From an uncultured bacterium (GTDB taxonomy: Bacteria; Bacillota_I; Bacilli_A; RFN20; CAG-826): a stretch of DNA of 64,000 bases. A model generated the notes under the pieces. It worked only from the letters and a program-made list of their open reading frames with translations, was not told the origin of the DNA and ran no database searches. The position numbers were made by a program, and so were the translations under genes. Below, piece after piece: positions 1 to 64,000 of this stretch; the first letter of the stretch is position 1, and each line of letters begins with the position of its first letter. The stretch spans positions 1-64,000 of the forward strand of contig CASGAB010000004.1 in assembly GCA_949299395.1 (NCBI GenBank). Reading direction: 5' to 3'.

Positions 1-270
1 TTTATAAGACCTAGAACACCACAACATAACGGAAAAGTCGAAAGAAGTCGCAGAATTGATCAAGAAAAATTCTATAGAAATTTAAGTTTTTATTCTTTAG
101 AAGATTTAAGAAAACAAGGTGAAAAATGGATGGATAAATACAATAATACACCAAGATTTATTTTAAAATTTAAAACCCCAAATCAAATGGAACTTGAAAG
201 TTTTAATAACATATATTTAAATAGTGGAGAAAACAGATGCCCACGATGTTTCACATCATTTGTGAGCTAA
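1..270 (+). CDS. transposase C-terminal fragment, IS481/rve-type (cut by window edge)
   Basis: Open from base 1 in frame 1 to TAA at 268-270, giving 89 residues with no start inside the window. It contains the end of a DDE integrase core: the stretch TPQHNGKVERSRRIDQEKFY resembles the last catalytic-Glu region (HNGKVERSHR...) of IS481-like and related rve transposases. The rest is a basic tail with YNNTPR, typical of these enzymes. The stop lies 7 bases from the stop of coaD on the other strand, so the element abuts coaD without truncating it. The family is inferred from the motif; the inverted repeat was not located. Confidence 0.75.
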   Translation, partial: FIRPRTPQHNGKVERSRRIDQEKFYRNLSFYSLEDLRKQGEKWMDKYNNTPRFILKFKTPNQMELESFNNIYLNSGENRCPRCFTSFVS

Positions 271-277
271 CACTTAA

Positions 278-763
278 CTAATCTAAATTTTTCAAATATT
301 CATTGACTTTTTGAGGTACTAAACTAGATACATCAACATTATGAGAAGCAAGTTCAATAATACTTGAAGAAGAAATAAATGTATTTTCTTTTTTAGCCAT
401 TAAAAAGACCATTTCAATATCTTTATCGATAAATTCATTAGATGCCGCTAAAGACCATTCATATTCAAAATCACTAACTACTCGTAAACCTCTAATTAAA
501 AATTGAGCATCATGTTTTTTAGCATATTCAACAGTTAATCCATCATAAGAATCGCATCTAACATTTTTTAAATCTTTAATTGCATCATTAATCATAATCA
601 AACGATCGGAGACACTAAAACGATTGTTTAATTTTGATGAATTGTACGCAATTAAAACAATAACTTCATCAAAAAGTTTAGAAGCTCTTTTAATAATATC
701 TAAATGACCATTAGTCATTGGATCAAAACTACCTGGATAAATACCGATTCTTTTTTCATGCAT
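278..763 (-). CDS. coaD: phosphopantetheine adenylyltransferase
   Basis: 161 residues, the usual length for bacterial CoaD. The enzyme transfers AMP from ATP to 4'-phosphopantetheine, the penultimate step of coenzyme A synthesis in the cytosol. The nucleotidyltransferase signature GSFDPMTNGH lies at residues 11-20, with catalytic His20, and the ISSSSI loop that binds ATP lies near residue 130. It is the last gene of a ylbF-rsmD-coaD run on the minus strand, 5 bases after rsmD. This matches the ylbF-ylbH-ylbI cluster of Bacillus. An insertion-sequence remnant ends just beyond its stop. Confidence 0.97.
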   Translation of the reverse strand: MHEKRIGIYPGSFDPMTNGHLDIIKRASKLFDEVIVLIAYNSSKLNNRFSVSDRLIMINDAIKDLKNVRCDSYDGLTVEYAKKHDAQFLIRGLRVVSDFEYEWSLAASNEFIDKDIEMVFLMAKKENTFISSSSIIELASHNVDVSSLVPQKVNEYLKNLD

Positions 764-768
764 ATTTC

Positions 769-1350
769 TTATTTTTCCTCTTCTTTAAGTTTTAAAAAAT
801 ATAATAAACTTCTACCATATTTATATTCTTTAATATTATAGCAAGTTAATAATTCCTTATCTATTTGACTATTTTTTTCAATAAAAATAAGTGTTTTATT
901 ATCGATTAAATTATTTTTAATCATTAAAGATAAAATTTCTTTTTCATTATTATAACTATATGGTGGATCCATAAATATAATATCGAAATGTTTATCTTTA
1001 TTTTTATTTATAAAATCTATATCAGTTAAATTTGAAATATGTAATTTATTAAAATCTTCGATATTATCCGAGACTTTTGATCTTAAAGTAATATCTCGAT
1101 TTTCTAAAATTACTTTATAAGCTTTGCTAGAGGAATCATTAATATAAATTTCTTTTGCTTCTTTTGATAAAGCTTCTAAACCGATTTGGCCACTTCCGCC
1201 ATATAAATCTAAGAAAACACTATTTCTTATAACTTGATTAATAATATTAAAGAAACCGATTTTTAAAACATCTTTACTTGGACGAGTAATTTCTGGATCA
1301 ACTTCTTTTAATCTTTTGTTTTTATATTTTCCACTTCTAATAATTAACAT
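769..1350 (-). CDS. rsmD: 16S rRNA (guanine-966-N2)-methyltransferase RsmD
   Basis: 193 residues. RsmD-family enzymes methylate the N2 of G966 in 16S rRNA using S-adenosylmethionine. Visible features are the N-terminal TRPSKDVLK segment (residues 22-30) typical of the family, the SAM-binding loop LDLYGGSGQIGLEA (48-61), and the catalytic DPPY motif at 128-131. It is co-directional with ylbF upstream (11 bases) and coaD downstream (5 bases), a conserved Firmicute trio, so co-transcription is very likely. Confidence 0.95.
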   Translation of the reverse strand: MLIIRSGKYKNKRLKEVDPEITRPSKDVLKIGFFNIINQVIRNSVFLDLYGGSGQIGLEALSKEAKEIYINDSSSKAYKVILENRDITLRSKVSDNIEDFNKLHISNLTDIDFINKNKDKHFDIIFMDPPYSYNNEKEILSLMIKNNLIDNKTLIFIEKNSQIDKELLTCYNIKEYKYGRSLLYFLKLKEEEK

Positions 1351-1361
1351 ACTCTTTTAGT

Positions 1362-1706
1362 TTACTTTTTATTTTCTAAATTAAATAAATTTTCATTTAT
1401 ACAATCGATGATTTTATTAAATTCTACTTCATTTTTCTTATATTCTTTAACAATTTCTAAACTATTTATTTCTTCCTGTACTGCTTTTATATTTTTTAGA
1501 ATCTCTAACTCTTTTTTAACATTTTCTTTATCAAATCTTCTTAAATCAGTAAGTTCATTAACTAGCTTTTCTTTTTTTATTACTAAAAGAATCAGTTCGT
1601 CGTTATCTTCCATATTTTTCTTAGACAAAATAAAGTCTTTATAACGAGGATCTTCTTTAATTAATTTAACAAGTTCATCGATATGATTTAAAGTTTCTAA
1701 ATTCAT
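1362..1706 (-). CDS. ylbF: YlbF/YmcA family regulator (DUF964)
   Basis: 114 residues, mostly predicted helix and rich in Lys, Glu and Asn, as in the YlbF/YmcA family. In Bacillus subtilis YlbF works with YmcA and YaaT in a complex that affects RNase Y-dependent RNA processing and, through that, competence and biofilm. Family assignment rests on length, the N-terminal IDELVKLIKEDPRYKDF segment (residues 9-25) and position directly upstream of rsmD and coaD, as ylbF is in Bacillus. The start ATG is only 7 bases from a TATAAT box and no Shine-Dalgarno is seen, so the mRNA may be leaderless. The role here is inferred. Confidence 0.8.
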   Translation of the reverse strand: MNLETLNHIDELVKLIKEDPRYKDFILSKKNMEDNDELILLVIKKEKLVNELTDLRRFDKENVKKELEILKNIKAVQEEINSLEIVKEYKKNEVEFNKIIDCINENLFNLENKK

Positions 1707-1713
1707 AGAAATA

Positions 1714-1719
1714 ATTATA
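1714..1719 (-). promoter_or_regulatory. -10 box of ylbF-rsmD-coaD promoter
   Basis: Perfect TATAAT on the minus strand with 7 bases to the ylbF ATG, placing the expected start of transcription at or next to the start codon. No convincing -35 box was found. Confidence 0.55.
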
Positions 1720-1761
1720 CATTATTAAGTGTATTTATTGCATTTATTCGCTGTTTTTTTA

Positions 1762-1767
1762 TATAAT
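1762..1767 (+). promoter_or_regulatory. -10 box of def promoter
   Basis: Perfect TATAAT ends 10 bases before the def ATG at 1778. The intervening bases, TTTACTCGTT, contain no Shine-Dalgarno, so the transcript would have a leader of only a few bases. Confidence 0.55.
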
Positions 1768-1777
1768 TTTACTCGTT

Positions 1778-2329
1778 ATGAGAGAGTTTAAAATTGTTAA
1801 AGATAATAAAAAAAGTTTAAGAGAAAGAAGTAAAGATATCTCTCTTCCTTTAAGTGAAGAAATCATTTCTTTAGGAAAAGATATGAGAGAATATTTAATC
1901 CTTTCTCAAGATGAAGAATATTTAAAAAAACATAAAAATGTCCGTAGTGGAGTTGGTCTTGCTGCTCCTCAAATTGGATTAAATATTAATTTAATTGCAA
2001 TTTATTTTGTTGATGAAAACGAAAAGATTAATGAATATGTTTTAGTAAATCCAAAAATTATTAGTGAATCTACTAAAAAATGTTATTTAACTGGCGGAGA
2101 AGGATGTTTAAGTGTTGATAAAGAGCATCCAGGTTATATTCTTAGACCTTATAAAATCAAAGTTAAAGCTTTTGATTTATTAAATAATAAAGAAGTTTTA
2201 CTCGATTTAAAGGGTTATGAAGCAATTGTTATTCAACATGAAATTGATCATTTAAAAGGCATTCTTTTTTATGATCATATTAATAAAGTAGACCCATTTA
2301 AAGAAGAACTTGGTGCTATTGCTATCTAA
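1778..2329 (+). CDS. def: peptide deformylase
   Basis: 183 residues. It removes the formyl group from the N-terminal methionine of new proteins. All three conserved motifs are present: GVGLAAPQ at 58-65, EGCLS at 108-112 (metal ligand Cys110) and HEIDH at 154-158 (metal ligands His154 and His158). The length and the long N-terminal region fit the type II deformylases of Gram-positive bacteria. The start is supported by the alignment of the whole N-terminus, although no ribosome binding site precedes it. It diverges from ylbF. Confidence 0.96.
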   Translation: MREFKIVKDNKKSLRERSKDISLPLSEEIISLGKDMREYLILSQDEEYLKKHKNVRSGVGLAAPQIGLNINLIAIYFVDENEKINEYVLVNPKIISESTKKCYLTGGEGCLSVDKEHPGYILRPYKIKVKAFDLLNNKEVLLDLKGYEAIVIQHEIDHLKGILFYDHINKVDPFKEELGAIAI

Positions 2330-2422
2330 GCATTATTTTTATATAATAATTTTTAGAAAAATTATTACTAAATATCGAATAATTTTTGTTAAATTCATGT
2401 ATTTTTTAAAGGTGTAAATAAA

Positions 2423-4126
2423 ATGTATATCAAAAGAAATCCTATTTTAATTTATGCTTTAGGTGGTTTAGGAGAGGTTGGAAAGAATACCTATTGTTTA
2501 GAAAGCGATAAAGACTTAATTATTATCGATGCTGGTGTTAGATTTCCAGAAGATGATTTAGTCGGTGTTGATTATGTTATTCCATCTTACAATCACTTAA
2601 AAGACGTTAACCAAAAAATAAGAGCTTTAATTATTACTCACGGACACGAAGACCATATTGGAGCAGTACCATTTTTAATCAAGACTGTTAATGTTCCAAT
2701 TATTTACGCTCCAAAACTTGCTTGTGCTCTTATTAGACAAAAAATCGAAGACCAAAAAATTAAAACAAGTGTAAAAATCATCGAATATAATGAAACTTCT
2801 GCTTTAAAAATTGGTGGAACTTTCGATGTTTCTTTCTTTAGAGTCACTCACTCAATTCCTGATTCATATGGAATTTGTGTTGATACTAGCGAAGGAAGAA
2901 TTGTTACAACTGGTGATTTTAAAATCGATTTAACTCCAGTTGGACCAGATATTGAACTTCATAAAATTGCTCAAATGGGTATTGAAGGTGTTGATCTTCT
3001 TTTAGCTGATTCAACTAATGCTGAAAAAGAAGGCTGGACCCCTTCAGAAAAGAACGTTTTAAATGCAATTAATGAAATTTTTGATGAAGCTCCTGGAAGA
3101 CTTATTATTTCAACCTTCTCAAGTAACGTTTCTCGTATCCAACAAGTTTTAGATTGCGCTTTAAAACATAATCGAAAATGTGTAATCGTTGGTCGAAGCA
3201 TGGTTACGGCTGTTGAATGTGCTAGAAAATTTGGTTATATCAAATTCCCAGATTCATATTTTAAAGAAGTCGCCGATCTTCCATCATTAAAAGATAGCGA
3301 AACTTTAATTTTATGTACCGGTTCTCAAGGTGAAGCAATGGCTGCTTTAAATAGAATTGCTACTGGAACATTTAAAGGAATTAGAGTAACTCCTGGTGAT
3401 ACAGTTGTTTTCTCTTCAAGTGCAATTCCAGGAAATGGTGTTTCTATTTCTAAAGTTGTTAACCAACTTACTAGAATGGGAGCAAATGTTATTACAAATA
3501 ATATTGTTAGAGATATCCACTCTTCTGGTCACCCATCTCGACTTGAACTTAAGATGAACTTAAAATTATTTAAGCCAAAATATTTCATGCCAGTACATGG
3601 AGAATATCATATGTTAAAACTTCATGGAGATCTAGCTAAAGAACTTGGGATGAGTAATGAAAACGTATTTATAATGGCAAATGGTGATACTTTAATTTTA
3701 GAGAATCACACAATTAAAGAAGGAGACCGTTTCCAAGCAGATGATGTTTATATTGATGGATATGATATAAACGGCGTTTCTACCGCAGTTATCAGAGATA
3801 GAAAAATACTTCATGATGATGGAATGGTTTCAGTATTAGTATTTTTAGATAGTAAAAATAGCTGTTTAATCGCTCCTCCTAGAGTTAATACTGTTGGATT
3901 TGTTTCTTATGGTAAATATGAAGATCATTTAACTCGTCATGCCTCAATGAAGGTTGAAGAAGGATTAAATGAATTATTTAATTCTAAACACGTAACATTT
4001 AATGATATTAAAAATACTGTTAGAAGCGTTGTATCTAAATATTACTTTAGAAAAACACAAAGAAATCCAATGATTATCCCTCTTATTTTAGATAAAAAAT
4101 CTAATTTAAAGAATGTTCAATTTTAA
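2423..4126 (+). CDS. ribonuclease J
   Basis: 567 residues. RNase J is the metallo-beta-lactamase/beta-CASP nuclease of Firmicutes, acting as both endonuclease and 5'-3' exonuclease in mRNA decay and rRNA maturation. The zinc signature HGHEDHIG lies at residues 73-80. Further motifs of the family follow: TTGDFKID, the beta-CASP segment STFSSNVSRIQQ, and SGHPSRLELK with PVHGEYHMLKLH toward the C-terminus. A spaced AAAGGTG precedes the ATG. Only one copy is in the window, so J1 and J2 cannot be told apart and no symbol is given. A strong terminator follows. Confidence 0.95.
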   Translation: MYIKRNPILIYALGGLGEVGKNTYCLESDKDLIIIDAGVRFPEDDLVGVDYVIPSYNHLKDVNQKIRALIITHGHEDHIGAVPFLIKTVNVPIIYAPKLACALIRQKIEDQKIKTSVKIIEYNETSALKIGGTFDVSFFRVTHSIPDSYGICVDTSEGRIVTTGDFKIDLTPVGPDIELHKIAQMGIEGVDLLLADSTNAEKEGWTPSEKNVLNAINEIFDEAPGRLIISTFSSNVSRIQQVLDCALKHNRKCVIVGRSMVTAVECARKFGYIKFPDSYFKEVADLPSLKDSETLILCTGSQGEAMAALNRIATGTFKGIRVTPGDTVVFSSSAIPGNGVSISKVVNQLTRMGANVITNNIVRDIHSSGHPSRLELKMNLKLFKPKYFMPVHGEYHMLKLHGDLAKELGMSNENVFIMANGDTLILENHTIKEGDRFQADDVYIDGYDINGVSTAVIRDRKILHDDGMVSVLVFLDSKNSCLIAPPRVNTVGFVSYGKYEDHLTRHASMKVEEGLNELFNSKHVTFNDIKNTVRSVVSKYYFRKTQRNPMIIPLILDKKSNLKNVQF

Positions 4127-4132
4127 ATAGAT

Positions 4133-4167
4133 AAAAAGGTTATTTTAATAAAAATAACCTTTTTTTA
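4133..4167 (+). terminator. Rho-independent terminator after RNase J
   Basis: A 14-bp stem of AAAAAGGTTATTTT with AAAATAACCTTTTT around an AATA loop, continuing into a run of T. Confidence 0.85.
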
Positions 4168-4208
4168 ATTACTATTAGTAGTATAATTTTTACTTAAAGA
4201 GGGTAAAA

Positions 4209-4850
4209 ATGGATACTACTAACACTAATAGTAATAGCACTAACAATATAACTTTAATTTTAGGTTCTTCTTCTCCTAGAAGAATTGAACTTGTTAATAA
4301 AATAGATTTTATTAATGATATAAAAATAATTAAACCTAATATTGATGAAAGAATATTAGATTGCTATTTTTTTATTAATAAAGAAAAATTAAATATTAAA
4401 GAATATCCTTTAAAAGAAGCAATTTTAAAAGCTAATTCGATATTATCCAGTGTTAAAAAATTAGAAAATAATGAAATATTACTTACTTTAGATACAGCAA
4501 TTATTTTTAATAATAAAATTTATAATAAACCACTTAATAAAGAAGATGCTTTTAATACTTTAAAAGAATTTTCTTCTAATTATCATGAATGTATTACCGG
4601 CTATAACATTATTTATAAAGATAAAAATATAAAGAAGAGTGTTACTACTAAAGTTTATTTTAATGAGTTAAATGATGAATTAATTAATAAATATATAAAT
4701 GAAATTAATATTTTAGATAAGGCGGGAAGCTATGCTATTCAAGATGATGCTTCTTATCATTTAATTAATAAAATAGAAGGAAGCTATTATAACGTTATTG
4801 GTTTCCCTTTAGAAGATATTATAGAAGAATTAAAGAAAATCCTCGATTAA
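4209..4850 (+). CDS. Maf family nucleotide pyrophosphatase
   Basis: 213 residues. Maf-like proteins hydrolyse non-canonical or modified nucleoside triphosphates to monophosphates and are linked to septum formation in Bacillus. The substrate loop LGSSSPRR is at residues 18-25, and a TLDTAIIF segment occupies the usual position of the catalytic Asp motif. The GSYYNVIGFPLE segment near the C-terminus is typical. An Asn/Ser/Thr-rich N-terminal leader of about 13 residues is unusual. An AGAGGG ribosome binding site supports the start. The gene converges on nadK and shares its terminator. Confidence 0.85.
   Translation: MDTTNTNSNSTNNITLILGSSSPRRIELVNKIDFINDIKIIKPNIDERILDCYFFINKEKLNIKEYPLKEAILKANSILSSVKKLENNEILLTLDTAIIFNNKIYNKPLNKEDAFNTLKEFSSNYHECITGYNIIYKDKNIKKSVTTKVYFNELNDELINKYINEINILDKAGSYAIQDDASYHLINKIEGSYYNVIGFPLEDIIEELKKILD
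4294..4315. repeat. inverted repeat inside maf
   Basis: TTAATAAAAT (4294-4303) and ATTTTATTAA (4306-4315) around AG. The arms are short and AT-only, so this single case could be chance, but it has the form of the longer intragenic hairpins at 52-57 kb. Confidence 0.4.
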
Positions 4851-4866
4851 TATCGAGGATTTTTTA
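4838..4866. terminator. bidirectional terminator between maf and nadK
   Basis: A 10-bp perfect stem, AATCCTCGAT with ATCGAGGATT, around a TAAT loop, with T runs on both strands. It overlaps both stop codons of the convergent genes. Confidence 0.9.
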
Positions 4867-5691
4867 TCTAATAAACATTGATGAGGTTCTAGCAATATAA
4901 TTTTTATCGCTATTTTCAAGTAATCTAATTTTAGTATCGCTTAAATAGATTTTAACGTAATCATTATTATTAGATTCTAAACTAAAATCATTAACTTCAA
5001 CCATCTCGCTATCAAAATAAATATTAAACTTATTAATAGAAAAGTTAGTAAATTCAAATACTTTTTCTTTAGAGACTACAAAAGGGGAATTAAGTGAAGT
5101 ATAGCCATTATTAGATATAGGAGCATTTTCAATAAATTCTAAAAGTTCAATTTCATTATCAATTAATGCGCCTTTCATTGATTTAGCAATTCCACTACTT
5201 CCAATAGAAGAAGCAACTAAACATCCATCTCCTTTTAAAGTTTCAAAAAAAGTATCATTAATTTTAATATCAAATTTTAAAGTCGAACCATTAAAAGAAT
5301 GAATTCTAAATTCATTTACCCCGTAATATTCTTTTTTTAAGTTATTAGTAAATACTTCACATTTAAGTAAAGAAACAAATTTATAATTAATACTTCTTTT
5401 TTTAATATCCACCAAAATTTTTAATATGTCTTCACTTTTATATTCACAAAGATAGCCAAAATTACCGGTATTTATCGTAATAAATAGTGGATTAAACTTA
5501 AAATATTTTTGAACCGATCTTAAAAAAGTGCCATCTCCTCCGACACTAAAAACATAATCTAAATTAGTTTTTGAAAGTAAAACTTCTTCTTTGTTAACCT
5601 CACTAAAAGTTAATTTATCTAATTCATTTTTTAATTTTTCAATAACACTTTTAGAGACTTCATCTCCTCTTGATACAATAATATAATTCAT
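4864..5691 (-). CDS. nadK: NAD kinase
   Basis: 275 residues. It phosphorylates NAD to NADP using ATP or polyphosphate. The GGDGT motif is at residues 51-55 in SVGGDGTFLRS, and a GDGCLVASSIGSSG segment matches the second conserved NAD-kinase motif, where the commoner form is GDG...STPTGST, so this copy is divergent there. It is a single gene on the minus strand, convergent with maf and divergent from the CYTH gene. Confidence 0.92.
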   Translation of the reverse strand: MNYIIVSRGDEVSKSVIEKLKNELDKLTFSEVNKEEVLLSKTNLDYVFSVGGDGTFLRSVQKYFKFNPLFITINTGNFGYLCEYKSEDILKILVDIKKRSINYKFVSLLKCEVFTNNLKKEYYGVNEFRIHSFNGSTLKFDIKINDTFFETLKGDGCLVASSIGSSGIAKSMKGALIDNEIELLEFIENAPISNNGYTSLNSPFVVSKEKVFEFTNFSINKFNIYFDSEMVEVNDFSLESNNNDYVKIYLSDTKIRLLENSDKNYIARTSSMFIR

Positions 5692-5780
5692 CGCTTAATC
5701 CCTATTTTAATTTAAAAATTACCAGAAATATTGTATCATATTTAAGGAATAATTTTATTTAAAAAAGGAAGGAAAAACTT

Positions 5781-6365
5781 ATGGCAACAAATATTGAAAT
5801 TGAAGCTAAAGTCTTAATCACTGAAAAAGAATATAATAATGTCTTAACTCATTTTAAAGATAGAGTTATTAAAGAATATGATCAAACAAATCACTACATT
5901 GATAGCGATGATTTAGCACTTAAAAAATTAGGTATTGGCTGTAGAATTAGAGAAAAAGATGGCAATTACACCTTAACTTTAAAAGCTCCAATGAGTGAAG
6001 GTTTACTTGAAAAAGATGAAAACTTAACTAAAGATCAATTTAGTGCCTTAGTTAAGAGTGCTCATTTCCCAGAATGTAATATCGAAGACTTCATTAGAAT
6101 GCTTGGTGTTGATCCTGAAACTTTAAGAATTCAAACCGCTTTAAAAACTCATAGAGTTGAAGTTTTCTATGAAGATAATACTTACGAATTCTCCGTTGAT
6201 AAAAACTCATATAACAATCAAGTCGATTATGAACTTGAAATGGCTGGAGCATCTTTATCTAAAGCAAAAGAAAACTTAAAATCAATTTGTTTAAGAACCA
6301 ATACTTTCTATAAAGACAATTTAAGAAGTAAAGAAACTCGTGCTTTAGAATCAATTGTTAGATAG
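5781..6365 (+). CDS. CYTH domain protein (YjbK-like)
   Basis: 194 residues. The ExExK signature of the CYTH/triphosphate tunnel fold is at residues 6-10 (EIEAK), followed by alternating charged residues such as CRIREKDGNYTLTLKAP that form the tunnel. The family includes triphosphatases and adenylate cyclases; YjbK-like proteins of Firmicutes often sit near GTP or NAD kinases. Here nadK is the divergent neighbour. A clear GGAAGG ribosome binding site precedes the ATG. The precise substrate is unknown. Confidence 0.85.
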   Translation: MATNIEIEAKVLITEKEYNNVLTHFKDRVIKEYDQTNHYIDSDDLALKKLGIGCRIREKDGNYTLTLKAPMSEGLLEKDENLTKDQFSALVKSAHFPECNIEDFIRMLGVDPETLRIQTALKTHRVEVFYEDNTYEFSVDKNSYNNQVDYELEMAGASLSKAKENLKSICLRTNTFYKDNLRSKETRALESIVR

Positions 6366-6400
6366 TTAAAAACATCGATAATTATCACTAAAATAAAGAA

Positions 6401-6432
6401 AAATCCATAGATTAAGTTCTATGGATTTTTTC
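6401..6432. terminator. bidirectional terminator between CYTH gene and spx
   Basis: An 11-bp perfect stem, AAATCCATAGA with TCTATGGATTT, and a 6-base loop, followed by a T run on the plus strand and A/T-rich sequence on the other. Confidence 0.85.
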
Positions 6433-6444
6433 TTTTATTTTAGA

Positions 6445-6876
6445 TTAATTATCTCTTTTAAGTGATACAAATCCTGGATCACAATCAACGCAGTTAGGAC
6501 AGATATTTTCTTTAAAATATCTTCTTGCTCGAGGAATAAATGCAGAGATTTCATCTTCACTATATCCAACTTGCATTTTATGATCATCAACCATGATTGG
6601 ACGTTTTAAGATTGAAGGATTATCTTTAATGAATTTTATTAATTCACTCATCGACATATCTTCAATATTAACTTTTCCTTCTTTTATTACTTTACAACGA
6701 GTTGAGATAATATCTTCGGTACCATTTTCACTTTTAAGTAAAAGTTCTTTTAATTCTTCATCTTTTAATGGTTGAGTTAAAATATTTTTTTCTTTATAAG
6801 GAATATGATTTTCTTCAAAAAATTTTTTAACCTTTCTACATGAAGAACAAGATGGTGAGGTATATACTGTAATCAT
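6445..6876 (-). CDS. spx: Spx/ArsC family regulator
   Basis: 143 residues. Spx binds the RNA polymerase alpha C-terminal domain and redirects transcription under thiol stress in Bacilli. The redox switch CxxC is intact (Cys10 and Cys13 in SPSCSSCRKV), within a thioredoxin-like fold, and a RPIMVDDHKMQVGY segment matches the conserved Arg/Pro region of the family. A Cys-rich tail (CPNCVDC) is an extra. Whether it acts as Spx or as an arsenate-reductase-like protein cannot be decided from the sequence alone, but the double Cys near the N-terminus favours Spx. Confidence 0.85.
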   Translation of the reverse strand: MITVYTSPSCSSCRKVKKFFEENHIPYKEKNILTQPLKDEELKELLLKSENGTEDIISTRCKVIKEGKVNIEDMSMSELIKFIKDNPSILKRPIMVDDHKMQVGYSEDEISAFIPRARRYFKENICPNCVDCDPGFVSLKRDN

Positions 6877-6923
6877 ATGTTATTATTTTATCATTTTTAA
6901 GTTAATTAATTAATAGATAATAT

Positions 6924-6953
6924 AAAAAAGTTCGCCTATAATCGAACTTTTTT
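6924..6953 (-). terminator. terminator of the 8217-6952 minus-strand group
   Basis: An 11-bp perfect stem, AAAAAAGTTCG with CGAACTTTTTT, and an 8-base loop. It overlaps the stop codon of the HepT-like gene. Confidence 0.8.
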
Positions 6954-7332
6954 ATTTATTATCTATTTTAATTAACATGTTATATAAATAAGGTATTGCT
7001 CCACTAATAAGTTCATAAATAAAAGATAAATTATAATTATCTCCTTTTAATGTTTTATCATATAAAAGTGCTATTTCATCAAAATTAATATCCTTATATT
7101 TAGCTTTTAAAGAATCAATCTCATTTATTTTAGAAGCAATTTCACTAACAACTAAAATACAGTAGCAGACGGCATCAAAACTTAAATTATCACTAAAAAA
7201 TTCTTCAGGACTTCTATTATTTAAATAATCAATAACCTTTTTAAGCCATCTTTTTAGCCCGAAAATAAGTTCTTCTTCATAACTCATACTTTCAAAGTTA
7301 TTATTAGTGTTATTTTTATTTTCATTACTCAT
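6952..7332 (-). CDS. HepT-like (DUF86/HEPN) protein with degraded active site
   Basis: 126 residues, all-helical in appearance. After a 12-residue Asn-rich leader, the layout follows HepT/DUF86: a helix ending in EEFFSDNLSFDAVCYCILVV, then SEIASKI, then a region where HepT toxins carry the RNase motif R-x4-6-H followed by a Gly. Here that position reads LYDKTLKGD, so the catalytic Arg and His are both absent. No MNT nucleotidyltransferase partner is adjacent. It starts 2 bases after the HAD phosphatase and was probably co-transcribed with it. Likely a non-catalytic relative; the function is unknown. Confidence 0.6.
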   Translation of the reverse strand: MSNENKNNTNNNFESMSYEEELIFGLKRWLKKVIDYLNNRSPEEFFSDNLSFDAVCYCILVVSEIASKINEIDSLKAKYKDINFDEIALLYDKTLKGDNYNLSFIYELISGAIPYLYNMLIKIDNK

Positions 7333-7334
7333 AT

Positions 7335-7988
7335 TTATTTAACTATCTCCTTAATTTTATTAAATTTATCAATATAATAATCAGGTTTATTCTCTAATAT
7401 TTCTTTTTGATTTCCATATCCATACGATACAATAATTGATTGTAATTTCAAATTTTTTGCTGCTTTAATATCAACAATTGAATCGCCAACATAATATCCA
7501 TCATTTATACTAAGTTTAAGCTTATTAACAATTAAATCATTTAAATAAGTTGGATCAGGTTTTCTTTTTATAGCAGGGTCTTCTCCTTTAATATCAATAA
7601 ATATTTCATTTCCTTTATTATTAAACTTATTTTTAACTAACTTTTGTAAGATTTCATTTGGTTTATTAGAATTCATTATTAAAATGAGTCCTTCTTCTTT
7701 AAGTTCTTTAAGTGTATCTTCTACTCCCTCAAAAAAAGGTGAAATATATTGATATTTTTCATAATTTCTTTTGAAATGAATATATTCTTCATCGCTAAAT
7801 TCTCTATTTAAAGCTAACCTAAATAAGTTTTTAGCGCCATTTCCAATAAAAGTTTTAACAGTTTCTTCACTATATTCTTTATCAATATTTAATTCTTTTA
7901 AAGTTGTATTTAAGGCCTCTTTGATACCTTTTAAAGTATCAATTAATGTGCCATCTAAATCAAAAATAATAAATCTTTTCATAAACAA
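7335..7988 (-). CDS. HAD-superfamily phosphatase, phosphoglycolate phosphatase-like
   Basis: 217 residues. The HAD motif I FDLDGT is at residues 9-14 with nucleophile Asp10 and acid/base Asp12. Motif II lies in LILMNSNKPNEI, the conserved Lys in KRKPDPTYL, and motif IV in YVGDSIVDIKAA. The helical cap between motifs I and II is of the phosphoglycolate/pyrophosphatase (Gph/PpaX) type. Its exact substrate cannot be fixed. A lipoprotein gene lies upstream beyond a hairpin. Confidence 0.85.
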   Translation of the reverse strand: MFMKRFIIFDLDGTLIDTLKGIKEALNTTLKELNIDKEYSEETVKTFIGNGAKNLFRLALNREFSDEEYIHFKRNYEKYQYISPFFEGVEDTLKELKEEGLILIMNSNKPNEILQKLVKNKFNNKGNEIFIDIKGEDPAIKRKPDPTYLNDLIVNKLKLSINDGYYVGDSIVDIKAAKNLKLQSIIVSYGYGNQKEILENKPDYYIDKFNKIKEIVK

Positions 7989-7989
7989 A

Positions 7990-8019
7990 AAAATTATACC
8001 CTATTTAGGTATAATTTTT
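7990..8019 (-). terminator. hairpin between lipoprotein and HAD genes
   Basis: AAAATTATACC (7990-8000) pairs with GGTATAATTTT (8008-8018) across a 7-base loop. A T run follows on the minus strand, so transcription of the lipoprotein gene probably stops here. Confidence 0.65.
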
Positions 8020-8046
8020 AATTTTTATGAATAAGATTTATTTTTT

Positions 8047-8217
8047 TTATTCATTAACTTCTAAAAGAGTTTCTGTTTCTTTTAAAGTTAAATCATCACA
8101 ACTTAAATAATCGGATTTAGGAGAAATATCGATCTTAATTTGTTCTCCACCACAAGATGATATAGCGCCTAAGCCAATAATAAGAAGGGATGATAATAAT
8201 AAAACTCTTTTTTTCAT
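8047..8217 (-). CDS. small predicted lipoprotein, 56 residues
   Basis: Starts MKKRVLLLSSLLIIGLGAIS and reaches a lipobox-like ISSC, with Cys22 as the lipidated residue, then a 34-residue acidic mature part. The signal peptide has the n-, h- and c-regions expected of type II signal peptidase substrates. A TATAAT box stands 27 bases upstream and a GAGACG ribosome binding site lies near the ATG. The mature sequence matches no family I recognise. Single gene between the structured region and the HAD gene. Confidence 0.7.
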   Translation of the reverse strand: MKKRVLLLSSLLIIGLGAISSCGGEQIKIDISPKSDYLSCDDLTLKETETLLEVNE

Positions 8218-8243
8218 ATTTATTCGTCTCTTTTTGTTACTTT

Positions 8244-8249
8244 ATTATA
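8244..8249 (-). promoter_or_regulatory. -10 box of lipoprotein gene
   Basis: Perfect TATAAT on the minus strand preceded by TTG, 27 bases before the ATG at 8217. No good -35 was seen. Confidence 0.5.
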
Positions 8250-8340
8250 CAATAAATTAGTCATTATTTATATAAAAAATCTTATATATTTAATATTAAG
8301 ATTTTATTAATATTTAACAAAATTTGCATAAAATTAACGA

Positions 8341-8454
8341 CTCGTAGCATGTTACTTTATGTAAAAGGCATAAAGGGTCTGGCTAAGATCATTTTTTTAT
8401 AATGGTAAGAATTTGTTAGCCCAAATTCTTACCATTATAAATACACCTACGGAG
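8341..8454. ncRNA. candidate structured RNA with pseudoknot, downstream of rplQ
   Basis: The 310-base gap between rplQ and the lipoprotein gene holds nested complementarity. CTCGTAG (8341-8347) pairs with CTACGGAG (8447-8454) with one bulge. CTTTATG (8355-8361) pairs with CATAAAG (8369-8375). An 18-bp perfect hairpin has arms at 8398-8415 and 8422-8439. Its 6-base loop TTAGCC (8416-8421) is exactly complementary to GGCTAA (8381-8386), giving a potential pseudoknot. The strand is undecided: on plus, a TAAAAT box at 8329-8334 would start transcription at about 8341; on minus, it lies just past the rplQ terminator, the location of known L17 downstream elements. I do not recognise the family. Confidence 0.5.
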
Positions 8455-8471
8455 AAAACTAGCATAACAAA

Positions 8472-8494
8472 AAGCGAGATTATTCATCTCGCTT
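8472..8494 (-). terminator. terminator of the S10-spc-alpha operon
   Basis: A 9-bp stem, AAGCGAGAT with ATCTCGCTT, and a 5-base loop, followed on the minus strand by TTTGTTATG. It begins about 35 bases after the rplQ stop. Confidence 0.8.
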
Positions 8495-8527
8495 ATTTGG
8501 ATTTAATGGATTAATAGTTAGATTTAA

Positions 8528-8923
8528 TTAATCTGCAAGAGTTAATAATCTAACTGGGGCATTGTCTCCTTTACGGTTTTCAAGATGGAAAACTCTTAAA
8601 TAACCGCCATTTCTAGAAGCAAATCTTTTTGCTAAATCATCAAATAATTTAGTTAAAGCATCGCCTTTATTTTCAACATGATAATTTCTTAAAATAGCAG
8701 CTGCTTGTCTTCTAGCATGTAAGTCACCTCTTTTTGCAAGAGTAACTAAATGATCAAACTCTTTAATAACGTCTTTAACCATTCCTCTTGTAACAGTAAC
8801 TTTTTCAAATAAAACTAATTCTGTAACGAGGTTTCTAACTTGTCCTTTATGTTTTGATGAAGTATAAGGAGTTTTAAATCTTACGCCACCTTTACCATGT
8901 ACATTTTTTCTACCAATTTGCAT
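8528..8923 (-). CDS. rplQ: 50S ribosomal protein L17
   Basis: 131 residues, near the family norm. The N-terminus MQIGRKNVHGKGGVRFKTP is a variant of the usual MxxRKLGR...R opening, and the LVTELVLFEKVTVTRGMVKDV core is clear. It is the last gene of the long ribosomal operon, 14 bases after rpoA, and is followed by a terminator. Confidence 0.96.
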   Translation of the reverse strand: MQIGRKNVHGKGGVRFKTPYTSSKHKGQVRNLVTELVLFEKVTVTRGMVKDVIKEFDHLVTLAKRGDLHARRQAAAILRNYHVENKGDALTKLFDDLAKRFASRNGGYLRVFHLENRKGDNAPVRLLTLAD

Positions 8924-8937
8924 AATATTCTCCTTAA

Positions 8938-9930
8938 TTAATCGAGTTTATTATCTTTAAAGTGAAGTCCTTTTTCAATTAACTTGTCTTTGACTTCTTT
9001 TAAAGATTTTTTACCTAAATTTCTTACTTTCATCATTTCTGTTTCACTCTTTTGAGTAAGGTCTAAAACAGTTTGAATACCAGCACGTTTTAAACAGTTA
9101 TAACTTCTAACAGTTAAATCTAAATCTTCGATTGATAAATTTTCGAAGGTTTCTTGTTTTTGAACTACTGGATCTTTAATTAAACCTAATTCATCAAATT
9201 TAGAAGTTAAATTTGAGAAGTTTTGGAAATGTGAAATTAATATATTACTAGCAAGTGATAATGCATCTGTTGGATCAATTGAACCATTTGTCCAAACTTC
9301 TAAAATAAGTTTATCAAAACGTGAATCATGACCAACACGAGTAGATTCTACTTTATAGTTAACTCTGACGATTGGAGAATAGTTAGAGTCAGTAGCAATT
9401 ACTCCACGGCTATTAATATATTGTTTATTTTCTTCGTTTGTTGCGAAGCCACGGCCATTTCTAATATGGATGACCATGTGTAAGTGTCCGCCTTGAGCAA
9501 CGTTACAAATAGTTAAATCTTTATTAACAACTGTAACACCAGTAGGAAGAACTTTTTGAATTTCTTCACCTGTAACTTGGCGTGGACCTTCAACATCGAT
9601 TGTAGCTTCATAATCTGCTTCACCGATGGTATCTGATTTTAAAACTAAATCTTTTAAATTTAAGATAATTTGAGTTAAATCTTCTTCAACTCCATCTAAA
9701 GCTGTAAATTCATGTACAGCACCTTCGACTTCAACAGCATATACGCTAGTTCCTGGAAGCGCACTTAATAAGACTCTTCTCATTGCATTGCCAAGAGTTA
9801 AACCGAATCCTCTTTCAAGTGGTTCACAAACGACTTTTGCATAGTGCTCATTTTTATCTTCGAAGGTTAATTGAAATTTGACTTCTTCGAAAGGGTGAGC
9901 AATTTTTAATTCATTTTTTTCTTCAGCCAT
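8938..9930 (-). CDS. rpoA: RNA polymerase alpha subunit
   Basis: 330 residues with both domains. The N-terminal dimerisation and assembly domain (about 10-235) carries LERGFGLTLGNAMRRVLLSA. The C-terminal domain (about 250-330) carries RSYNCLKRAGIQTVLDLTQ and GKKSLKEVKDKL, the helix-hairpin-helix that contacts DNA UP elements and activators such as Spx, which is also encoded in this window. It sits between rpsK and rplQ, as in Bacillus. Confidence 0.98.
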   Translation of the reverse strand: MAEEKNELKIAHPFEEVKFQLTFEDKNEHYAKVVCEPLERGFGLTLGNAMRRVLLSALPGTSVYAVEVEGAVHEFTALDGVEEDLTQIILNLKDLVLKSDTIGEADYEATIDVEGPRQVTGEEIQKVLPTGVTVVNKDLTICNVAQGGHLHMVIHIRNGRGFATNEENKQYINSRGVIATDSNYSPIVRVNYKVESTRVGHDSRFDKLILEVWTNGSIDPTDALSLASNILISHFQNFSNLTSKFDELGLIKDPVVQKQETFENLSIEDLDLTVRSYNCLKRAGIQTVLDLTQKSETEMMKVRNLGKKSLKEVKDKLIEKGLHFKDNKLD

Positions 9931-9947
9931 TTTTTATCCCCCTTTAA

Positions 9948-10337
9948 TTAGCCACGTCTTCTTTTTGGTGGACGGCAACCGTTATGTGGAATTGGAGTTG
10001 TATCAACTATTGATGTAATAGTGAGTCCAGCTTGAGAAAGAGCTCTAATTGCACTTTCTCTTCCTGCTCCAGGTCCTTTAACATCAACATCAACTGTTTT
10101 AATTCCTTGATCAACAGCTGCTTTACCAGCAGCTTCAGCAGCACTTTGTGCAGCAAATGGAGTTGATTTTTTAGCTCCTTTGAAACCTAAGACACCGCTT
10201 GATGACCAAGCAATAGCATTGCCTTGTTCATCAGTAATTGTAACGATGGTGTTATTAAAGGTTGAATGTATATGAGCAACGCCTTTAGTATACGTTCTCT
10301 TAATCTTCTTCTTACGGGTAGTTTGTTTCTTTGCCAT
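9948..10337 (-). CDS. rpsK: 30S ribosomal protein S11
   Basis: 129 residues, normal length. A Lys/Arg-rich start is followed by the conserved [16 protein letters not shown] segment and the C-terminal [13 protein letters not shown]. It lines the platform of the small subunit near the E site. It lies 19 bases after rpsM. Confidence 0.98.
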
Positions 10338-10356
10338 ACTATCGTCTACCTCCTAA

Positions 10357-10731
10357 CTATTTAACAGCTTCTTTTTTATTCGCAATGGTCTTTGCTGGAC
10401 CTTTACGAGTACGAGCGTTAGTTTTAGTTCTTTGTCCTCTTACTGGAAGACCTCTTCTATGTCTAATACCACGGTAGCAACCGATTTCTTGAAGTCTTTT
10501 GATGTTTAAGCCGACTTCTCTTCTTAAATCACCTTCGACTTTGAGATGAGCTACTTCACCACGGATTTTTGTTAATTCTTCTTCGCTTAAATCTTTAACT
10601 CTAGTTTGTGGATTAACACCAACTTTTTCTAAGATTTTCTTTGAAGTAGAAAGACCAATACCATAAATATATGTTAATGAAATAACAACATTTTTATCGT
10701 TTGGAATGTCAACACCGACTATACGTGCCAT
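10357..10731 (-). CDS. rpsM: 30S ribosomal protein S13
   Basis: 124 residues. It starts [20 protein letters not shown], has the YIYGIG helix-hairpin-helix region, and ends in the basic [15 protein letters not shown] tail that reaches toward the P-site tRNA. Gene order rpmJ-rpsM-rpsK-rpoA is conserved. Confidence 0.98.
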
Positions 10732-10758
10732 ATCTAATTTTTTCCTCCAAAAATTTAA

Positions 10759-10872
10759 TTAACCTTGTCTTTGTTTATGTTTTGGATTAGAACAAATGAC
10801 CATAACTTTGCCATGTCTTCTAATAACTTTACACTTATCACAAATAGGTTTTACTGAAGGTCTTACTTTCAT
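10759..10872 (-). CDS. rpmJ: 50S ribosomal protein L36
   Basis: 37 residues starting [20 protein letters not shown]. The zinc-ribbon ligands Cys11, Cys14, Cys27 and His32 are all kept, so this is the zinc-binding form. It lies between infA and rpsM, as in Bacillus, with a GGAGG ribosome binding site. Confidence 0.97.
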
Positions 10873-10926
10873 AAAATTTCCTCCGTTAATAATTTTTTAC
10901 TTAAATAAGTTTTTTGATAGTTTTAG

Positions 10927-11145
10927 TTACTTATGTCTAAAAACTATTCTGCCATTGTTTAAATCATAAGGCGATAGTTCAACAGTAACTCGATCACCCG
11001 GTAAAATGCGAATGTAATGCATACGGATTTTACCAGAAACAGTGGCATGAATTACTACATCATTTTCGAGTTTTACCTTAAAGTTTGCATTTGGTAAAGC
11101 TTCAACAACTATTGCCTCGACAGTGATAACATCTTGTTTTGCCAT
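10927..11145 (-). CDS. infA: translation initiation factor IF-1
   Basis: 72 residues, the standard length. It is an OB-fold protein that blocks the A site during initiation. The sequence begins [20 protein letters not shown] and includes [21 protein letters not shown], both diagnostic. It lies 3 bases after map. Confidence 0.98.
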
Positions 11146-11148
11146 GTT

Positions 11149-11916
11149 TTAAATTTCGTCTCCCTCTTTTAATGTTAATATTTGATAGCCGTCTTTTGTA
11201 ACAACAACAGTGTTCTCATAATGACAACACATCTTCCCATCTTTTGTTTTTACAGTCCAGCCATCTTCTAGAGTATATAATTCTTTTTTACCAGCATTGA
11301 CCATTGGTTCGATTGCAAATGTCATACCTTCTTTTAATATAGGTCCAGTATTTGCTTCGCCTACATTAGGAACATATGGATCTTCATGCATTTCTTTACC
11401 AATCCCGTGCCCGGTATAATCTTCTGTTAAAGAATATCCTTCTTTAGTAGCAGTTTCCTCTATTTTATGAGAGATATCTCCAAGATGAATTCCTGGTTTA
11501 ATTAACTTGACTGCTTCAAAGAAACATCTTTTAGTAGTTTCAAGTAAATGTAATGTTTCTTCTTTTACATTACCGACCGGGAAAGTTCTACAAGCATCTA
11601 CGTTATAGCCATCTTTTTCGACTACACAATCGTAAGATACTATATCACCATCTTTTAAAATAATCTTTTTAGATGGGATTCCATGTATAAGAGTATCATT
11701 TACACTTATACAGATATTGCCTGGAAAGCCGCCGTATCCTTTACATGCAGGAACCGCTCCATGGGAGCGGATATACCTACATGCAATTTTGTCTAATTCG
11801 GCAGTTGATATGCCTGGCTTAGTATATCTTTCGAGTTCATCGAATAAGCCAATCATAATTTTTCCGGCATTTTTCATTAATTCTATTTCTCTTTTACTTT
11901 TAATGATTATTGCCAT
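11149..11916 (-). CDS. map: methionine aminopeptidase, type I
   Basis: 255 residues. It removes the initiator Met after deformylation, acting after the Def encoded at 1778. The metal-binding residues typical of the pita-bread fold are visible: Asp in SYDCVVEKDGY and VDACRTF, His in GHGIGKEMHEDP, Glu in AIEPMVNAG, and a final Glu in CCHYENTVVV. There is no N-terminal zinc extension. The gene sits between adk and infA. Confidence 0.97.
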   Translation of the reverse strand: MAIIIKSKREIELMKNAGKIMIGLFDELERYTKPGISTAELDKIACRYIRSHGAVPACKGYGGFPGNICISVNDTLIHGIPSKKIILKDGDIVSYDCVVEKDGYNVDACRTFPVGNVKEETLHLLETTKRCFFEAVKLIKPGIHLGDISHKIEETATKEGYSLTEDYTGHGIGKEMHEDPYVPNVGEANTGPILKEGMTFAIEPMVNAGKKELYTLEDGWTVKTKDGKMCCHYENTVVVTKDGYQILTLKEGDEI

Positions 11917-11929
11917 TAATTAATCCTTC

Positions 11930-12577
11930 TTATTTTAAGATTTCTTTAATTGTGAGCATTAATTCATCAAGAGGTGCAGTACCATCAACTGTGTGAAGGT
12001 TACCTTTTTTAGAATAGAATTCAATGAGTGGCTCAGTTTGACGATGATATTCGTCTAAACGAGTCTTGAGAGCTTCTTCGTTATCGTCTTTTCTTTGGAT
12101 GAGCTCTCCTCCACACAAATCACAAACTCCTTCAACTTTTGGTTTTAAATTTGTGACATGATATGGAGCACCGCAATTTTTACAAACTCTTCTGCCACAG
12201 ATTCTATCTTTTAAGACTTCTTCTGGGACATTGAAGTCGATAACATAATTTAATGGACGGTTAATAGCTTCGCCAATCTTTTCAAGTTCTTCAGCTTGAT
12301 GTAAAGTTCTTGGGAAACCATCAAGAAGAAAACCGTCTTTACAATCATCTTTAGATAATCTTTCTTTAACTAAAGAAATTGTTACTTCATCTGGAACTAA
12401 TAAACCTTTATCCATATAGGACTTAGCGAGTTTACCAAGTTCGGTTTCATTCTTTAATGCTTCTCTAAACATATCTCCAGTGGAAATATGAGGAATATTA
12501 AATTCGCTTGTAATTCTTTTAGCATTAGTTCCTTTTCCTGCTCCAGGAGCTCCAAGTAAAATAATAGTTTTTAACAT
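11930..12577 (-). CDS. adk: adenylate kinase
   Basis: 215 residues. It converts ATP plus AMP to two ADP. The P-loop GAPGAGKGT is at residues 9-17. The LID domain carries four cysteines in CKNC and CDLC, the zinc-binding form usual in Gram-positive bacteria. It follows secY by 2 bases. Confidence 0.98.
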   Translation of the reverse strand: MLKTIILLGAPGAGKGTNAKRITSEFNIPHISTGDMFREALKNETELGKLAKSYMDKGLLVPDEVTISLVKERLSKDDCKDGFLLDGFPRTLHQAEELEKIGEAINRPLNYVIDFNVPEEVLKDRICGRRVCKNCGAPYHVTNLKPKVEGVCDLCGGELIQRKDDNEEALKTRLDEYHRQTEPLIEFYSKKGNLHTVDGTAPLDELMLTIKEILK

Positions 12578-12579
12578 CT

Positions 12580-13923
12580 TTACATTCCTCCAATAACTTC
12601 ATCATAGCTCTTACCTGCGATTAAGCCTGAAATTTGGTTATTAAGCTCTAAACAGACACCGACTACGATGATAAGTCCTGTACCACCAAGGGCAAGTGAT
12701 GTATCATCACCGAACACTCCACTTAAAGTTAATACAACTGGTAAAGCAGAGATAAAACATAATGATAATGCACCGATTAATGTTACACGGTTAAGTACTT
12801 TTCTAACATATCTTTCAGTTTCAATACCTGGACGAATTCCTGGAATATAACTTCCATTCTTTTGGAAGTTATTTGCAAGGTTTTCTGGGTTGATTTGAAG
12901 ATTTGCATAGAAGAAAGTAAATGTAAATACTAACACCATGTAAATAATTAATCCCCAAGGGATCATAACTCCTCCGGTATCAACCATTGTGTTATAGTTA
13001 AATATTTGTAACCATTGAGCATTTAAAGCCTCTTGCGAAATAAATGATGCAATGATTGAAGGAGCCATTAAGATAGAAGAAGCAAAGATAACTGGGATAA
13101 CACCAGCACTATTAATCTTAATAGGAAGGAATGAAGCTTTCGTTAACTTTTCACTTCCTCCACTTCTAGTGGCGTGTTGGACAGGTATCTTTCTTCTAGA
13201 AAGTTCAATAAATACAACAAATGCGATAATAAGAATAAACGAAGCAATATAAAGGATGAATTGGAATACACCTTTAGTTGTTTCACTACTTCCTAAATTC
13301 CAGTTAGCAATAACCCATTTTTCAAAGGCTGTTACTATTTGATTTGGTAAGGAAGCAACGATACCAGCAAAGATGATCATGGAAATACCATTACCAATAC
13401 CTTTAGAAGTAATTTGGTCACCTAACCAAATAACTAACATACTTCCTGCCACCATGACAGTAATAATGTAAAGATATGAAACGAAATTCTGTTCAAAAGT
13501 AAAGGAAATCCATTCGGTATTTAACGCAGTTTGGATAATACCATAAGCTTGAACTGCAGCAAGAAGTAAAGATAAATATCTTGTTGCCATTTCAATCTTC
13601 TTTCTTCCATATTGGCCTTGACGAGATAACTCAGTTAAAGCAGGAAGAACATCCATAGATAAGAGTTGGATAATGATTTGCGCAGTAATATAAGGTGAAA
13701 CACCAAGAGCAAATACAGAGAAATTTTGTAATGCTCCTCCACCAAGCAAGTTCATAAGTGCAAGCATGTTATTGGAACCAGCTAATTGATCTTGTAAGGT
13801 CGAAGCATCGATTCCAGGGACAGTAATTGCACTACCAATCCTAAATACGAATAAGATCATTATCGTAAAGAATATACGATTAACGACTTCTTTATTTTTG
13901 AAAATATCAATGAATTTCTTCAT
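12580..13923 (-). CDS. secY: protein translocase subunit SecY
   Basis: 447 residues with ten predicted membrane helices. It is the channel of the general secretory pathway in the cytoplasmic membrane. The plug and TM2 region reads GIDASTLQDQL...LGVSPYITAQIIIQLL, and the cytoplasmic loop before TM10 contains GIRPGIETERYVRKVLNR, where SecA and the ribosome bind. It lies between rplO and adk. Its clients in this window include the exported surface proteins at 27-45 kb. Confidence 0.98.
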   Translation of the reverse strand: MKKFIDIFKNKEVVNRIFFTIMILFVFRIGSAITVPGIDASTLQDQLAGSNNMLALMNLLGGGALQNFSVFALGVSPYITAQIIIQLLSMDVLPALTELSRQGQYGRKKIEMATRYLSLLLAAVQAYGIIQTALNTEWISFTFEQNFVSYLYIITVMVAGSMLVIWLGDQITSKGIGNGISMIIFAGIVASLPNQIVTAFEKWVIANWNLGSSETTKGVFQFILYIASFILIIAFVVFIELSRRKIPVQHATRSGGSEKLTKASFLPIKINSAGVIPVIFASSILMAPSIIASFISQEALNAQWLQIFNYNTMVDTGGVMIPWGLIIYMVLVFTFTFFYANLQINPENLANNFQKNGSYIPGIRPGIETERYVRKVLNRVTLIGALSLCFISALPVVLTLSGVFGDDTSLALGGTGLIIVVGVCLELNNQISGLIAGKSYDEVIGGM

Positions 13924-13946
13924 AAGCTTTTATCTTTAAAACAATA

Positions 13947-14384
13947 CTAGATATTTTCAGCCTTTGCGCCAATTTTTTCAATACCCTCTAAAGCGGATTT
14001 TGAAAATTTATTAGCTTTAATAGTAATTTTAACTTTTAATTCACCATTACCTAAGACTTTTAAGCCATCGTTTTCTTTTTTGACGATGCCTTTTTCGATT
14101 AATTCAGTCATACCGACAACATCACCGTCTTTAAAGACATTGAATGCGTCTAAGTTAACGACTGTGTATAAAACGTGAGCATGATGTTTGAAGCCTCTTT
14201 TTTGGAATCTTCTGAAGAATGGTAATTGACCACCTTCGAAACCTAATCTGACTCCGCCGCCAGTTCTTGAATTTTGGCCTTTGTTACCACTTCCGCCGTT
14301 TTTTCCAAGACCTGAACCTAAGCCTCTACATCTTCTTACGCCTTTTTTTCTACTACCTTCAGTAGGTTTGAGATTATTTAACAT
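13947..14384 (-). CDS. rplO: 50S ribosomal protein L15
   Basis: 145 residues from the ATG at 14384. A GTG two codons earlier is in frame but lies only 2 bases from the AGGAGG ribosome binding site, while the ATG has an ideal 8-base spacing, so the ATG is chosen. The Gly/Arg-rich front segment GSRKKGVRRCRGLGSGLGK is diagnostic. It overlaps the end of rpsE by 11 bases, leaving no room for rpmD, which normally lies between them. Confidence 0.95.
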   Translation of the reverse strand: MLNNLKPTEGSRKKGVRRCRGLGSGLGKNGGSGNKGQNSRTGGGVRLGFEGGQLPFFRRFQKRGFKHHAHVLYTVVNLDAFNVFKDGDVVGMTELIEKGIVKKENDGLKVLGNGELKVKITIKANKFSKSALEGIEKIGAKAENI

Positions 14385-15021
14385 CTTCACTTCCTCCTTT
14401 TCTTAAAGATAGTACGTCTTTATAACTCTTTAATTTACTTAAAGCGTCATTTGTAGCTCTAATTGTGTTGATTGAAGTTCTTGATCCATATACTTTTGAA
14501 TAAACGTTTCTAACACCGCTTAATTCTAAGATAGCTCTAACTGGACCACCAGCGATAATTCCAGTACCTTCTGGAGCTGGTTTTAAGAAGACTTTACTAG
14601 CACCGAATTCACCAATAACTTCATGAGCAATTGTGCCTTTTTTATTGATGTGAACGTTGAATGTATTTCTTCTTGCTTTATCAACAGCTTTTTTAATAGC
14701 ATCTGGGACTTCGCCAGATTTTCCCATAGCGAATCCGTATTTGCCTTTTCCGTTACCAATAACAACGAGTGCAGAGAATTTCATTCTTCTACCACCTTTA
14801 ACAGTCTTACAAACTCTATTGATAGCAACAACTCTTTCTTCGAATTCTTTGACTTGTGGTTCTCTTCTTTCTCTTCTGTTGTTACGGTCGAATTTTTTAC
14901 CACCTTTATGTTGTGGTCTACCTTCTTTTTTATTTTCTGTTTGAGCGACATTTTCACTCTTAACAGCTTCTTCGACGACTTTATTTTCTTCTAAAGTTTC
15001 AGTTACTTTATTTTCTTCCAT
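14374..15021 (-). CDS. rpsE: 30S ribosomal protein S5 with long N-terminal extension
   Basis: 215 residues against about 166 in Bacillus. The conserved part begins near residue 60 with FEERVVAINRVCKTVKGG and contains the KSALVVIGNGKG-type core (FSALVVIGNGKGKYGFA). The first 55 or so residues are Glu/Lys-rich, then Lys/Arg-rich, and are not part of the family. S5 binds the mRNA entry site and affects fidelity. The end overlaps rplO. Confidence 0.96.
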   Translation of the reverse strand: MEENKVTETLEENKVVEEAVKSENVAQTENKKEGRPQHKGGKKFDRNNRRERREPQVKEFEERVVAINRVCKTVKGGRRMKFSALVVIGNGKGKYGFAMGKSGEVPDAIKKAVDKARRNTFNVHINKKGTIAHEVIGEFGASKVFLKPAPEGTGIIAGGPVRAILELSGVRNVYSKVYGSRTSINTIRATNDALSKLKSYKDVLSLRKGGSEDVK

Positions 15022-15032
15022 ATCTTTTCTCC

Positions 15033-15389
15033 TTAGAATTTTAAGCCGCCTTCTCTAGCAGCTTCAGCTAAAGCTTTGACACGTCCGTGATAGATATAAC
15101 CACCACGATCGAAGACTACTTTTTCAATACCTTTAGCTAAGCATTTTTTAGCAATATCTGCTCCAACTAATTTTGCGCCTTCGATATTACCACCATTTTC
15201 AAGTTTTAATTGTTCACTTGAAGATGAAACGAGAGTAACACCTTTTGTATCATCAATAGCTTGAACTTCAATGTTCTTGTTACTTCTGAAAACGCATAAA
15301 CGTGGGGTTTCACTAGTACCAGATATTTTAGCTCTGACTCTTTGATGTTTTCTTAATCTAACTTCATTTTTATCAATAGATCTAATCAT
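15033..15389 (-). CDS. rplR: 50S ribosomal protein L18
   Basis: 118 residues, normal size. It binds 5S rRNA in the central protuberance. [20 protein letters not shown] and the C-terminal [20 protein letters not shown] are diagnostic. It lies between rplF and rpsE. Confidence 0.98.
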
Positions 15390-15402
15390 ATCGCCCTCCT
15401 AA

Positions 15403-15963
15403 TTACTTACCAGCACGTTTACCTTCTTTACGAAGAATGTGCTCTCCTTTATATCTAATACCTTTGCCTTTATATGGTTCTGGTCTTCTAACTTCTCTAA
15501 TTAAAGCGGCTGTTTGGCCAACTTTAAACTTATCTTGTCCACTAACTTCAATTGCAGAGTTAACTTCTTTATTCTTAGTTTCAATAACTTTGATTGTAAC
15601 TCCTGGAAGTGGAGAGATAGTGATTGGATGAGAATATCCAACGCTTAAGACAACGTCATTTCCTTTCATATCAGCGTGATAACCAATACCGACGATTTCT
15701 AAGACTTTAGTATATCCAGTATGGCATCCGACGATTGCATTATTTAATAATGCTCTTGTTGTACCATGAAGTTGTTTTGTGTGTTTTTCTTCGTTAAGAC
15801 GAGAAATTTTAATGTTGTTATCTTCGATTTCAATTTTTAATCTATTTGGATCGTATTTAACAACGTCATTTCCGTTTTTGCCTTTAACTTCAACGTTATC
15901 AGCATTAATCTTAACTTCAACCCCTTCTACCATAGGGATTAATTTATTACCAATACGTGACAT
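15403..15963 (-). CDS. rplF: 50S ribosomal protein L6
   Basis: 186 residues with two homologous domains; the C-terminal PEPYKGKGIRYKGEHILRKE is the family signature and binds 23S rRNA near the sarcin-ricin loop. It starts MSRIGNKLIPM. Gene order rpsH-rplF-rplR is conserved. Confidence 0.98.
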   Translation of the reverse strand: MSRIGNKLIPMVEGVEVKINADNVEVKGKNGNDVVKYDPNRLKIEIEDNNIKISRLNEEKHTKQLHGTTRALLNNAIVGCHTGYTKVLEIVGIGYHADMKGNDVVLSVGYSHPITISPLPGVTIKVIETKNKEVNSAIEVSGQDKFKVGQTAALIREVRRPEPYKGKGIRYKGEHILRKEGKRAGK

Positions 15964-15981
15964 AACTTAATTAACCTCCTA

Positions 15982-16380
15982 TTAATAGACATAACAAATG
16001 ACTTCGCCACCGACATTAGCTTCTCTAGCTTGTTTGTCAGTTAAAAGTCCTTTTGAAGTTGAGATAATAGCAATTCCTAAGCCTTTTAAGACATATGGGA
16101 TATGCTTTGAATCGCAGTTGATTCTTAAACCTGGTTTTGAGATTTTTCTTAAACCAGAGATGACTTTTTCACCATTAGGACCATATTTAAGAACGATTTC
16201 TAATTCTTTTTTATGTTCATCTAATTTGGTTTCTTTAAATGAAGTAATAAATCCTTCATCTAATAAGATTTTAGCAATGCCGACCTTTAATTTACTAGAA
16301 GGCATCTTTACACTTTCATGGCGTAAAGCATTAGCATTTCTAATTCTTGTGAGCATATCAGCAATTGGATCTTGATGCAT
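15982..16380 (-). CDS. rpsH: 30S ribosomal protein S8
   Basis: 132 residues. It begins [20 protein letters not shown] and ends with the signature [21 protein letters not shown]8 binds helix 21 of 16S rRNA and in Escherichia coli represses the spc operon; no such target was recognised here. Confidence 0.98.
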
Positions 16381-16405
16381 AATTTTTCTTTACCTCCTAA
16401 TAATA

Positions 16406-16591
16406 TTACCAAGATGATTTTTTCATTCCTGGGATTTCACCTTTATAAGCGAGTTCTCTTAAACAAATTCTACAAAGGCCGAATTTTGAATAGACAGCAT
16501 GAGGACGTCCACATCTTTGACAACGTGTATATTCTCTAACCTTGAATTTTTGAGGTCTTGATTGTTTAACTTTTAAACTTGTTTTTGCCAT
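16406..16591 (-). CDS. rpsN: 30S ribosomal protein S14, zinc type
   Basis: 61 residues, the short form. Two CxxC pairs (CQRCGRPH and CRICLRE) form the zinc site. It is the only S14 in the window and lies in the normal operon position, between rplE and rpsH. Confidence 0.98.
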
Positions 16592-16606
16592 AAATCGTCC
16601 CTCCTC

Positions 16607-17302
16607 CTATCTATTGAATGGCATGCCGAGTTCTTTTAATAATGCATAAGCTTCTTCATCGCTTTTTGCAGTAGTAACAACTACGATATCCATGCCTCTA
16701 ACTTTATTAACTTTATCGTAATCGATTTCTGGGAAAATTAATTGTTCTTTAACACCTAAAGTATAATTTCCTCTTCCATCGAAACAGTTTTTATTAACAC
16801 CTCTAAAATCTCTAACTCTAGGGAGTGAAATAGAAACTAATTTATCGAAGAATTCGTACATTCTTGTTCCTCTTAAAGTAACCTTACATCCGATTGGTTC
16901 ACCTTCTCTTAACTTAAATGTAGCGATTGATTTTTTAGCTTTTGTAATAACTGGTTTTTGACCACTAATTAAGCCTAATTCTTCAACTGCTTCATCAAGT
17001 CTTTTCTTATCTTGAGTAGCATCACCAACACCGATGTTAATAACGATTTTATCTAAGTGTGGAACTTCATGAACGTTTTTATATTCGAACTTCTTCATTA
17101 AAGCAGGAGTAACTTCTTCTTTGAATTTAACTTCAAGTCTTGTAACATATTCTTTTTTCTTGTTACCATTTGAAGCTTTTTTAGCTTTAGGAGCTGTTTC
17201 TTTTTTAGCTTCTGAAGTAGGTGCTACTTTAGTAGAAGTTTCAGCTGTTGTTTTTGTTGTTTTTGTTTCAGTTTTTTGAGCTGTAGCTTTCTTTTCTGCC
17301 AT
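16607..17302 (-). CDS. rplE: 50S ribosomal protein L5 with low-complexity N-terminal extension
   Basis: 231 residues against about 179 in Bacillus. The conserved part starts near residue 52 and includes [15 protein letters not shown] and [19 protein letters not shown]. The first 50 residues are almost only Lys, Thr, Ala, Glu and Ser, like the extension on L22 in the same operon. L5 contacts 5S rRNA and P-site tRNA. The start has a good GGAGG site. Confidence 0.96.
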
Positions 17303-17315
17303 AACACTTTACCTC

Positions 17316-17624
17316 CTATTTAATTTCCTTTTTAGTTGATTTGTTGATTCTTACTTTTTTACCATCAACGAAATCATATCCGACTCTAACACCTTTTTTA
17401 GCTTTTTCATCATAGAACATGACTTTTGAAGCATCGATAGGTGCATACATTTCAACAATTGATCCTTCTGGATGAGTTTGAGTTGGTTTTTGATGTTTCT
17501 TAACAGTGTTAACCCCTTCAATAACAACCTTATTGATAGATGGATAAGCTCTTTGAATAACACCAACTTTACCTTTATCTTTTCCAGAGATAACAATAAC
17601 TTTATCACCTTTTTTAAGTTTCAT
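17316..17624 (-). CDS. rplX: 50S ribosomal protein L24
   Basis: 102 residues. The KOW motif lies at the start, KKGDKVIVISGKDKGKVG, followed by KVVIEGVNTVKKHQKPTQ. It is an assembly initiator for the large subunit. It lies between rplN and rplE. Confidence 0.98.
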   Translation of the reverse strand: MKLKKGDKVIVISGKDKGKVGVIQRAYPSINKVVIEGVNTVKKHQKPTQTHPEGSIVEMYAPIDASKVMFYDEKAKKGVRVGYDFVDGKKVRINKSTKKEIK

Positions 17625-17644
17625 AGGTTAATCTCCTTTATTCC

Positions 17645-18022
17645 TTATAAAACTTCGCTAGCAAGGGAAAGGATTTTCATAAATCCTTCATCACCTCTAT
17701 CACGGAGTTCACGAGCGACTGGTCCAAATACACGGGTTCCAACTGGAGTTTTATCTTCATTGATAATAACGCATGCGTTGTCATCAAATCTAATAACAGA
17801 ACCATCTTTTCTTTCGATTGGATAAGATGTTCTAACAATAACTGCTTTTACAACATCACTCTTTTTAACTTTGCCGTTTGGAATAGCGTCTTTAACAGCG
17901 CAAAGAACGATATCACCAACACCAGCACTTTTTCTGTGGCTACCACCATAAATTCTGAAGACTCTAACGACTCTAGCACCGGAGTTATCAGCAACTTTTA
18001 AATTTGTTTCTGTTTGAACCAT
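17645..18022 (-). CDS. rplN: 50S ribosomal protein L14
   Basis: 125 residues, normal. It opens [20 protein letters not shown] and keeps the signature [18 protein letters not shown]. Gene order rpsQ-rplN-rplX is conserved. The second residue is Val where Ile is usual. Confidence 0.98.
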
Positions 18023-18024
18023 AA

Positions 18025-18366
18025 TTATTCTTCCTCCTTAGCTTCTTCTGTTACTTCTTCTTTATCTTTTTCATGTAAGAGTTCTTCGACTTCTCTTTCT
18101 TCAGCAATCTTAATATCTTCTAAAGCTTTTTTATCAACACTAACAAGAACGAATCTTTTTAATTTTGATAATGGTCTTGACTCTTGAATAGTGACTGTAT
18201 CACCAACATGAGCGATTTCATTTTCATCATGAGCATAATATTTTGCTCTAAATGAAACTCTTTTCTTATATTTAGGGTGTCTTCTGTGACTTTCGAGTTC
18301 AACAACGATAGTTTTAGGAGTTTTATCTGAAACTACAACACCTTGAATTTGTCTTTTTTGTCCCAT
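18025..18366 (-). CDS. rpsQ: 30S ribosomal protein S17 with acidic C-terminal tail
   Basis: 113 residues against about 87 in Bacillus. The conserved OB-fold part contains [17 protein letters not shown] and [18 protein letters not shown]. The last 30 residues are an acidic, Glu/Lys-rich tail not found in the usual family. It lies 2 bases before rplN. Confidence 0.97.
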
Positions 18367-18388
18367 AATTCTTCTTTTGCCTCCTTAA

Positions 18389-18586
18389 CTACTTAACACC
18401 TAATTCTCTTTCTTTTAAGACTGTGTAGACTCTTGCGATATCTTTTCTGACTCTTTTGATTTCATTTAAGTTTTCGAGTTGTCCAACAGCTTTCTTTCTA
18501 CGAAGATTAAATAATTCTTCTTTAAGTGAATAAATCTTTTGATTTAATTCTTCGCTAGAAAGTTCTCTAACTTCATTAATTTTCAT
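18389..18586 (-). CDS. rpmC: 50S ribosomal protein L29
   Basis: 65 residues, two long helices. It starts MKINEVRELSSEELNQKI and includes LKEELFNLRRKKAVGQLEN, the family signature. It lies near the tunnel exit with L23. Confidence 0.98.
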   Translation of the reverse strand: MKINEVRELSSEELNQKIYSLKEELFNLRRKKAVGQLENLNEIKRVRKDIARVYTVLKERELGVK

Positions 18587-18593
18587 AAATTAA

Positions 18594-19007
18594 TTATTTA
18601 ACCTCCTTTTTAATAACACGAGTTTTTAAAGGGAGTTTGTAAGCTGCCATTTCAAGTGCTTTGATAGCGACTTCATCTGGAACTCCTCCGATTTCGAATA
18701 AAACTCTGTTCTTTTTAACGACCGCGACCCAGTATTCTGGTGAACCTTTACCACTACCCATACGGACTTCAGCAGGTTTTTTAGTTTTTGCTAAGTGTGG
18801 GAAGATTCTGATCCAAACTTGGCCTTGTCTTTTTGTATATCTTGATAAGACGATACGGCATGCTTCGATTTGTCTATCAGAAACATAATTTCCTTCAATA
18901 GCTTGTAAGCCGTAGTTACCGAAAGAAACTTCATTACCAGCTTTGGATAAGCCTTCATATTTAATAATATGTGGTCTTCTCCATTTAACTCTTTTAGGTT
19001 GTAACAT
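18594..19007 (-). CDS. rplP: 50S ribosomal protein L16
   Basis: 137 residues. [13 protein letters not shown] opens the protein, and the signatures [20 protein letters not shown] and [15 protein letters not shown] are kept. It organises the A-site region of the large subunit. Gene order rpsC-rplP-rpmC is conserved. Confidence 0.98.
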
Positions 19008-19009
19008 AG

Positions 19010-19702
19010 TTATTCTCCTTTCTTCTCAACGACTTCTTTTCTAGGATTAATTTCTTTTTCGCCACGGCAAATCCAAACTTTAACACCAAGTTTGCCATAT
19101 GTTGTCATAGCTTCTCTCCAAGCATAGTCAATATCACTTCTTAATGTGTTGATAGCCATAGTTCCGTCTTTATAGCCTTCACTTCTAGCAATATCAGCAC
19201 CGCCAAGTCTACCGCTAACGCTTGTTTTAATACCTTTAGCGCCTGATTTTCTAACATCAGCGATTGCTCTTTTTTGAACAATTCTGAAGCTAGCTCTTTC
19301 TTCTAATTGACGGCAAATCTTATTAGCAACGATTGTTGCATCTAAGTTTGGTTGCTTAACGTCAACAAGATCAATTCTAATATCAGTATTTTTAGCAACT
19401 AATTTTAATAATTGTTTCTTTAAAGCTTGAATATTTTTACCTGGATTTTCTTTTCCTAAGACAACGCCAGCTCTTCCTAAGAAGATAAATACTCTAACTT
19501 GGAAGCCATTTTCTTTCTTTTTACGTTCGATTTCGACGTGTGAAAGATATGCTTCTTTTGGTAAATGTTTTTCTAAATAGTTACGAATTCTATCGTCTTC
19601 AAGTAAGAAAGTGGAATAATCTTTATCTGATGCAAACCATCTTGAGTTCCAATTCTTATTTAATCCGATTCTCATTCCAACTGGATTAACTTTTTGACCC
19701 AT
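19010..19702 (-). CDS. rpsC: 30S ribosomal protein S3
   Basis: 230 residues. [20 protein letters not shown] is the usual start. A KH domain lies near residues 40-110 and the C-terminal part includes [16 protein letters not shown]. It forms part of the mRNA entry tunnel. It lies between rplV and rplP. Confidence 0.98.
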
Positions 19703-19724
19703 TGTTTATATTCCTCCTTTCCTC

Positions 19725-20294
19725 TTAAAATTCACTTTTTTCCTTTAATGTAATGTATACATTAGAGAATCTTTTGACCATTCCTGAAGCACTACCTTTA
19801 GCTCTAGGTAAGTATCTTCTCATTTTGAATGAATCACTTGCCATAATTTCAGCGATATAAAGATTATCTTTATTCATATTGAAATTATTTGTAGCGTTTG
19901 CGACTGCTGAATTGATTAATTTGATAATCATTGGAGCAGCTTCTTTATGAACGAGCGATAAAGTTTCAATAGCTTCATCAACGTTTTTACCTCTAACAAG
20001 ATCAATAACTAATCTTACTTTACGAGGAGTAACTTTAAGTCCTAAGACTTTAGCTTTTGCTTCAGTTACTGTAGGTTTAACTTCTTTCTTTGCTTCAACC
20101 TTCTTTTCTTCTTTTTTAGCTTTAGGAGCAGCTTTCTTTGTTTCTGCTTTTTTAGCAGGAGCTTTAGCTACTTCTTTAGTTGCTGTTTCAGCTTTCTTTG
20201 CTGTAGCAACTTTTTTAGTTGTAGTGGATGAAGCTTTTTTAGTTTTGGTTTCTTTTGTAGCTTTTTCAGTTACAGTCTTTTTTGTTTCTGCCAT
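19725..20294 (-). CDS. rplV: 50S ribosomal protein L22 with 78-residue low-complexity extension
   Basis: 189 residues against about 113 in Bacillus. The conserved part starts near residue 80 (AKVLGLKVTPRKVRLVIDL) and includes the tunnel loop around KRFSNVYITLKE. The front 78 residues are Lys, Ala, Thr and Glu repeats of the form ATKETKTKKASSTTTKK. L22 lines the exit tunnel. The extension is longer than any other in this operon. Confidence 0.96.
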   Translation of the reverse strand: MAETKKTVTEKATKETKTKKASSTTTKKVATAKKAETATKEVAKAPAKKAETKKAAPKAKKEEKKVEAKKEVKPTVTEAKAKVLGLKVTPRKVRLVIDLVRGKNVDEAIETLSLVHKEAAPMIIKLINSAVANATNNFNMNKDNLYIAEIMASDSFKMRRYLPRAKGSASGMVKRFSNVYITLKEKSEF

Positions 20295-20314
20295 ATTCTA
20301 TTTCTCCATCCTTA

Positions 20315-20620
20315 TTATTTAATACCAGCTGCTGCTTTAGCTGCTGCTTTATCTTCTGCGTTATTACCGAAGTGACCTTTGAAGGTTCTTGTTGGAGCAA
20401 ATTCTCCTAATTTGTGACCGACCATATCTTCTGTAACATAAACTGTAATAAATGTATGACCGTTATAAACAGCAAAGGTATGTTCAACAAAATCTGGATA
20501 AATTGTACTTCTTCTTGACCAAGTCTTAATGACAGACTTTTTATTTGCTGCGTTTAAAGCTTGAACTTTTTTCATTAAGCTTTCATCGACAAATGGTCCT
20601 TTTTTCAAACTACGTGCCAT
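20315..20620 (-). CDS. rpsS: 30S ribosomal protein S19
   Basis: 101 residues. It begins [18 protein letters not shown] and has the signature [20 protein letters not shown]. An Ala/Lys tail of about 10 residues follows the normal end. It lies in the head of the small subunit. Confidence 0.98.
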
Positions 20621-20639
20621 CTTTTATCTTCCTCCTTTA

Positions 20640-21473
20640 CTATTTACCATTTCTTCTTCTAACGATTAATTTAGTAGAAGCTTTTTTATTTCTACGAGTC
20701 TTGACACCAAGAGCTCTTTTACCCCATGGGGTTCTAGGTGCATCTCTACCAACAGGACACTTACCTTCACCACCACCATGTGGGTGATCATTAGGGTTCA
20801 TAGCACTACCTCTAACAGTAGGTCTAATTCCTAAATATCTTGTTTTACCAGCTTTACCTAAGTTAACAAGGTTGTAATCTTCATTACCAACAACACCAAT
20901 TGTAGCTTTACATTCACCTAAGAATTTTCTTGTTTCGCCACTTTGGAGTCTTAAGATAACATATTTACCTTCTTTACCTAAGATTTGAGCGCTACATCCA
21001 GCACTTCTACAAACTTGGCCACCTTTTTTAGGGCGAAGTTCGACGTTGTGAACGAATGTACCTTCTGGAATATTTTTAAGTAAACATGCGTTACCAGTTA
21101 CGATATCAACGCTATCGCCTGAAACGATTTTATCACCAACCTTTAATCCGTTAGGTTGAATGATATATCTTTTTTCACCATCAACATAATTAATTAATGC
21201 GATGTGTGCGTTTCTATTTGGATCGTATTCGATTGCAGCTACTTTTCCAACAACACCGTCTTTATTTCTCTTGAAGTCAATAATTCTATATTTAGTTTTA
21301 TTTCCTCCACCGATATGACGGCATGTAATAACACCTTGGTTATTTCTTCCGCCAGATTTTTTAAGTGTTACTGTTAAACTTTTTTCAGGAGTAGCTTTTG
21401 TAATTCCTTCTGTAGAGAGAACGACCATTGCTCTTCTTGAAGGAGTATAAGGTTTATAAGTTTTGACTGCCAT
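20640..21473 (-). CDS. rplB: 50S ribosomal protein L2
   Basis: 277 residues, normal. It begins [20 protein letters not shown] and carries the peptidyl-transferase-proximal segment [20 protein letters not shown]. Gene order rplW-rplB-rpsS is standard. Confidence 0.98.
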
Positions 21474-21498
21474 ATTTTTCTCCTATATATAAGTTAGA

Positions 21499-21834
21499 TT
21501 ATTCAGCGAATAAATTGATTGTTTCGCCTTCTTTTAATGTAACGATAGCTTTTTTATATCCAGGAAGTGTACCTTTATATCTGCTTCCTCTTGAAACTTT
21601 TTTAGCTAAAACGTTGATAACTCTAACGCTTTCGATATGAACGTTATAAATTCTTTGTAAAGCGTTTTTGATTTCAATCTTGTTTGCATCTTTTTTAACT
21701 TTGAATGCGAAGATTGGTTTTTCTTGTGATTGAGTCATTGATTTTTCAGTAATAATTGGTTCGATAATAACATCGAAGTCATGAATTGTTGTTTTTGAAC
21801 TAACTTCTGCAACAACTTCCTTTTTCTTTGCCAT
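21499..21834 (-). CDS. rplW: 50S ribosomal protein L23
   Basis: 111 residues, with a 15-residue Lys/Val-rich front before VIIEPIITEKSMTQSQE. L23 sits at the tunnel exit and is the docking site for trigger factor and SRP. It lies 1 base after rplD. Confidence 0.97.
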   Translation of the reverse strand: MAKKKEVVAEVSSKTTIHDFDVIIEPIITEKSMTQSQEKPIFAFKVKKDANKIEIKNALQRIYNVHIESVRVINVLAKKVSRGSRYKGTLPGYKKAIVTLKEGETINLFAE

Positions 21835-21835
21835 A

Positions 21836-22459
21836 TTATGCTAAAACCTCCTCAATCTTTTTAACGTCGTCTTCTAAGATTAAGACTTTTGAAACGTTCA
21901 TTAAGTCATAGACTGAAATGTTGTTTACGCTTCTAAGAATTAAGCTTGGAATATTGTTACTACCTTGGAGAACTTTTTCATCACTTGTAACAAGTAATGT
22001 TTTTTCTTCTTCAAGTTTGAACGCTTTTAAAACAGCGACGACTTCTTTAGTTTTTCCATTAACATCTAATTTGTTAAGGACGACCATGTCTTTTTTAGCT
22101 TTAAGTGATAATGCACCTTTTAAAGCAAGATCATGTTCTTTTTTATTTTGTTTAACTTTGAAGTTTTGGATACCTGTAGGGCCAAATACTGTTCCACCGC
22201 CAACCCAGATAGGTGAACGTGTTGAACCAGCTCTTGCTCTACCAGTTCCTTTTTGTCTCCATGGTTTTTTACCACCACCGGAAACTTCAAATCTCTTCTT
22301 TGTTTTTGCTGTTGCTTGTCTTCTATTTGCAAGATAAGTCATAACAGCATCGAAGATTACTTGTTCATTTACTTTAACACCGAAGACATCTTTAGAAACT
22401 TTTAAAGTGGATACTTCTTCGCCATTTTGTGAATAAACTTTTAAATTCATTTCTGCCAT
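21836..22459 (-). CDS. rplD: 50S ribosomal protein L4
   Basis: 207 residues. The tunnel loop region reads KKPWRQKGTGRARAGSTRSP, the family signature. In Escherichia coli L4 also represses its own S10 operon by acting on the leader; a leader with hairpins is present here at 23502-23611, but whether L4 acts on it is unknown. Confidence 0.98.
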   Translation of the reverse strand: MAEMNLKVYSQNGEEVSTLKVSKDVFGVKVNEQVIFDAVMTYLANRRQATAKTKKRFEVSGGGKKPWRQKGTGRARAGSTRSPIWVGGGTVFGPTGIQNFKVKQNKKEHDLALKGALSLKAKKDMVVLNKLDVNGKTKEVVAVLKAFKLEEEKTLLVTSDEKVLQGSNNIPSLILRSVNNISVYDLMNVSKVLILEDDVKKIEEVLA

Positions 22460-22482
22460 GTTAATTTTCTCCTTTCTTTAAA

Positions 22483-23175
22483 TTATTCTTGTGATGCTTC
22501 TTCTTTTTTACTTCTATCGATTAAAGGTTTAATTGTCATTGCTGGAGCGTTAGTTTTGATTGCGCTTCTAATTTTAATTAAGCCTTTTTTAGGTCCTGGG
22601 ACGCCACCTCTAATTAAGATGTAATTCTTTTCTGCATCAACTTTAACAATTCTTAAGTTTAAGACTGTAGCGCTTTGGTTTCCCATGTGACCGGACATCT
22701 TTTTACCAGGAATGACACGGTTGTTACATCTACCATTGTTAGCAAATGAACCTTGTCCTCTGTGATATCCTGAACCATGTCCTTTAGGTCCGATTGCGTG
22801 GCCCCATCTTTTAATGACACCAGCATATCCTCTGCCTTTTGAAGTACCGATGACGTCAACAACTTCATTTGCAGCAAATAAATCTGCTTTAATTTCGTTA
22901 CCGACTTCGAACTTCATCATTTCATCACCCTTAAGTTCAAATAAATCTTTCTTAGGAGTAACGTTGATTTTTTCAAATAATCCTTTTTCACATTTGTTAA
23001 CGTTTTTGAGTTTGTCTTCGTAGCCAACTTGAATTGCTTCGTAGCCATCTCTTTCAACTGTTTTCTTTAATGTGACAACATTTGGTAATACTTCAACGAC
23101 TGTAACAGCATACATTGTGCCATCTTCAGCGTAAACTTGAGTCATACCAATTTTACGGCCAATGATTTGTTTCAT
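22483..23175 (-). CDS. rplC: 50S ribosomal protein L3
   Basis: 230 residues, slightly longer than usual through a C-terminal Lys/Glu tail. MKQIIGRKIGMTQVYAEDG opens it and FANNGRCNNRVIPGKKMSGH is the conserved loop reaching the peptidyl transferase centre. It lies 14 bases after rpsJ. Confidence 0.98.
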   Translation of the reverse strand: MKQIIGRKIGMTQVYAEDGTMYAVTVVEVLPNVVTLKKTVERDGYEAIQVGYEDKLKNVNKCEKGLFEKINVTPKKDLFELKGDEMMKFEVGNEIKADLFAANEVVDVIGTSKGRGYAGVIKRWGHAIGPKGHGSGYHRGQGSFANNGRCNNRVIPGKKMSGHMGNQSATVLNLRIVKVDAEKNYILIRGGVPGPKKGLIKIRSAIKTNAPAMTIKPLIDRSKKEEASQE

Positions 23176-23189
23176 ACGATCATTTCCTC

Positions 23190-23501
23190 CTATAACTTGA
23201 TGTCGATATCAACACCACTTGGAAGGTCTAATTTTCTTAAAGCGACAATTGTATCACTGTTAGGATTGGTGATATCGATAATTCTTTTGTGTGTTCTAAT
23301 TTCGAATTGTTCACGAGAATCTTTGTATTTGTGAACAGCTCTTAAGATTGTGTAGACTTGTTTTTCCGTTGGAAGTGGAATAGGTCCGACTACACTAGCA
23401 CCTGTTTTAGTAATTGCGTTTACAATCTTACCACTTGCCATATCTAGTAACTTGTGATCATAAGCTTGTAAACGGACTCTAATCTTTTTTACTTTTGCCA
23501 T
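23190..23501 (-). CDS. rpsJ: 30S ribosomal protein S10
   Basis: 103 residues from the ATG at 23501. The frame stays open another 32 codons upstream, but that part has no family similarity and would overlap the leader. [20 protein letters not shown] is the usual S10 start, and AAAGGAG lies 8 bases before this ATG. S10 also serves as NusE in antitermination. It is the first gene of the operon. Confidence 0.97.
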
Positions 23502-23611
23502 GAAATAACTCCTTTCTACCACAATTCGTTCATTGCGAATTCCCTGATACCTCTTCATGACAACGCTTGTGGGTGTATCAGCAACCTCGCAAATCATAAC
23601 GAACGTTAAAC
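23502..23611 (-). promoter_or_regulatory. structured 5' leader of the S10 operon
   Basis: About 110 bases between the predicted start of transcription and rpsJ. CTGATAC (23544-23550) pairs with GTATCAG (23575-23581), and AATTCG (23523-23528) with CGAATT (23536-23541). S10-operon leaders are often regulatory in other bacteria; here regulation is an inference. Confidence 0.5.
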
Positions 23612-23617
23612 GATATA

Positions 23618-23646
23618 ATTAAACCAAAAAACGCCAAGCGAGTCAA
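23618..23646 (-). promoter_or_regulatory. promoter of the S10-spc-alpha operon
   Basis: On the minus strand TTGACT (23641-23646) and TTTAAT (23618-23623) are spaced by exactly 17 bases. The -35 box lies within the loop region of the terminator of the gene upstream. Confidence 0.7.
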
Positions 23647-23669
23647 ACACTTTTTTTCGTCTTGGCGTT
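23624..23669 (-). terminator. terminator of the tgt-queA-queH operon
   Basis: AACGCCAAG with CTTGGCGTT (23661-23669 and 23630-23638) form the stem, followed on the minus strand by TTTTTGG. It overlaps the S10 operon promoter. Confidence 0.8.
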
Positions 23670-23723
23670 AATATTTTCGATTTCTTATATATTTATATAT
23701 AATTCGAAACTTTTCCTATTTTA

Positions 23724-25331
23724 CTAGTAATGATTTTCTTTAACCTTTTCTAAATAGAGATAAAGTGCCTTTTCCCACTCCTCTCCTTCATATTTATACT
23801 GATTTTTGAATAATTTTGATAATTGTTTACCAACATTTTTTAAATAAATTTTATATGAAACATCTAAATTTTTACGGTAATAGAAGCCTCTAAAAGCGAG
23901 TTTTAAAAATTTTGGTGTATAAGAAAATCTTCCAACTCCTTTTTTATTTTCTTTAATTGCTAAATATTTACATAAAAACCAAGCATTTATCAATTTTTGA
24001 GCATATAATTGAACATCAAAGTTATCTTTATCAACGTGAATTCTATGATAATAAAGTCGATCATTAATAAAATGAATCTTTTTAGCATATAAAAAACTCA
24101 TAAAAGAGAAGAAAACATCTTCATTACATGAAGAATAAGGCATAAAGAAAATATTGTAGTTTTTTAAAAATTCTCTTTTAAAGAATTTGGAATAGATGCC
24201 GCCTCTAATAAAAACATTATTAAATAAAGCTTTTATAACAATATCTGAGTTATCATGGTATCTTTTTGTAAAATAAAACTTTAAATTAGGTTTAATTAAT
24301 TTATCGTTTTTTATTGTTTCAAATTCACTTACAACAATATCGGCGTTATGTTCAATCGCTTTTTTATAAAATTTTTCTAAATAATTTTCTTTTACATAAT
24401 CAGTTGGTTCAATAAAAGAAATAAATCTTCCTCGAGCATTTTTTAAAGCATAATTTCGACTTAAAGAGATATCATTAAAGTTAACATTATAAATAAATAA
24501 TATTTCGGGATATTTTTCCCTATATTCATTTATGATATTAACTACTTCTTCAGTAGGATTATCTAATACAGCAAAAACTTCATAGGTAGTCGTTGTTTTT
24601 TGATTTAATAAATAATTTAAACATTCATAAATATATTTAGTTTTTTTAGAGATAGTTAAAACTAAACTTACTTCATAATTTTTATTATCGAGCTTTTTTT
24701 CTAAAGGTAAACTATATTCACATCCACAATAATCTTGTCGATATAAACTATATGTTTTAGCAATTTGGACTCCGATATCTTGACCATTGTTCTTTTTAAA
24801 ATCACTATAAACAAATTCAATTTCATGGTTATATAAACTTTCAAAGTGTTTTCCAATCATATTGATATAAGATGCATCTTTATTTCTAGAAATAGACATT
24901 ATTGTTGTTACATATTTAAAATTCTTTTCTTTTGCGACATCAAAAAGTTTTCTCATTCTTTTAGCAATACAGATCTTACAACGAGTTTCGCCTTCTTTAT
25001 TATCTTTATATTGGGCTAATTCTTTTTTAAAAGAATCGTAATCATAATCATCTTCAATAATATTGATATGTTTATTAAATTTAACATTTAAATCATTAAC
25101 ATATTTTTTAACGTAATAAATTCTTTTTTCATATTCTTCTTTAGGATAAATATTACTATTTGTATATAAAATTGTTATATCAAATAAATCTTGAAGGAAA
25201 ACAAGTGGATATGCACTACAAGGAGCACAGCAAACATGAAGAAGTAATTTTGGTTTTCCTTCTTCTTTTTTTCTAATTTCTTTATATTCTTTAATAAACT
25301 CTAAATAGTAGTTCTTTTCTTGTTTTTCCAT
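23724..25331 (-). CDS. queH: epoxyqueuosine reductase QueH fused to a family-2 glycosyltransferase
   Basis: 535 residues in two parts. Residues 1-212 are QueH (DUF208): LLLHVCCAPC (Cys34, Cys35, Cys38), RCKIC (Cys118, Cys121) and the YRQDYCGC end (Cys202, Cys204). QueH reduces epoxyqueuosine to queuosine in tRNA; its conserved Cys pairs are cluster ligands. Residues 218-535 resemble GT2 enzymes: VSLVLTIS start, SLSRNYALKNARGRFISF, and ED near CNEDVFF. The usual DxD near FLDSDD reads FIEPTD (305-311), so metal binding may be altered. The gene follows queA by 49 bases, in the order tgt-queA-queH, covering the base insertion, transfer and reduction steps. The fused GT might glycosylate queuosine or be an unrelated passenger. 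Confidence 0.85.
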   Translation of the reverse strand: MEKQEKNYYLEFIKEYKEIRKKEEGKPKLLLHVCCAPCSAYPLVFLQDLFDITILYTNSNIYPKEEYEKRIYYVKKYVNDLNVKFNKHINIIEDDYDYDSFKKELAQYKDNKEGETRCKICIAKRMRKLFDVAKEKNFKYVTTIMSISRNKDASYINMIGKHFESLYNHEIEFVYSDFKKNNGQDIGVQIAKTYSLYRQDYCGCEYSLPLEKKLDNKNYEVSLVLTISKKTKYIYECLNYLLNQKTTTTYEVFAVLDNPTEEVVNIINEYREKYPEILFIYNVNFNDISLSRNYALKNARGRFISFIEPTDYVKENYLEKFYKKAIEHNADIVVSEFETIKNDKLIKPNLKFYFTKRYHDNSDIVIKALFNNVFIRGGIYSKFFKREFLKNYNIFFMPYSSCNEDVFFSFMSFLYAKKIHFINDRLYYHRIHVDKDNFDVQLYAQKLINAWFLCKYLAIKENKKGVGRFSYTPKFLKLAFRGFYYRKNLDVSYKIYLKNVGKQLSKLFKNQYKYEGEEWEKALYLYLEKVKENHY

Positions 25332-25380
25332 ATCAAAATATCACCAATATTATATATTAATATAGATAAATAAATAAAAA

Positions 25381-26406
25381 TTAAGGATGAATAAACATTG
25401 AATCTCCAAAAGAAAAGAAACGATATTTTTCTTCAACCGCATGCTTATAGCAACTTAAAGTAAATTCTCTTCCCATAAAAGCACTAACAAGCATTACTAA
25501 TGTTGATTTAGGAAGATGGAAATTAGTAATTAAACAATCAATTGCTTTATAAGTATAGCCAGGGAAAATAAAAATAGATGTATCATCTTTATCAGCCCTA
25601 AATTCATTAAACTTATTAAAATTAGATTCTAAAGTACGAACTACCGTTGTTCCTACTGCAATAATTCTTCTTCCTTCTTTTTTAGCTTTATTAAGTTTAG
25701 AAGCAACTTCTTCACTAATTTCATAATATTCACTATGCATATGATGATCATTGGTGTCTTTTACTTTTACTGGTCTAAAAGTTCCTAAACCAATATTTAA
25801 AGTAACATCATATACTTCAATTCCTTTTTCTTTTATTTTTTCAAATAATTCATTAGTAAAATGAAATCCAGCTGTAGGAGCTGCGGCACTTCCTTCAATT
25901 TTTGCATAAACCGTTTGATAATCATTTTTATCTTTAATTTTTTCATGAATATAAGGAGGAAGAGGCATATTACCGATTTCATCTAATATTTCAAAGAAAA
26001 TTCCATTATATTCGAATTTTAAAATTCGAATACCTTCATCTTTTACTTCTAAACAGGTAGCTTTCATTTTATCGTTAAAATTAATAACACTACCTACTTT
26101 TATAGCTTTAGCATTACCAAGTAAACATTCATAAACGTCATTACCCATATCTTTTAAAAGTAAAACTTCAACATGAGCACCAGTTACTTCTTTTACTCCA
26201 AATATTCTAGCTGGAATAACTTTTGTATTATTTCTAACTAAAACGTCGCCTGGCTTAAGATAATCGATAATATCAAAAAAATGCTTATCTTCATAAGTTT
26301 TATTAGTTTTATCTATAACCATCATGCGACATTCATCTCTAACTTTAGATGGAGTTTGCGCAATTAATTCTTCTGGTAAATCGTAATTAAACAATTCAAT
26401 ATCCAT
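25381..26406 (-). CDS. queA: tRNA preQ1(34) S-adenosylmethionine ribosyltransferase-isomerase
   Basis: 341 residues. It transfers and isomerises the ribose of SAM onto preQ1 in tRNA to give epoxyqueuosine. It begins with FNYDLPEELIAQ and contains GSAAAPTAGFHFT and NIGLGTFRPV, all diagnostic. It lies 9 bases after tgt, upstream of queH. Confidence 0.97.
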   Translation of the reverse strand: MDIELFNYDLPEELIAQTPSKVRDECRMMVIDKTNKTYEDKHFFDIIDYLKPGDVLVRNNTKVIPARIFGVKEVTGAHVEVLLLKDMGNDVYECLLGNAKAIKVGSVINFNDKMKATCLEVKDEGIRILKFEYNGIFFEILDEIGNMPLPPYIHEKIKDKNDYQTVYAKIEGSAAAPTAGFHFTNELFEKIKEKGIEVYDVTLNIGLGTFRPVKVKDTNDHHMHSEYYEISEEVASKLNKAKKEGRRIIAVGTTVVRTLESNFNKFNEFRADKDDTSIFIFPGYTYKAIDCLITNFHLPKSTLVMLVSAFMGREFTLSCYKHAVEEKYRFFSFGDSMFIHP

Positions 26407-26415
26407 AATTTTTAT

Positions 26416-27570
<1,155 letters not shown>

Positions 27571-27576
27571 CTAGTT

Positions 27577-27605
27577 ATTATATATTTTTATAAGAATTAA
27601 AACAA
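27577..27605 (-). promoter_or_regulatory. probable tgt operon promoter
   Basis: TATAAT (27577-27582) on the minus strand, with TTGTTT 17 bases upstream. The leader of about 30 bases is too short for a preQ1 riboswitch. Confidence 0.45.
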
Positions 27606-27623
27606 ATAAGGATTAACTAATAA

Positions 27624-27658
27624 AATGAAAAGTACCTGTTTTTCAGGTACTTTTCATT
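27624..27658 (-). terminator. strong terminator after the surface operon
   Basis: A 15-bp perfect stem, AATGAAAAGTACCTG with its complement, around a 5-base loop. It sits right after the stop at 27661. Confidence 0.9.
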
Positions 27659-27660
27659 AT

Positions 27661-30600
27661 TTAAATAACTGTAACAGTTCCATAATCATAAATTATGTTA
27701 TAGCAACTAGTTACATTTTCTCCTTTTTCATTAAGAATCATATCAATTTTAATAATATTTACATATTTACCAGGTTTATTAAATTGATTACTAAATACTA
27801 AAATACCTATAATCCTATCTCCACTAACTAAACCACCTGATTCATATTGATCAGCATCTTCTCCAGTAGATATCGTTATATCTGGTGTAGTTATATATAG
27901 ATCTTTTTTAGTCATTGTTAATTTACCTAAGTTTTTCTGGAGATTATATTTTTCAATAACACTGTTATTGTTTCGATCATAAATCATTAATTCAGCATCG
28001 TTTTGAATAACTCCAACCTTAGAAATCATACTCCAAGATGTTGCACTTAAATAGTCTCCATCTTTAAACTCACCTTGAAGGAAATATTCTTCATAACTAT
28101 GAGATGATCCATCATACTCAAACGTTCTAGAGTCACTATTAAAAACAATACCTTCTTTAGGTGCCTCTCCAGTTTGCGAACCTCCCTCACCTAATGAAGT
28201 ATCTCCAGTCCCGTTTGTTCCACCTTCATCGTTTCCATCAATTGGAGGTAAAGCTTCATTTGGATCAACTGGAGCAACAGTAAATTCAAATTCTACCCAC
28301 CCTTTTCCTTCAATAAAAACTTCAGTTGTAGCATGTTTTTGGAAAGGAATTACATCATATGTTTTTCCAACACTCTCACCATTAATTTTATATCCACCAA
28401 CCATTCTTGCAGGTAAACTATTGATTCTAAAAACTAGCGTTGCTGCTCCTGCAAAATAATCGCATTTTCCTACATGAGTATCAGTAAAGAACGAAACTAA
28501 TGGATTTGAAGAATTAGCAGCTTCTATATTTGAAGTAGCGTAAGTGAATTCACTTTCATAAAAATCAATTAATTTATTAGCGAGTGTAATCGGATCTTTT
28601 CGATGAATAAGATCATGTTCTTCTAAATAAGGAATTAAAGCATCAAAGGTTTTAGATTCAACACCCCTATAATTTTCATCAACAAATTTCGAATATTCTT
28701 CCATTTCTTTAATAACATTAGGGTCTTTAAATTCTGCATTATCAATTAATCGATGATCTTCCAAATAATTGAAATTATATCCTTCAACAAAAATATCTTT
28801 TGTTTTTAAATCTGAAATTATACTATGAGTATCAACTTGTTGAACTTTATGTAAAATTGGATAAATAGGAACTAAATCACTATTTCTTGAATTTAAAGCA
28901 TAATAATTTAAGTTACCAGCTAATTCAGTAGTTTTTCCATCTAGCAATATTGAAATAAATTCTTGAGGATTAACCCCAAATTTAGGGTTATATCTAGGAG
29001 CACTATCCCAAGACTTGCCATTATAACGACCAAAAGATGTAGATTTAAAGAATGAACTTCCACTCTTTGTAGGAGTATATTTTAAAATTGGATTTGTGCT
29101 AGAAGCGGAATTTAAACTATTTCCACCCCCATAATTTAAACCTTCATCTGTATCAATTATATCTTCAATATCACCACCTGGCTTATCTCCTCCGCCATTG
29201 CCATCTCCTCCTGGATCATCAGGATCAGTAAAATCTGAATCAACAAACCCTTCCCACGAATCGTCTATTTGATCTCCAGGTAAAGTATTAACATTTTCAG
29301 CAACTATAATTCTTCCAAAATCATAATTAATATCATAATCATAATTTACGAGACCTGCATACTTATGAGTAATTTTAAATTCAACATTATTATCATAAGT
29401 ACCAATATCAGTTACTTTTGTATATGATTCAACAGTTATACTATCAGTCTCAGCTAAAGAACCATTAGTAATCTTAAATAAAGGAAAACCTTGTGGATTA
29501 CCAGTATATCCAGTAATTATGCTTATAGTACTAATAGTTATTTTCCTTTTAGTAACTTGCCAATCATTTCCGTTAACTGTAATAGCATAGTTATGAGTTA
29601 TCTCATTTTGATTTTCGTCAAAAACATGAATTTCTACAATATCTTTTGTATACGTTCCTACATGAGTAGCGTCAATATCATCATTAAAATAATTTTCAAA
29701 GTAATGACTATTTAATAAACCAGAAATTCCTTCTGTAGATACACTATATCCATTGTGTCCATCATATTCACGATCATGAAAAGTATATCTAATTGTTAAT
29801 GGACGAGGTTCAATAATGTAATCTCCAGCATCGAAATTAATTAAATAATTATTGTTAACTACTTCATTTTTCGAATTTCTAATTGTGACTTTAGGTTCAT
29901 TTTTATAATTACCTGCATCAACATAAGAAGGTAAAGTTGCTTCAAGTCTATCACCATTAACTAAACTTCCTTCGGTAATAGTAAAATTAGTATTATCAAC
30001 ACTTACTTTTCCATCATAAACCTTCTTAAAATCTCCGGTTTTAATGGTAATTTCTCTTTTATTAATTTTTAAAGCTCCGGAGAAAGAATAATCATAGTAT
30101 TCTGTAACATTTTGACCTGTAGAATTAAAGAATTCTAATTCAATATCTAAATTATGATTACCGGCATTAATTTCTCCGGGATTGTTTTTTATTTTCCAAT
30201 AATCACCTTCGTATAAACTACCTTGAGCGATAGAAAGATCTTCAACATAATGTCTATTTCCATCATATTCAAATTCACCATCGCCTTTAAAAGTTACTTC
30301 TCTAGGTAAAAGGGTAATATTATATGAAGAATTAAGTTTAAAGTCATAGCAAGAAGAAACATCTTCATTCATTGCATTAATTACTTTAATACTTTCTTTT
30401 TTTAAAGAGACACTAGCTTTTTCATCGTTAAGATTTGAATAAGTAAAATCAGCGGCAATTATTCGATCACCATTAATTAATCCAAAATCTAAGTTTGGAG
30501 TTTCGCCATAATAAGATAAATCATCTGTAGATTTAACATCTACTTCAAGCGGGTTAATACTAAATTCTTTTGGACTTCCATAAGAATGTGTTCCAAATAT

Positions 30601-30918
30601 ATTCTCTGAAATTCCTCTAATTTCATATTTTCCAGCCTTATATGGTTCTTCTTTTACCCATTCATCACTATTTATGCTTCTAAATTCGTAATCTATATAA
30701 TCAGACATTATACCCATTGATTGATATTCAAGTTTTTCGCCATAAGAAACATCTTTAATAGCAACGGTATCAATAACAACACCTTTTAAAGAGCAGAGTG
30801 TTCCAGTAACAACGAAAGCAAAAATTAAGATACTTAAAAATAAATATCTAAAACGATAGAAAAATTTATAAAACTTTAAATAACCTTCTAAACTATTTTC
30901 ATATTTCTTAATTAACAT
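27661..30918 (-). CDS. large membrane-anchored protein with MBG-like repeats and a transglutaminase-like core
   Basis: 1085 residues. One membrane helix near residues 25-42 anchors it with the bulk outside. Several beta-rich repeats follow, each with Y-D-G, a GSL-x-x-GD turn, a DAGxY stretch and an IxxR end (such as EYDGNRHYV, VYDGKVSVD, REYDGHNGY). The centre, after a Gly/Asp-rich linker (about 575-610), holds a transglutaminase-like fold: Cys819 in VGKCDYFAG, His862 in KHATTEVF and Glu878 in WVEFEFT, where Asp is commoner. C-terminal repeats resume. It is the last gene of a six-gene operon, 5 bases after its shorter paralogue. Such folds can be protease-like or cross-link peptides; the activity here is unknown. 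Confidence 0.75.
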   Translation of the reverse strand: MLIKKYENSLEGYLKFYKFFYRFRYLFLSILIFAFVVTGTLCSLKGVVIDTVAIKDVSYGEKLEYQSMGIMSDYIDYEFRSINSDEWVKEEPYKAGKYEIRGISENIFGTHSYGSPKEFSINPLEVDVKSTDDLSYYGETPNLDFGLINGDRIIAADFTYSNLNDEKASVSLKKESIKVINAMNEDVSSCYDFKLNSSYNITLLPREVTFKGDGEFEYDGNRHYVEDLSIAQGSLYEGDYWKIKNNPGEINAGNHNLDIELEFFNSTGQNVTEYYDYSFSGALKINKREITIKTGDFKKVYDGKVSVDNTNFTITEGSLVNGDRLEATLPSYVDAGNYKNEPKVTIRNSKNEVVNNNYLINFDAGDYIIEPRPLTIRYTFHDREYDGHNGYSVSTEGISGLLNSHYFENYFNDDIDATHVGTYTKDIVEIHVFDENQNEITHNYAITVNGNDWQVTKRKITISTISIITGYTGNPQGFPLFKITNGSLAETDSITVESYTKVTDIGTYDNNVEFKITHKYAGLVNYDYDINYDFGRIIVAENVNTLPGDQIDDSWEGFVDSDFTDPDDPGGDGNGGGDKPGGDIEDIIDTDEGLNYGGGNSLNSASSTNPILKYTPTKSGSSFFKSTSFGRYNGKSWDSAPRYNPKFGVNPQEFISILLDGKTTELAGNLNYYALNSRNSDLVPIYPILHKVQQVDTHSIISDLKTKDIFVEGYNFNYLEDHRLIDNAEFKDPNVIKEMEEYSKFVDENYRGVESKTFDALIPYLEEHDLIHRKDPITLANKLIDFYESEFTYATSNIEAANSSNPLVSFFTDTHVGKCDYFAGAATLVFRINSLPARMVGGYKINGESVGKTYDVIPFQKHATTEVFIEGKGWVEFEFTVAPVDPNEALPPIDGNDEGGTNGTGDTSLGEGGSQTGEAPKEGIVFNSDSRTFEYDGSSHSYEEYFLQGEFKDGDYLSATSWSMISKVGVIQNDAELMIYDRNNNSVIEKYNLQKNLGKLTMTKKDLYITTPDITISTGEDADQYESGGLVSGDRIIGILVFSNQFNKPGKYVNIIKIDMILNEKGENVTSCYNIIYDYGTVTVI

Positions 30919-30923
30919 AATCC

Positions 30924-33071
30924 CTATTTAATAACAACGTGCCCGTATTTATATATAATTCTGTAATTACTCTTAACATTATTTCCGTTTTCATCAACAA
31001 TTTCATTTATAAGTGCAATTGCAACATAAGTTCCTTTTTCAGTAAAAGCATCTCCACTCCATGATCGTATTTTATGGCCTGGTACTAAACCAGTTACCCC
31101 CAAATCAAAAGTTTTTTCAGTACCATCATACTCAAATTTTAAATCTGGTGTTTCGACAGTTATCTCTTTTTTATCTATTTGAAGTTTTCCAAAATCTTCC
31201 CTAATCTTATATTGACTTGTTACATCATTAAAATTAGAGTCAACAACCATATAATCAACCGTATTTTCAATGCTTGTTGCATCAGTAATTGAATTATTGT
31301 TAACACCAATAAATTGATGACCAGGTTTTAACTCACCTTCTAAAATATAAGGAACTTCACTTGTTAAAGGTTTTCCATCATATTCTTTATAATAATCATT
31401 ACTCCCAATATATAAATCAATATCTTCATCATCTGCTCCTTCAGTAACTGGAGGTGGGTAAGTAACACCTTCTTTTAAAGGAGCAACAGTAAATTCTAAT
31501 CCAACCCAGCCGATTCCATCGATATAAGTTTCACAAATTTGATGGCCTCCCCAAGGATTAACTAAATATTTTTTATATGGAATTTTTGCGGATGCGCCAA
31601 AACCACCAAGAGTTCTTGTTGGATAACCCATTATTCTTAAAAGTAATGTTCCCATTCCTGAAAAACGACTACAATCACCTTCCTTAGTTTTAGTGAATTC
31701 TAAAAGAATATCATCTGCTAAATAATCAGTAAGTCCTTTGTAGTTATAAAAATAATCCCTTTTAAAATAATTTTGAATGGCGACTACAGTATCATATAAA
31801 TTACCCTTATCAAAACCCTCTTGTCGAATTAATTTTTCTAGTTCTTTTTTAGTTGAATCAGGAACATCTAAATAATTTTCATAAACATGTTTACGATAAT
31901 CTTTTTCTGCTTCAATATATTTTGGATCTTTTAAAGAAAGCTTATTTAATAAATTAATATCTGTAACATAATCAAAATAATATCCTTCAACAGTGATTGT
32001 TTTAGATCTTAAATCTGAAGCAACAGCGTAAGTATCACTTACTTGACCATAAGTAAGGATTGGATATTCAGGAATAAGATCAACAGTTCTGCTTTTAATT
32101 GAAACATAAGTAATTGTAGCTTCAAACTTTCTATCTGGATAATCTTTTAATAATTCACTCATGAAATTTTGAGGATAAATTCCGTTTTTTGGGATATAAA
32201 CAGGTGCTTTATCAAAACCTTTTTTATTATAATCACCGCCTGCATTAATAGATAAAAAAGTGCCACCTTTTTTATTTGCTGAATATTCAAAAACTGTTTC
32301 AAAAGTCTTCTCACCACCAGGACCGTATTGACTACTTTGTGCCGCATTTAATGTATCTGACGCTCCATCAACTTGATTTGGATCATATTCAACTTTTGGT
32401 AAATCACCTTCTCCTCCAGAACCTCCGCCTCCAGAAATATTAATTTGACCGATAATGATATATCCATATTCATAATAAATATCATAATTATAAGTAACGT
32501 CTTCATTAGATTCTAAATTTCTAATTACAACCGAAAAGTAATTATCGAAAACTCCTTCTTGATCATAAGAATCAAAAATAGTTTCGCTAATATAATCTGT
32601 ATTAGCAACGCTTCCTTTTGCAATAGTAAAAGTTTCTACACTATATTCTTCACCATCTTCATAAGGGAACATATCGCTATCGCTTCTTAAAATTAATTCT
32701 CTTTTTTCAATAGTGATATCGCCTAAATCTAAAGATAAATTGTATGAAGAAGTAACATCATTTCCAGCACTATTAATAATTCTTATTTCATAAATTTCAT
32801 TAGAGTATTCTCCAGCATTTAATACTTCTTCACTAGTAGAGATTTGAAGCGTATCTCCAGATAATAAATATCCGTTTGTAATTGTATATTCAAAATCATC
32901 TAAAGGTGTGCCATCGTATTCTTGATTAATATCATCAATTTTTATTGAAATTGAAGTTTGTAAGAATCTTAAAATGCCAGTTGCATTGAGACCAAAAAGA
33001 ACAGCAACTGTTATTGAGCAGAAAGCAATAATAGACATGAATGTAATAATTAATTTGTGCAACTTTTTCAT
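30924..33071 (-). CDS. shorter paralogue with MBG-like repeats and a transglutaminase-like core
   Basis: 715 residues, the same layout as the neighbour at 27661: a membrane helix at about 8-28, MBG-like repeats (YDGTPLDDF, YNLSLDLGDITIEKRE), a Gly-rich linker, then a transglutaminase-like core with Cys467 in GDCSRFSG, His510 in GGHQICE and Glu526 in WVGLEFT, then two more repeats. Gene lengths and repeat numbers differ, so it is a duplication followed by divergence. It lies 8 bases after the AAA gene. Confidence 0.75.
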   Translation of the reverse strand: MKKLHKLIITFMSIIAFCSITVAVLFGLNATGILRFLQTSISIKIDDINQEYDGTPLDDFEYTITNGYLLSGDTLQISTSEEVLNAGEYSNEIYEIRIINSAGNDVTSSYNLSLDLGDITIEKRELILRSDSDMFPYEDGEEYSVETFTIAKGSVANTDYISETIFDSYDQEGVFDNYFSVVIRNLESNEDVTYNYDIYYEYGYIIIGQINISGGGGSGGEGDLPKVEYDPNQVDGASDTLNAAQSSQYGPGGEKTFETVFEYSANKKGGTFLSINAGGDYNKKGFDKAPVYIPKNGIYPQNFMSELLKDYPDRKFEATITYVSIKSRTVDLIPEYPILTYGQVSDTYAVASDLRSKTITVEGYYFDYVTDINLLNKLSLKDPKYIEAEKDYRKHVYENYLDVPDSTKKELEKLIRQEGFDKGNLYDTVVAIQNYFKRDYFYNYKGLTDYLADDILLEFTKTKEGDCSRFSGMGTLLLRIMGYPTRTLGGFGASAKIPYKKYLVNPWGGHQICETYIDGIGWVGLEFTVAPLKEGVTYPPPVTEGADDEDIDLYIGSNDYYKEYDGKPLTSEVPYILEGELKPGHQFIGVNNNSITDATSIENTVDYMVVDSNFNDVTSQYKIREDFGKLQIDKKEITVETPDLKFEYDGTEKTFDLGVTGLVPGHKIRSWSGDAFTEKGTYVAIALINEIVDENGNNVKSNYRIIYKYGHVVIK

Positions 33072-33079
33072 AATCTAAC

Positions 33080-34453
33080 TTACCTTGTAATAAATTTAGA
33101 AAGGTATTTTCTCATCTTTTTAAATGATTCCTCACCATAGTTATTATCTAATTCATCAAAAAATAGCTTGATAGAATCATTTAATTTTAAGAAATCCTTA
33201 CTTTCAATCTTTCTTAAAATCTTTTTAGTAACAAAATCATCAAGAGCTTCTTCTTTTTTGCCCCCACATGCTAAATAAACTGGGATATAACGAAGGAGTT
33301 GATTCATAATACGGTTACCAAAACTTATTTTAAAACATCTATTCATTAAATTTGATAAGAACTCACTAACTTTTAAGACGTATTCTTCATCTTTTGAGTT
33401 ATGGAAAGCATTAATTGCTTCTTCACAAATATTTTCAAAATCTGTATTAGAAATAGTTTTAGATACTCTTTCTTCGCCAATAAAAACATCGGCTTTTTTA
33501 TCAAGATTTAAAATAGTAGCACGGTCATAAACTTTATCTGAAATTGCAAAAGTAGACTCATCATTATTTGCGGTTCCTAAAAAATAAACATTTGATCCGA
33601 TTAATAATTTGCCATTTTTAATTTCTTTAGGGTCATTTGGCCATGAATCATTAGCAACTTCAATTAATCTTTGATCTTTACTAACCTCAAGTTTTGATAA
33701 AAATTCAGCAAAATAATATTCAACACGAGCAATATTCATTTCATCTAAAATAATGATGAAAATCTTATCGCTAAAACGAGCTTTATAAAGTTCTTCAAGA
33801 AGTAAAGTTTCGTTAAATTTCTTAGTAAATTCATTAAAATATCCGATTAAATCACTTCTTTCTTTCCACATTGGTTGAATTGCAACTGGATCTAAAACAT
33901 TATTAACATATCTTTCAAAAGCTAAAGCAATTGAAGTTTTACCAGTTCCACTCATTCCTTGTAAAACCATGATTTTTGATGTAGCTAAATTAGAAATGAA
34001 GGCTCTAATATCTTCGATTGAATAATAAAGTGGATTCTTTTTATCAGAAGCACAGAAATTTCTAAAATCATCGCATAAATCTTTTAAAGAAAAAATTTTT
34101 TCATAACTAATTTCTTCTTTTAAAGATTTATCAAAAGCATCAAGATTAGCAAATCTAACTTTACCTTCATGTTTATTCTTTTCTTTTTGTTTATTTTCTA
34201 AATATGTTGCTCTATTAAAAATAAATTTTTCTTCTTCCTTTTCTTTTAAAGTTAAGCCATAAAATAGCCAATAAAAAATTGGGATAGCAAATAATAAGAC
34301 CATTACAACATAAGTAAATGGATTAGTTAAAATTAAGCCACCACCATTATCAAGAGTGTAAGCCATTAAAAAGGCTAAGAAAAAGATACCTAGACCTAAA
34401 TCTATGACCATTAATATAGAGATAATTTTTCCAATAAGTTCCTTATTAACCAT
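33080..34453 (-). CDS. membrane-tethered AAA ATPase, McrB/MoxR-like (second copy)
   Basis: 457 residues. Two membrane helices (about 8-32 and 47-67) precede a cytosolic AAA domain. Walker A GMSGTGKT lies at 166-173, Walker B IIIILDEMN at about 234-240. A sensor-like AISDKVYDRATILNL follows. The LILDEMNxARVEYYFAEFL form is like McrB-type AAA proteins that act with a partner encoded next door. Its start overlaps the end of the coiled-coil gene upstream by 8 bases. The closest relative in the window is the copy at 35952, with near-identical Walker and sensor segments. Confidence 0.8.
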   Translation of the reverse strand: MVNKELIGKIISILMVIDLGLGIFFLAFLMAYTLDNGGGLILTNPFTYVVMVLLFAIPIFYWLFYGLTLKEKEEEKFIFNRATYLENKQKEKNKHEGKVRFANLDAFDKSLKEEISYEKIFSLKDLCDDFRNFCASDKKNPLYYSIEDIRAFISNLATSKIMVLQGMSGTGKTSIALAFERYVNNVLDPVAIQPMWKERSDLIGYFNEFTKKFNETLLLEELYKARFSDKIFIIILDEMNIARVEYYFAEFLSKLEVSKDQRLIEVANDSWPNDPKEIKNGKLLIGSNVYFLGTANNDESTFAISDKVYDRATILNLDKKADVFIGEERVSKTISNTDFENICEEAINAFHNSKDEEYVLKVSEFLSNLMNRCFKISFGNRIMNQLLRYIPVYLACGGKKEEALDDFVTKKILRKIESKDFLKLNDSIKLFFDELDNNYGEESFKKMRKYLSKFITR

Positions 34454-35948
34454 CTATTTTTCTTTTCCTTTTATATAATTCTCTAATTTCCTTCTTTTTC
34501 TTATTTTTAATTTCTTTTTTCATGTCTTTCCAAACACTATCAAAATATTTAATAAAGTATTCAAAATCTTTTTCAAGATTATTAAATTCTTCTTCACTAA
34601 TTTCTTCACCTTCTACTTTTTCACCACGATTAAGTGAAACTCTTAAAGAGGAATTTATAGCACTTAACTCTTCTATTTTTGCTTTTAAAGAGTTATTTTC
34701 ATTTTCTAAAGTCTCAACTTTTTCATTTAATTCTAAAATCTCTTTTTCTTTTTCTTTTTTATATTCATTAAATTTTTCTTGTTCTTCAAAAACTCTTCTA
34801 ACGATTTCTTCATTCTTTAATCTAATTTTTTCATTAAATTCATTATTTAAAGATTCGATTTCTTTATCTTTATCTTGGATTTTTTTATTAATAAAGTTAA
34901 TAAGTTCAACGATTTCTTCTTCACTTAATTCATTTAATCCAGCATCATTTTTTAACTTTTCAAAGTTCTTTTTAAAAGCTTCTTCTTTCTCTTTTTCATA
35001 TTCTAAGTTGTAAACATCAAATAACTTTTTTGTTTCTGAATATGATAAAAAAGTAAGCATTAATGGTACAAATTTAAAAAATGATATATAAGTTTCACTT
35101 GGACTATCATTACCAATTTCTTCTTTTTCAATAATAAATCCATCTTCTTTATAGTTTTTTAAATATTCATATAATTCAAAACATTTAACGAAGTTTGGAT
35201 CATTTTTTAAAACATTATTTTTTTGAATTGGTTCACTAATAGGAGGCATTTTTTTAACAATTGAAATTAAATCGCTCTTTTTGAATTGTTCTAAAACCGA
35301 AACAATACTTTCAATTCTTAAGAAAATGTCTTTGTTTATATCAGTTTCTTCAATTTTAAATTCGCTTTGTCTTATATCGATTAGATTAAAATCATATTGA
35401 ATAGAATCTTTATAAAAAGTAACATCGTTATTAAAATTTGATTCAATTTTAATAGAAGATTGAGCATCTTTAATTTTGTCATAACGAACTGAAATAAATG
35501 AATCAATTAAAGCAATTAAATAAACTAAGAATTTATTTTCATAAAGTCCATAATCATCGTTTTTTTCTACAATTAATAATTTTCTAGGTTCAACAGTTGT
35601 TTTTTCAAAATCGAATTTTCTAATTTTATCGGAATGTTTAGCTAAATCGACAACTGAATCTTTTGAAACACGTTTAATTTTTTCAATATCAACAGTTTCG
35701 CCACTATTTAAAATAAACCTTCTACCTTCTAAGATAGCTTCACTAACAAAAGGAAGATATGTTTCAATAGTTTTAACCCATTCTTCATCGATGCTAATTT
35801 TATTTTGATAGGATTTGATTGCAATCTTAAAATTAGGTGAACTTTTAATTGTTTCACTTAAAGAATTTAATCCGGGATTAGTGCTAACTATTTCATGATA
35901 AGAGCGTAATCCTTTATATTGGGTATACTTTCTTCCTTTTTTATTCAT
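34446..35948 (-). CDS. DUF2357-like coiled-coil protein
   Basis: 500 residues. The front (about 1-230) resembles the DUF2357 region of McrC-like partners, including GLYENKFLVYLIAL (residues 134-147), which parallels the YENRF motif. The rest, about 320-440, is a long Lys/Glu coiled coil (DKDKEIESLNNEFNEKI and following). No nuclease motif of the PD-(D/E)xK type is visible, although McrC-like proteins normally carry one. It sits between two AAA genes (3 bases after one, overlapping the other), so it is probably their partner. Confidence 0.55.
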   Translation of the reverse strand: MNKKGRKYTQYKGLRSYHEIVSTNPGLNSLSETIKSSPNFKIAIKSYQNKISIDEEWVKTIETYLPFVSEAILEGRRFILNSGETVDIEKIKRVSKDSVVDLAKHSDKIRKFDFEKTTVEPRKLLIVEKNDDYGLYENKFLVYLIALIDSFISVRYDKIKDAQSSIKIESNFNNDVTFYKDSIQYDFNLIDIRQSEFKIEETDINKDIFLRIESIVSVLEQFKKSDLISIVKKMPPISEPIQKNNVLKNDPNFVKCFELYEYLKNYKEDGFIIEKEEIGNDSPSETYISFFKFVPLMLTFLSYSETKKLFDVYNLEYEKEKEEAFKKNFEKLKNDAGLNELSEEEIVELINFINKKIQDKDKEIESLNNEFNEKIRLKNEEIVRRVFEEQEKFNEYKKEKEKEILELNEKVETLENENNSLKAKIEELSAINSSLRVSLNRGEKVEGEEISEEEFNNLEKDFEYFIKYFDSVWKDMKKEIKNKKKKEIRELYKRKRKIDG

Positions 35949-35951
35949 AAA

Positions 35952-37274
35952 CTAGCCAATCATCATAAATTTTGAAACATAATCCTTACATTTTGGAAGC
36001 ATATTTTCTCCAAATGTAATATTAACTTTATCAATAAATACTTTGACTTCATCTTTTAAACGTAAGAAATCTTTACCTTCAAGTTTTCTTAAAATCTTTT
36101 TAGAGACGAAATCATCAAAAGCTTCTTCTTTATTTCCTCCACAAGCGACATAAACAGGAACATACTTTTTAATTTGCATAATCATTCTATTGCCAAAACC
36201 AATTTCGAAAGTTTCAATAATGATTTTATTAATTTCTTCAATCCATTGTGATAATGTTTGAGCATCAGGAGAATTATTAAAATTTGCAATCGCTTCATTT
36301 GCTAAACGAGTAAAGTCTTTATTTGAAATTGGACATTGCTTAACTTCTTCATCAACCTTAAATTCTTCAGCTTTCTTATCAAGATTTAAAATCATTGCAC
36401 GGTCATAAACCTTATCAGAAATTGCAAAAGTAGATTCATCATTATTTGCAGTTCCTAAAAAATAAACGTTATCTCTAACCGGTAAACGTCCTGGATGCTT
36501 TTCATCTCTTAATATAACTGGGTCTCTTTCCCATACATCGTTAGTAACTTCTAGTGTTCTTTGTTCTTCATTTGGATATTCTAAAAGTGATAAAAATTCA
36601 GCGAAATAATATTCAACACGAGCAATATTAACTTCATCTAATACAATGATATAAATTTTATCGTTATAATTTGCTTCATAAAGTTGAACAAGCATATCGG
36701 TTTCATTAAATTTCTTAGTAAATTCATTAAAATAGCCAATAACATCGCTTCTTTCTTTCCACATCGGTTGAATAGCAATTGGATCTAAAACATTATTAAT
36801 GTATTTTTCAAAAGCTAATGCAATGGATGTTTTACCAGTACCGCTCATACCTTGAAGAATCATAATTTTTGAAGTTAGTAAATTAGAAACAAAGGCACGA
36901 ATATCATCAATCGAATAATAAAGTGGTTTTTCTTTATCGGAAGCACAAAAATTTCTAAAATTATCACAAAATTCTTTTAAAGTAGGTACTTCATCTAGTA
37001 AGAAAGGATTTTTAATTGAATCTTTAATATCTAAATCCATAAGCTTAGAAAATCTTTCACTATCTTCTTTTGCTTTCTTTTGTTCAGTACCAATAGCATC
37101 AGAAAGGTCTAAAACATTTTTATTTCTATGGTTTGAAGGTTTAATCAAAAAAGTATTATTTTCTTTAATATATCTATAAAGAATTAAACATGAAATTGTA
37201 GCTAAAATTAAAAATACAATAATAGCAACAGCAATTAATACAACTTGAGATATCGCACCCGCTAAAACAACCAT
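35952..37274 (-). CDS. membrane-tethered AAA ATPase, McrB/MoxR-like (first copy)
   Basis: 440 residues. A single N-terminal helix (about 9-33) is followed by a linker and an AAA domain with Walker A GMSGTGKT (142-149), Walker B IIVLDEVN and sensor AISDKVYDRAMILNL. It shares long identical stretches with the copy at 33080, for example DPxAIQPMWKERSDxIGYFN. The two copies differ in membrane helices. It lies 27 bases after the LRR gene. Confidence 0.8.
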   Translation of the reverse strand: MVVLAGAISQVVLIAVAIIVFLILATISCLILYRYIKENNTFLIKPSNHRNKNVLDLSDAIGTEQKKAKEDSERFSKLMDLDIKDSIKNPFLLDEVPTLKEFCDNFRNFCASDKEKPLYYSIDDIRAFVSNLLTSKIMILQGMSGTGKTSIALAFEKYINNVLDPIAIQPMWKERSDVIGYFNEFTKKFNETDMLVQLYEANYNDKIYIIVLDEVNIARVEYYFAEFLSLLEYPNEEQRTLEVTNDVWERDPVILRDEKHPGRLPVRDNVYFLGTANNDESTFAISDKVYDRAMILNLDKKAEEFKVDEEVKQCPISNKDFTRLANEAIANFNNSPDAQTLSQWIEEINKIIIETFEIGFGNRMIMQIKKYVPVYVACGGNKEEAFDDFVSKKILRKLEGKDFLRLKDEVKVFIDKVNITFGENMLPKCKDYVSKFMMIG

Positions 37275-37301
37275 AATCTTCTTTCCTTTCTTTTTTAAAA
37301 T

Positions 37302-39320
37302 TTATTCTTTTGGTTCTTTTTGACCACACCAAATACATTCACCATCAACATAATTATGTTTAGATTCATTAAACGTGGTTTTAACCGTAAATGTTTCTCC
37401 ACATTTATGGCAATTATAAACAAGGGTTCCACGCTTACTACATGTACCTTCAGTTTCTTCTACTAACTCACTATCGAAAACATTATCAATACGACCATCA
37501 ACCAATCTAAATGAAGCATTATCATGAACACAATCGCTTAAAAAGAATGTAGTTCCTCTATTTAAGCTATAGTACTTATAATTATTTTTATTTAAAGTAT
37601 AATTTTCTTCATAGATGTAACAATTTCTATAAGTTAAACTTGCAAGAGAGGCTGATTCAATGGATTTAGGAATTTTATACATATGAATATCACCATTAAC
37701 ATTAGAATTGGCGAAAGCTTTAATTGATAATTTTAAAGATGAACTATTAAAAGTTAAACTCTTTATGTTATCAATTTCAGAAAAAGCATCAATACTAATA
37801 TATTCAACATTTTCATTAATATGAATTTCTTTTAAGTCTGTATTTTTAAAAGCCTCATAATCGATATAATAAACGTCATCAAGATCAGCATAAGCTAAAT
37901 TTGTGCAATCCTTAAAAGCAGCTCTACCAATTTTAATAGACGAAGAAAAATATACTTCTTTAAGATTTTCGTTCTGTAAAAAAGAACTAGGACTTATCTC
38001 TACAACATCTTGACCACGATATGTAGCTGGAATGGTAACAATTTTACTTTCTCCTTCATAAGATTCAACTGCTAATGGACTGCCTTCGACATCAGGATAA
38101 ACATCAACATATTCAAAACTATGAGGCATTAGTTTAATTTCGTTAACTTTATTAATATTTATAAAAATATTTGAAGCAGAAATTAAAGCAACTAGAACTA
38201 AAGAGGCGAAAGAAGGAACAAATCCTTTAAGTTTAACTATTCCTCCTTTTACACCGTTTCTATTTTTATATTCATGAAATTGAGCATTATCATCGATATA
38301 AACAAAGTTTTTAAAATAAAGCTTACGGTATGTAACTTGAAGTTTATGAATATTAGTTGTTTTTAAAATTTCAACTTTTTTAAAATATTTATCAATTTGA
38401 TAAGGCATCGAAGCAATAACTTCATCAAGTTCATTTAAAACTTCGATATTAATTGTCCCGCTTAAAAAAGATCTTTTCTTTAAAAGACTAACAACAAAAT
38501 AATCTTTTTTAACTAACCCTTTAGTATTTTCATCTCTTTCTTTTCTTGATTTTGATTTAATTTTAAAAATTAAATAATCTTTGATATCTATACCTTTTTC
38601 ATCTTCTTTTTCTTTTGCTTCATTTTTTAAAAGAGCAAATGATTTTCTTTTATTTAATAAGAATAAGAAAAGTAAAGTTAATCCAAAAATTAAAACAAAA
38701 ATAATAAGCGCAACTATTATATAAGTATTTAAATCAAAAAAAGCCTTTAAGATTTCATTTTCCCAGTTAGTTGGATAATATTCACTAGATCCAGGAATTG
38801 TATATACAATTAAATATGAAATCGTTAAAGGAATAACTGAAATAAGAGCAAAAATAGTTGCGAGTAAATAATATCTAATCTTTTTAATTTTAATATCAAC
38901 AACATCTTCAAATTTTTCTTCATTTAATTCTTTAAACTCAAGTTTAAAAGATGAGGCACTATAAGGTAATTTAATTAAATATTCCTCATTATATTTTTTT
39001 AAATAATCAGAAACGTTAATAATTTTATAAATCTTATCATCTTTATAGCAAAGAATATTACAGTTAAAAAAATATGTATCACTATTTACTTTAATAGATA
39101 AAAATCTATCATTTTTAATCTTAGTGATTTTATAATTATCAATATATTTTTTATAACGACTTTCAACATTAAATAAGACATAGTTTTCATTATTAGTATC
39201 TAAAACTTCATCTTCTTTAAAGCCGACTAAATATTTAACCTTACTTAAAAATAGACTTACAATTAGTAAGACTATTAATAATATCGCTAAAACTATGATA
39301 ATAATCGTATAAATACTCAT
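37302..39320 (-). CDS. membrane protein with BspA-type leucine-rich repeats and C-terminal zinc-ribbon-like Cys pairs
   Basis: 672 residues. It has membrane helices at about 3-25, 147-170, 196-222 and 375-392, a cytosolic basic loop, then exported leucine-rich repeats of the LRR_5/BspA type (about 420-590: FLQNENLKEVYFSSSIKIG, AFKDCTNLAYADL, AFKNTDLKEIHIN). The C-terminus carries TCSKRG, NCHKCG and ECIWCG, with a His in ESKHNY, a pattern fit for zinc. It is the first gene of the six-gene surface operon. The promoter region carries TTGTATAAT upstream. The role is not known. Confidence 0.65.
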   Translation of the reverse strand: MSIYTIIIIVLAILLIVLLIVSLFLSKVKYLVGFKEDEVLDTNNENYVLFNVESRYKKYIDNYKITKIKNDRFLSIKVNSDTYFFNCNILCYKDDKIYKIINVSDYLKKYNEEYLIKLPYSASSFKLEFKELNEEKFEDVVDIKIKKIRYYLLATIFALISVIPLTISYLIVYTIPGSSEYYPTNWENEILKAFFDLNTYIIVALIIFVLIFGLTLLFLFLLNKRKSFALLKNEAKEKEDEKGIDIKDYLIFKIKSKSRKERDENTKGLVKKDYFVVSLLKKRSFLSGTINIEVLNELDEVIASMPYQIDKYFKKVEILKTTNIHKLQVTYRKLYFKNFVYIDDNAQFHEYKNRNGVKGGIVKLKGFVPSFASLVLVALISASNIFININKVNEIKLMPHSFEYVDVYPDVEGSPLAVESYEGESKIVTIPATYRGQDVVEISPSSFLQNENLKEVYFSSSIKIGRAAFKDCTNLAYADLDDVYYIDYEAFKNTDLKEIHINENVEYISIDAFSEIDNIKSLTFNSSSLKLSIKAFANSNVNGDIHMYKIPKSIESASLASLTYRNCYIYEENYTLNKNNYKYYSLNRGTTFFLSDCVHDNASFRLVDGRIDNVFDSELVEETEGTCSKRGTLVYNCHKCGETFTVKTTFNESKHNYVDGECIWCGQKEPKE

Positions 39321-39422
39321 AAAATCAAATCTTTCATATTATACAATATAAAAGTTCATATTTAATCTATTACTAATAAAAATGGACATTATTTGCTTTT
39401 TAGTTAGAAAAGAAAAATAAAA

Positions 39423-42290
39423 TTATTCTTCAATAGATTTAAGTGATTCACACATATTAATCTTTTTGATTTTAAGAGATACAAAAAGATTAACAATTAA
39501 ACCGGTTAACAAGGATAAAGCAATCGCAAAAACATAAGATTCCCAATAGATTAAATATTTCCAATAAACAAGATCAGTAATGTTATTAATTAATACTAAA
39601 TATTCTAAAGGTAGACCGATAAATAAACCTAAAATCGTACCGATTAATACTAAAATCATAATTTCATAAATTAAGCTTTTCGCAATTTCAAAATAAGAAA
39701 AACCTAAAACTTTTAAAGTAGCAAGATCTCTTTTTCTTTCGTTGAAATTTAATATAGCGAGATTAACTAAAACAATAACAGCCAGAATTATTGCAAAAGC
39801 TTTAACGGTATTAGTCATCATTTCAACCGCTCCAACATACATATCAACCCTATCTAATGCATCTTTAGAAGTTAAAATTCCATTAAATGGTAAAGCGGTA
39901 TCATTTAAAAGAATATTTTTAACATCATTTGGTTCAAATCCTTCATATAATTCAACAAAAGCATTTGATGTTGAAACTGAAACATTATCAATATCATTTT
40001 GATAATGTACTATTCCTTTTAAAGAGAAAGAATAGAAAATATATCCTACTTTTTTAGTAATTTCTTCATTATTTACCGTAAAAGTTATTTCATCTCCTAC
40101 TTTATAACCAAGTTTATTAGCAGTAACTTCACTAATTCCAACTTCATTTAAATAATCAAACTCTAAATTATCATCATATTGGAAAAATTTTGAATCCTTA
40201 TCTATATAAATATAAATAACATCGTTTCTTGTTTCTTCAACTGTTCCTTTATCTTCAATTAAAGTGGTTGTAGACATGCTAAATTCTTCTAGAGTTTTAA
40301 TCTTATCATCATATTTTCTTAAGATTTCATTTCCGACTTCACCATATTCATAATTAGATGAATAAGTTAAAGTTAAATCAGCATTAAAAAAGTTATTTAA
40401 ATCAACATTTTTACCATAATCAATAACATCATCAATTCCAAATCCAGAAAGAAGTAAACCAACACATCCTAAAACTCCAACAATAACCATAAAAGATCTG
40501 GATTTAAAAACTCGAATATTTCTTAAAGCCATCTTTAAAGAAACATGATTTAACTTACTTTCTTTATTTTCTTTGACTTTAATATTAATTTTTGGAGCTT
40601 TATTTCTTATTCCTTCAGCTGGATTAAGTCTTAATTCTTTATAAATAACTATAAAAGTAATTAAAGCAATTAAAGCAATGATAGTTACTGTTAAAATAAG
40701 GGCATTAACAATAGGGAAAACATAACCAAGAGCAGGTAAACTATATAAAATTTCATATTTAATATTCATGATAAACGGAATAAGTAAAGGCCCAACAATA
40801 AAGCCTAAAAGTATTCCAATTAAAGCAATAAGAGAGAAAAAACATGCATAATATAGGTATATTTTATGTTTTTCGATACCTAAAGCTTTCATTAAACCAA
40901 TCTCAACTCTTTGCTTTAAAATAATTGAAGTAATAGTTGTTAAACTAACTAAAATTCCAACAATGATAAAAATAAACGGGAAAACATAAGTTAATCTTGT
41001 TGATTGATCAATATCGTTACTTAAAACAATTGAAGAAGGTAATTCATCACTCTTTGAATTAAAAATTAAATTATTATTTTCTTTATTAATAAAATATTCA
41101 CTAATACCAACTTTTATATCATCGACATATTCATCATCAGTTTTTAATAAAATTGAATTAAAAATAGATGATAAATCACTTTTTAATTTATTATCATTTG
41201 GATCATTTAAATCAGTTAAAATATCTTCTTTTTGAGGCGTTACATATTTATTTTTAAATTCAACTTCACTCATATTTGAAAATAAATTTTTAGCTAAACC
41301 TAAAAAGAGTTGGTTTGTACTATCTTCACTAGTTTCTTCTAAGGTAGAAATAATATTAACGACTACTTCTTGAGTAATTTTATTATCAAATAAATAAGTG
41401 AATAACTCGTTATAAAAATATTGAGAAGAAAAAATCATCGAACTTGCTGAAAAGGTTGAATTCTCAATATTTTCAGGATGCTTCATGATTCCACTAATTG
41501 TAAAACCAACATTTATATTATTTGTATCTTTAAAAATAAGATCGAAAATTGAAGGAAGAGAATTTTTAAATAAACTAGGTTCTCTTTCAATCATTCCTTT
41601 TAATATTGATTTATAAGATTCACTAATATCATCACTACTATCTAATGTTTCAATAATTTTATTATTGATAGTTTCTTCATCTATTGTATCTAAAGAAGAA
41701 TTAAATAAACTATCAAGCATTGAAACATCATAAGAAACAGTTAAGTTATCGCCAATTTTATATTCATGATCATCTTTAATACTAAAATAATTAAGTAAAT
41801 TAGTATCAACAATAAACATCTTACTTAAATCAATATTTTTAATGTCTTCTTCTACTTCTTTAACTGGTTTTAAGCCGTGATTATTATTTAAAGTGAGTTC
41901 ATAAGGATAAGAAAGTAAAGGAAAATGATTATCATAAATTAAAGAATAAGTCGATTTATCAGCAATTTTTGAAGGTAAGTAAAGTCTTTTTTCTACTATA
42001 TAATCACTATTATTATCGACTTCTTCTTTTACGATATTTTCAATATTTTCTAAGTCTTTATTATTTTCATCAAAATCCATAAAAGATGGATTAAAAGTTA
42101 CAAAAAGACTTGCCATATTGCTACAAGAATAGACTTCATCAACTCTTTTAGCGATTGAAGTTGAGTTTGCTTCAAGTCCAACAAAAAGAGTAACGCTAAC
42201 TGCAATAATAAAAATAATTGAAATAAATTGTTTTATATTCCAAAGAAAATCACGAACTATTTTTTTAATTAATACTTTCGTTTCTTTCAT
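39423..42290 (-). CDS. FtsX/MacB-type ABC permease
   Basis: 955 residues. One helix near residue 20 is followed by a large extracellular domain (about 40-430), a cluster of three helices (430-560), a second extracellular domain and a final three helices (about 830-945). This double FtsX layout is that of bacitracin-type or lipoprotein-export permeases. LMKALGIEKHKIYLYY and LATLKVLGFSYFEIAK mark the two coupling regions. It lies 5 bases after its ATPase. The substrate is not evident. Confidence 0.85.
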   Translation of the reverse strand: MKETKVLIKKIVRDFLWNIKQFISIIFIIAVSVTLFVGLEANSTSIAKRVDEVYSCSNMASLFVTFNPSFMDFDENNKDLENIENIVKEEVDNNSDYIVEKRLYLPSKIADKSTYSLIYDNHFPLLSYPYELTLNNNHGLKPVKEVEEDIKNIDLSKMFIVDTNLLNYFSIKDDHEYKIGDNLTVSYDVSMLDSLFNSSLDTIDEETINNKIIETLDSSDDISESYKSILKGMIEREPSLFKNSLPSIFDLIFKDTNNINVGFTISGIMKHPENIENSTFSASSMIFSSQYFYNELFTYLFDNKITQEVVVNIISTLEETSEDSTNQLFLGLAKNLFSNMSEVEFKNKYVTPQKEDILTDLNDPNDNKLKSDLSSIFNSILLKTDDEYVDDIKVGISEYFINKENNNLIFNSKSDELPSSIVLSNDIDQSTRLTYVFPFIFIIVGILVSLTTITSIILKQRVEIGLMKALGIEKHKIYLYYACFFSLIALIGILLGFIVGPLLIPFIMNIKYEILYSLPALGYVFPIVNALILTVTIIALIALITFIVIYKELRLNPAEGIRNKAPKINIKVKENKESKLNHVSLKMALRNIRVFKSRSFMVIVGVLGCVGLLLSGFGIDDVIDYGKNVDLNNFFNADLTLTYSSNYEYGEVGNEILRKYDDKIKTLEEFSMSTTTLIEDKGTVEETRNDVIYIYIDKDSKFFQYDDNLEFDYLNEVGISEVTANKLGYKVGDEITFTVNNEEITKKVGYIFYSFSLKGIVHYQNDIDNVSVSTSNAFVELYEGFEPNDVKNILLNDTALPFNGILTSKDALDRVDMYVGAVEMMTNTVKAFAIILAVIVLVNLAILNFNERKRDLATLKVLGFSYFEIAKSLIYEIMILVLIGTILGLFIGLPLEYLVLINNITDLVYWKYLIYWESYVFAIALSLLTGLIVNLFVSLKIKKINMCESLKSIEE

Positions 42291-42295
42291 CTTTA

Positions 42296-43015
42296 TTAAT
42301 CATTATTAATACGAATATCTTCGACCTTTTTAGGGTTATCTATTTTTTCGTTAGAGATAATTTTTCCATCACTTAAAGTAATGATTCGATCTCCTACAAC
42401 ACTTAAATCTTTATTATGAGTAACAATAATTACAGTTTTCTTATCTTTTTTAGCTAAATCATATAAAAGTTGGAGGATTTGAATTCCAGTTTTACTATCA
42501 AGTGCTCCAGTAGGTTCATCACATAAAAGTAAGGATGGATTTTTAACTAAAGCACGAGCAATTGAAACTCTTTGTTGTTCCCCACCACTTAGTTCACTAG
42601 GAAAATTAGATAATCTTTCACTTAATCCAACCTTAGATAATATTTCTTTAGGATCAACACTATCTTTTGATAAAGTTGCTGCTAAAAGAACATTTTCATA
42701 AGCGGTTAAAGAAGGCATTAAATTATAAAATTGGAAAATAAAGCCAATCTTATTTCTTCTAAATTCAGCGAGTTCTTTTTCATTCTTTTTACTTACATTA
42801 TCGCCAAAAAATATATATTCGCCTTTAGAGGAACTATCCATTCCTCCTAAAATATTTAAAATAGTAGATTTGCCAGCACCACTTGCGCCAATAATAAAAA
42901 CAAGCTCACCTTCATCAATTTCAAAACTTACATCGTTTAAGGCGGTGATTGTATTTTCTTTCTTTTGACCATAAACTTTGAAAATATTTTGAAAAATGAT
43001 CTTGTTATTATCCAT
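42296..43015 (-). CDS. ABC transporter ATPase, MacB/LolD-like
   Basis: 239 residues. Walker [10 protein letters not shown] is at 43-51, signature LSGGEQQR at 141-148 and Walker [13 protein letters not shown] follows. This form is characteristic of ATPases that pair with FtsX-like permeases. It is followed by the permease after 5 bases and preceded by the beta-helix-like protein gene. Confidence 0.92.
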
Positions 43016-43039
43016 AAAATAAGACCTACTATAAATATT

Positions 43040-45133
43040 TTAGTTTCTATTTAATAAATCTTCACTTGGAATTTGATCAAAATAGTTATTTGAACTATTT
43101 TGAGAATAAAGTCTAAAGTAGAAAGGATATGGTCCACTTGCTATAGCAGGAAGTCCAGTAACTACCATATCTTTAATTTCATCCATTTCAGAATTGATTT
43201 CTTCACTTAAAGTTAAAAGATCAATAGAGTAGTTTCTTCCTCCTCCATAATAAGCGATTCCGCCATGAACATATAACTCATCATCTTTAGTAATACCTAA
43301 AGAAGGATTTACGTTATTGATATAATCTCTAACTAATTTTTGAATATCAAACATTTGTTTTAAATATTCTTCAGCACCTTCACTAGCAGAAATTAAAGAT
43401 GAACTATCTAAAAAAGAAACTTTTTTCCAATCATAAAAACGAGTATCGCCTTTAATTTCAAGTTTAGTAGCATCACTTGTTCCGGCTAAATTTTTAACTC
43501 CTGGAAGAGAATATTTATTTCCACCATATAAAACTTCTCCACAGAAATGTGTATCAATTCCAATTGAAAAGAATCCTGATTGATAAAAAATTGTATCTTC
43601 AACGACAATATTTGAATTTTTACCTTCTATGTCATCTGGAATAGGAGCTAAAAATTCTCTTTTTTCAGATTCATTCATACTATCAATATCTTTACCTGGT
43701 TCAGGCTTTTTAAAGTTATTTGAACCGATTTTAAGTAAGAATTCTCTAGCATTATATAAATAACAATTTTTTAAATTAACATCTGTTGAAGAGAAAGACC
43801 TAACAACATTACGACCATTAGAAAAAACTGAATTAACAATATCAATATTATTTCCATCGATTTCTAAAGTTGTACCAACATAATCTAAATGAGTTAAATC
43901 AGTAACATCATTACAAGATTTTAATTTTAAATTTGAAACAGTAATATCATCACCACTTACATACATTGTGGCACTATCTTCGCCAAAAACTTCAACATAA
44001 AGTGCATCAACACCAACTTTAACAAAGCTTAATGGACCTTGAAAAATATCAGCTTTTGAAGGAATTGGTTTTTCGTTATGTCCACTTTTTAAAGATGGAT
44101 AAGTTAATTCATGAGCATTGATTGTAAAATCATTGCCATAGAAATCTTTTTGAACATAAATTCCAACATTAACAGTTGTTGAAACATCTTCACCTAATTC
44201 TTTTAAATTATTTAAATAAGTAACATCATATCTTCCTTCAAGAGTTACGACATCATGACTATATTTATTTTTATCGTATAACTTACCAAAAACATGAGTA
44301 TTATCGTATAAATTTTCTTCTTCATCGACATCATTTAAGACTCGATAAGCATTTTCTCTACTTTCCAAATTAGAACGCATAATAACGATCTCGCCTTCTT
44401 TTGATCTATTGGTGCACTCCATTAATTCTTCATATGTATAAACGTTATAGCCGTTAGGAATAACATCAAGAGTTAATTCTTTAACGATTTCATAGCCATC
44501 TAATTTTGAATTTTTATTTTTTGCTTTAATAACAACATCGTTTTCATCTTTAAAAGTAACAACATTATCTTTAGATAAGGTTGCATTTTCTCCTTCAATT
44601 GAAAGTTCAACTTCATCTTGTAAACGAGTTGGAATAGCAATATAAGAAATTGATGTTGAACCATTAATTCTATTTAAAGATGAATCAAAACTATATTCAC
44701 CATATTTAAATGACTCATTATTAGTTAATCTATTTGCACTTGAATCAAAAAGAAGAATATCTTGAAGACCTTCCCCTTTATCTTTATATAAATAACATAA
44801 AAAACTTTCGCTAGTTCTACCATCTTTTGAACTAACTGTAACTTCAACCTTTCCTTCCTCTTTAGCTTTTAAATAATTTCCATTAACAATTTCAGCTTTT
44901 ATAGAATCACTAACACTCCAAATTAGTTCTTCTTCTTTTTGACGAGGAATTGAATAAGCATATAAAGGATAATTAACTTCACTTATTTCAACTGCTTCAA
45001 CTGGAGCATGATCTAAAATAATACGACTAACTCCAAGTTCAATAGGTAAAGAAATACTACTAACACCAATAAAAATGATGATTGATAGTAAAAAAGAAAG
45101 CATTAATAAAATTGTAATAATCTTATTTTTCAT
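43040..45133 (-). CDS. membrane-anchored protein with beta-helix-like region
   Basis: 697 residues. A membrane helix (about 5-27) anchors an outside part with a repeated pattern of short Asn/Ile/Val strands (ITVSNLKLKSCNDVTDL, IEIDGNNIDIVNS-like), suggesting a right-handed parallel beta-helix. The C-terminal 160 residues are matched closely by the gene at 62826. The gene overlaps the permease upstream by 11 bases and lies in an ABC-2 and MacB-type exporter operon, so it may be an exporter accessory or cargo. The fold is inferred by eye. Confidence 0.55.
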   Translation of the reverse strand: MKNKIITILLMLSFLLSIIIFIGVSSISLPIELGVSRIILDHAPVEAVEISEVNYPLYAYSIPRQKEEELIWSVSDSIKAEIVNGNYLKAKEEGKVEVTVSSKDGRTSESFLCYLYKDKGEGLQDILLFDSSANRLTNNESFKYGEYSFDSSLNRINGSTSISYIAIPTRLQDEVELSIEGENATLSKDNVVTFKDENDVVIKAKNKNSKLDGYEIVKELTLDVIPNGYNVYTYEELMECTNRSKEGEIVIMRSNLESRENAYRVLNDVDEEENLYDNTHVFGKLYDKNKYSHDVVTLEGRYDVTYLNNLKELGEDVSTTVNVGIYVQKDFYGNDFTINAHELTYPSLKSGHNEKPIPSKADIFQGPLSFVKVGVDALYVEVFGEDSATMYVSGDDITVSNLKLKSCNDVTDLTHLDYVGTTLEIDGNNIDIVNSVFSNGRNVVRSFSSTDVNLKNCYLYNAREFLLKIGSNNFKKPEPGKDIDSMNESEKREFLAPIPDDIEGKNSNIVVEDTIFYQSGFFSIGIDTHFCGEVLYGGNKYSLPGVKNLAGTSDATKLEIKGDTRFYDWKKVSFLDSSSLISASEGAEEYLKQMFDIQKLVRDYINNVNPSLGITKDDELYVHGGIAYYGGGRNYSIDLLTLSEEINSEMDEIKDMVVTGLPAIASGPYPFYFRLYSQNSSNNYFDQIPSEDLLNRN

Positions 45134-46736
45134 AATATGTAATTGCCTCCTTCTTCATTTTTCCTTTAATGCTTATAAAATCCATAACGGAAATAAAAAG
45201 CATTAAAAGAGTAATTAAAGCAAGAATTAAATTTTTATATTCATCACCAACATAAATATAAGCAACAAGTCCAATAGCACTAATAATTAAAGGATAAATA
45301 AGAGAAACAAAAATAAATAATGAATAGATTTTTAAATCACTATAATCCTTTAATAATGTTGCAGTAATATATGGTTTTTTAATATCGTAATTCATTAAAG
45401 ATATTGCTAAAAATAAGGTTGATAATAAAGTAAAAATAAAGACAAATAAACTATTATTTAAACTAAGTAAACCACTTAAAGAAATAACAAGAAAATTAAT
45501 AAGATTTATAAATAAAATAAATGAGATATTGATCAAATATTTTACATTTATTTGAGTAGACATTTTGATTGGTAAAAGTTTAAATGTTTTAAAATATCCG
45601 TTTTCTCTAGAAATAATAAACGATCCATTAATTGAAATTAAAGAAATTAAAAGAGTTGAAACAAGATAAATTAATAAAACATAGATGTTTTCAAGTTCTC
45701 CAATATAAGAAACAACTAAATTCTTTAATGGGAAAGAAATTAGATAAATTAAAAGTGGAGAGAATAATAAAAGAATTAAATATGAGAATAAATAAGAAGT
45801 ATTTCTAAATAAAAGAGTAACTTCTTTTTTAACTAATGAATAAAAAACTGAATGAGTTTTTAAACTTGCTTTAACTTTACTATCATTAATTGTTTCGATA
45901 ACTTCTTTATATTTATAGTAGTAATAAAGTAAGAAATAAGATGCAACTAAGCTAATTAATCCAACTAAAATTGTTAAAGCTCCAAAAATAAGACGTGTAT
46001 TAACAAATGAAGTTATAAATAAATTAGAAATTTCAAAAAATGAAATAATATGTTTAAAACTTGCAACAGTTTCAATATTAAAGATCTCTTCAATACGGCT
46101 ATTAGTTAAAATATCGATAAAAATATTAAAAACTGTGTAATAAATAAAAGCAAAAAGAGCAAGTAAAATTATTCCGCCAATAAAAAGTAATAAAGAATGT
46201 TTTTTAATAAATTCTTTTAAATAAATTATTGGGAAAGAAAGTAAAGAAGATATAAATAAATTAAATAAATTATAAAAAAGTGATAAGAATATACCTAAAA
46301 TATAATAACTTGCCCCCATTTTTAAGGTTATTCCATATCCAATAAAAATAGGTAAAAACAAAACAATAAAAGAAAAATAAGATTTAATATAAGTAAAAAC
46401 AAGTTTAACAGCAATTAATTTCCTATTATCTAAAGGTAATGTTTTATCAATATCATACATTTCTTTATTAAATATTGATTTATTAATATGTGAAATAGTT
46501 GCATAAATTACAAATAAATTAATAATTACTTCACCAAAAATAAACATTTCTTTTGAAGCGTTATAATAAATAAACCTTTCATTTAACTCAACAAAAATAA
46601 AGGTTAAAAGAGTGATTAAAAATAGGGCAACAATAAGATTAAAAATAAATGAAAAAATCCTATCTTTATAAGATTTAAGATTGTTTTTAATACTTAATAA
46701 ATATTCTTTTTTAAAATATAACTTTAATTCGTTCAT
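45123..46736 (-). CDS. ABC-2 type permease
   Basis: 537 residues with about 12 predicted helices and a short basic cytosolic start. It has no similarity to FtsX, but lies 9 bases after an ABC ATPase, with the layout of large ABC-2 exporters such as those for antibiotics or peptides. No substrate is evident. Confidence 0.75.
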   Translation of the reverse strand: MNELKLYFKKEYLLSIKNNLKSYKDRIFSFIFNLIVALFLITLLTFIFVELNERFIYYNASKEMFIFGEVIINLFVIYATISHINKSIFNKEMYDIDKTLPLDNRKLIAVKLVFTYIKSYFSFIVLFLPIFIGYGITLKMGASYYILGIFLSLFYNLFNLFISSLLSFPIIYLKEFIKKHSLLLFIGGIILLALFAFIYYTVFNIFIDILTNSRIEEIFNIETVASFKHIISFFEISNLFITSFVNTRLIFGALTILVGLISLVASYFLLYYYYKYKEVIETINDSKVKASLKTHSVFYSLVKKEVTLLFRNTSYLFSYLILLLFSPLLIYLISFPLKNLVVSYIGELENIYVLLIYLVSTLLISLISINGSFIISRENGYFKTFKLLPIKMSTQINVKYLINISFILFINLINFLVISLSGLLSLNNSLFVFIFTLLSTLFLAISLMNYDIKKPYITATLLKDYSDLKIYSLFIFVSLIYPLIISAIGLVAYIYVGDEYKNLILALITLLMLFISVMDFISIKGKMKKEAITYYEK

Positions 46737-46745
46737 AAGATTTCA

Positions 46746-47501
46746 CTATTCATTATTGGAATTATTTAATTTTCTAAATTCTTCAACTAAAGAGAAATTA
46801 GAATCATTAAGTTCACTTCTTTCATAAATTCTAGATAATTTAGTGTTATTTAAAAAGACGACTCGATCGCAGATTTTTTCAATAACATCGATATTATGAG
46901 AAGTTAAAAAGACTGTATTACCTTTTTCTTTATATTTAACAATTTCTTCAATTAAAAGTTCAGCCATATTAATATCAAGACCAACAAGTGGTTCATCTAA
47001 AATCCATAATTTAGGTTCATGAATTAAACTAGCGATAATTGAAACTTTTTGTTTCATACCACGAGAATAATCTTTAATTAATTTATCTTCATCTTTTTTA
47101 AGTTCAAATTTTTCCATTAATTCGTTATATCTATTTTTAAATGTTTCATTATCAACTTTAAAAAGAGAAGCAATAAAAGAAAGATATTCTTTAGCTGACA
47201 TTAAAGTATAAGAAGAAGATTCATCATTAGTTAAACCTAAAGACATTTTAGCTTCTCTTTCTTCTTTTTTAATATCATGGCCATCAATTTTTATTTCGCC
47301 TTCATCAAAAGGAATAATTGAAGAAATACATTTAATAGTTGTTGATTTACCAATACCGTTAGATCCAATAAGTCCGAATACTTCACCATATTTAACTTTG
47401 ATATTAATATCATCTAAAACTAAATGTTTTCCATAAGATTTCTTTAAATTATTAATCTCTAAAACATAGTTTTCTTCATTTCTAATTTCTTGTTGTTCCA
47501 T
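46746..47501 (-). CDS. ABC transporter ATPase
   Basis: 251 residues. Walker A GSNGIGKST is at 46-54, and the DxxSRGMKQK signature and Walker B LWILDEPLVGLD follow. The DEPLVGLD form is that of ABC-2 exporters (YthQ/EcsA-like). It is the first gene of the exporter operon that runs to 39423. Confidence 0.92.
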   Translation of the reverse strand: MEQQEIRNEENYVLEINNLKKSYGKHLVLDDINIKVKYGEVFGLIGSNGIGKSTTIKCISSIIPFDEGEIKIDGHDIKKEEREAKMSLGLTNDESSSYTLMSAKEYLSFIASLFKVDNETFKNRYNELMEKFELKKDEDKLIKDYSRGMKQKVSIIASLIHEPKLWILDEPLVGLDINMAELLIEEIVKYKEKGNTVFLTSHNIDVIEKICDRVVFLNNTKLSRIYERSELNDSNFSLVEEFRKLNNSNNE

Positions 47502-47549
47502 ATTTCTTCTTTTCCCTTTTTCTTTTTCTTTTGTTTCAACTTATATACT

Positions 47550-49097
47550 TTAATCACTTACCTTATTTAATACAAGTTTTCTTTGAGATTTATTGTCACT
47601 ATTATTACTATTATTATAAATAATAGTAAAATCATAGATATTTTTATTAACGATGTTATTTTTAGAAATAATAAAACCAAATAAGACTATAGTAATATCA
47701 ATTCCTCCAGTCGTTATAAAAAATATTGGGAAATCTTCACTAAACATATAGATAAAATAAGGGGTTAACATGAATATGAACATAAGGAGATAACCCGTAT
47801 TCTTTTTATCATGTCTAATAATATTAGCTAATTTTAAAATAATTATTATAAATACTGCTAAATAACAGATTGAAAGGAATACTCCTCCGGTTGAAAATAC
47901 CTCAACAAAAGCATTGTGGTAATTATAATAATTTGGACCAATGTTATCTAAACTTCTAAGTAAATAAGTGGAGATATTATAACCAACCCCAAATAAAATA
48001 TCGTAAATATTATAATTTGAATAGCCTTGTCTAATAATATCGAATCTACCATCTATTTTAGAGAAATATTTTAAAATTAAATCATATAAAGTATATGTAA
48101 CAGTCTCAATATTACCGGTTTCTTTATCTTCAACATCTTCACTAATTTTAAAATTTTGAATAAAGAAAATATCTAATATTAAATAGATAAAGACGAATAT
48201 TGTGATTGATAAAAGAATTGTAAATAACAATTTATTTTTATAAAAAGATTTATAAATAAAATAAAAGTAAGTTAAAACAAGGAAAGTAAATGTACAAATA
48301 AAAGCAGTTCTACTTCCACTACAAATAATAAAGAAAATATAAATAATATTAAGTAGTAGCATCCAATATTTTTTATATAGTATAGATAATAAAGTAGTGG
48401 ATAAAGATGTTAAAAACATCATATGTCCAATAGTATTTCCATTATTAAAAAATGATTTAATTCTAACCGTATTATTACCTAAATCGAATTTAGTAAAAAA
48501 CGCTGGATTAGTAATAATCGTGATATATTTTTCTCCTTCAGTAATAAATGAATATCCTAAAATTACGATTGCTACTAAAATATTTGCAGCAAATAAAGCT
48601 TTAAGTAAAAAATAATTGTTCTTTTTAAATTCTGGAACCATATTAAAAACCATAAACCAAAGTAAACAAGCAAAAATTACTTGGCTAATGCTGACTAATC
48701 TATCAAGCATTGATATTGGTGGATAAATATTTTTAGATGGATCTTCTAAATCTTGGAAATATAGATGGTCATAATCATGCAAAAGAGTTAAAAAAGATAA
48801 ATATATAATAATTAACCCAACAAAAATAAATCCGATAGTTATCTTATTTTCTAGTCTAATTATTTTAAATTTAAAAGCTAAATAATATATAACAGAAAAT
48901 AAAATAACAAGCGGGATACTAAATCCGATTGCTCCTTCAACTGTTACTCCATTAGAAAAAGAACCATCATTACCGATAGTATATTCTCCATATATAAGGG
49001 TTAAAATAATCGTTATTAAAACTAATCCTAAATATCCTAAATTAAGATAGTTAATTTCTTTTATTTTATTTTTTAAAGATAAAATGCGTTCTTTCAT
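47550..49097 (-). CDS. O-antigen ligase-like membrane protein (possible pilin glycosylation ligase)
   Basis: 515 residues with about 12 helices. SGSRTAFI and HNAFVEVFSTGG lie in the large periplasmic-type loop, as in the Wzy_C family. Such proteins include O-antigen ligases, polymerases and PilO/TfpO pilin oligosaccharyltransferases. It starts 20 bases after the pilus ATPase gene, so a role in attaching sugar to pilin is plausible but unproven. Confidence 0.7.
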   Translation of the reverse strand: MKERILSLKNKIKEINYLNLGYLGLVLITIILTLIYGEYTIGNDGSFSNGVTVEGAIGFSIPLVILFSVIYYLAFKFKIIRLENKITIGFIFVGLIIIYLSFLTLLHDYDHLYFQDLEDPSKNIYPPISMLDRLVSISQVIFACLLWFMVFNMVPEFKKNNYFLLKALFAANILVAIVILGYSFITEGEKYITIITNPAFFTKFDLGNNTVRIKSFFNNGNTIGHMMFLTSLSTTLLSILYKKYWMLLLNIIYIFFIICSGSRTAFICTFTFLVLTYFYFIYKSFYKNKLLFTILLSITIFVFIYLILDIFFIQNFKISEDVEDKETGNIETVTYTLYDLILKYFSKIDGRFDIIRQGYSNYNIYDILFGVGYNISTYLLRSLDNIGPNYYNYHNAFVEVFSTGGVFLSICYLAVFIIIILKLANIIRHDKKNTGYLLMFIFMLTPYFIYMFSEDFPIFFITTGGIDITIVLFGFIISKNNIVNKNIYDFTIIYNNSNNSDNKSQRKLVLNKVSD

Positions 49098-49117
49098 TTG
49101 AAGTTTTTTTTATTTTT

Positions 49118-50878
49118 TTATTTATTTTCTTCATTAATAATTGGGGTTGGATTAAAGTTAAAGATTTCATTCTTTTTCTTTTTATTTTCAACAACCTCAA
49201 CAACATTAACAATAGATTTATAATCATCTAAAGAAATGATTCCTTCTTTAACAAGTTTACTTGCTTTAAAATCAATTTCTTTAAAGCCATCATCATGAGC
49301 AAGATCTTTAATTTTTTCAATATCTGCATAAGATGTTGCGATACTTCTTCTTAATTTATCATTTAATTTTAAGATTTCAAAAACCGCAATTCTTCCGCTA
49401 TATCCGGTATAATTACATGCTTCACAACCCTTTGCTTCATAGATTTTATCGCCTTCATTTATATCATGGAGGTAAGAAGCTTCTTCGGCTGTAACGATAT
49501 GTTCTTTTTTACATTTTGGACATAATCTTCTAACAAGTCTTTGAGAAATTGCACCAAGTAAAGCATCACTAACAAGATAAGGTTCAACACCCATATCAAC
49601 AAGTCTAGTAATTGTTGTAACAGCATCGTTAGTGTGGACACTAGATAAAACTAAGTGACCAGTAATAGCAGCTTGAACAGCAATATGAGCGGTTTCATTA
49701 TCTCTAATTTCACCAACCATGATAATGTTAGGGTCTTGTCTAAGAATAGATCTTAATGAACGAGCAAAAGTTAAATCAACTTTATTATTAACTTGAAGTT
49801 GGTTAATTCCACTAATATCATTTTCAACAGGGTCTTCAACAGTAATAATATTAACTCCAACCTTATTTAATCTTTTTAAAATGCTATATAAAGTTGTAGT
49901 TTTACCACTTCCTGTAGGACCGGTTAAAAGAATAATTCCGTGAGGTGAAGAAATAAGTTCATTAATTAAGTTATAGTCTTCTTTATCATGAATTAATTCT
50001 TCTAAAGTTTCGCCTTGATCAAGAGAGTTATAAAGTCTAATAACAATTTTTTCGCCGTATTGAATTGGTAAAGTAGAAACACGGAAATCGTAGTCAGTAT
50101 CGTTATAATTAAAGTTAATCTTACCATCTTGAGGGACTCTTCTTTCAGCAATATCAAGTCGAGCCATAATCTTGAATCTAGAGATTAAAGATTGATAGTT
50201 TTTAGCATCAATTGTGGTATGCTCTTTTAAAACACCATCAACTCTAAAACGGACTCTAACTTTATCTTCCATTGGTTCGATATGAATATCACTAGCTTTT
50301 TCATTTAATGCTTCTTTAAGTAAAGTATTAGCGAGTTGAACGGAAGGTCCATCAACATAATCTTCTAAACTTTCTCTAGCTTCCTCTTCTGCAAAACCTT
50401 TATCTTTTCTAATATTTTCAGCAGCTTCTTCTCTTTTTGATTTACTATCAATAGTAAAAATTAAAGAGTCCATATCTTTAGAAGAAACTAAATAAACTTT
50501 ATATGGATCTGAGGTATAAAATGAAATTTTTTGAGTTTCATCAAAAGTATAAGGATTATCAATTAAGACGATTAAAGAGCCATCTTTTTCATCCTTTTTA
50601 AAAGGAACAATTCTTTTTTGGATAATAAACATCTTGTTAAATTCTTTATAAATTGAATTATCAAGATTATAAATATTGAATTCTTCATAATAAGGGATAT
50701 TAAAGATATCTCCTAAAGCGGATAAAACTTTTTCTTTATCAAAATCTTTTTTAACGATTAAATAATCACTTAATAAACGATCTTCAATATTGGCTTCCGT
50801 TATAAAATCGTTAGCATCTTTAATATCGATTAATCCTCTTTTTAAAAACTCATCTTTTAAAAATTCATTAACTTTCAT
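49118..50878 (-). CDS. pilB: type IV pilus/type II secretion assembly ATPase
   Basis: 586 residues. It drives pilin polymerisation at the inner membrane. An N-terminal MshEN-like domain (about 1-145) precedes the ATPase. Walker A GPTGSGKTT is at 320-328, the Asp and His boxes follow in VEDPVE and HLVLSSVHTND, Walker B in IIMVGEIRD. Two CxxC pairs (Cys453/456 and Cys485/488) form the zinc site. No PilT is in the window. Confidence 0.95.
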   Translation of the reverse strand: MKVNEFLKDEFLKRGLIDIKDANDFITEANIEDRLLSDYLIVKKDFDKEKVLSALGDIFNIPYYEEFNIYNLDNSIYKEFNKMFIIQKRIVPFKKDEKDGSLIVLIDNPYTFDETQKISFYTSDPYKVYLVSSKDMDSLIFTIDSKSKREEAAENIRKDKGFAEEEARESLEDYVDGPSVQLANTLLKEALNEKASDIHIEPMEDKVRVRFRVDGVLKEHTTIDAKNYQSLISRFKIMARLDIAERRVPQDGKINFNYNDTDYDFRVSTLPIQYGEKIVIRLYNSLDQGETLEELIHDKEDYNLINELISSPHGIILLTGPTGSGKTTTLYSILKRLNKVGVNIITVEDPVENDISGINQLQVNNKVDLTFARSLRSILRQDPNIIMVGEIRDNETAHIAVQAAITGHLVLSSVHTNDAVTTITRLVDMGVEPYLVSDALLGAISQRLVRRLCPKCKKEHIVTAEEASYLHDINEGDKIYEAKGCEACNYTGYSGRIAVFEILKLNDKLRRSIATSYADIEKIKDLAHDDGFKEIDFKASKLVKEGIISLDDYKSIVNVVEVVENKKKKNEIFNFNPTPIINEENK

Positions 50879-50909
50879 ATATTTTTACCTCTTATTCATT
50901 CTATATATA

Positions 50910-52121
50910 TTAAGCAAGTGGAGCTGTTGTAAATTGGAAGATTGGGAGCATAACAGCAAGGAGAATAACTCCAACTAAAGCACCCATAATAACAATAACG
51001 ACTGGTTCTAATAAACCAATTGCTCTAGTTAAAGATGCATTAAAGACTCCTTGATAATAACCACCAATCTTTTCTAAAGATTGAGTTAAAGCACTATTAT
51101 CTTCACCAACCTTTACCATTTGAATAAAAAGTGCAGGGAAAAAGCCACAATTTTCTAAAGCTCTAGATAATTTTTTACCATTAGAAACTTCTTCAATTGC
51201 AAAATTAAACTTCTTAGTAAAATATTCATTATTAATAATTCTTGGCATTTCTTTCATTGCACTAATAACAGTCATACCACTACCAAGTAGTGTAGCAAAT
51301 GAAGAAGCAAATCTTGTTGTAATTGAATTGATTTTAACTTTTCTAACAAGTGGGAATTTAATTAAAAATGCTTCTTTAATAAATTTACCTAATTTAGTCT
51401 TAAAAAAGATAAATAAGAAGATTATTAACGCTACAATAACAATTAAAATAATTATGATATTATCGACAAAAAAGTTTGAAAATCCTAAAACTATTTGAGT
51501 TAAAAGAGGAACTTCTTGACCATATTGTAAAATCATATCTGCAAACATTGGAACAACATAAATCATCAGTAAAAAGAAAATTGCAGTAATAACAACAAAA
51601 AGGAAAATCGGATATGCCATAGACGATTTTACTTTTTGTTTTATTTTTTGATCATTATCATAATAATCACTAGCTTTTCTTAAAACCCCTGCTAAATTAC
51701 CAGAAATTTCACCAATATAAATCATTGAACAGAAATATTCAGGAAAGATTTTTTTATGTTTTCTTAAAGCGGTAGTAAGTAAAGATCCTCCTAAAACATC
51801 TTCATAAACTTCAGAGATAACATTTTTAAAAACAGTTGAAAATTCTTGTTTTCTTAAAACATCTAAACATTCACTTAATTCGCTACCAGTATTAAGCATA
51901 ATTGCAAATTCTTCACAAAAAGTAATAAATTCACTTCTAGAAACCCTAGATGAAACTGCTAAAAAATTGCTTCTTCTTTTTTCTTTTTCTTTTTTAAAAT
52001 CAATTAAAGTAATTCCGGCATCTTTAAGTCTAATTTTTAGTTCACTTTCATCACTAGCTTTCATCCTGTCTTTAATAATAGTTGAATTTTCATCATAGCC
52101 TATATAATTAAAAATTGGCAT
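50910..52121 (-). CDS. pilC: type IV pilus/type II secretion inner-membrane platform protein
   Basis: 403 residues of the GspF/PilC family: two homologous cytosolic domains and three membrane helices (about 170-190, 220-245 and 372-395). The motif ARxGSGMTV-like FATLLGSGMTVISAMKEMP is in the second domain. It lies between pilD-like and pilB-like genes. Confidence 0.93.
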   Translation of the reverse strand: MPIFNYIGYDENSTIIKDRMKASDESELKIRLKDAGITLIDFKKEKEKRRSNFLAVSSRVSRSEFITFCEEFAIMLNTGSELSECLDVLRKQEFSTVFKNVISEVYEDVLGGSLLTTALRKHKKIFPEYFCSMIYIGEISGNLAGVLRKASDYYDNDQKIKQKVKSSMAYPIFLFVVITAIFFLLMIYVVPMFADMILQYGQEVPLLTQIVLGFSNFFVDNIIIILIVIVALIIFLFIFFKTKLGKFIKEAFLIKFPLVRKVKINSITTRFASSFATLLGSGMTVISAMKEMPRIINNEYFTKKFNFAIEEVSNGKKLSRALENCGFFPALFIQMVKVGEDNSALTQSLEKIGGYYQGVFNASLTRAIGLLEPVVIVIMGALVGVILLAVMLPIFQFTTAPLA

Positions 52122-52169
52122 ATCTATTTTTTTCTCCTTTCTTTTTGTTTATTTATATAAATTAAGTAA

Positions 52170-53102
52170 TTAACTAACTAATAATCCTAAATATTCTTCT
52201 AAATCCATCAAAGTTATTACACTATAATCAACATAATCTTTTATAAAAAATATAATAAAGTATGCAATTGCAATAAATGGGAAGAATGGGACGATTTTAG
52301 AGTTATCTTCGGTTTCACTTATCTTTTCCTCTTCTTCGATATTACTATCTATATTCTTATTTCTATCTTTAATATATCTAAATAAATAATAAATAAGAGC
52401 GGACACACTAGCTAAAAATAATAAAAGTATTATATTGATTACTCCGACATTAAGCCCTAAAAGAGTAAACATAATTACATCCGCCATTCCTATAGCATCT
52501 TTTTTAAGTAATACCTTATATATAAATATTAATAATATAAATATAATTAATGGTAATAATAATCCTCCTAGATTAAATATAAGAGTATATTTATAATTTA
52601 TTATCATTTTGATAATAAATTCTATTAATACTAATACAAGTATTAGTATTAATAGAGTATAAGGTATTTCATATTTTTTATAATCAATATATGCTCCTAT
52701 AATAAGTAGAAATACTATAAATATATCGATTATATAAATATAATCGATATAATAAATTATATAGATACTTTTATTAAATATGTAGTAACCGTATAAATAT
52801 AATGTAACAAATAATAGTAAAGATAATAGTTCTCCTATAAATAATGTCGGAGATATTTTATTTTTACAGTATCTACATCTTCCTTTTAAAAAGATATAAG
52901 AAAATAAAGGTATTAAATCTAATATAGATAATTTATGATGACAACTATCACAAAAAGAATATGGTTCATCTTTATAGCTAATATCATTAATATATCTAAA
53001 AGAAAAAGATATAAAAAAAGATGCTAATACTAAACTTAAAAATATTAGTAATACTAATAATAAACTAAATAAAAATATATCTAATTCTCCACTAATATTC
53101 AT
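52170..53102 (-). CDS. pilD: prepilin leader peptidase/N-methyltransferase
   Basis: 310 residues. It cleaves and N-methylates prepilins. Zinc ligands Cys51, Cys54, Cys76 and Cys79 form the N-terminal cytosolic loop. Eight helices follow. The catalytic aspartates are Asp140 (GAYIDYKKYEIP) and Asp208; the second lies in GMAD, where the GxGD motif has Ala for its second Gly. The gene contains long perfect inverted repeats. Confidence 0.9.
   Translation of the reverse strand: MNISGELDIFLFSLLLVLLIFLSLVLASFFISFSFRYINDISYKDEPYSFCDSCHHKLSILDLIPLFSYIFLKGRCRYCKNKISPTLFIGELLSLLLFVTLYLYGYYIFNKSIYIIYYIDYIYIIDIFIVFLLIIGAYIDYKKYEIPYTLLILILVLVLIEFIIKMIINYKYTLIFNLGGLLLPLIIFILLIFIYKVLLKKDAIGMADVIMFTLLGLNVGVINIILLLFLASVSALIYYLFRYIKDRNKNIDSNIEEEEKISETEDNSKIVPFFPFIAIAYFIIFFIKDYVDYSVITLMDLEEYLGLLVS
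52595..52621. repeat. intragenic perfect inverted repeat in pilD
   Basis: AATTTATTATCA (52595-52606) with its complement at 52610-52621, spacer TTT: 12-bp arms. Confidence 0.7.
52621..52656. repeat. 17-bp-arm intragenic inverted repeat in pilD
   Basis: TCTATTAATACTAATAC (52621-52637) with its complement at 52640-52656, spacer AA. It abuts the preceding repeat. Confidence 0.85.
52722..52751. repeat. 13-bp-arm intragenic inverted repeat in pilD
   Basis: TATATCGATTATA (52722-52734) with its complement at 52739-52751, spacer TAAA. Confidence 0.8.
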
Positions 53103-53115
53103 ATCTACCTACTAA

Positions 53116-54195
53116 TTAACTATTTACTTCTATATTTTCTTCACTTTTAATAACCATTTCTTTAGTTACATCTAAAGTTAAATTAATAATATTGTTATAT
53201 GTTTTAACTTCTTCTTCGCCTTCTCCTCCTGGATTTTCTGGATCAGTTGGTTCTTCAGCTAAAGTTGTTTCACCCTCTTCTTCTTTACCAGGTTCAGTTG
53301 GATCAAATGGTTCACTTGGTTCTTCATAGAATTTATTTTTCATATAATTGAATGGATATTCTTTTTTATTTTCAGAGATGTCTTCATCAAAATTTAATAT
53401 CGAAAAAAAGTCTAAAGTTGTGGTATAACTTTCAGTATCTATTACAATTTTAAAATTATTAAAATATGCAGTATTATCGATGTTTTTTAAACTAAAAACT
53501 TTATTTTCTTCACTAGCTAGAGAAATGAATCCACAAGAAATTCCATTTTCCGGATCTGCTTTATTTAAATCTACAACAAGTTTAATACTTGTTCCTTCTC
53601 TTGAAGTTAAATTAGCAAAAAGTTCTTGAGCATTATATGTTTTTCTATCTGTATCACTAATTATTTTTGAAGCTAAAATTTCATCAGTTTTACCGGCGTC
53701 TTCTTCAGTGTAATCGGTAGGAAAAACCGTTCTACTATATTTTTCTTTTATAGTATTATAAACTGTTTCTTCTTCAGCTGGATCAACTTCAAGAGAAAAA
53801 ATTCTATCAATTTCATCTTTATCAAAAACATAGTTATATACGATGTTTTTTAATAAATTAAGTTCTAAAGTATAGGTAGGTTCAGGAGTTTCTTCGCCTT
53901 CTTCTACCTCCTCTTGATGGCTATTTACTTTTCCTTCTTCAAGCATCATATAAAAGATATCAAAGAAGTTAGAATAAGAATATTCCATTACCTTCTCTTC
54001 TATTAGAACACTATCTTCTTTTAAAGCATTATCGTTTTTGTTCATATTTTTAAAAAGATTTGAGCTAAAAAGGAATGCTAAACAAAGTGAAGATAACATT
54101 AAAGAGATTATTAAAATAATAGCGGATGTAGTTAGTAAGATATATCCTCTATTTAATTTATTATTATGTTTTAAGTTATTCTTAATATGATACAT
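53116..54195 (-). CDS. GspK-like minor prepilin without Glu5
   Basis: 359 residues. NRGYILLTTSAIILI gives a Gly at -1 but Thr in place of Glu at +5, a trait of GspK-like tip pseudopilins, which are also large. The helix (17-40) is followed by a Glu/Pro/Thr-rich exported part. The gene lies between the prepilin peptidase and another prepilin, whose end it overlaps by 14 bases. Assignment is from motif and size. Confidence 0.6.
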   Translation of the reverse strand: MYHIKNNLKHNNKLNRGYILLTTSAIILIISLMLSSLCLAFLFSSNLFKNMNKNDNALKEDSVLIEEKVMEYSYSNFFDIFYMMLEEGKVNSHQEEVEEGEETPEPTYTLELNLLKNIVYNYVFDKDEIDRIFSLEVDPAEEETVYNTIKEKYSRTVFPTDYTEEDAGKTDEILASKIISDTDRKTYNAQELFANLTSREGTSIKLVVDLNKADPENGISCGFISLASEENKVFSLKNIDNTAYFNNFKIVIDTESYTTTLDFFSILNFDEDISENKKEYPFNYMKNKFYEEPSEPFDPTEPGKEEEGETTLAEEPTDPENPGGEGEEEVKTYNNIINLTLDVTKEMVIKSEENIEVNS

Positions 54196-54742
54196 AACTT
54201 AAAATAATATCCTCCACTTTAGCATTACTTTCTCTTAAAGAAGTAATACTAGATATAGTTATTTTTTTAACACTATAAGTATAGGTATAATCTAGATCAT
54301 TATTTTCATTAATCGGATTAGTTGATATTTCTTCTTTATAATTAAAAGAATAAACATAGGTAATACTATTATCTATATTTTCTTCTAATACTAAAGTATT
54401 AGAAGAATCTACATATATAGTATTACCATTATATTCAGGATCATTATGATCAATATTAAATTCTAATAAGGTAGGAATATAATTATTATCTATACTAATT
54501 CTATTAACAATAATGTTAATAGAGTTAGTAATGTTAATCTCTTCATTTAACTTGTTAAATGAAGAGTTATAGATAATAATTCCACTAAAAGTAAATCCAA
54601 CTCCTAAAGTAAAGATTATTAAAGATACGACTACTTCAATAATCGAAAACCCTTTTTTATTAATATTAAATATATTAAAGATATTAAAACTATGTAATAA
54701 AGAATTATTATTCTTATTTCTTTTCATCTTTATTCTTACCAA
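54182..54742 (-). CDS. minor prepilin, GspI/J-like
   Basis: 186 residues. The cleavage site KKGFSIIEVVVSLIIFTLG has Gly at -1 and Glu at +5. Both ends overlap neighbours (14 bases with the GspK-like gene, 29 bases with the PilM-like gene). It contains three inverted repeats in its coding sequence, two of them with 13-bp arms. Confidence 0.85.
   Translation of the reverse strand: MVRIKMKRNKNNNSLLHSFNIFNIFNINKKGFSIIEVVVSLIIFTLGVGFTFSGIIIYNSSFNKLNEEINITNSINIIVNRISIDNNYIPTLLEFNIDHNDPEYNGNTIYVDSSNTLVLEENIDNSITYVYSFNYKEEISTNPINENNDLDYTYTYSVKKITISSITSLRESNAKVEDIILSYVSY
54380..54407. repeat. 13-bp-arm intragenic inverted repeat
   Basis: TTCTTCTAATACT with its complement at 54395-54407, spacer AA. 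Confidence 0.8.
54500..54523. repeat. 10-bp-arm intragenic inverted repeat
   Basis: TCTATTAACA (54500-54509) with TGTTAATAGA (54514-54523), spacer ATAA. Within the minor prepilin gene. Confidence 0.6.
54539..54566. repeat. 13-bp-arm intragenic inverted repeat
   Basis: CTCTTCATTTAAC with its complement at 54554-54566, spacer TT. Confidence 0.8.
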
Positions 54743-55796
54743 ATAACCCTTTCTTTTTATTATTAGTATTATTACTATTATCGATATCTTCTTTATCTTT
54801 ATTATTACTATTAGATCTAATAAATAACTTATTTAAGAATGATTCTTTTTCAATAGGAAAAGAAAATGAATCACTTATAAGATTGATACTAATAACATCT
54901 AAATTATTAACTTCTTTTAATTTAGATGTTATTAAGTTATCTCTACCATCAATATAGATGGTAGAGATAACATTATTATTGAATAATCTATCAATCTTAT
55001 AATTAAAAGAATTAATATCTAATAATATATTATTAATTAATAAGTTATTATCATTATAATCATTATTATTAATAAATGCTTTATATCTAATATAATGTTT
55101 TTCGATATAATAATAACTTATTAAATATTTATTATCTAATATAGATAATAAATATATATAATTACCATTATTATCTTTAACTTTACTCTTATTAACATTA
55201 TTATTATTTAGTTTATTTAATAATACTAAAGCTAAATCTTTAGTATTATTAAAATTAACTAATAATGATAATGATGTTAATACTTTTTTATATTTATTTA
55301 ATAGATCTTTTTTAATTAAATATGTAACACTAATTAATCTTTTATTTTTAAATCTTATCAAGGAAGTATCACTCTTACCTTCATCTTTATATTCATCAGT
55401 GAAAGTATCTTTTAAATTATTTTCAATAACTTTAGCTAATTTAGACTTAGGAAGAGATGAAGGTAAATGTGATACTTCATAATAAGATTTATCATTTAAA
55501 TAATATAAATGAACTCTTTTATCATAATTAATAATATTATTATCATTTAAAAAGTTAATAAATTCTCCTTTTAAAGAAGATAAATCATTAAGATTAATAT
55601 TATTAAATTCTTTAGTAATAACATAATTGTTATTACTAATATCTTTATTATTATTATTATTAGTATTAGTATAAAAACTAAATATAAGGTTAATATTATT
55701 AGTGTTAAAATCAAGGATTAAACAATCAACCTTATATTTAGTTTTATTACTAATACTATTATTTACTTTATTATTAACATTATTTACTTCATCCAT
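54714..55796 (-). CDS. PilM-like protein, very Asn-rich
   Basis: 360 residues with no signal or membrane helix. The layout between two prepilins and the C-terminal part ISTIYIDGRDNLITSKLKEV, which recalls PilM, suggest the cytosolic actin-like pilus protein. Similarity is weak and Asn runs such as TNTNNNNNKDISNNN break it up. No PilN or PilO follows. It ends in KGLFGKNKDEKK. Confidence 0.45.
   Translation of the reverse strand: MDEVNNVNNKVNNSISNKTKYKVDCLILDFNTNNINLIFSFYTNTNNNNNKDISNNNYVITKEFNNINLNDLSSLKGEFINFLNDNNIINYDKRVHLYYLNDKSYYEVSHLPSSLPKSKLAKVIENNLKDTFTDEYKDEGKSDTSLIRFKNKRLISVTYLIKKDLLNKYKKVLTSLSLLVNFNNTKDLALVLLNKLNNNNVNKSKVKDNNGNYIYLLSILDNKYLISYYYIEKHYIRYKAFINNNDYNDNNLLINNILLDINSFNYKIDRLFNNNVISTIYIDGRDNLITSKLKEVNNLDVISINLISDSFSFPIEKESFLNKLFIRSNSNNKDKEDIDNSNNTNNKKKGLFGKNKDEKK
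54936..54971. repeat. 15-bp-arm intragenic inverted repeat
   Basis: GTTATCTCTACCATC (54936-54950) with its complement at 54957-54971, spacer AATATA. Contains G/C pairs, so it is not plain AT richness. Confidence 0.9.
55125..55155. repeat. 14-bp-arm intragenic inverted repeat
   Basis: ATATTTATTATCTA (55125-55138) with its complement at 55142-55155, spacer ATA. Confidence 0.8.
55217..55252. repeat. 15-bp-arm intragenic inverted repeat
   Basis: TTAATAATACTAAAG (55217-55231) with its complement at 55238-55252, spacer CTAAAT. Confidence 0.85.
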
Positions 55797-55862
55797 AATT
55801 GTGTTACCTCTTATTTATAATTATTTATTAGTTAGTTATTTAATTATTTATCACTAGTTACT

Positions 55863-55892
55863 GTTAATGAATCATACTAATGATTCATTAAC
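55863..55892. repeat. 12-bp-arm inverted repeat over the end of the prepilin gene
   Basis: GTTAATGAATCA (55863-55874) with its complement at 55881-55892, spacer TACTAA. It covers the stop codon at 55872, but no T run follows. Confidence 0.8.
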
Positions 55893-56723
55893 TCTTAAAT
55901 AATTCATTGTAAATGAATTATTTAAATCATTAAGATAGTAACTAGTGATATTAATTTCCATATATTTATAGTTACTATCATCACTACTTAATTCTTTCCA
56001 AGATTCATCATAATATTTAATATTAGATGAATCTTTAGCTATATTAATATCTTCATTAGTAAAATATATTGTTTCATCAATATATTTTACTTTAGTTATA
56101 TCAATTGGTTCTTCTATATCTATTGGTGGAACAACTTCCTCTTCTTCACCTTCTCCTTCTTCTAAAGCTGGTTCAGTAGGATCAATAGGAGGGTCAGTAG
56201 GATCAACTGGTTCTTCTGGTTCAGTAGGTGGCTCTTCTTCACCGTAGATATCCTTGTAATCGTAAGTTCTTTTAATGAATTCAAAGTTAATGGTACTACT
56301 AGTACCATTAACTTTGAAATAATAAAGAATTAATTCATCATCAGTAGTATCTAATGTATTGTTATTGTTAGCAAAGTAAATTAATGAGTGTTCATTATTT
56401 TCTTTGTTAACATTTAAATTCTTTAAAGTATCATTGATGAAGTTTTCATCTTCTTCATTTCCTAATACCATTTTAGCAGTAGATATACTGCTAAAATGGT
56501 ATAAATCTAAATCATTAAAAAATGATTCTTTTAGTGTTGTTAAACTAATTAAAGAATCATTTTTTAATGTTATAGATTTATAAGAAGATGAAACAAAAAT
56601 AATCATTGAAGTTAAACCTACTAAAATGATAGAACCACTAGCAATAGATATTGCTAGTTCTATTAGGGTAAATCCTTTTTTATTCTTATATTTATTTTTA
56701 TTTAATCTTCTTTTTATTTTCAT
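55872..56723 (-). CDS. minor prepilin with PE/T-rich region
   Basis: 283 residues. The cleavage site KKGFTLIELAISIASG has Gly at -1 and Glu at +5. A Pro/Glu/Thr-rich segment (about 168-205, with PTEPEEPVDPTDPP) interrupts the exported domain, a trait shared with the GspK-like gene. It has at least five inverted repeats, with arms up to 18 bp. Confidence 0.85.
   Translation of the reverse strand: MKIKRRLNKNKYKNKKGFTLIELAISIASGSIILVGLTSMIIFVSSSYKSITLKNDSLISLTTLKESFFNDLDLYHFSSISTAKMVLGNEEDENFINDTLKNLNVNKENNEHSLIYFANNNNTLDTTDDELILYYFKVNGTSSTINFEFIKRTYDYKDIYGEEEPPTEPEEPVDPTDPPIDPTEPALEEGEGEEEEVVPPIDIEEPIDITKVKYIDETIYFTNEDINIAKDSSNIKYYDESWKELSSDDSNYKYMEINITSYYLNDLNNSFTMNYLRVNESLV
55895..55925. repeat. 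14-bp-arm intragenic inverted repeat
   Basis: TTAAATAATTCATT (55895-55908) with AATGAATTATTTAA (55912-55925), spacer GTA. Confidence 0.8.
56280..56318. repeat. 18-bp-arm intragenic inverted repeat
   Basis: TTCAAAGTTAATGGTACT (56280-56297) with its perfect complement at 56301-56318, spacer ACT. On the minus strand it encodes residues around FKVNGTSSTINFEF. Confidence 0.95.
56465..56502. repeat. 17-bp-arm intragenic inverted repeat
   Basis: ATACCATTTTAGCAGTA (56465-56481) with its complement at 56486-56502, spacer GATA. Confidence 0.95.
56514..56568. repeat. 18-bp-arm intragenic inverted repeat with 19-base spacer
   Basis: ATTAAAAAATGATTCTTT (56514-56531) with its complement at 56551-56568. 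Confidence 0.85.
56637..56658. repeat. 10-bp-arm intragenic inverted repeat
   Basis: ACTAGCAATA with TATTGCTAGT, spacer GA. Near the prepilin membrane helix. Confidence 0.6.
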
Positions 56724-56737
56724 ATCTATATACCAAG

Positions 56738-56766
56738 ATATCCCTACACCAATGGTGTAGGGATAT
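56738..56766. repeat. 13-bp-arm inverted repeat between prepilin genes
   Basis: ATATCCCTACACC (56738-56750) with its complement at 56754-56766, spacer AAT. It lies in the 99-base gap between two prepilin genes, together with an 11-bp-arm repeat at 56782-56810. Neither is followed by a T run; they may act on mRNA stability rather than as terminators. Confidence 0.8.
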
Positions 56767-56822
56767 GAGGGGATTTTATTTATTAAAATAGTTAATTGGA
56801 CTATTTTAATTACTAAATTAGA

Positions 56823-57383
56823 TTAAGCTCCAGCTGTGAATAATTTAGTATCTTCTGATGCTTTGAAATTAGCTGCAATACCAACTTCTTCAGTAGCACC
56901 ATCCATTGTATAGCCAAATCCTGCAACAACAACTGTTCCACCATCAATCTCAGCGTCTTCGCCATAGAAAGTTAATGTTGCATGAGGGTTAGCTCCTGAA
57001 AAACGATCGCCAACTGTTGCACCTTCACCTTCTGTTCCAACAAAATAGACATATTCAAAAACATCAACAGCAATAGCAGATGTGATATCAACTGGAGTTT
57101 CTGCAGTCGATTTGATTTCTAAACCCTTTGATGAAACTGAAAGTTCGAAAGTATTAGCTCCAACAGGAACTTTTTCTCCATCAGCTGCAACAACATTAAC
57201 TAAAGTAACTAATTGTTCTGCTTCTTGTAAAGCTGCAGATTTTTTAGCACTCTCTGTAACACCAAAATATGCAGCAACACTAACACCTGCTAAAATAGCA
57301 ATAACAGCAATAACAACAACAAGTTCAATTAAAGTAAAAGCTTTTTTTGTTGTTCTTTTAATTCCTTTTAATAAATTATTCAT
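56823..57383 (-). CDS. major-type prepilin (copy 1)
   Basis: 186 residues. The leader ends KKAFTLIELVVVIAVIAILA, with Ala at -1 and Glu at +5, and the first 50 residues are nearly identical to the copy at 59661. The C-terminal domain is beta-rich and Gly/Ala/Val-rich, as in pilins and pseudopilins. It is the first gene of the pilus operon. AGGAG lies 11 bases before the ATG. An IS element lies 170 bases upstream. Confidence 0.9.
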   Translation of the reverse strand: MNNLLKGIKRTTKKAFTLIELVVVIAVIAILAGVSVAAYFGVTESAKKSAALQEAEQLVTLVNVVAADGEKVPVGANTFELSVSSKGLEIKSTAETPVDITSAIAVDVFEYVYFVGTEGEGATVGDRFSGANPHATLTFYGEDAEIDGGTVVVAGFGYTMDGATEEVGIAANFKASEDTKLFTAGA

Positions 57384-57427
57384 ACTTTTTAGTTCTCCTC
57401 TATATGAATATATACAAAGACATAATT

Positions 57428-57433
57428 ATTATA
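57428..57433 (-). promoter_or_regulatory. -10 box of pilin operon
   Basis: TATAAT on the minus strand, 45 bases before the ATG at 57383. It sits beside an imperfect hairpin (57441-57472, 14-bp arms with one bulge) and, at 57509-57525, a CATTACC/GGTAATG hairpin. These could bind a regulator. Confidence 0.5.
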
Positions 57434-57561
57434 TACCTATAACATAATAATTTATTATATAAATTATATGTTATTGATTAAATATGACATATTTAAAGAA
57501 AACTCCCCCATTACCTGTGGTAATGTCAATATAAGAACTACCAATTGGGGATGCGGACATT

Positions 57562-58893
57562 TTATTGGACAGTTTTTAAATTTTTCCATTGTCTAACTTT
57601 TATTCTCTTTTCTGTAAACCATTTTAAATATTTATTTAATTTATCAATGAAGTCAGAACATGTTGCCTCTGTCCAATCGTAAGGATAATAAAATTCGTTT
57701 TTTATTGTTCCGAAGAAACCCTCACACATTGAATTATCTGGCGAACAACCTTTTTTGCTCATAGACCTTGTATAACCAAATTTTTCCATTAATGCTATCC
57801 GACTTGGGAGACGATAATGAAATCCTCTATCATTATGAATAGTACAATTATTATTTTTAATTATTTCGTGGCCTTTTATAAGCATTGTATTAGTAAGTTC
57901 AGAATTAGGGGATGTGCCACAAGTATAAACTATTGGCAATCCATCATAACAATCAATTAAAGGAGATAAGTATACTTTTCCATCTTTTAAAGAGAATTCT
58001 GTTATATCAGTCAATACTTTTGTGTAAGGTTTATCCACTTTAAAATCTCTATTTAATAGATTAGAAACTTCAGGTGAAATTTCACCTTCATAAGAAGAAT
58101 ATTTTCTTTTTCTCTTTTGATAAACAATAAGGCCAATTTGTTTCATTAAGCGTCTAACAACTTTTTCACTAATATTAATGTCGAAAGTATCAATAAGAGC
58201 TATTTTTATTCTTCTATAGCCATAACATTTATAATTCTCGTTAAACATTATTTTAATTTTTTCTTTAATATCATCGTATTTATCGACTAAATTTCTAGTA
58301 CATTCATAGTAAAAAGTAGATCTTTTTAATTTTAATTTCTTTAATAAAGCTGTGGTTGAATATGTTCCTTTTAAGGCGTTAACTACAATAGTTTTTTCTT
58401 TGTTGGTTAAATTACCGTAATTAACGCCTATTTCTTTTTTTATTAATTCATTTGCCTTCTTTAGTATTTTATTTTCAAGCTCTAAATCATTCCTCTCTTT
58501 TCTTAACTTTTCAATTTCTGCGAGTAATTCGTCTTTATTGTTGCTCTTGTCAATATCCATTTTTTCACCCGTTAAATTTTTTTGCCACATATAAATAGTT
58601 TCTCTTGTAACACCTAATTTTTCGGCCAATTCTTTCCCAGGAATTGTCCTATTGACAAATTCTTTTACAATAGCAATTTTATCATTTTCCGAATAATTAT
58701 TTTTGTTTACTTTCATTTTTCTTTTAGGTTTTTTATATCTTTTATCTTTTTTAACCCATAATTTTAGACAAGATTTTGATGGATACCCAAATCTTTTAAC
58801 TGTATTAGAAATATTTTCTCCGTGTTCAAAATAATAATCACGCACTTGTTTAATTTGTTCAGAAGTCCGTTTCCCTTTTTTTAATATGAACAA
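57562..58893 (-). CDS. IS3-family transposase, main part
   Basis: 443 residues in the frame as shown. Two helix-turn-helix regions (about 8-45 and 68-108) and a coiled coil precede the DDE core: Asp in LTDITEF, Asp in IHNDRGFHY and Glu in CEGFFGTIKNE. The displayed start is a TTG within the previous frame, so this is most likely the downstream part of a longer enzyme reached through a shift at A7, not an independent gene. Confidence 0.85.
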   Translation of the reverse strand: MFILKKGKRTSEQIKQVRDYYFEHGENISNTVKRFGYPSKSCLKLWVKKDKRYKKPKRKMKVNKNNYSENDKIAIVKEFVNRTIPGKELAEKLGVTRETIYMWQKNLTGEKMDIDKSNNKDELLAEIEKLRKERNDLELENKILKKANELIKKEIGVNYGNLTNKEKTIVVNALKGTYSTTALLKKLKLKRSTFYYECTRNLVDKYDDIKEKIKIMFNENYKCYGYRRIKIALIDTFDINISEKVVRRLMKQIGLIVYQKRKRKYSSYEGEISPEVSNLLNRDFKVDKPYTKVLTDITEFSLKDGKVYLSPLIDCYDGLPIVYTCGTSPNSELTNTMLIKGHEIIKNNNCTIHNDRGFHYRLPSRIALMEKFGYTRSMSKKGCSPDNSMCEGFFGTIKNEFYYPYDWTEATCSDFIDKLNKYLKWFTEKRIKVRQWKNLKTVQ

Positions 58894-59050
58894 ATGGTCT
58901 TACCAAAAGAGGTAAACCAGCTTTTTCGTGGTTGTACCATCTTCTTATAGTTCTTGCTTTTATTCCAGTTTCTCTTGATGTCTTTGCAAATTGACAATCG
59001 TATTTATGAACTAACTTAAGCGTTTTCTTTATTGTTTTTAAATCGTACAT
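58859..59050 (-). CDS. IS3-family transposase, N-terminal helix-turn-helix part
   Basis: 63 residues with a helix-turn-helix (about 20-43). It ends at TGA shortly after an A7 run near 58879-58885, where the larger frame takes over. Removing one A would join the two into a single enzyme of about 500 residues. Confidence 0.7.
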   Translation of the reverse strand: MYDLKTIKKTLKLVHKYDCQFAKTSRETGIKARTIRRWYNHEKAGLPLLVRPFVHIKKRETDF

Positions 59051-59271
59051 ATAAGTTAAGTCTCCCTTAATTTAATGTCCAACTTTTTGTCCGCACGCCC
59101 TTTCCTACAATTTGAAGTTGACTTTTGCAATTATACTATCTTTATATACTAAATATTTATATTTTTTATAATTAGAGAAAATTATCTATTATTTTAAATT
59201 AATATTAGAATAATATTACTTAATTATTATATAAATAATGTCTATATGTTGATTAATAATATAGATTACTT

Positions 59272-59295
59272 GTTTTTATAAACGTTTATAAAAAC
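59272..59295. repeat. 24-bp perfect palindrome
   Basis: GTTTTTATAAAC followed by GTTTATAAAAAC: perfect, with no spacer. It lies in the 565-base gap between the IS element and the second pilin gene. Its form suggests a binding site for a dimeric regulator, or a remnant. Confidence 0.8.
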
Positions 59296-59423
59296 ATTGT
59301 CATATAAATAGGAATATAAGTTATATTATTTTCAACATAAAGATCTTTAGCATATATAACATAACCTTCATTAATATTTAAATTATTATATTTATTAATG
59401 AATTTAATTAAAGATTTATGATT
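59286..59423 (-). pseudogene. short coding remnant beside the IS element
   Basis: An open stretch of about 45 codons, without a start codon and preceded by two stops, with ordinary protein-like composition (NEGYVIYAKDLYVENNITYI). It overlaps the palindrome by three bases. Family unknown. The rest of the 59096-59660 gap is AT-rich, with no gene and no other feature I can identify. Confidence 0.25.
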
Positions 59424-59614
59424 TTATTAAGTGTAAAAATCTAAAAAAAAGATATTAAATTTTCAACTTTTAGTGTAAAAATTACTATTATTAAAATATT
59501 ACGATAATTATCGCATTTTTATAATGTTTAAAATAACAAAAGTTGCAAAAACTAAAAATCTTTTTGTCAAGTTTTATGCAAAAACGAAAAATGTTTAATA
59601 ACTTTAAATAAAAA

Positions 59615-59639
59615 ATACCCACTCTAAGTGAGTGAGTAT
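59615..59639 (-). terminator. terminator of second pilin gene
   Basis: A 10-bp stem with a G-U pair that forms on the minus-strand transcript, a 5-base loop, then TTTTTTATT. It is 22 bases after the stop. Confidence 0.75.
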
Positions 59640-59660
59640 CTATTATTTTTAAAATTTTAT

Positions 59661-60203
59661 TTAAGCGGCTTTAGCTAAAATTGGATTGCCTTTATTGGCT
59701 TCTGTAAAGCTGGCACTTAACCCGGTTGTGTTAGATCCGCCAGAAGTTAAAGTGTAGTTGAAACCAGTAATTGTAGCAATTTTAAGATTGCTATCATCGA
59801 CTTTTCCATAAACAGTTAATGAAGCATGAGTGCCGTCAAATCTATTGTCTTCATCAGTATATTCACCTTCTGAACCTTTAAAATAAATATAATCGAAAAC
59901 AGTAACAACGTCATTATGATCAAGATTATTTGTTGTTGCTTCGATTTTTAAACCACTTGAAGAATAAGTTAATTTATACTTTTCTTCGTCAGCATCAAAT
60001 GTCTCACCATCGGTAGCAACAACGCCAACTAATGTAACTAATTGAGTAGCTTCTTGTTCTGCAGCACTATTTTTTGCACTTTCAGTAACACCAAAATAAG
60101 CAGCGACTGAGACACCAGCTAAAATAGCAATAACAGCAATAACAACGACAAGTTCGATAAGTGTAAATGCTCTTTTAGCTTTTCTTTTTAATAATTTAAT
60201 CAT
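59661..60203 (-). CDS. major-type prepilin (copy 2)
   Basis: 180 residues. KRAFTLIELVVVIAVIAILA gives Ala at -1 and Glu at +5. Residues 10-60 are almost identical to copy 1 at 56823, while the C-terminal domains differ. It stands alone with its own AAAGGAG and terminator, separated from copy 1 by the IS element. Confidence 0.9.
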   Translation of the reverse strand: MIKLLKRKAKRAFTLIELVVVIAVIAILAGVSVAAYFGVTESAKNSAAEQEATQLVTLVGVVATDGETFDADEEKYKLTYSSSGLKIEATTNNLDHNDVVTVFDYIYFKGSEGEYTDEDNRFDGTHASLTVYGKVDDSNLKIATITGFNYTLTSGGSNTTGLSASFTEANKGNPILAKAA

Positions 60204-60355
60204 GATAAATCTCCTTTTAAATTAAGTTTGTTTCTAGTAAATTTTCAACGCTAAGAAAAATATTGTCAAATATATCTACATTTATATCTTTAATCTAATA
60301 CTAAATTGTCTCTATATATAGATATTTTATATCTTAATTAGCAGTTAAATACGAT

Positions 60356-60361
60356 ATAATT
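60356..60361 (+). promoter_or_regulatory. -10 box of the YwaF-like gene
   Basis: TATAAT ends 8 bases before the ATG at 60370, and no ribosome binding site is present, so a leaderless or near-leaderless mRNA is expected. Confidence 0.55.
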
Positions 60362-60369
60362 CTTTTAAT

Positions 60370-61119
60370 ATGGGATTAAAGATATTACTTATTACATTAA
60401 CTCTACTTACTACTTTCTTAGTTATATTAATGCATTATAAATATAAGATTAATAAAATCATACTTAATGTATTAGGTATATTTTTATTAATCTTTAAGAT
60501 AATAGAATTTAGTTATTACTATTTAAATGATATGAATATCTTTCCAGTAGAATTCTCTCATATATCTTATTTTATAGTATCTATAATAATTATCTTTAAT
60601 ATTAAAAGATTATATTTCTTTGGTTCTTTTATATCATTTACTAGTGGAATTACTTATGTTCTTACTTACTTATTTAAAGATAATGAATTTGTTACATTTA
60701 ATATTTACATGACCTTTATATCTCATATAATATTACTCTTTATTGGATTAACCTTAATGTTTAATATGAATAAATATAAAAAAATAGATACATTGTATCT
60801 ATTTTTAGGATTTATTCTTATTATTACATATTCTTTATTAGTACATTATAAGCTTATTTTCCCTAATCAAGATTTATCATATGTTGTATTAAATCAAATA
60901 ATATTTGGATCTATATTAAAATATATCGGTATTACTACTTTTAATGAGATTACATATTTAATTTATTATCCTTCATTAATATTAGTGTTAGTTTTATTAA
61001 TTACATCTATTTATTTTATTAATAAACATTTATCACTAGATTTAATTACTCGCTATAAATTAGATAATAAGACATATAATAAATTAATCGATAGATTCAT
61101 TTTAGTTAAACATAATTAA
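60370..61119 (+). CDS. YwaF-like seven-helix membrane protein
   Basis: 249 residues with seven predicted helices. The FPVEFSHISYFIVSI segment follows the position of the conserved motif of the YwaF/TIGR02206 family, which has no assigned function. It is transcribed away from the pilin gene, and its stop lies within the repeat cluster that follows. A 12-bp-arm inverted repeat is in the coding sequence at 60780-60806. Confidence 0.6.
   Translation: MGLKILLITLTLLTTFLVILMHYKYKINKIILNVLGIFLLIFKIIEFSYYYLNDMNIFPVEFSHISYFIVSIIIIFNIKRLYFFGSFISFTSGITYVLTYLFKDNEFVTFNIYMTFISHIILLFIGLTLMFNMNKYKKIDTLYLFLGFILIITYSLLVHYKLIFPNQDLSYVVLNQIIFGSILKYIGITTFNEITYLIYYPSLILVLVLLITSIYFINKHLSLDLITRYKLDNKTYNKLIDRFILVKHN
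60780..60806. repeat. 12-bp-arm intragenic inverted repeat
   Basis: AAAAATAGATAC with GTATCTATTTTT, spacer ATT. Confidence 0.8.
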
Positions 61120-61188
61120 TTACTTCTAAGTAGTTAGAAGTTCACTTAGAAGTAACTTAGAAGTTTTACTTCACACTTACTTCTAAGT
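61120..61188. repeat. cluster of inverted repeats based on ACTTCTAAGT
   Basis: TTACTTCTAAGT (61120-61131) pairs with ACTTAGAAGTAA (61144-61155). ACTTAGAAGT (61155-61164) pairs with ACTTCTAAGT (61179-61188). Flanks TTAAACATAAT-like on both sides extend the outer arms. It lies between convergent genes and may terminate both. Confidence 0.8.
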
Positions 61189-61209
61189 GATTAATTATTA
61201 TGTTTAATA

Positions 61210-62568
61210 TTAAAAAAGAGAAATTTTATTTAAAGCAAAAATTAAATAATAAGGCAAAGTAATAAAGTTATCATTAAAGCCAATATTATAATCTCCAAAT
61301 TTAATTAATCTTGCCTTACCATAATGATCTGGATTATTTAAAATTGTTTTAGATGATTTAGCGTTTCCACTACTAGCTTTTACTTCAATTAGTGCAGGAT
61401 ATTTTAAATACGAAATAACAAAATCAACCTCTAAACCGCTATTCTTTTTAAAATAATATAAAGGGATATTTGCCTTATAAAAGTTTTCGGCGATTGCAGC
61501 TTCATATAGATATCCTTTATTCATTCCTAATGTATCGCTCATTATTCCTTCAATGGTATCAAAACCACTACTTCCAATAAAAAGACTAATGTCAGAATAA
61601 AATAATTTAAAGTTATTTAAAACAGCGCTATTTTGTAAAGGTAATGAAAGATTACTCACATTATAGACTTTAAAAACAACATCAGCATTCACAAGATAAT
61701 TGATAGCATCTTGTTTCTCTAATCCATTCCCTCCCTCTATTTTTGAAACAACATATCTCTTATTTTCCTTTAATAAAAAAGTGGGAATTAAATCAAATGA
61801 ATTTTGAATTCTTGCAATTTCATAAGAGGTATAAAGTGGTTTATCATTTTCATCTTTTCTTTTTGAGGGATCACCTTTAATATCAAAAATTAAGCTTCTT
61901 ATTTTTTTAAATGCTATATTGTAATTTCGGTTATTACTTAAAAACATAGATATTACTTCAGGATATCCGCCAATAGAAATATAAGTTTTATACAATTCTT
62001 TCATTGTTGAATGAATTACATCAGGTATTTTCTTTTTCTCTTTTAAACAATTTAATAAGATTTGTATTTTAATTTCATCAAAGTTAAAGGCCCATAGAAA
62101 TTCTTCAAAATCCATAGTTTTCATTACAAAAACATCTTCGGCACCATTTGGTTTAGATACGCTCATTCGTCCTTTATTTTCAATATTTAAACCAATATAT
62201 GAACCACTTGCTATTACTTCAAATCTCTTATCTTCTTTAAAGCTCTTTAATGATAAACGAGCTTTCGAGCAGTCTTGAATCTCATCAAGTATAATCACTG
62301 TCTCATGCGGCACAAATTTAAATGTAGTATCTTGATAGCTAAGTAGCGAAATAATATCATCAACTGCTAAAGAGTTTTCAAATGCTTGTTTCATTTTTGG
62401 CTTTTCCCAAAAATTAATATAAACAACATACTTAAAATGATCAGTAGCAAATTTCTTTATACTGCTAGTCTTACCGCACTGCCTAACTCCCGCAATTAAA
62501 GCCGGAGAATGACCATTTGTTTTTAGCCAATTTTTTAATTCTTCATCAATTTTTCTTTTAAAATACAT
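61210..62568 (-). CDS. AAA ATPase of the DUF4143 family
   Basis: 452 residues. Walker A GVRQCGKTSS is at 27-36, Walker B VIILDEIQDCS in the first third. The C-terminal part has the DUF4143 signature LEVDFVISYLKYPALIEVKAS, a nuclease-like fold segment. Such proteins are common in anaerobes but their function is not established. It has its own TATAAT and AAGGT site. Four 33-bp-spaced repeats lie upstream. Confidence 0.85.
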   Translation of the reverse strand: MYFKRKIDEELKNWLKTNGHSPALIAGVRQCGKTSSIKKFATDHFKYVVYINFWEKPKMKQAFENSLAVDDIISLLSYQDTTFKFVPHETVIILDEIQDCSKARLSLKSFKEDKRFEVIASGSYIGLNIENKGRMSVSKPNGAEDVFVMKTMDFEEFLWAFNFDEIKIQILLNCLKEKKKIPDVIHSTMKELYKTYISIGGYPEVISMFLSNNRNYNIAFKKIRSLIFDIKGDPSKRKDENDKPLYTSYEIARIQNSFDLIPTFLLKENKRYVVSKIEGGNGLEKQDAINYLVNADVVFKVYNVSNLSLPLQNSAVLNNFKLFYSDISLFIGSSGFDTIEGIMSDTLGMNKGYLYEAAIAENFYKANIPLYYFKKNSGLEVDFVISYLKYPALIEVKASSGNAKSSKTILNNPDHYGKARLIKFGDYNIGFNDNFITLPYYLIFALNKISLF

Positions 62569-62615
62569 AAAATACCTTACTTATGCGATTATTATAACAT
62601 CAGTTATATAACTTT

Positions 62616-62737
62616 GCACTAATTTTCAAGGGAGTCTTAACATCGTCGGCACTAATTTTCAAGGGAGTTTTGGTATATTTCGCACTAAATTTCAAGGGAG
62701 TTTTTTGGTGACTGGCACTAATTAACAAGCGAGTTTT
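62616..62737. repeat. four 23-bp direct repeats with 33-bp period
   Basis: Copies at 62616-62638, 62649-62671, 62682-62704 and 62715-62737, consensus GCACTAATTTTCAAGGGAG plus TTTT. Starts are exactly 33 bp apart, with three unrelated 10-base spacers. Copy 4 diverges in the middle (ATTAACAAGC). They lie upstream of the DUF4143 gene, between 62568 and the next gene at 62826. The rest of this gap is AT-rich without a gene. Confidence 0.9.
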
Positions 62738-62825
62738 CGTAAGTTATTCCTTGATATATAAAGATTTTCCTTAAAATCTAAATATAATAATTTCACTATT
62801 TTTTCACTATTTTTCATTATTCAAG

Positions 62826-64000
62826 TTAATATCTAATTAACGATAAATCTAATGAAGATGTAGGTTTAATTAAACTAGACTCATCATTTTTATATAAATA
62901 AAATTTAAAATTACCATTACCAAAAATCATATAAAATATAGAACTTTCTTCTACTTTTATTCCATCTTCACCCTTAAAAGAATAAAGTCTATTTATACTT
63001 TCATCATTTAAATCAACTTTAGAAAAATTAGTCCCACCTCCTAAAGATATAATCGGAGTAGAAATATAATTTTCATCATATAGATATACTTTGTTTTCGT
63101 CTTTATTAAATTCATTATCTAATAAACTAGATACATTAAAAGATTCTAATATATTAGAAAAAGATGAGTTATCACTTTCAAATATCGAATTAATATTTAA
63201 ATCTTCTAACTTTTTAAAATCATAAAAATAATTATTCCCATCCATAATTAATCTAGAACCTTTAGAAACTCCCCCTAAAGGTAAAGAAGAAGAAAAATAT
63301 TCATTAAATGAAGAATTATATAAGAGCGATCCATTTAAATGATTATCAATAAATATAGATGCAAAACCAGATTGATAAAATATATTATTTTTTATAGTTA
63401 ATGTATTATCAATATTAGATTCATTAATCTTATCATCTTTATCTTCGATAAATTGATAAGATAATGAATCTTCCATGTTTAAAAAAGCTTTATAAGTAGA
63501 TGAAGATAATTTAATTAAATTATCGTATGAATGCATTAAAAGTGAATTAGATAAAGTTATATTAGAAGATGATGATTGATATATTAAATTACGCGAATTA
63601 GATAAATTTAAATCTTCAAATAATATATTTGATGAATTATAAATAGAGATTAAATTACCAATGTAACGATATTCATTTAAAGTTGATTTATCATCACACC
63701 CTTTAATTATTAAATTAGATACTATTAATGGATCAGATGAAGAATAATTATTGAGGTTATTAATTAAAATAACTGTGTTATCGTCTTTATATTTATATAA
63801 TGATGATTCTATTACATCTATTTCACCATTATATTTATTATTTATTTTTTTAATACTATTTAATATTCCTACACTTTTTAATGGACCTAAAAATATATCA
63901 TTATAAGTAGAAATAGATGTAATAGAATTATTATTTATATAATTAACATTTCCACTAGGAAATGTAAAATCATTAAAATTAATACTATATCCATTACCAT
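62826..64000 (-). CDS. beta-helix-like protein, paralogue of 43040 product (cut by window edge)
   Basis: The frame is open without stops from the stop at 62826 to the right edge, 391 residues, so the true start lies beyond. The part around FYQSGFASIFIDNHLNG corresponds to FYQSGFFSIGIDTHFCG in the 43040 product; other matching parts are NDFTFPSG to NDFTINAHELTYPS, and DIFLGPLKSV to DIFQGPLSFV. So it is a second copy of that exported protein. It has a bulged inverted repeat at 63417-63471. Confidence 0.8.
   Translation of the reverse strand, partial: GNGYSINFNDFTFPSGNVNYINNNSITSISTYNDIFLGPLKSVGILNSIKKINNKYNGEIDVIESSLYKYKDDNTVILINNLNNYSSSDPLIVSNLIIKGCDDKSTLNEYRYIGNLISIYNSSNILFEDLNLSNSRNLIYQSSSSNITLSNSLLMHSYDNLIKLSSSTYKAFLNMEDSLSYQFIEDKDDKINESNIDNTLTIKNNIFYQSGFASIFIDNHLNGSLLYNSSFNEYFSSSLPLGGVSKGSRLIMDGNNYFYDFKKLEDLNINSIFESDNSSFSNILESFNVSSLLDNEFNKDENKVYLYDENYISTPIISLGGGTNFSKVDLNDESINRLYSFKGEDGIKVEESSIFYMIFGNGNFKFYLYKNDESSLIKPTSSLDLSLIRY
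63417..63471. repeat. 18-bp-arm intragenic inverted repeat with one bulge
   Basis: AGATTCATTAATCTTATCA (63417-63435) with TGATAAGATAATGAATCT (63454-63471), one extra A. Confidence 0.7.

Follow-up and report, generated by a model that had tools for sequence, protein, structure and literature searches.

Genes at the queuosine locus

We analysed a 64,000-nucleotide stretch of DNA from an uncultured bacterium (contig CASGAB010000004.1 of assembly GCA_949299395.1), referred to here as the window, in which tgt and queA are followed directly, on the same strand, by a gene joining queH to a family-2 glycosyltransferase (GT2) gene (Table 1). A preliminary description, made from the sequence alone, had given the correct coordinates for this 535-codon frame, leaving its minus-strand orientation unsaid, and had reported a QueH with all its cysteines and a GT2-like domain in one chain, downstream of tgt and queA. 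These points were upheld: the protein matches PF02677 with 179.2 bits (cut-off 23.5; model positions 1-173 of 175) and PF00535 with 64.6 bits (cut-off 23.3; residues 230-377), the genes upstream match TIGR00430 and TIGR00113, and C34, C35, C118, C121, C202 and C204 are all present. QueH is the epoxyqueuosine reductase that catalyses the last step of queuosine (Q) synthesis by QueT, Tgt, QueA and QueH. Since queT was also found in the genome, at a separate place, the salvage-type pathway QueT-Tgt-QueA-QueH is present.

Table 1. Positions of the fusion gene, its domains and motifs, and the adjoining queuosine genes in the window.
Feature	Position	Strand	Evidence
queH::GT2 fusion gene, 535 aa, single uninterrupted frame (535 codons, start ATG at 25331, stop at 23724)	23724..25331	(-)	
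QueH domain, residues 29-208, Fe-S/active-site cysteines all kept	24708..25247	(-)	PF02677 1e-52
GT2 (GT-A type) domain, residues 218-505	23817..24680	(-)	PF00535 1.4e-17; phmmer to 5hea, TarS 5tze, TarP
Decayed DxD motif E308-P309-T310-D311	24399..24410	(-)	TarS alignment, TarS mutants (PMC5156392)
Retained E404-D405 pair (TarS E177 and catalytic base D178)	24117..24122	(-)	Alignment to TarS
Conserved C-terminal tail, residues 506-535 (KNQYKYEGEEWEKALYLYLEK region)	23727..23816	(-)	
queA	25381..26406	(-)	TIGR00113, 433.6 bits
tgt	26416..27546	(-)	TIGR00430, 536.9 bits

In an alignment of 22 relatives, the six QueH cysteines are invariant and C38 is nearly so. The structure prediction that the preliminary description had suggested for the glycosyltransferase (GT) domain was informative for the QueH part of the AlphaFold2 model (pLDDT mostly >90; match to the solved QueH 7lc5 with TMt 0.87) and, for the GT part itself (pLDDT 36-50 over residues 330-430), too poor to show active-site geometry or domain contacts. 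With the known non-cobalamin epoxyqueuosine reductase QueH (PF02677; Thermotoga maritima, 7lc5), the window protein shares the full domain, all cysteines, the operon mates tgt and queA and, judging from the model, the fold; it differs in having approximately 320 additional C-terminal residues, which make up the GT2 domain and the tail. We infer that the QueH half is a working enzyme.

Distribution and origin of the fusion

A first scan detected the full-length fusion in three other metagenome-assembled genomes (L002, L003 and L004), and eight genomes, including that of the window, are now known to carry it: G000, G113, G085, G119, G143 (L004), G106, G125 (L003) and G153 (L002). All eight lie within 26 genomes of the window's genus. 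Among the longest matches listed, no fusion was found in 133 other genomes of the family, nor beyond the genus in samples of the order (279 genomes) and the phylum (392 genomes), which overlap with one another and with the family sample. In a phage collection no match covered 80% of the query, and the five matches listed comprised the QueH part only. No QueH-GT fusion was found in the open-access literature, to which the present one is apparently new.

The preliminary description had asked whether the fusion tracks with tgt and queA and whether it might be an error confined to one assembly. It directly follows tgt-queA in 8/8 genomes, seven of them further members of the genus with the same fusion in the same place. 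An assembly or frame-reading artefact, as might be suspected from a window genome in 39 contigs and named relatives that are metagenome assemblies, has practically no probability left, because the seven further assemblies carry the fusion in diverged sequence with no internal stop; assembly or read error is thereby ruled out, and the fusion is confirmed as real.

The seven other fusions are 68-76% identical to the window in QueH and 24-46% in the GT, the value of 24% being that of G125; among all fusion genomes, identity ranges over 65-100% for the QueH parts and 23-89% for the GT parts. The eight form one clade with support of 0.999 in a tree of Tgt, QueA, L3 and S10 (tgt, queA, rplC and rpsJ), and they group together on the QueH tree as well. 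Given this single clade, the distribution is most simply explained by one fusion event.

Decay of the glycosyltransferase active site

The solved GT2 enzymes nearest to the window GT include the wall-teichoic-acid GTs TarS and TarP. The match to TarS/TarP/RmlT-like wall-teichoic-acid GTs and to GalT1 (5hea) extends over approximately 210 residues, with the GT-A N-terminal half and the Glu-Asp (ED) pair in common; in contrast to the TarS/TarP-like enzymes, the window GT is fused to a tRNA-modification enzyme, carries an extra conserved tail and has Thr at the metal ligand D93. In the alignment with S. aureus TarS, residues R75, D91, D93, D94, E177 and D178 correspond to R292, E308, T310, D311, E404 and D405 of the window protein. 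The altered DxD motif (EPTD) noted in the preliminary description was thus located at residues 308-311, opposite D91-S92-D93-D94 of TarS. D93 of TarS is a direct Mn ligand, and its mutation abolishes activity and donor binding; activity is also abolished in R75A, D91A, D93A, D94A and E177A and severely lowered in D178N (PMC5156392). With T310 in place of D93, the window protein is without the direct metal ligand, and the Glu-Asp pair with the catalytic base is kept as E404-D405. The retention of the R75, D94, E177 and D178 equivalents would permit an unorthodox or metal-independent activity.

The Mn-ligand Asp is lost in 6/8 fusions. Outside the window, the site reads E-S-T-S in G113, E-S-S-S in G085 and G119, G-L-N-G in G153 and D-S-T-S in G125, where the ED pair is lost as well. 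Only G143 and G106 (2/8) retain D-G-D-D together with ED, and each of the 7/7 unfused GT2s linked to queH keeps D(G/S)DD and ED. Net charge of the GT domain, considered as a possible sign of tRNA binding, did not discriminate, the fused GTs ranging from +7 to +21 and the unfused single GT2s from +9 to +17.

Selection on the domains and the C-terminal tail

Selection was assessed by pairwise Nei-Gojobori dN/dS with codon bootstrap. For the intact pair G143/G106, dN/dS of the GT is 0.07 (0.04-0.11), on par with 0.06 for QueH. Close pairs of the DxD-lost clade gave GT values of 0.18 (0.12-0.29), 0.33 (0.22-0.49) and 0.38 (0.24-0.57), and the window GT gave 0.72 (0.53-0.98) and 0.70 (0.51-0.97) against G153 and G113, respectively, with dS near saturation in distant pairs. 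G113 and G119 look mosaic (QueH dS 0.05 versus GT dS 0.42). These values are raised relative to the intact pair, yet all upper bounds lie below 1: selection on the GT domain of the DxD-lost clade is relaxed and still purifying. The caution in the preliminary description that the GT may be inactive agrees with this relaxation, with the Thr at the Mn-ligand position and with the loss of that ligand across most of the fusions, and GT activity was probably lost in the window fusion.

The last 30 residues follow a different course, 80% of them being invariant in the DxD-lost clade compared with 22-53% in segments of the GT. In close pairs and in pairs with G153, the tail has a dN/dS of 0.015-0.08 with free synonymous change. 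Overlapping DNA signals were considered as a cause of this constraint and ruled out, since synonymous positions of the tail are free to vary (dS 0.6-0.9). A weaker form of the tail is found only in GT2s encoded just downstream of queH (G150, G149 and G156); a scan of other proteins yielded no instance beyond these and the fusions. The tail may serve in folding or in contact with a partner or with tRNA.

Glycosyltransferase genes around queH

The usual gene order in the family is queT-tgt-queA-queH-rpsJ. In 37 genomes of other genera no GT adjoining queH was recognised with genus-derived profiles, which distant GTs could escape, and three intervening proteins there appeared acyltransferase-like by eye. 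In sister species within the genus, queH is adjoined by unfused, intact GT2, GT4 or DUF4422 genes, in the orders queH-GT2 (G150), queH-GT2-GT4 (G149 and G156), queH-GT4 (G148), GT2-queH (G137), GT2-queH-UDP-galactopyranose mutase (G152) and queH-DUF4422-epimerase, the last GalE-like (G131 and G049). In G026 and G154, a GT2::GT4 double enzyme precedes queH and a 344-aa gene follows it (with a GT4 match in G026); in G026 the double gene is itself preceded by a 425-aa GT2-type gene in antisense orientation, and antisense genes of like size occur near queH in G154, G137, G070 and G155. Altogether, a GT2 or GT4 is fused to queH or neighbours it in 16/24 genus genomes whose queH locus could be read, and in several of them the GT gene nearly abuts or overlaps queH. 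The queH-linked GT4s scanned match general GT4 Pfam models only.

A single origin of all queH-linked GT2s (fused, downstream and upstream) was rejected by the AU test (p 0.008), and a single origin of the fused and downstream GT2s was borderline (p 0.039), in a GT tree with long branches. Because the GT2s linked to queH do not form a single clade, the locus received GT genes from different sources on more than one occasion. Such GT-rich surroundings are compatible both with an insertion spot for glycan genes and with a functional link; surface glycans are favoured by the variation in GT kind and by the presence of UDP-galactofuranose (UDP-Galf) and epimerase genes. Those GT2 relatives that lie elsewhere in the family, checked for a surface-glycan context, are orphan genes and offer no guidance. 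To judge from the few glycan genes neighbouring queH, the GT probably has a surface-glycan origin.

Interpretation of the fusion protein

On balance, the window protein is probably a working QueH that carries a C-terminal pseudo-glycosyltransferase, derived from an adjacent GT gene that itself probably belonged to surface-glycan synthesis. The joining of queH and an adjoining GT2 gene would have taken place a single time, in a common ancestor of the eight species, when the GT2 product probably acted on a cell-surface glycan or glycolipid. Two descendants (G143 and G106) keep the intact DGDD/ED site; on the branch of the window the metal-binding Asp was lost, and the GT domain would have been retained as a non-catalytic part, most likely with a role in folding or in partner or tRNA contact through the conserved tail.

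The preliminary description had proposed sugar transfer to Q immediately after its formation. For the window protein, glycosyl-queuosine is not supported: the Mn-ligand Asp is replaced in it and in most fusions, selection on the GT is relaxed there, the GTs adjacent to queH are of several unrelated kinds, sometimes accompanied by surface-glycan enzymes, and the solved relatives include wall-teichoic-acid GTs. Among the evidence obtained, the GT is tied to tRNA by gene position only. There is an outside chance that the GT of the DGDD relatives (G143 and G106), and perhaps that of the window, adds a hexose to queuosine after QueH, as a bacterial counterpart of animal galQ/manQ synthesis; similarly, we give low odds to the version in which these relatives and the intact queH-adjacent GT2s and GT4s of sister species glycosylate tRNA queuosine and the window copy is a decayed derivative. 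The repeated association of GTs of more than one origin with queH, the close or overlapping spacing of the genes and the strong constraint seen where the fused GT is intact speak for such a role, as does the class of the animal queuosine glycosyltransferases QTGAL and QTMAN, which fall into GT2 and GT4, the two classes also seen here. However, no GT classes are commoner in bacteria than GT2 and GT4, the DxD motif is lost in most fusions, the kind of GT differs between close species, and UDP-Galf and epimerase genes lie nearby. QTGAL and QTMAN would share the tRNA queuosine substrate with the window GT if this reading held; the likeness noted is one of GT class, the window GT is without the metal ligand, and the literature found describes no fusion of the animal enzymes to an enzyme of Q synthesis. 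The accounts of glycosylated Q that were found concern animals (PMC8654956, PMC12518689), and for bacteria GluQ is given as the Q derivative (PMC12548931); no bacterial glycosyl-Q was found in the open-access literature.

It is just as doubtful that the fused window GT has kept its activity towards a surface polymer or lipid, through an altered metal site, with the two halves independent and the fusion a by-product of adjacency. E404-D405, R292 and D311 are kept, dN/dS stays below 1 and TarS and TarP are among the nearest solved GT2s; furthermore, with no more than three matches each to GT2 and GT4 in the entire window genome, loss of one would be felt. Against this, the direct metal ligand is gone with T310, sister sequences have lost the three acidic residues altogether (ESTS, ESSS and GLNG), and, scaled to dS, the GT evolves at three to ten times the rate seen in the intact pair. 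Less probable again is that the GT domain no longer has any use and is in the course of being lost, with only the frame to the tail being kept. A dN/dS of up to 0.72 and the low GT identity of G125 could be read in this way, but the bounds below 1, the retention of the domain in all six DxD-lost genomes (0/6 have dropped it) and the 53% invariance of residues 371-400 in that clade argue otherwise.

Here a tRNA-modifying enzyme and a glycosyltransferase fold are naturally fused, in a clade that displays both intact and decayed active sites, a pairing that makes bacterial queuosine glycosylation directly testable. If the DGDD relatives do glycosylate Q, they would represent a bacterial glycosyl-queuosine system; if bacteria do not, the clade would contain a pseudo-glycosyltransferase kept under selection within an RNA-modifying enzyme.

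Other fusions and long proteins at related loci

QueH was also found joined to other products of neighbouring genes. A QueA::QueH fusion of 551 aa, which places two queuosine-pathway steps in one chain, occurs in two genomes of another family (L136:7126-8781 (-) and L137:4771-6426 (-)), and a 385-aa fusion of QueH to a GNAT acetyltransferase domain stands directly after tgt-queA (L141:6643-7800 (+)). Both resemble the window protein in this respect; the partner in QueA::QueH is a pathway enzyme, unlike GT2 in the window or GNAT in L141, and we know of no link of either GNAT or GT2 partners to Q. The GNAT protein could be a further adjacency fusion or an acyl-modifier of Q. In addition, the QueH at L139:7552-8838 (-) has an N-terminal extension of approximately 245 residues with no Pfam match, and the GT2::GT4 double glycosyltransferase adjoining queH (699 aa) was located in two genus genomes at L120:2378-4477 (-) and L121:9152-11251 (-).

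Upstream of tgt in the window (27661-33071 (-)), two large proteins of 1085 and 715 aa have transglutaminase-like domains and repeated modules, and related long proteins are encoded upstream of queT-tgt in G113, G085, G119 and G153. Within the ribosomal-protein operon, the two proteins encoded at 16607-17302 (-) and 19725-20294 (-), apparently L5 and L22, carry long N-terminal extensions rich in K, A and T.

Follow-up and report, generated by a model that had tools for sequence, protein, structure and literature searches.

Perfect short-spacer inverted repeats within the coding sequence of type IV pilus genes in an uncultured bacterium: possible products of gene-biased template switching

Perfect inverted repeats within genes are usually disfavoured because they place a constraint on both of the protein segments that the arms encode. 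What, then, produces the many long inverted repeats that lie inside the pilus genes of this uncultured bacterium, and why in these genes? An earlier note on this DNA had described such repeats, each with its own sequence, in a prepilin peptidase gene, two prepilin genes and a PilM-like gene between 52595 and 56658. It had offered selection for mRNA hairpins or templated strand switching as possible causes.

We scanned the window (the whole stretch of 64,000 nucleotides that was analysed; 27% GC, from a genome of 1.24 Mb in 39 contigs) for perfect inverted repeats (IRs) with arms of at least 11 bp and spacers of at most 20 nt. This identified 34 IRs, 16 of them between 52621 and 56569, while those in the remaining 60 kb were mostly intergenic. 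The arms were 12-19 bp long in 15 of these 16, the spacers were mostly 1-6 nt (with exceptions of 11, 14 and 19 nt), and every stem differed in sequence from the others.

Its gene content (T2SSE, T2SSF, a prepilin peptidase, N_methyl prepilins and a PilM-like protein) identifies the locus as a type IV pilus operon, and all of its genes lie on the minus strand. Two IRs were located in the prepilin peptidase gene pilD (52170..53102; Pfam A24_N_bact and Peptidase_A24), at 52621..52656 (17-bp arms, 2-nt spacer) and 52722..52751 (14-bp arms, 2-nt spacer); the former was missing at the homologous site of the sister species, G010. Prepilin2 (54182..54742; Pfam N_methyl) also contained two, both with 13-bp arms and 2-nt spacers (54380..54407 and 54539..54566), and one extra IR spanned its boundary with the adjoining gene. 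Five were present in the gene at 54714..55796, which has 16% GC and no Pfam match, and for which we keep the earlier note's name of PilM-like. These were at 54890..54934 (17-bp arms, 11-nt spacer), one nucleotide further on at 54936..54971 (15-bp arms, 6-nt spacer), and at 55125..55155 (14 bp, 3 nt), 55216..55253 (16 bp, 6 nt) and 55612..55639 (12 bp, 4 nt). Prepilin1 (55872..56723; Pfam N_methyl) likewise carried five, at 55895..55925 (14-bp arms, 3-nt spacer), 56058..56091 (14 bp, 6 nt), 56280..56318 (19 bp, 1 nt), 56465..56502 (17 bp, 4 nt) and 56513..56569 (19 bp, 19 nt), four of the five with spacers of at most 12 nt. A further IR at 55863..55892 (13-bp arms, 4-nt spacer) overlapped the prepilin1 stop codon and 3' end and was partly intergenic. 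The 14-bp IR at 56738..56766, in the gap between the major pilin and prepilin1 genes, is probably an ordinary terminator or attenuator outside the phenomenon.

Other genes of the same cluster were cold. The genes for the assembly ATPase (T2SSE) and platform protein (T2SSF; together 49118..52121) are conserved and cold, and the major-pilin-like gene (56823..57383; 36% GC) was IR-free. The gene at 53116..54195, which lacks a Pfam match and would be GspJ-like by position only, was also IR-free; its G010 orthologue contained 13- and 15-bp IRs. The IR-rich genes extended beyond the window to an ABC-transporter trio (L014 3827-8768), in which an ABC ATPase is accompanied by proteins of about 590 and 805 aa that lack Pfam matches. 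This trio adjoins the pilus operon and is IR-rich in both this genome (G000) and G010.

We compared these counts with per-gene shuffles that retained protein sequence and codon usage. The four pilus genes (52170-56723) contained 13 IRs with arms of at least 11 bp and spacers of at most 12 nt, against 1.5 in the shuffles (maximum 6 in 1000), and 12 with arms of at least 13 bp, against 0.47 (maximum 3 in 1000). Prepilin1 had the strongest excess in the window (z 9.3), followed by prepilin2 (5.5), the PilM-like gene (5.0) and pilD (1.7), and nearly all remaining window genes had z near zero. The ribosomal-protein genes (about 10-23.6 kb of the window) contained no IR of 11 bp or more, as the earlier note had observed. 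Its central claim of many long IRs within pilus genes thus withstood the shuffle control that it had proposed: IR frequency equalled neither that of the shuffles nor that of all other genes. The exception was the IR-free gene at 53116-54195, which lies inside the range that it gave. Of the further cases it had listed, the YwaF-like gene (60370..61119, plus strand; no Pfam match) did contain one 13-bp stem, at 60780-60806, and its G010 orthologue had 13- and 15-bp IRs in other places. The part of the gene at 62826 that lies in the window had nothing longer than 10 bp, and its 19-bp stem lay just outside (L014:5258-5306). The case in maf could not be reproduced, as no candidate maf ORF near the window start showed an excess in the per-gene shuffles.

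The excess was concentrated in this cluster. We sampled 647 kb of the 1,240-kb genome, leaving out the 20-kb stretch L018 (this reads as N); the 555 kb of coding sequence in the sample contained 59 IRs, where codon-preserving shuffles gave 13.6. Of the 26 genus genomes, G010 alone had the same pilus operon. At GC below 0.25, IR densities per 10 kb in cluster genes were 15-22 (G000) and 7-20 (G010), compared with 0.9-4.6 and 1.3-2.0, respectively, in GC-matched genes outside the cluster, and 0-2.0 in GC-matched genes of other genus members. Loci from other Firmicutes and other phyla, usually of higher GC, had next to no IRs, and pilus loci from other genera of the family, which are GC-richer (36-56%), had none.

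These counts bear on whether very low G+C and low-complexity codons could by themselves generate the IRs. IR density did climb as gene GC dropped in every genome sampled. However, the hot genes contained 41 IRs, against 5.0 in shuffles that kept the protein and 1.9 when codon order was shuffled, so that the observed count exceeded these controls about 8- and 20-fold, and GC-matched genes elsewhere had several-fold fewer. The excess was restricted to spacers of about 0-8 nt, and arms reached 20 bp where shuffles yielded almost nothing at 16 bp or more. Direct repeats were enriched merely 1.2 times over expectation. The restriction to short spacers, the near absence of direct-repeat enrichment and the GC-matched contrast together show that the coding IR excess is due neither to composition nor to general repetitiveness. 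We therefore regard composition or low complexity as refuted, with only a very slight residual chance of being the explanation. The difference between the two shuffles further shows that the amino acid sequence itself is shaped, beyond the choice of synonymous codons.

An even slighter chance attaches to a dispersed palindromic family, such as REP, MITE or Rickettsia palindromic elements, having been inserted in these genes. There is a precedent in the Rickettsia palindromic elements, which are known from within coding genes (cited in PMC6649704), and one G010 PilD stem (RYSLRVSS) falls in a length-variable stretch. Against this, the stems shared no consensus and matched no Rfam family, and orthologue alignments at stems mostly displayed substituted rather than inserted sequence. 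The stem sequences thus refute an element family, in agreement with the earlier note.

To follow the fate of individual stems, we aligned orthologues from G000 and G010 by codon. Most stems were present in one species only. The IR density of a gene nonetheless correlated with that of its orthologue (rho 0.58, p 2e-10; for genes with GC below 0.26, rho 0.70, p 3e-7). Taken together, the correlated densities and the mostly unshared stems indicate that what is conserved, as judged from these alignments, is the IR density of a gene and not the sites. Pair-breaking single changes were about as frequent as at chance-complementary pairs, and compensatory double changes were not in clear excess (12/397 and 29/381, against control fractions of 0.022 and 0.054). 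Divergence between the two species showed no asymmetry between arms. Two explanations based on raised mutation fared poorly: the ABC ATPase, permease and YwaF-like gene pairs retained the same codons to as high a degree as cold genes did, which rejects synonymous hypermutation of hot genes, and a regional mutation hotspot is unlikely, given the cold genes interspersed among hot ones.

A few stems were common to orthologues (among them TLVNILTN in the ABC ATPase and LFKNEESSF in the permease), and one 16-bp hairpin elsewhere in the genome was fully conserved. These are what would be expected if the IRs were conserved, site-specific regulatory hairpins in RNA or DNA. However, the shared stems are a minority and lie on conserved peptides, and most stems have no counterpart, making this improbable as a general account.

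The structure of the stems themselves was also informative. Among stems of 14 pairs, 16 were perfect where 0.5 were expected and 17 had one mismatch where 3.6 were expected, while those with 3-4 mismatches were near expectation; the excess sits in the classes with zero or one mismatch. Arms were not enriched in GC (0.172 vs 0.189), even at third positions (GC3 0.098 vs 0.099). Residue conservation was 0.49 in stems and 0.60 outside (p 4e-5), which also fits stems that are merely tolerated in variable stretches. Clustering of adjacent repeats was weak (3 vs 1.14, p 0.09).

Our tentative interpretation, to which we give a little less than an even chance, is that the IRs are coding palindromes left by template switching, a DNA-level and here gene-biased process that turns quasi-palindromes into perfect ones. 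In very AT-rich genes under weak constraint, short imperfect palindromes would form hairpins in single-stranded DNA, where a polymerase could jump to the nearby complementary arm and use it as template. The copied sequence would replace one arm with the reverse complement of its partner and so create a perfect IR with a short spacer in a single step, and the protein would put up with many of the resulting changes. As stems decayed, others would arise elsewhere in the same gene, such that density stayed high while sites turned over. Some trait of the hot genes (transcription state, R-loops or low translation) would raise the switching rate. We infer both template switching as the maker of the repeats and the gene trait that raises its rate. 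A DNA-level templated origin is favoured because of the turnover of sites, the lack of compensatory change, the near-perfect stems, the arms without GC enrichment and the reduced conservation of the protein in stems. Gene borders are, however, respected more sharply than would be expected of a mutational process, as shown by the repeat-free 53116-54195 gene between hot genes.

The main rival, and a serious one although we think it doubtful, is diffuse selection that favours strong mRNA hairpins in certain genes. Under this explanation any hairpin would serve, so that positions drift while density is conserved, and the mRNAs of low-abundance pilus and transporter components would stay highly structured, for instance as a brake on translation or decay. 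Selection of this kind would account for the gene-specific density shared by orthologues and for the sharp contrast of hot and cold neighbours within one operon. Compared with codon-preserving shuffles, the hot genes also had far lower local folding energies (sense-strand z -2.7 to -9.1). Such selection sits less well with arms that have no G+C enrichment, with the alteration of amino acids besides synonymous codons, and with the absence of a clear excess of compensatory changes. A compromise with protein constraint also predicts graded, imperfect stems, rather than an excess of perfect and one-mismatch stems. The gain in folding stability was the same on the sense and antisense strands, in a test of low power. 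Stem mismatches showed no clear preference for G-T over A-C in the sense strand, but terminator-like intergenic hairpins of the same genomes, which are nearly all Watson-Crick too, had a similar balance (3 G-T and 4 A-C in 800 pairs with strict criteria, 14 and 6 at a looser threshold). The strand-symmetry and G-U tests are therefore of little power and count for little in the case against RNA selection. Between the two causes that the earlier note had offered, we thus favour a templated origin in DNA over mRNA-hairpin selection, with neither demonstrated.

Template-switch events were sought in the congeners G016, G018 and G021, a syntenic triple at about 87-90% identity with 79-152 kb aligned per pair. 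At L242:3859 in G021, a derived change of ATT to TGA, three adjacent substitutions in one arm, completed a perfect 15-bp repeat. The other case was a gene for a 5'-nucleotidase-like lipoprotein, which is IR-rich in G000 (4) and has repeats in different places in G018, G024, G021 and G010. In G018, two abutting repeats in this gene lie exactly on the stretch most diverged from G016 (0.333 vs 0.089, p 2e-6), and in each repeat one arm holds most of the differences (2:5 and 6:1). These are two good examples of what template switching would produce, both in congeners and outside the hot cluster. Across the triple, reverse-complement matches of clustered changes did not exceed the direct or reversed controls. 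Arm divergence was not raised across 25 repeats when conditioned on at least one difference to correct for ascertainment; a substitution burst at lineage-specific repeats was apparent before this correction and vanished after it. The direct evidence for template switching thus comprises the two examples, with no general signal across the one close triple.

We also surveyed repair genes in the 26 genus genomes. None had a MutS1 match that reached the cut-off, while nearly every genome had an ORF, mostly near 760 aa, with a partial match across the C-terminal ATPase region, a pattern that would fit MutS2. Neither G000 nor G010 yielded SbcD, which was above the cut-off in 1 of the 26 genomes; XseA was present. 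SbcCD removes hairpins, and the absence of SbcD may let palindromes persist. The absence of MutS1 and SbcD is permissive, and cannot explain why these genes are affected because it is genus-wide.

A locus that is many-fold above expectation, renewed in each lineage and limited to certain genes would, if this account is true, be a natural system in which to measure chromosomal template switching. The alternative meaning is selection on mRNA structure that is indifferent to position, and either answer informs the origin of hairpins and the divergence of minor pilins. The most interesting part is that the same genes are targeted in both species, the cause of which the account above does not explain. 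A more speculative extension, which we think unlikely, is that template switching with a gene bias, perhaps linked to transcription, keeps re-patterning particular envelope genes. Hairpin formation would then act as a constant source of multi-residue change in minor pilins and the neighbouring transporter, as a property of the gene and not of the site.

Of published cases, the closest is that of the coding palindromes of nematomorph mitochondrial genes, for which template switching has been proposed (PMC6649704). The authors of that study argue for a conversion mechanism from perfect arms and turnover, without proof (PMC6649704). In both systems, IRs lie inside functional protein-coding genes of AT-rich genomes, perfect arms dominate the excess, and the repeats are gene-biased and gained or lost between species (PMC6649704). 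The nematomorph palindromes reach 284 bp in animal mtDNA (PMC6649704), whereas those described here have arms of 11-20 bp and occur in one gene cluster of a bacterial chromosome in two congeneric species. Codon phase 3 is depleted in long nematomorph repeats (PMC6649704) but still common here (21/42, 17/28 and 12/30 with rising arm length, the last at arms of at least 15 bp), with arms too short for a proper comparison. Palindromes of the nematomorph type would be expected to encode conserved amino acids in both arms, whereas residues in the stems here are less conserved (0.49 vs 0.60 outside) and only a few stems lie on conserved peptides.

Quasipalindrome mutation by template switching has been described in E. 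coli (PMC7202029), yeast genes (PMC8604942) and RNA stems (PMC8794818). Our observations resemble these in the short spacers, homogenised arms, non-synonymous coding changes and, in the two examples, multi-nucleotide changes in one arm. Those studies resolved single events between strains or reconstructed ancestors, whereas here there are two examples, in congeners, and the hot cluster is not polarised. Bacterial surveys of perfect IRs likewise report short-spacer repeats above shuffled expectation, mostly intergenic and near transcript ends (PMC13155455, PMC10434271); those of the pilus locus lie instead inside the coding sequence of specific genes.

The metallophosphatase/5'-nucleotidase-like lipoprotein gene at L015:16261-17700 of the window's genome (G000), which is not in the pilus cluster, is likewise rich in perfect inverted repeats. 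Comparison with its orthologues (L252-L262) showed that several species have different stems, located near one another along the gene. MutS1 was recognisable in none (0/26) of the genomes of this genus, and the only MutS-type matches were to a MutS-like ORF shorter than MutS1, which is probably MutS2. SbcD was absent from most of the same 26 genomes.

A single uninterrupted ORF covers the PilM-like protein and prepilin2 in the sister species G010 (L012:13468-14838); in the window these are split into two overlapping ORFs (54714-55796 and 54182-54742), with the prepilin2 ORF, 54182-54742, starting at a TTG codon. An IS3-like transposase ORF with HTH_21 and rve domains (57562-58893) lies immediately upstream of the cluster's major-pilin-like gene. 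In both genomes the pilus operon adjoins a conserved trio (L014:3827-8768 in G000, L013:3255-8217 in G010) of an ABC ATPase and two proteins of ~590 and ~805 aa that had no Pfam match, possibly representing a transporter that acts together with the pilus. A 20-kb stretch of G000, L018 (C2:20001-40000), reads as N throughout.

An ABC permease gene (BPD_transp_1) carries, close to its 5' end, a perfect hairpin with 16-bp arms (L020:1498-1539, G000 C5). The hairpin arms were unchanged across G000, G010 and the congeners G016 and G018 (orthologues L203, L204 and L205), amid varying neighbouring codons. In contrast to the pilus stems, this hairpin appears conserved and is possibly a functional element.
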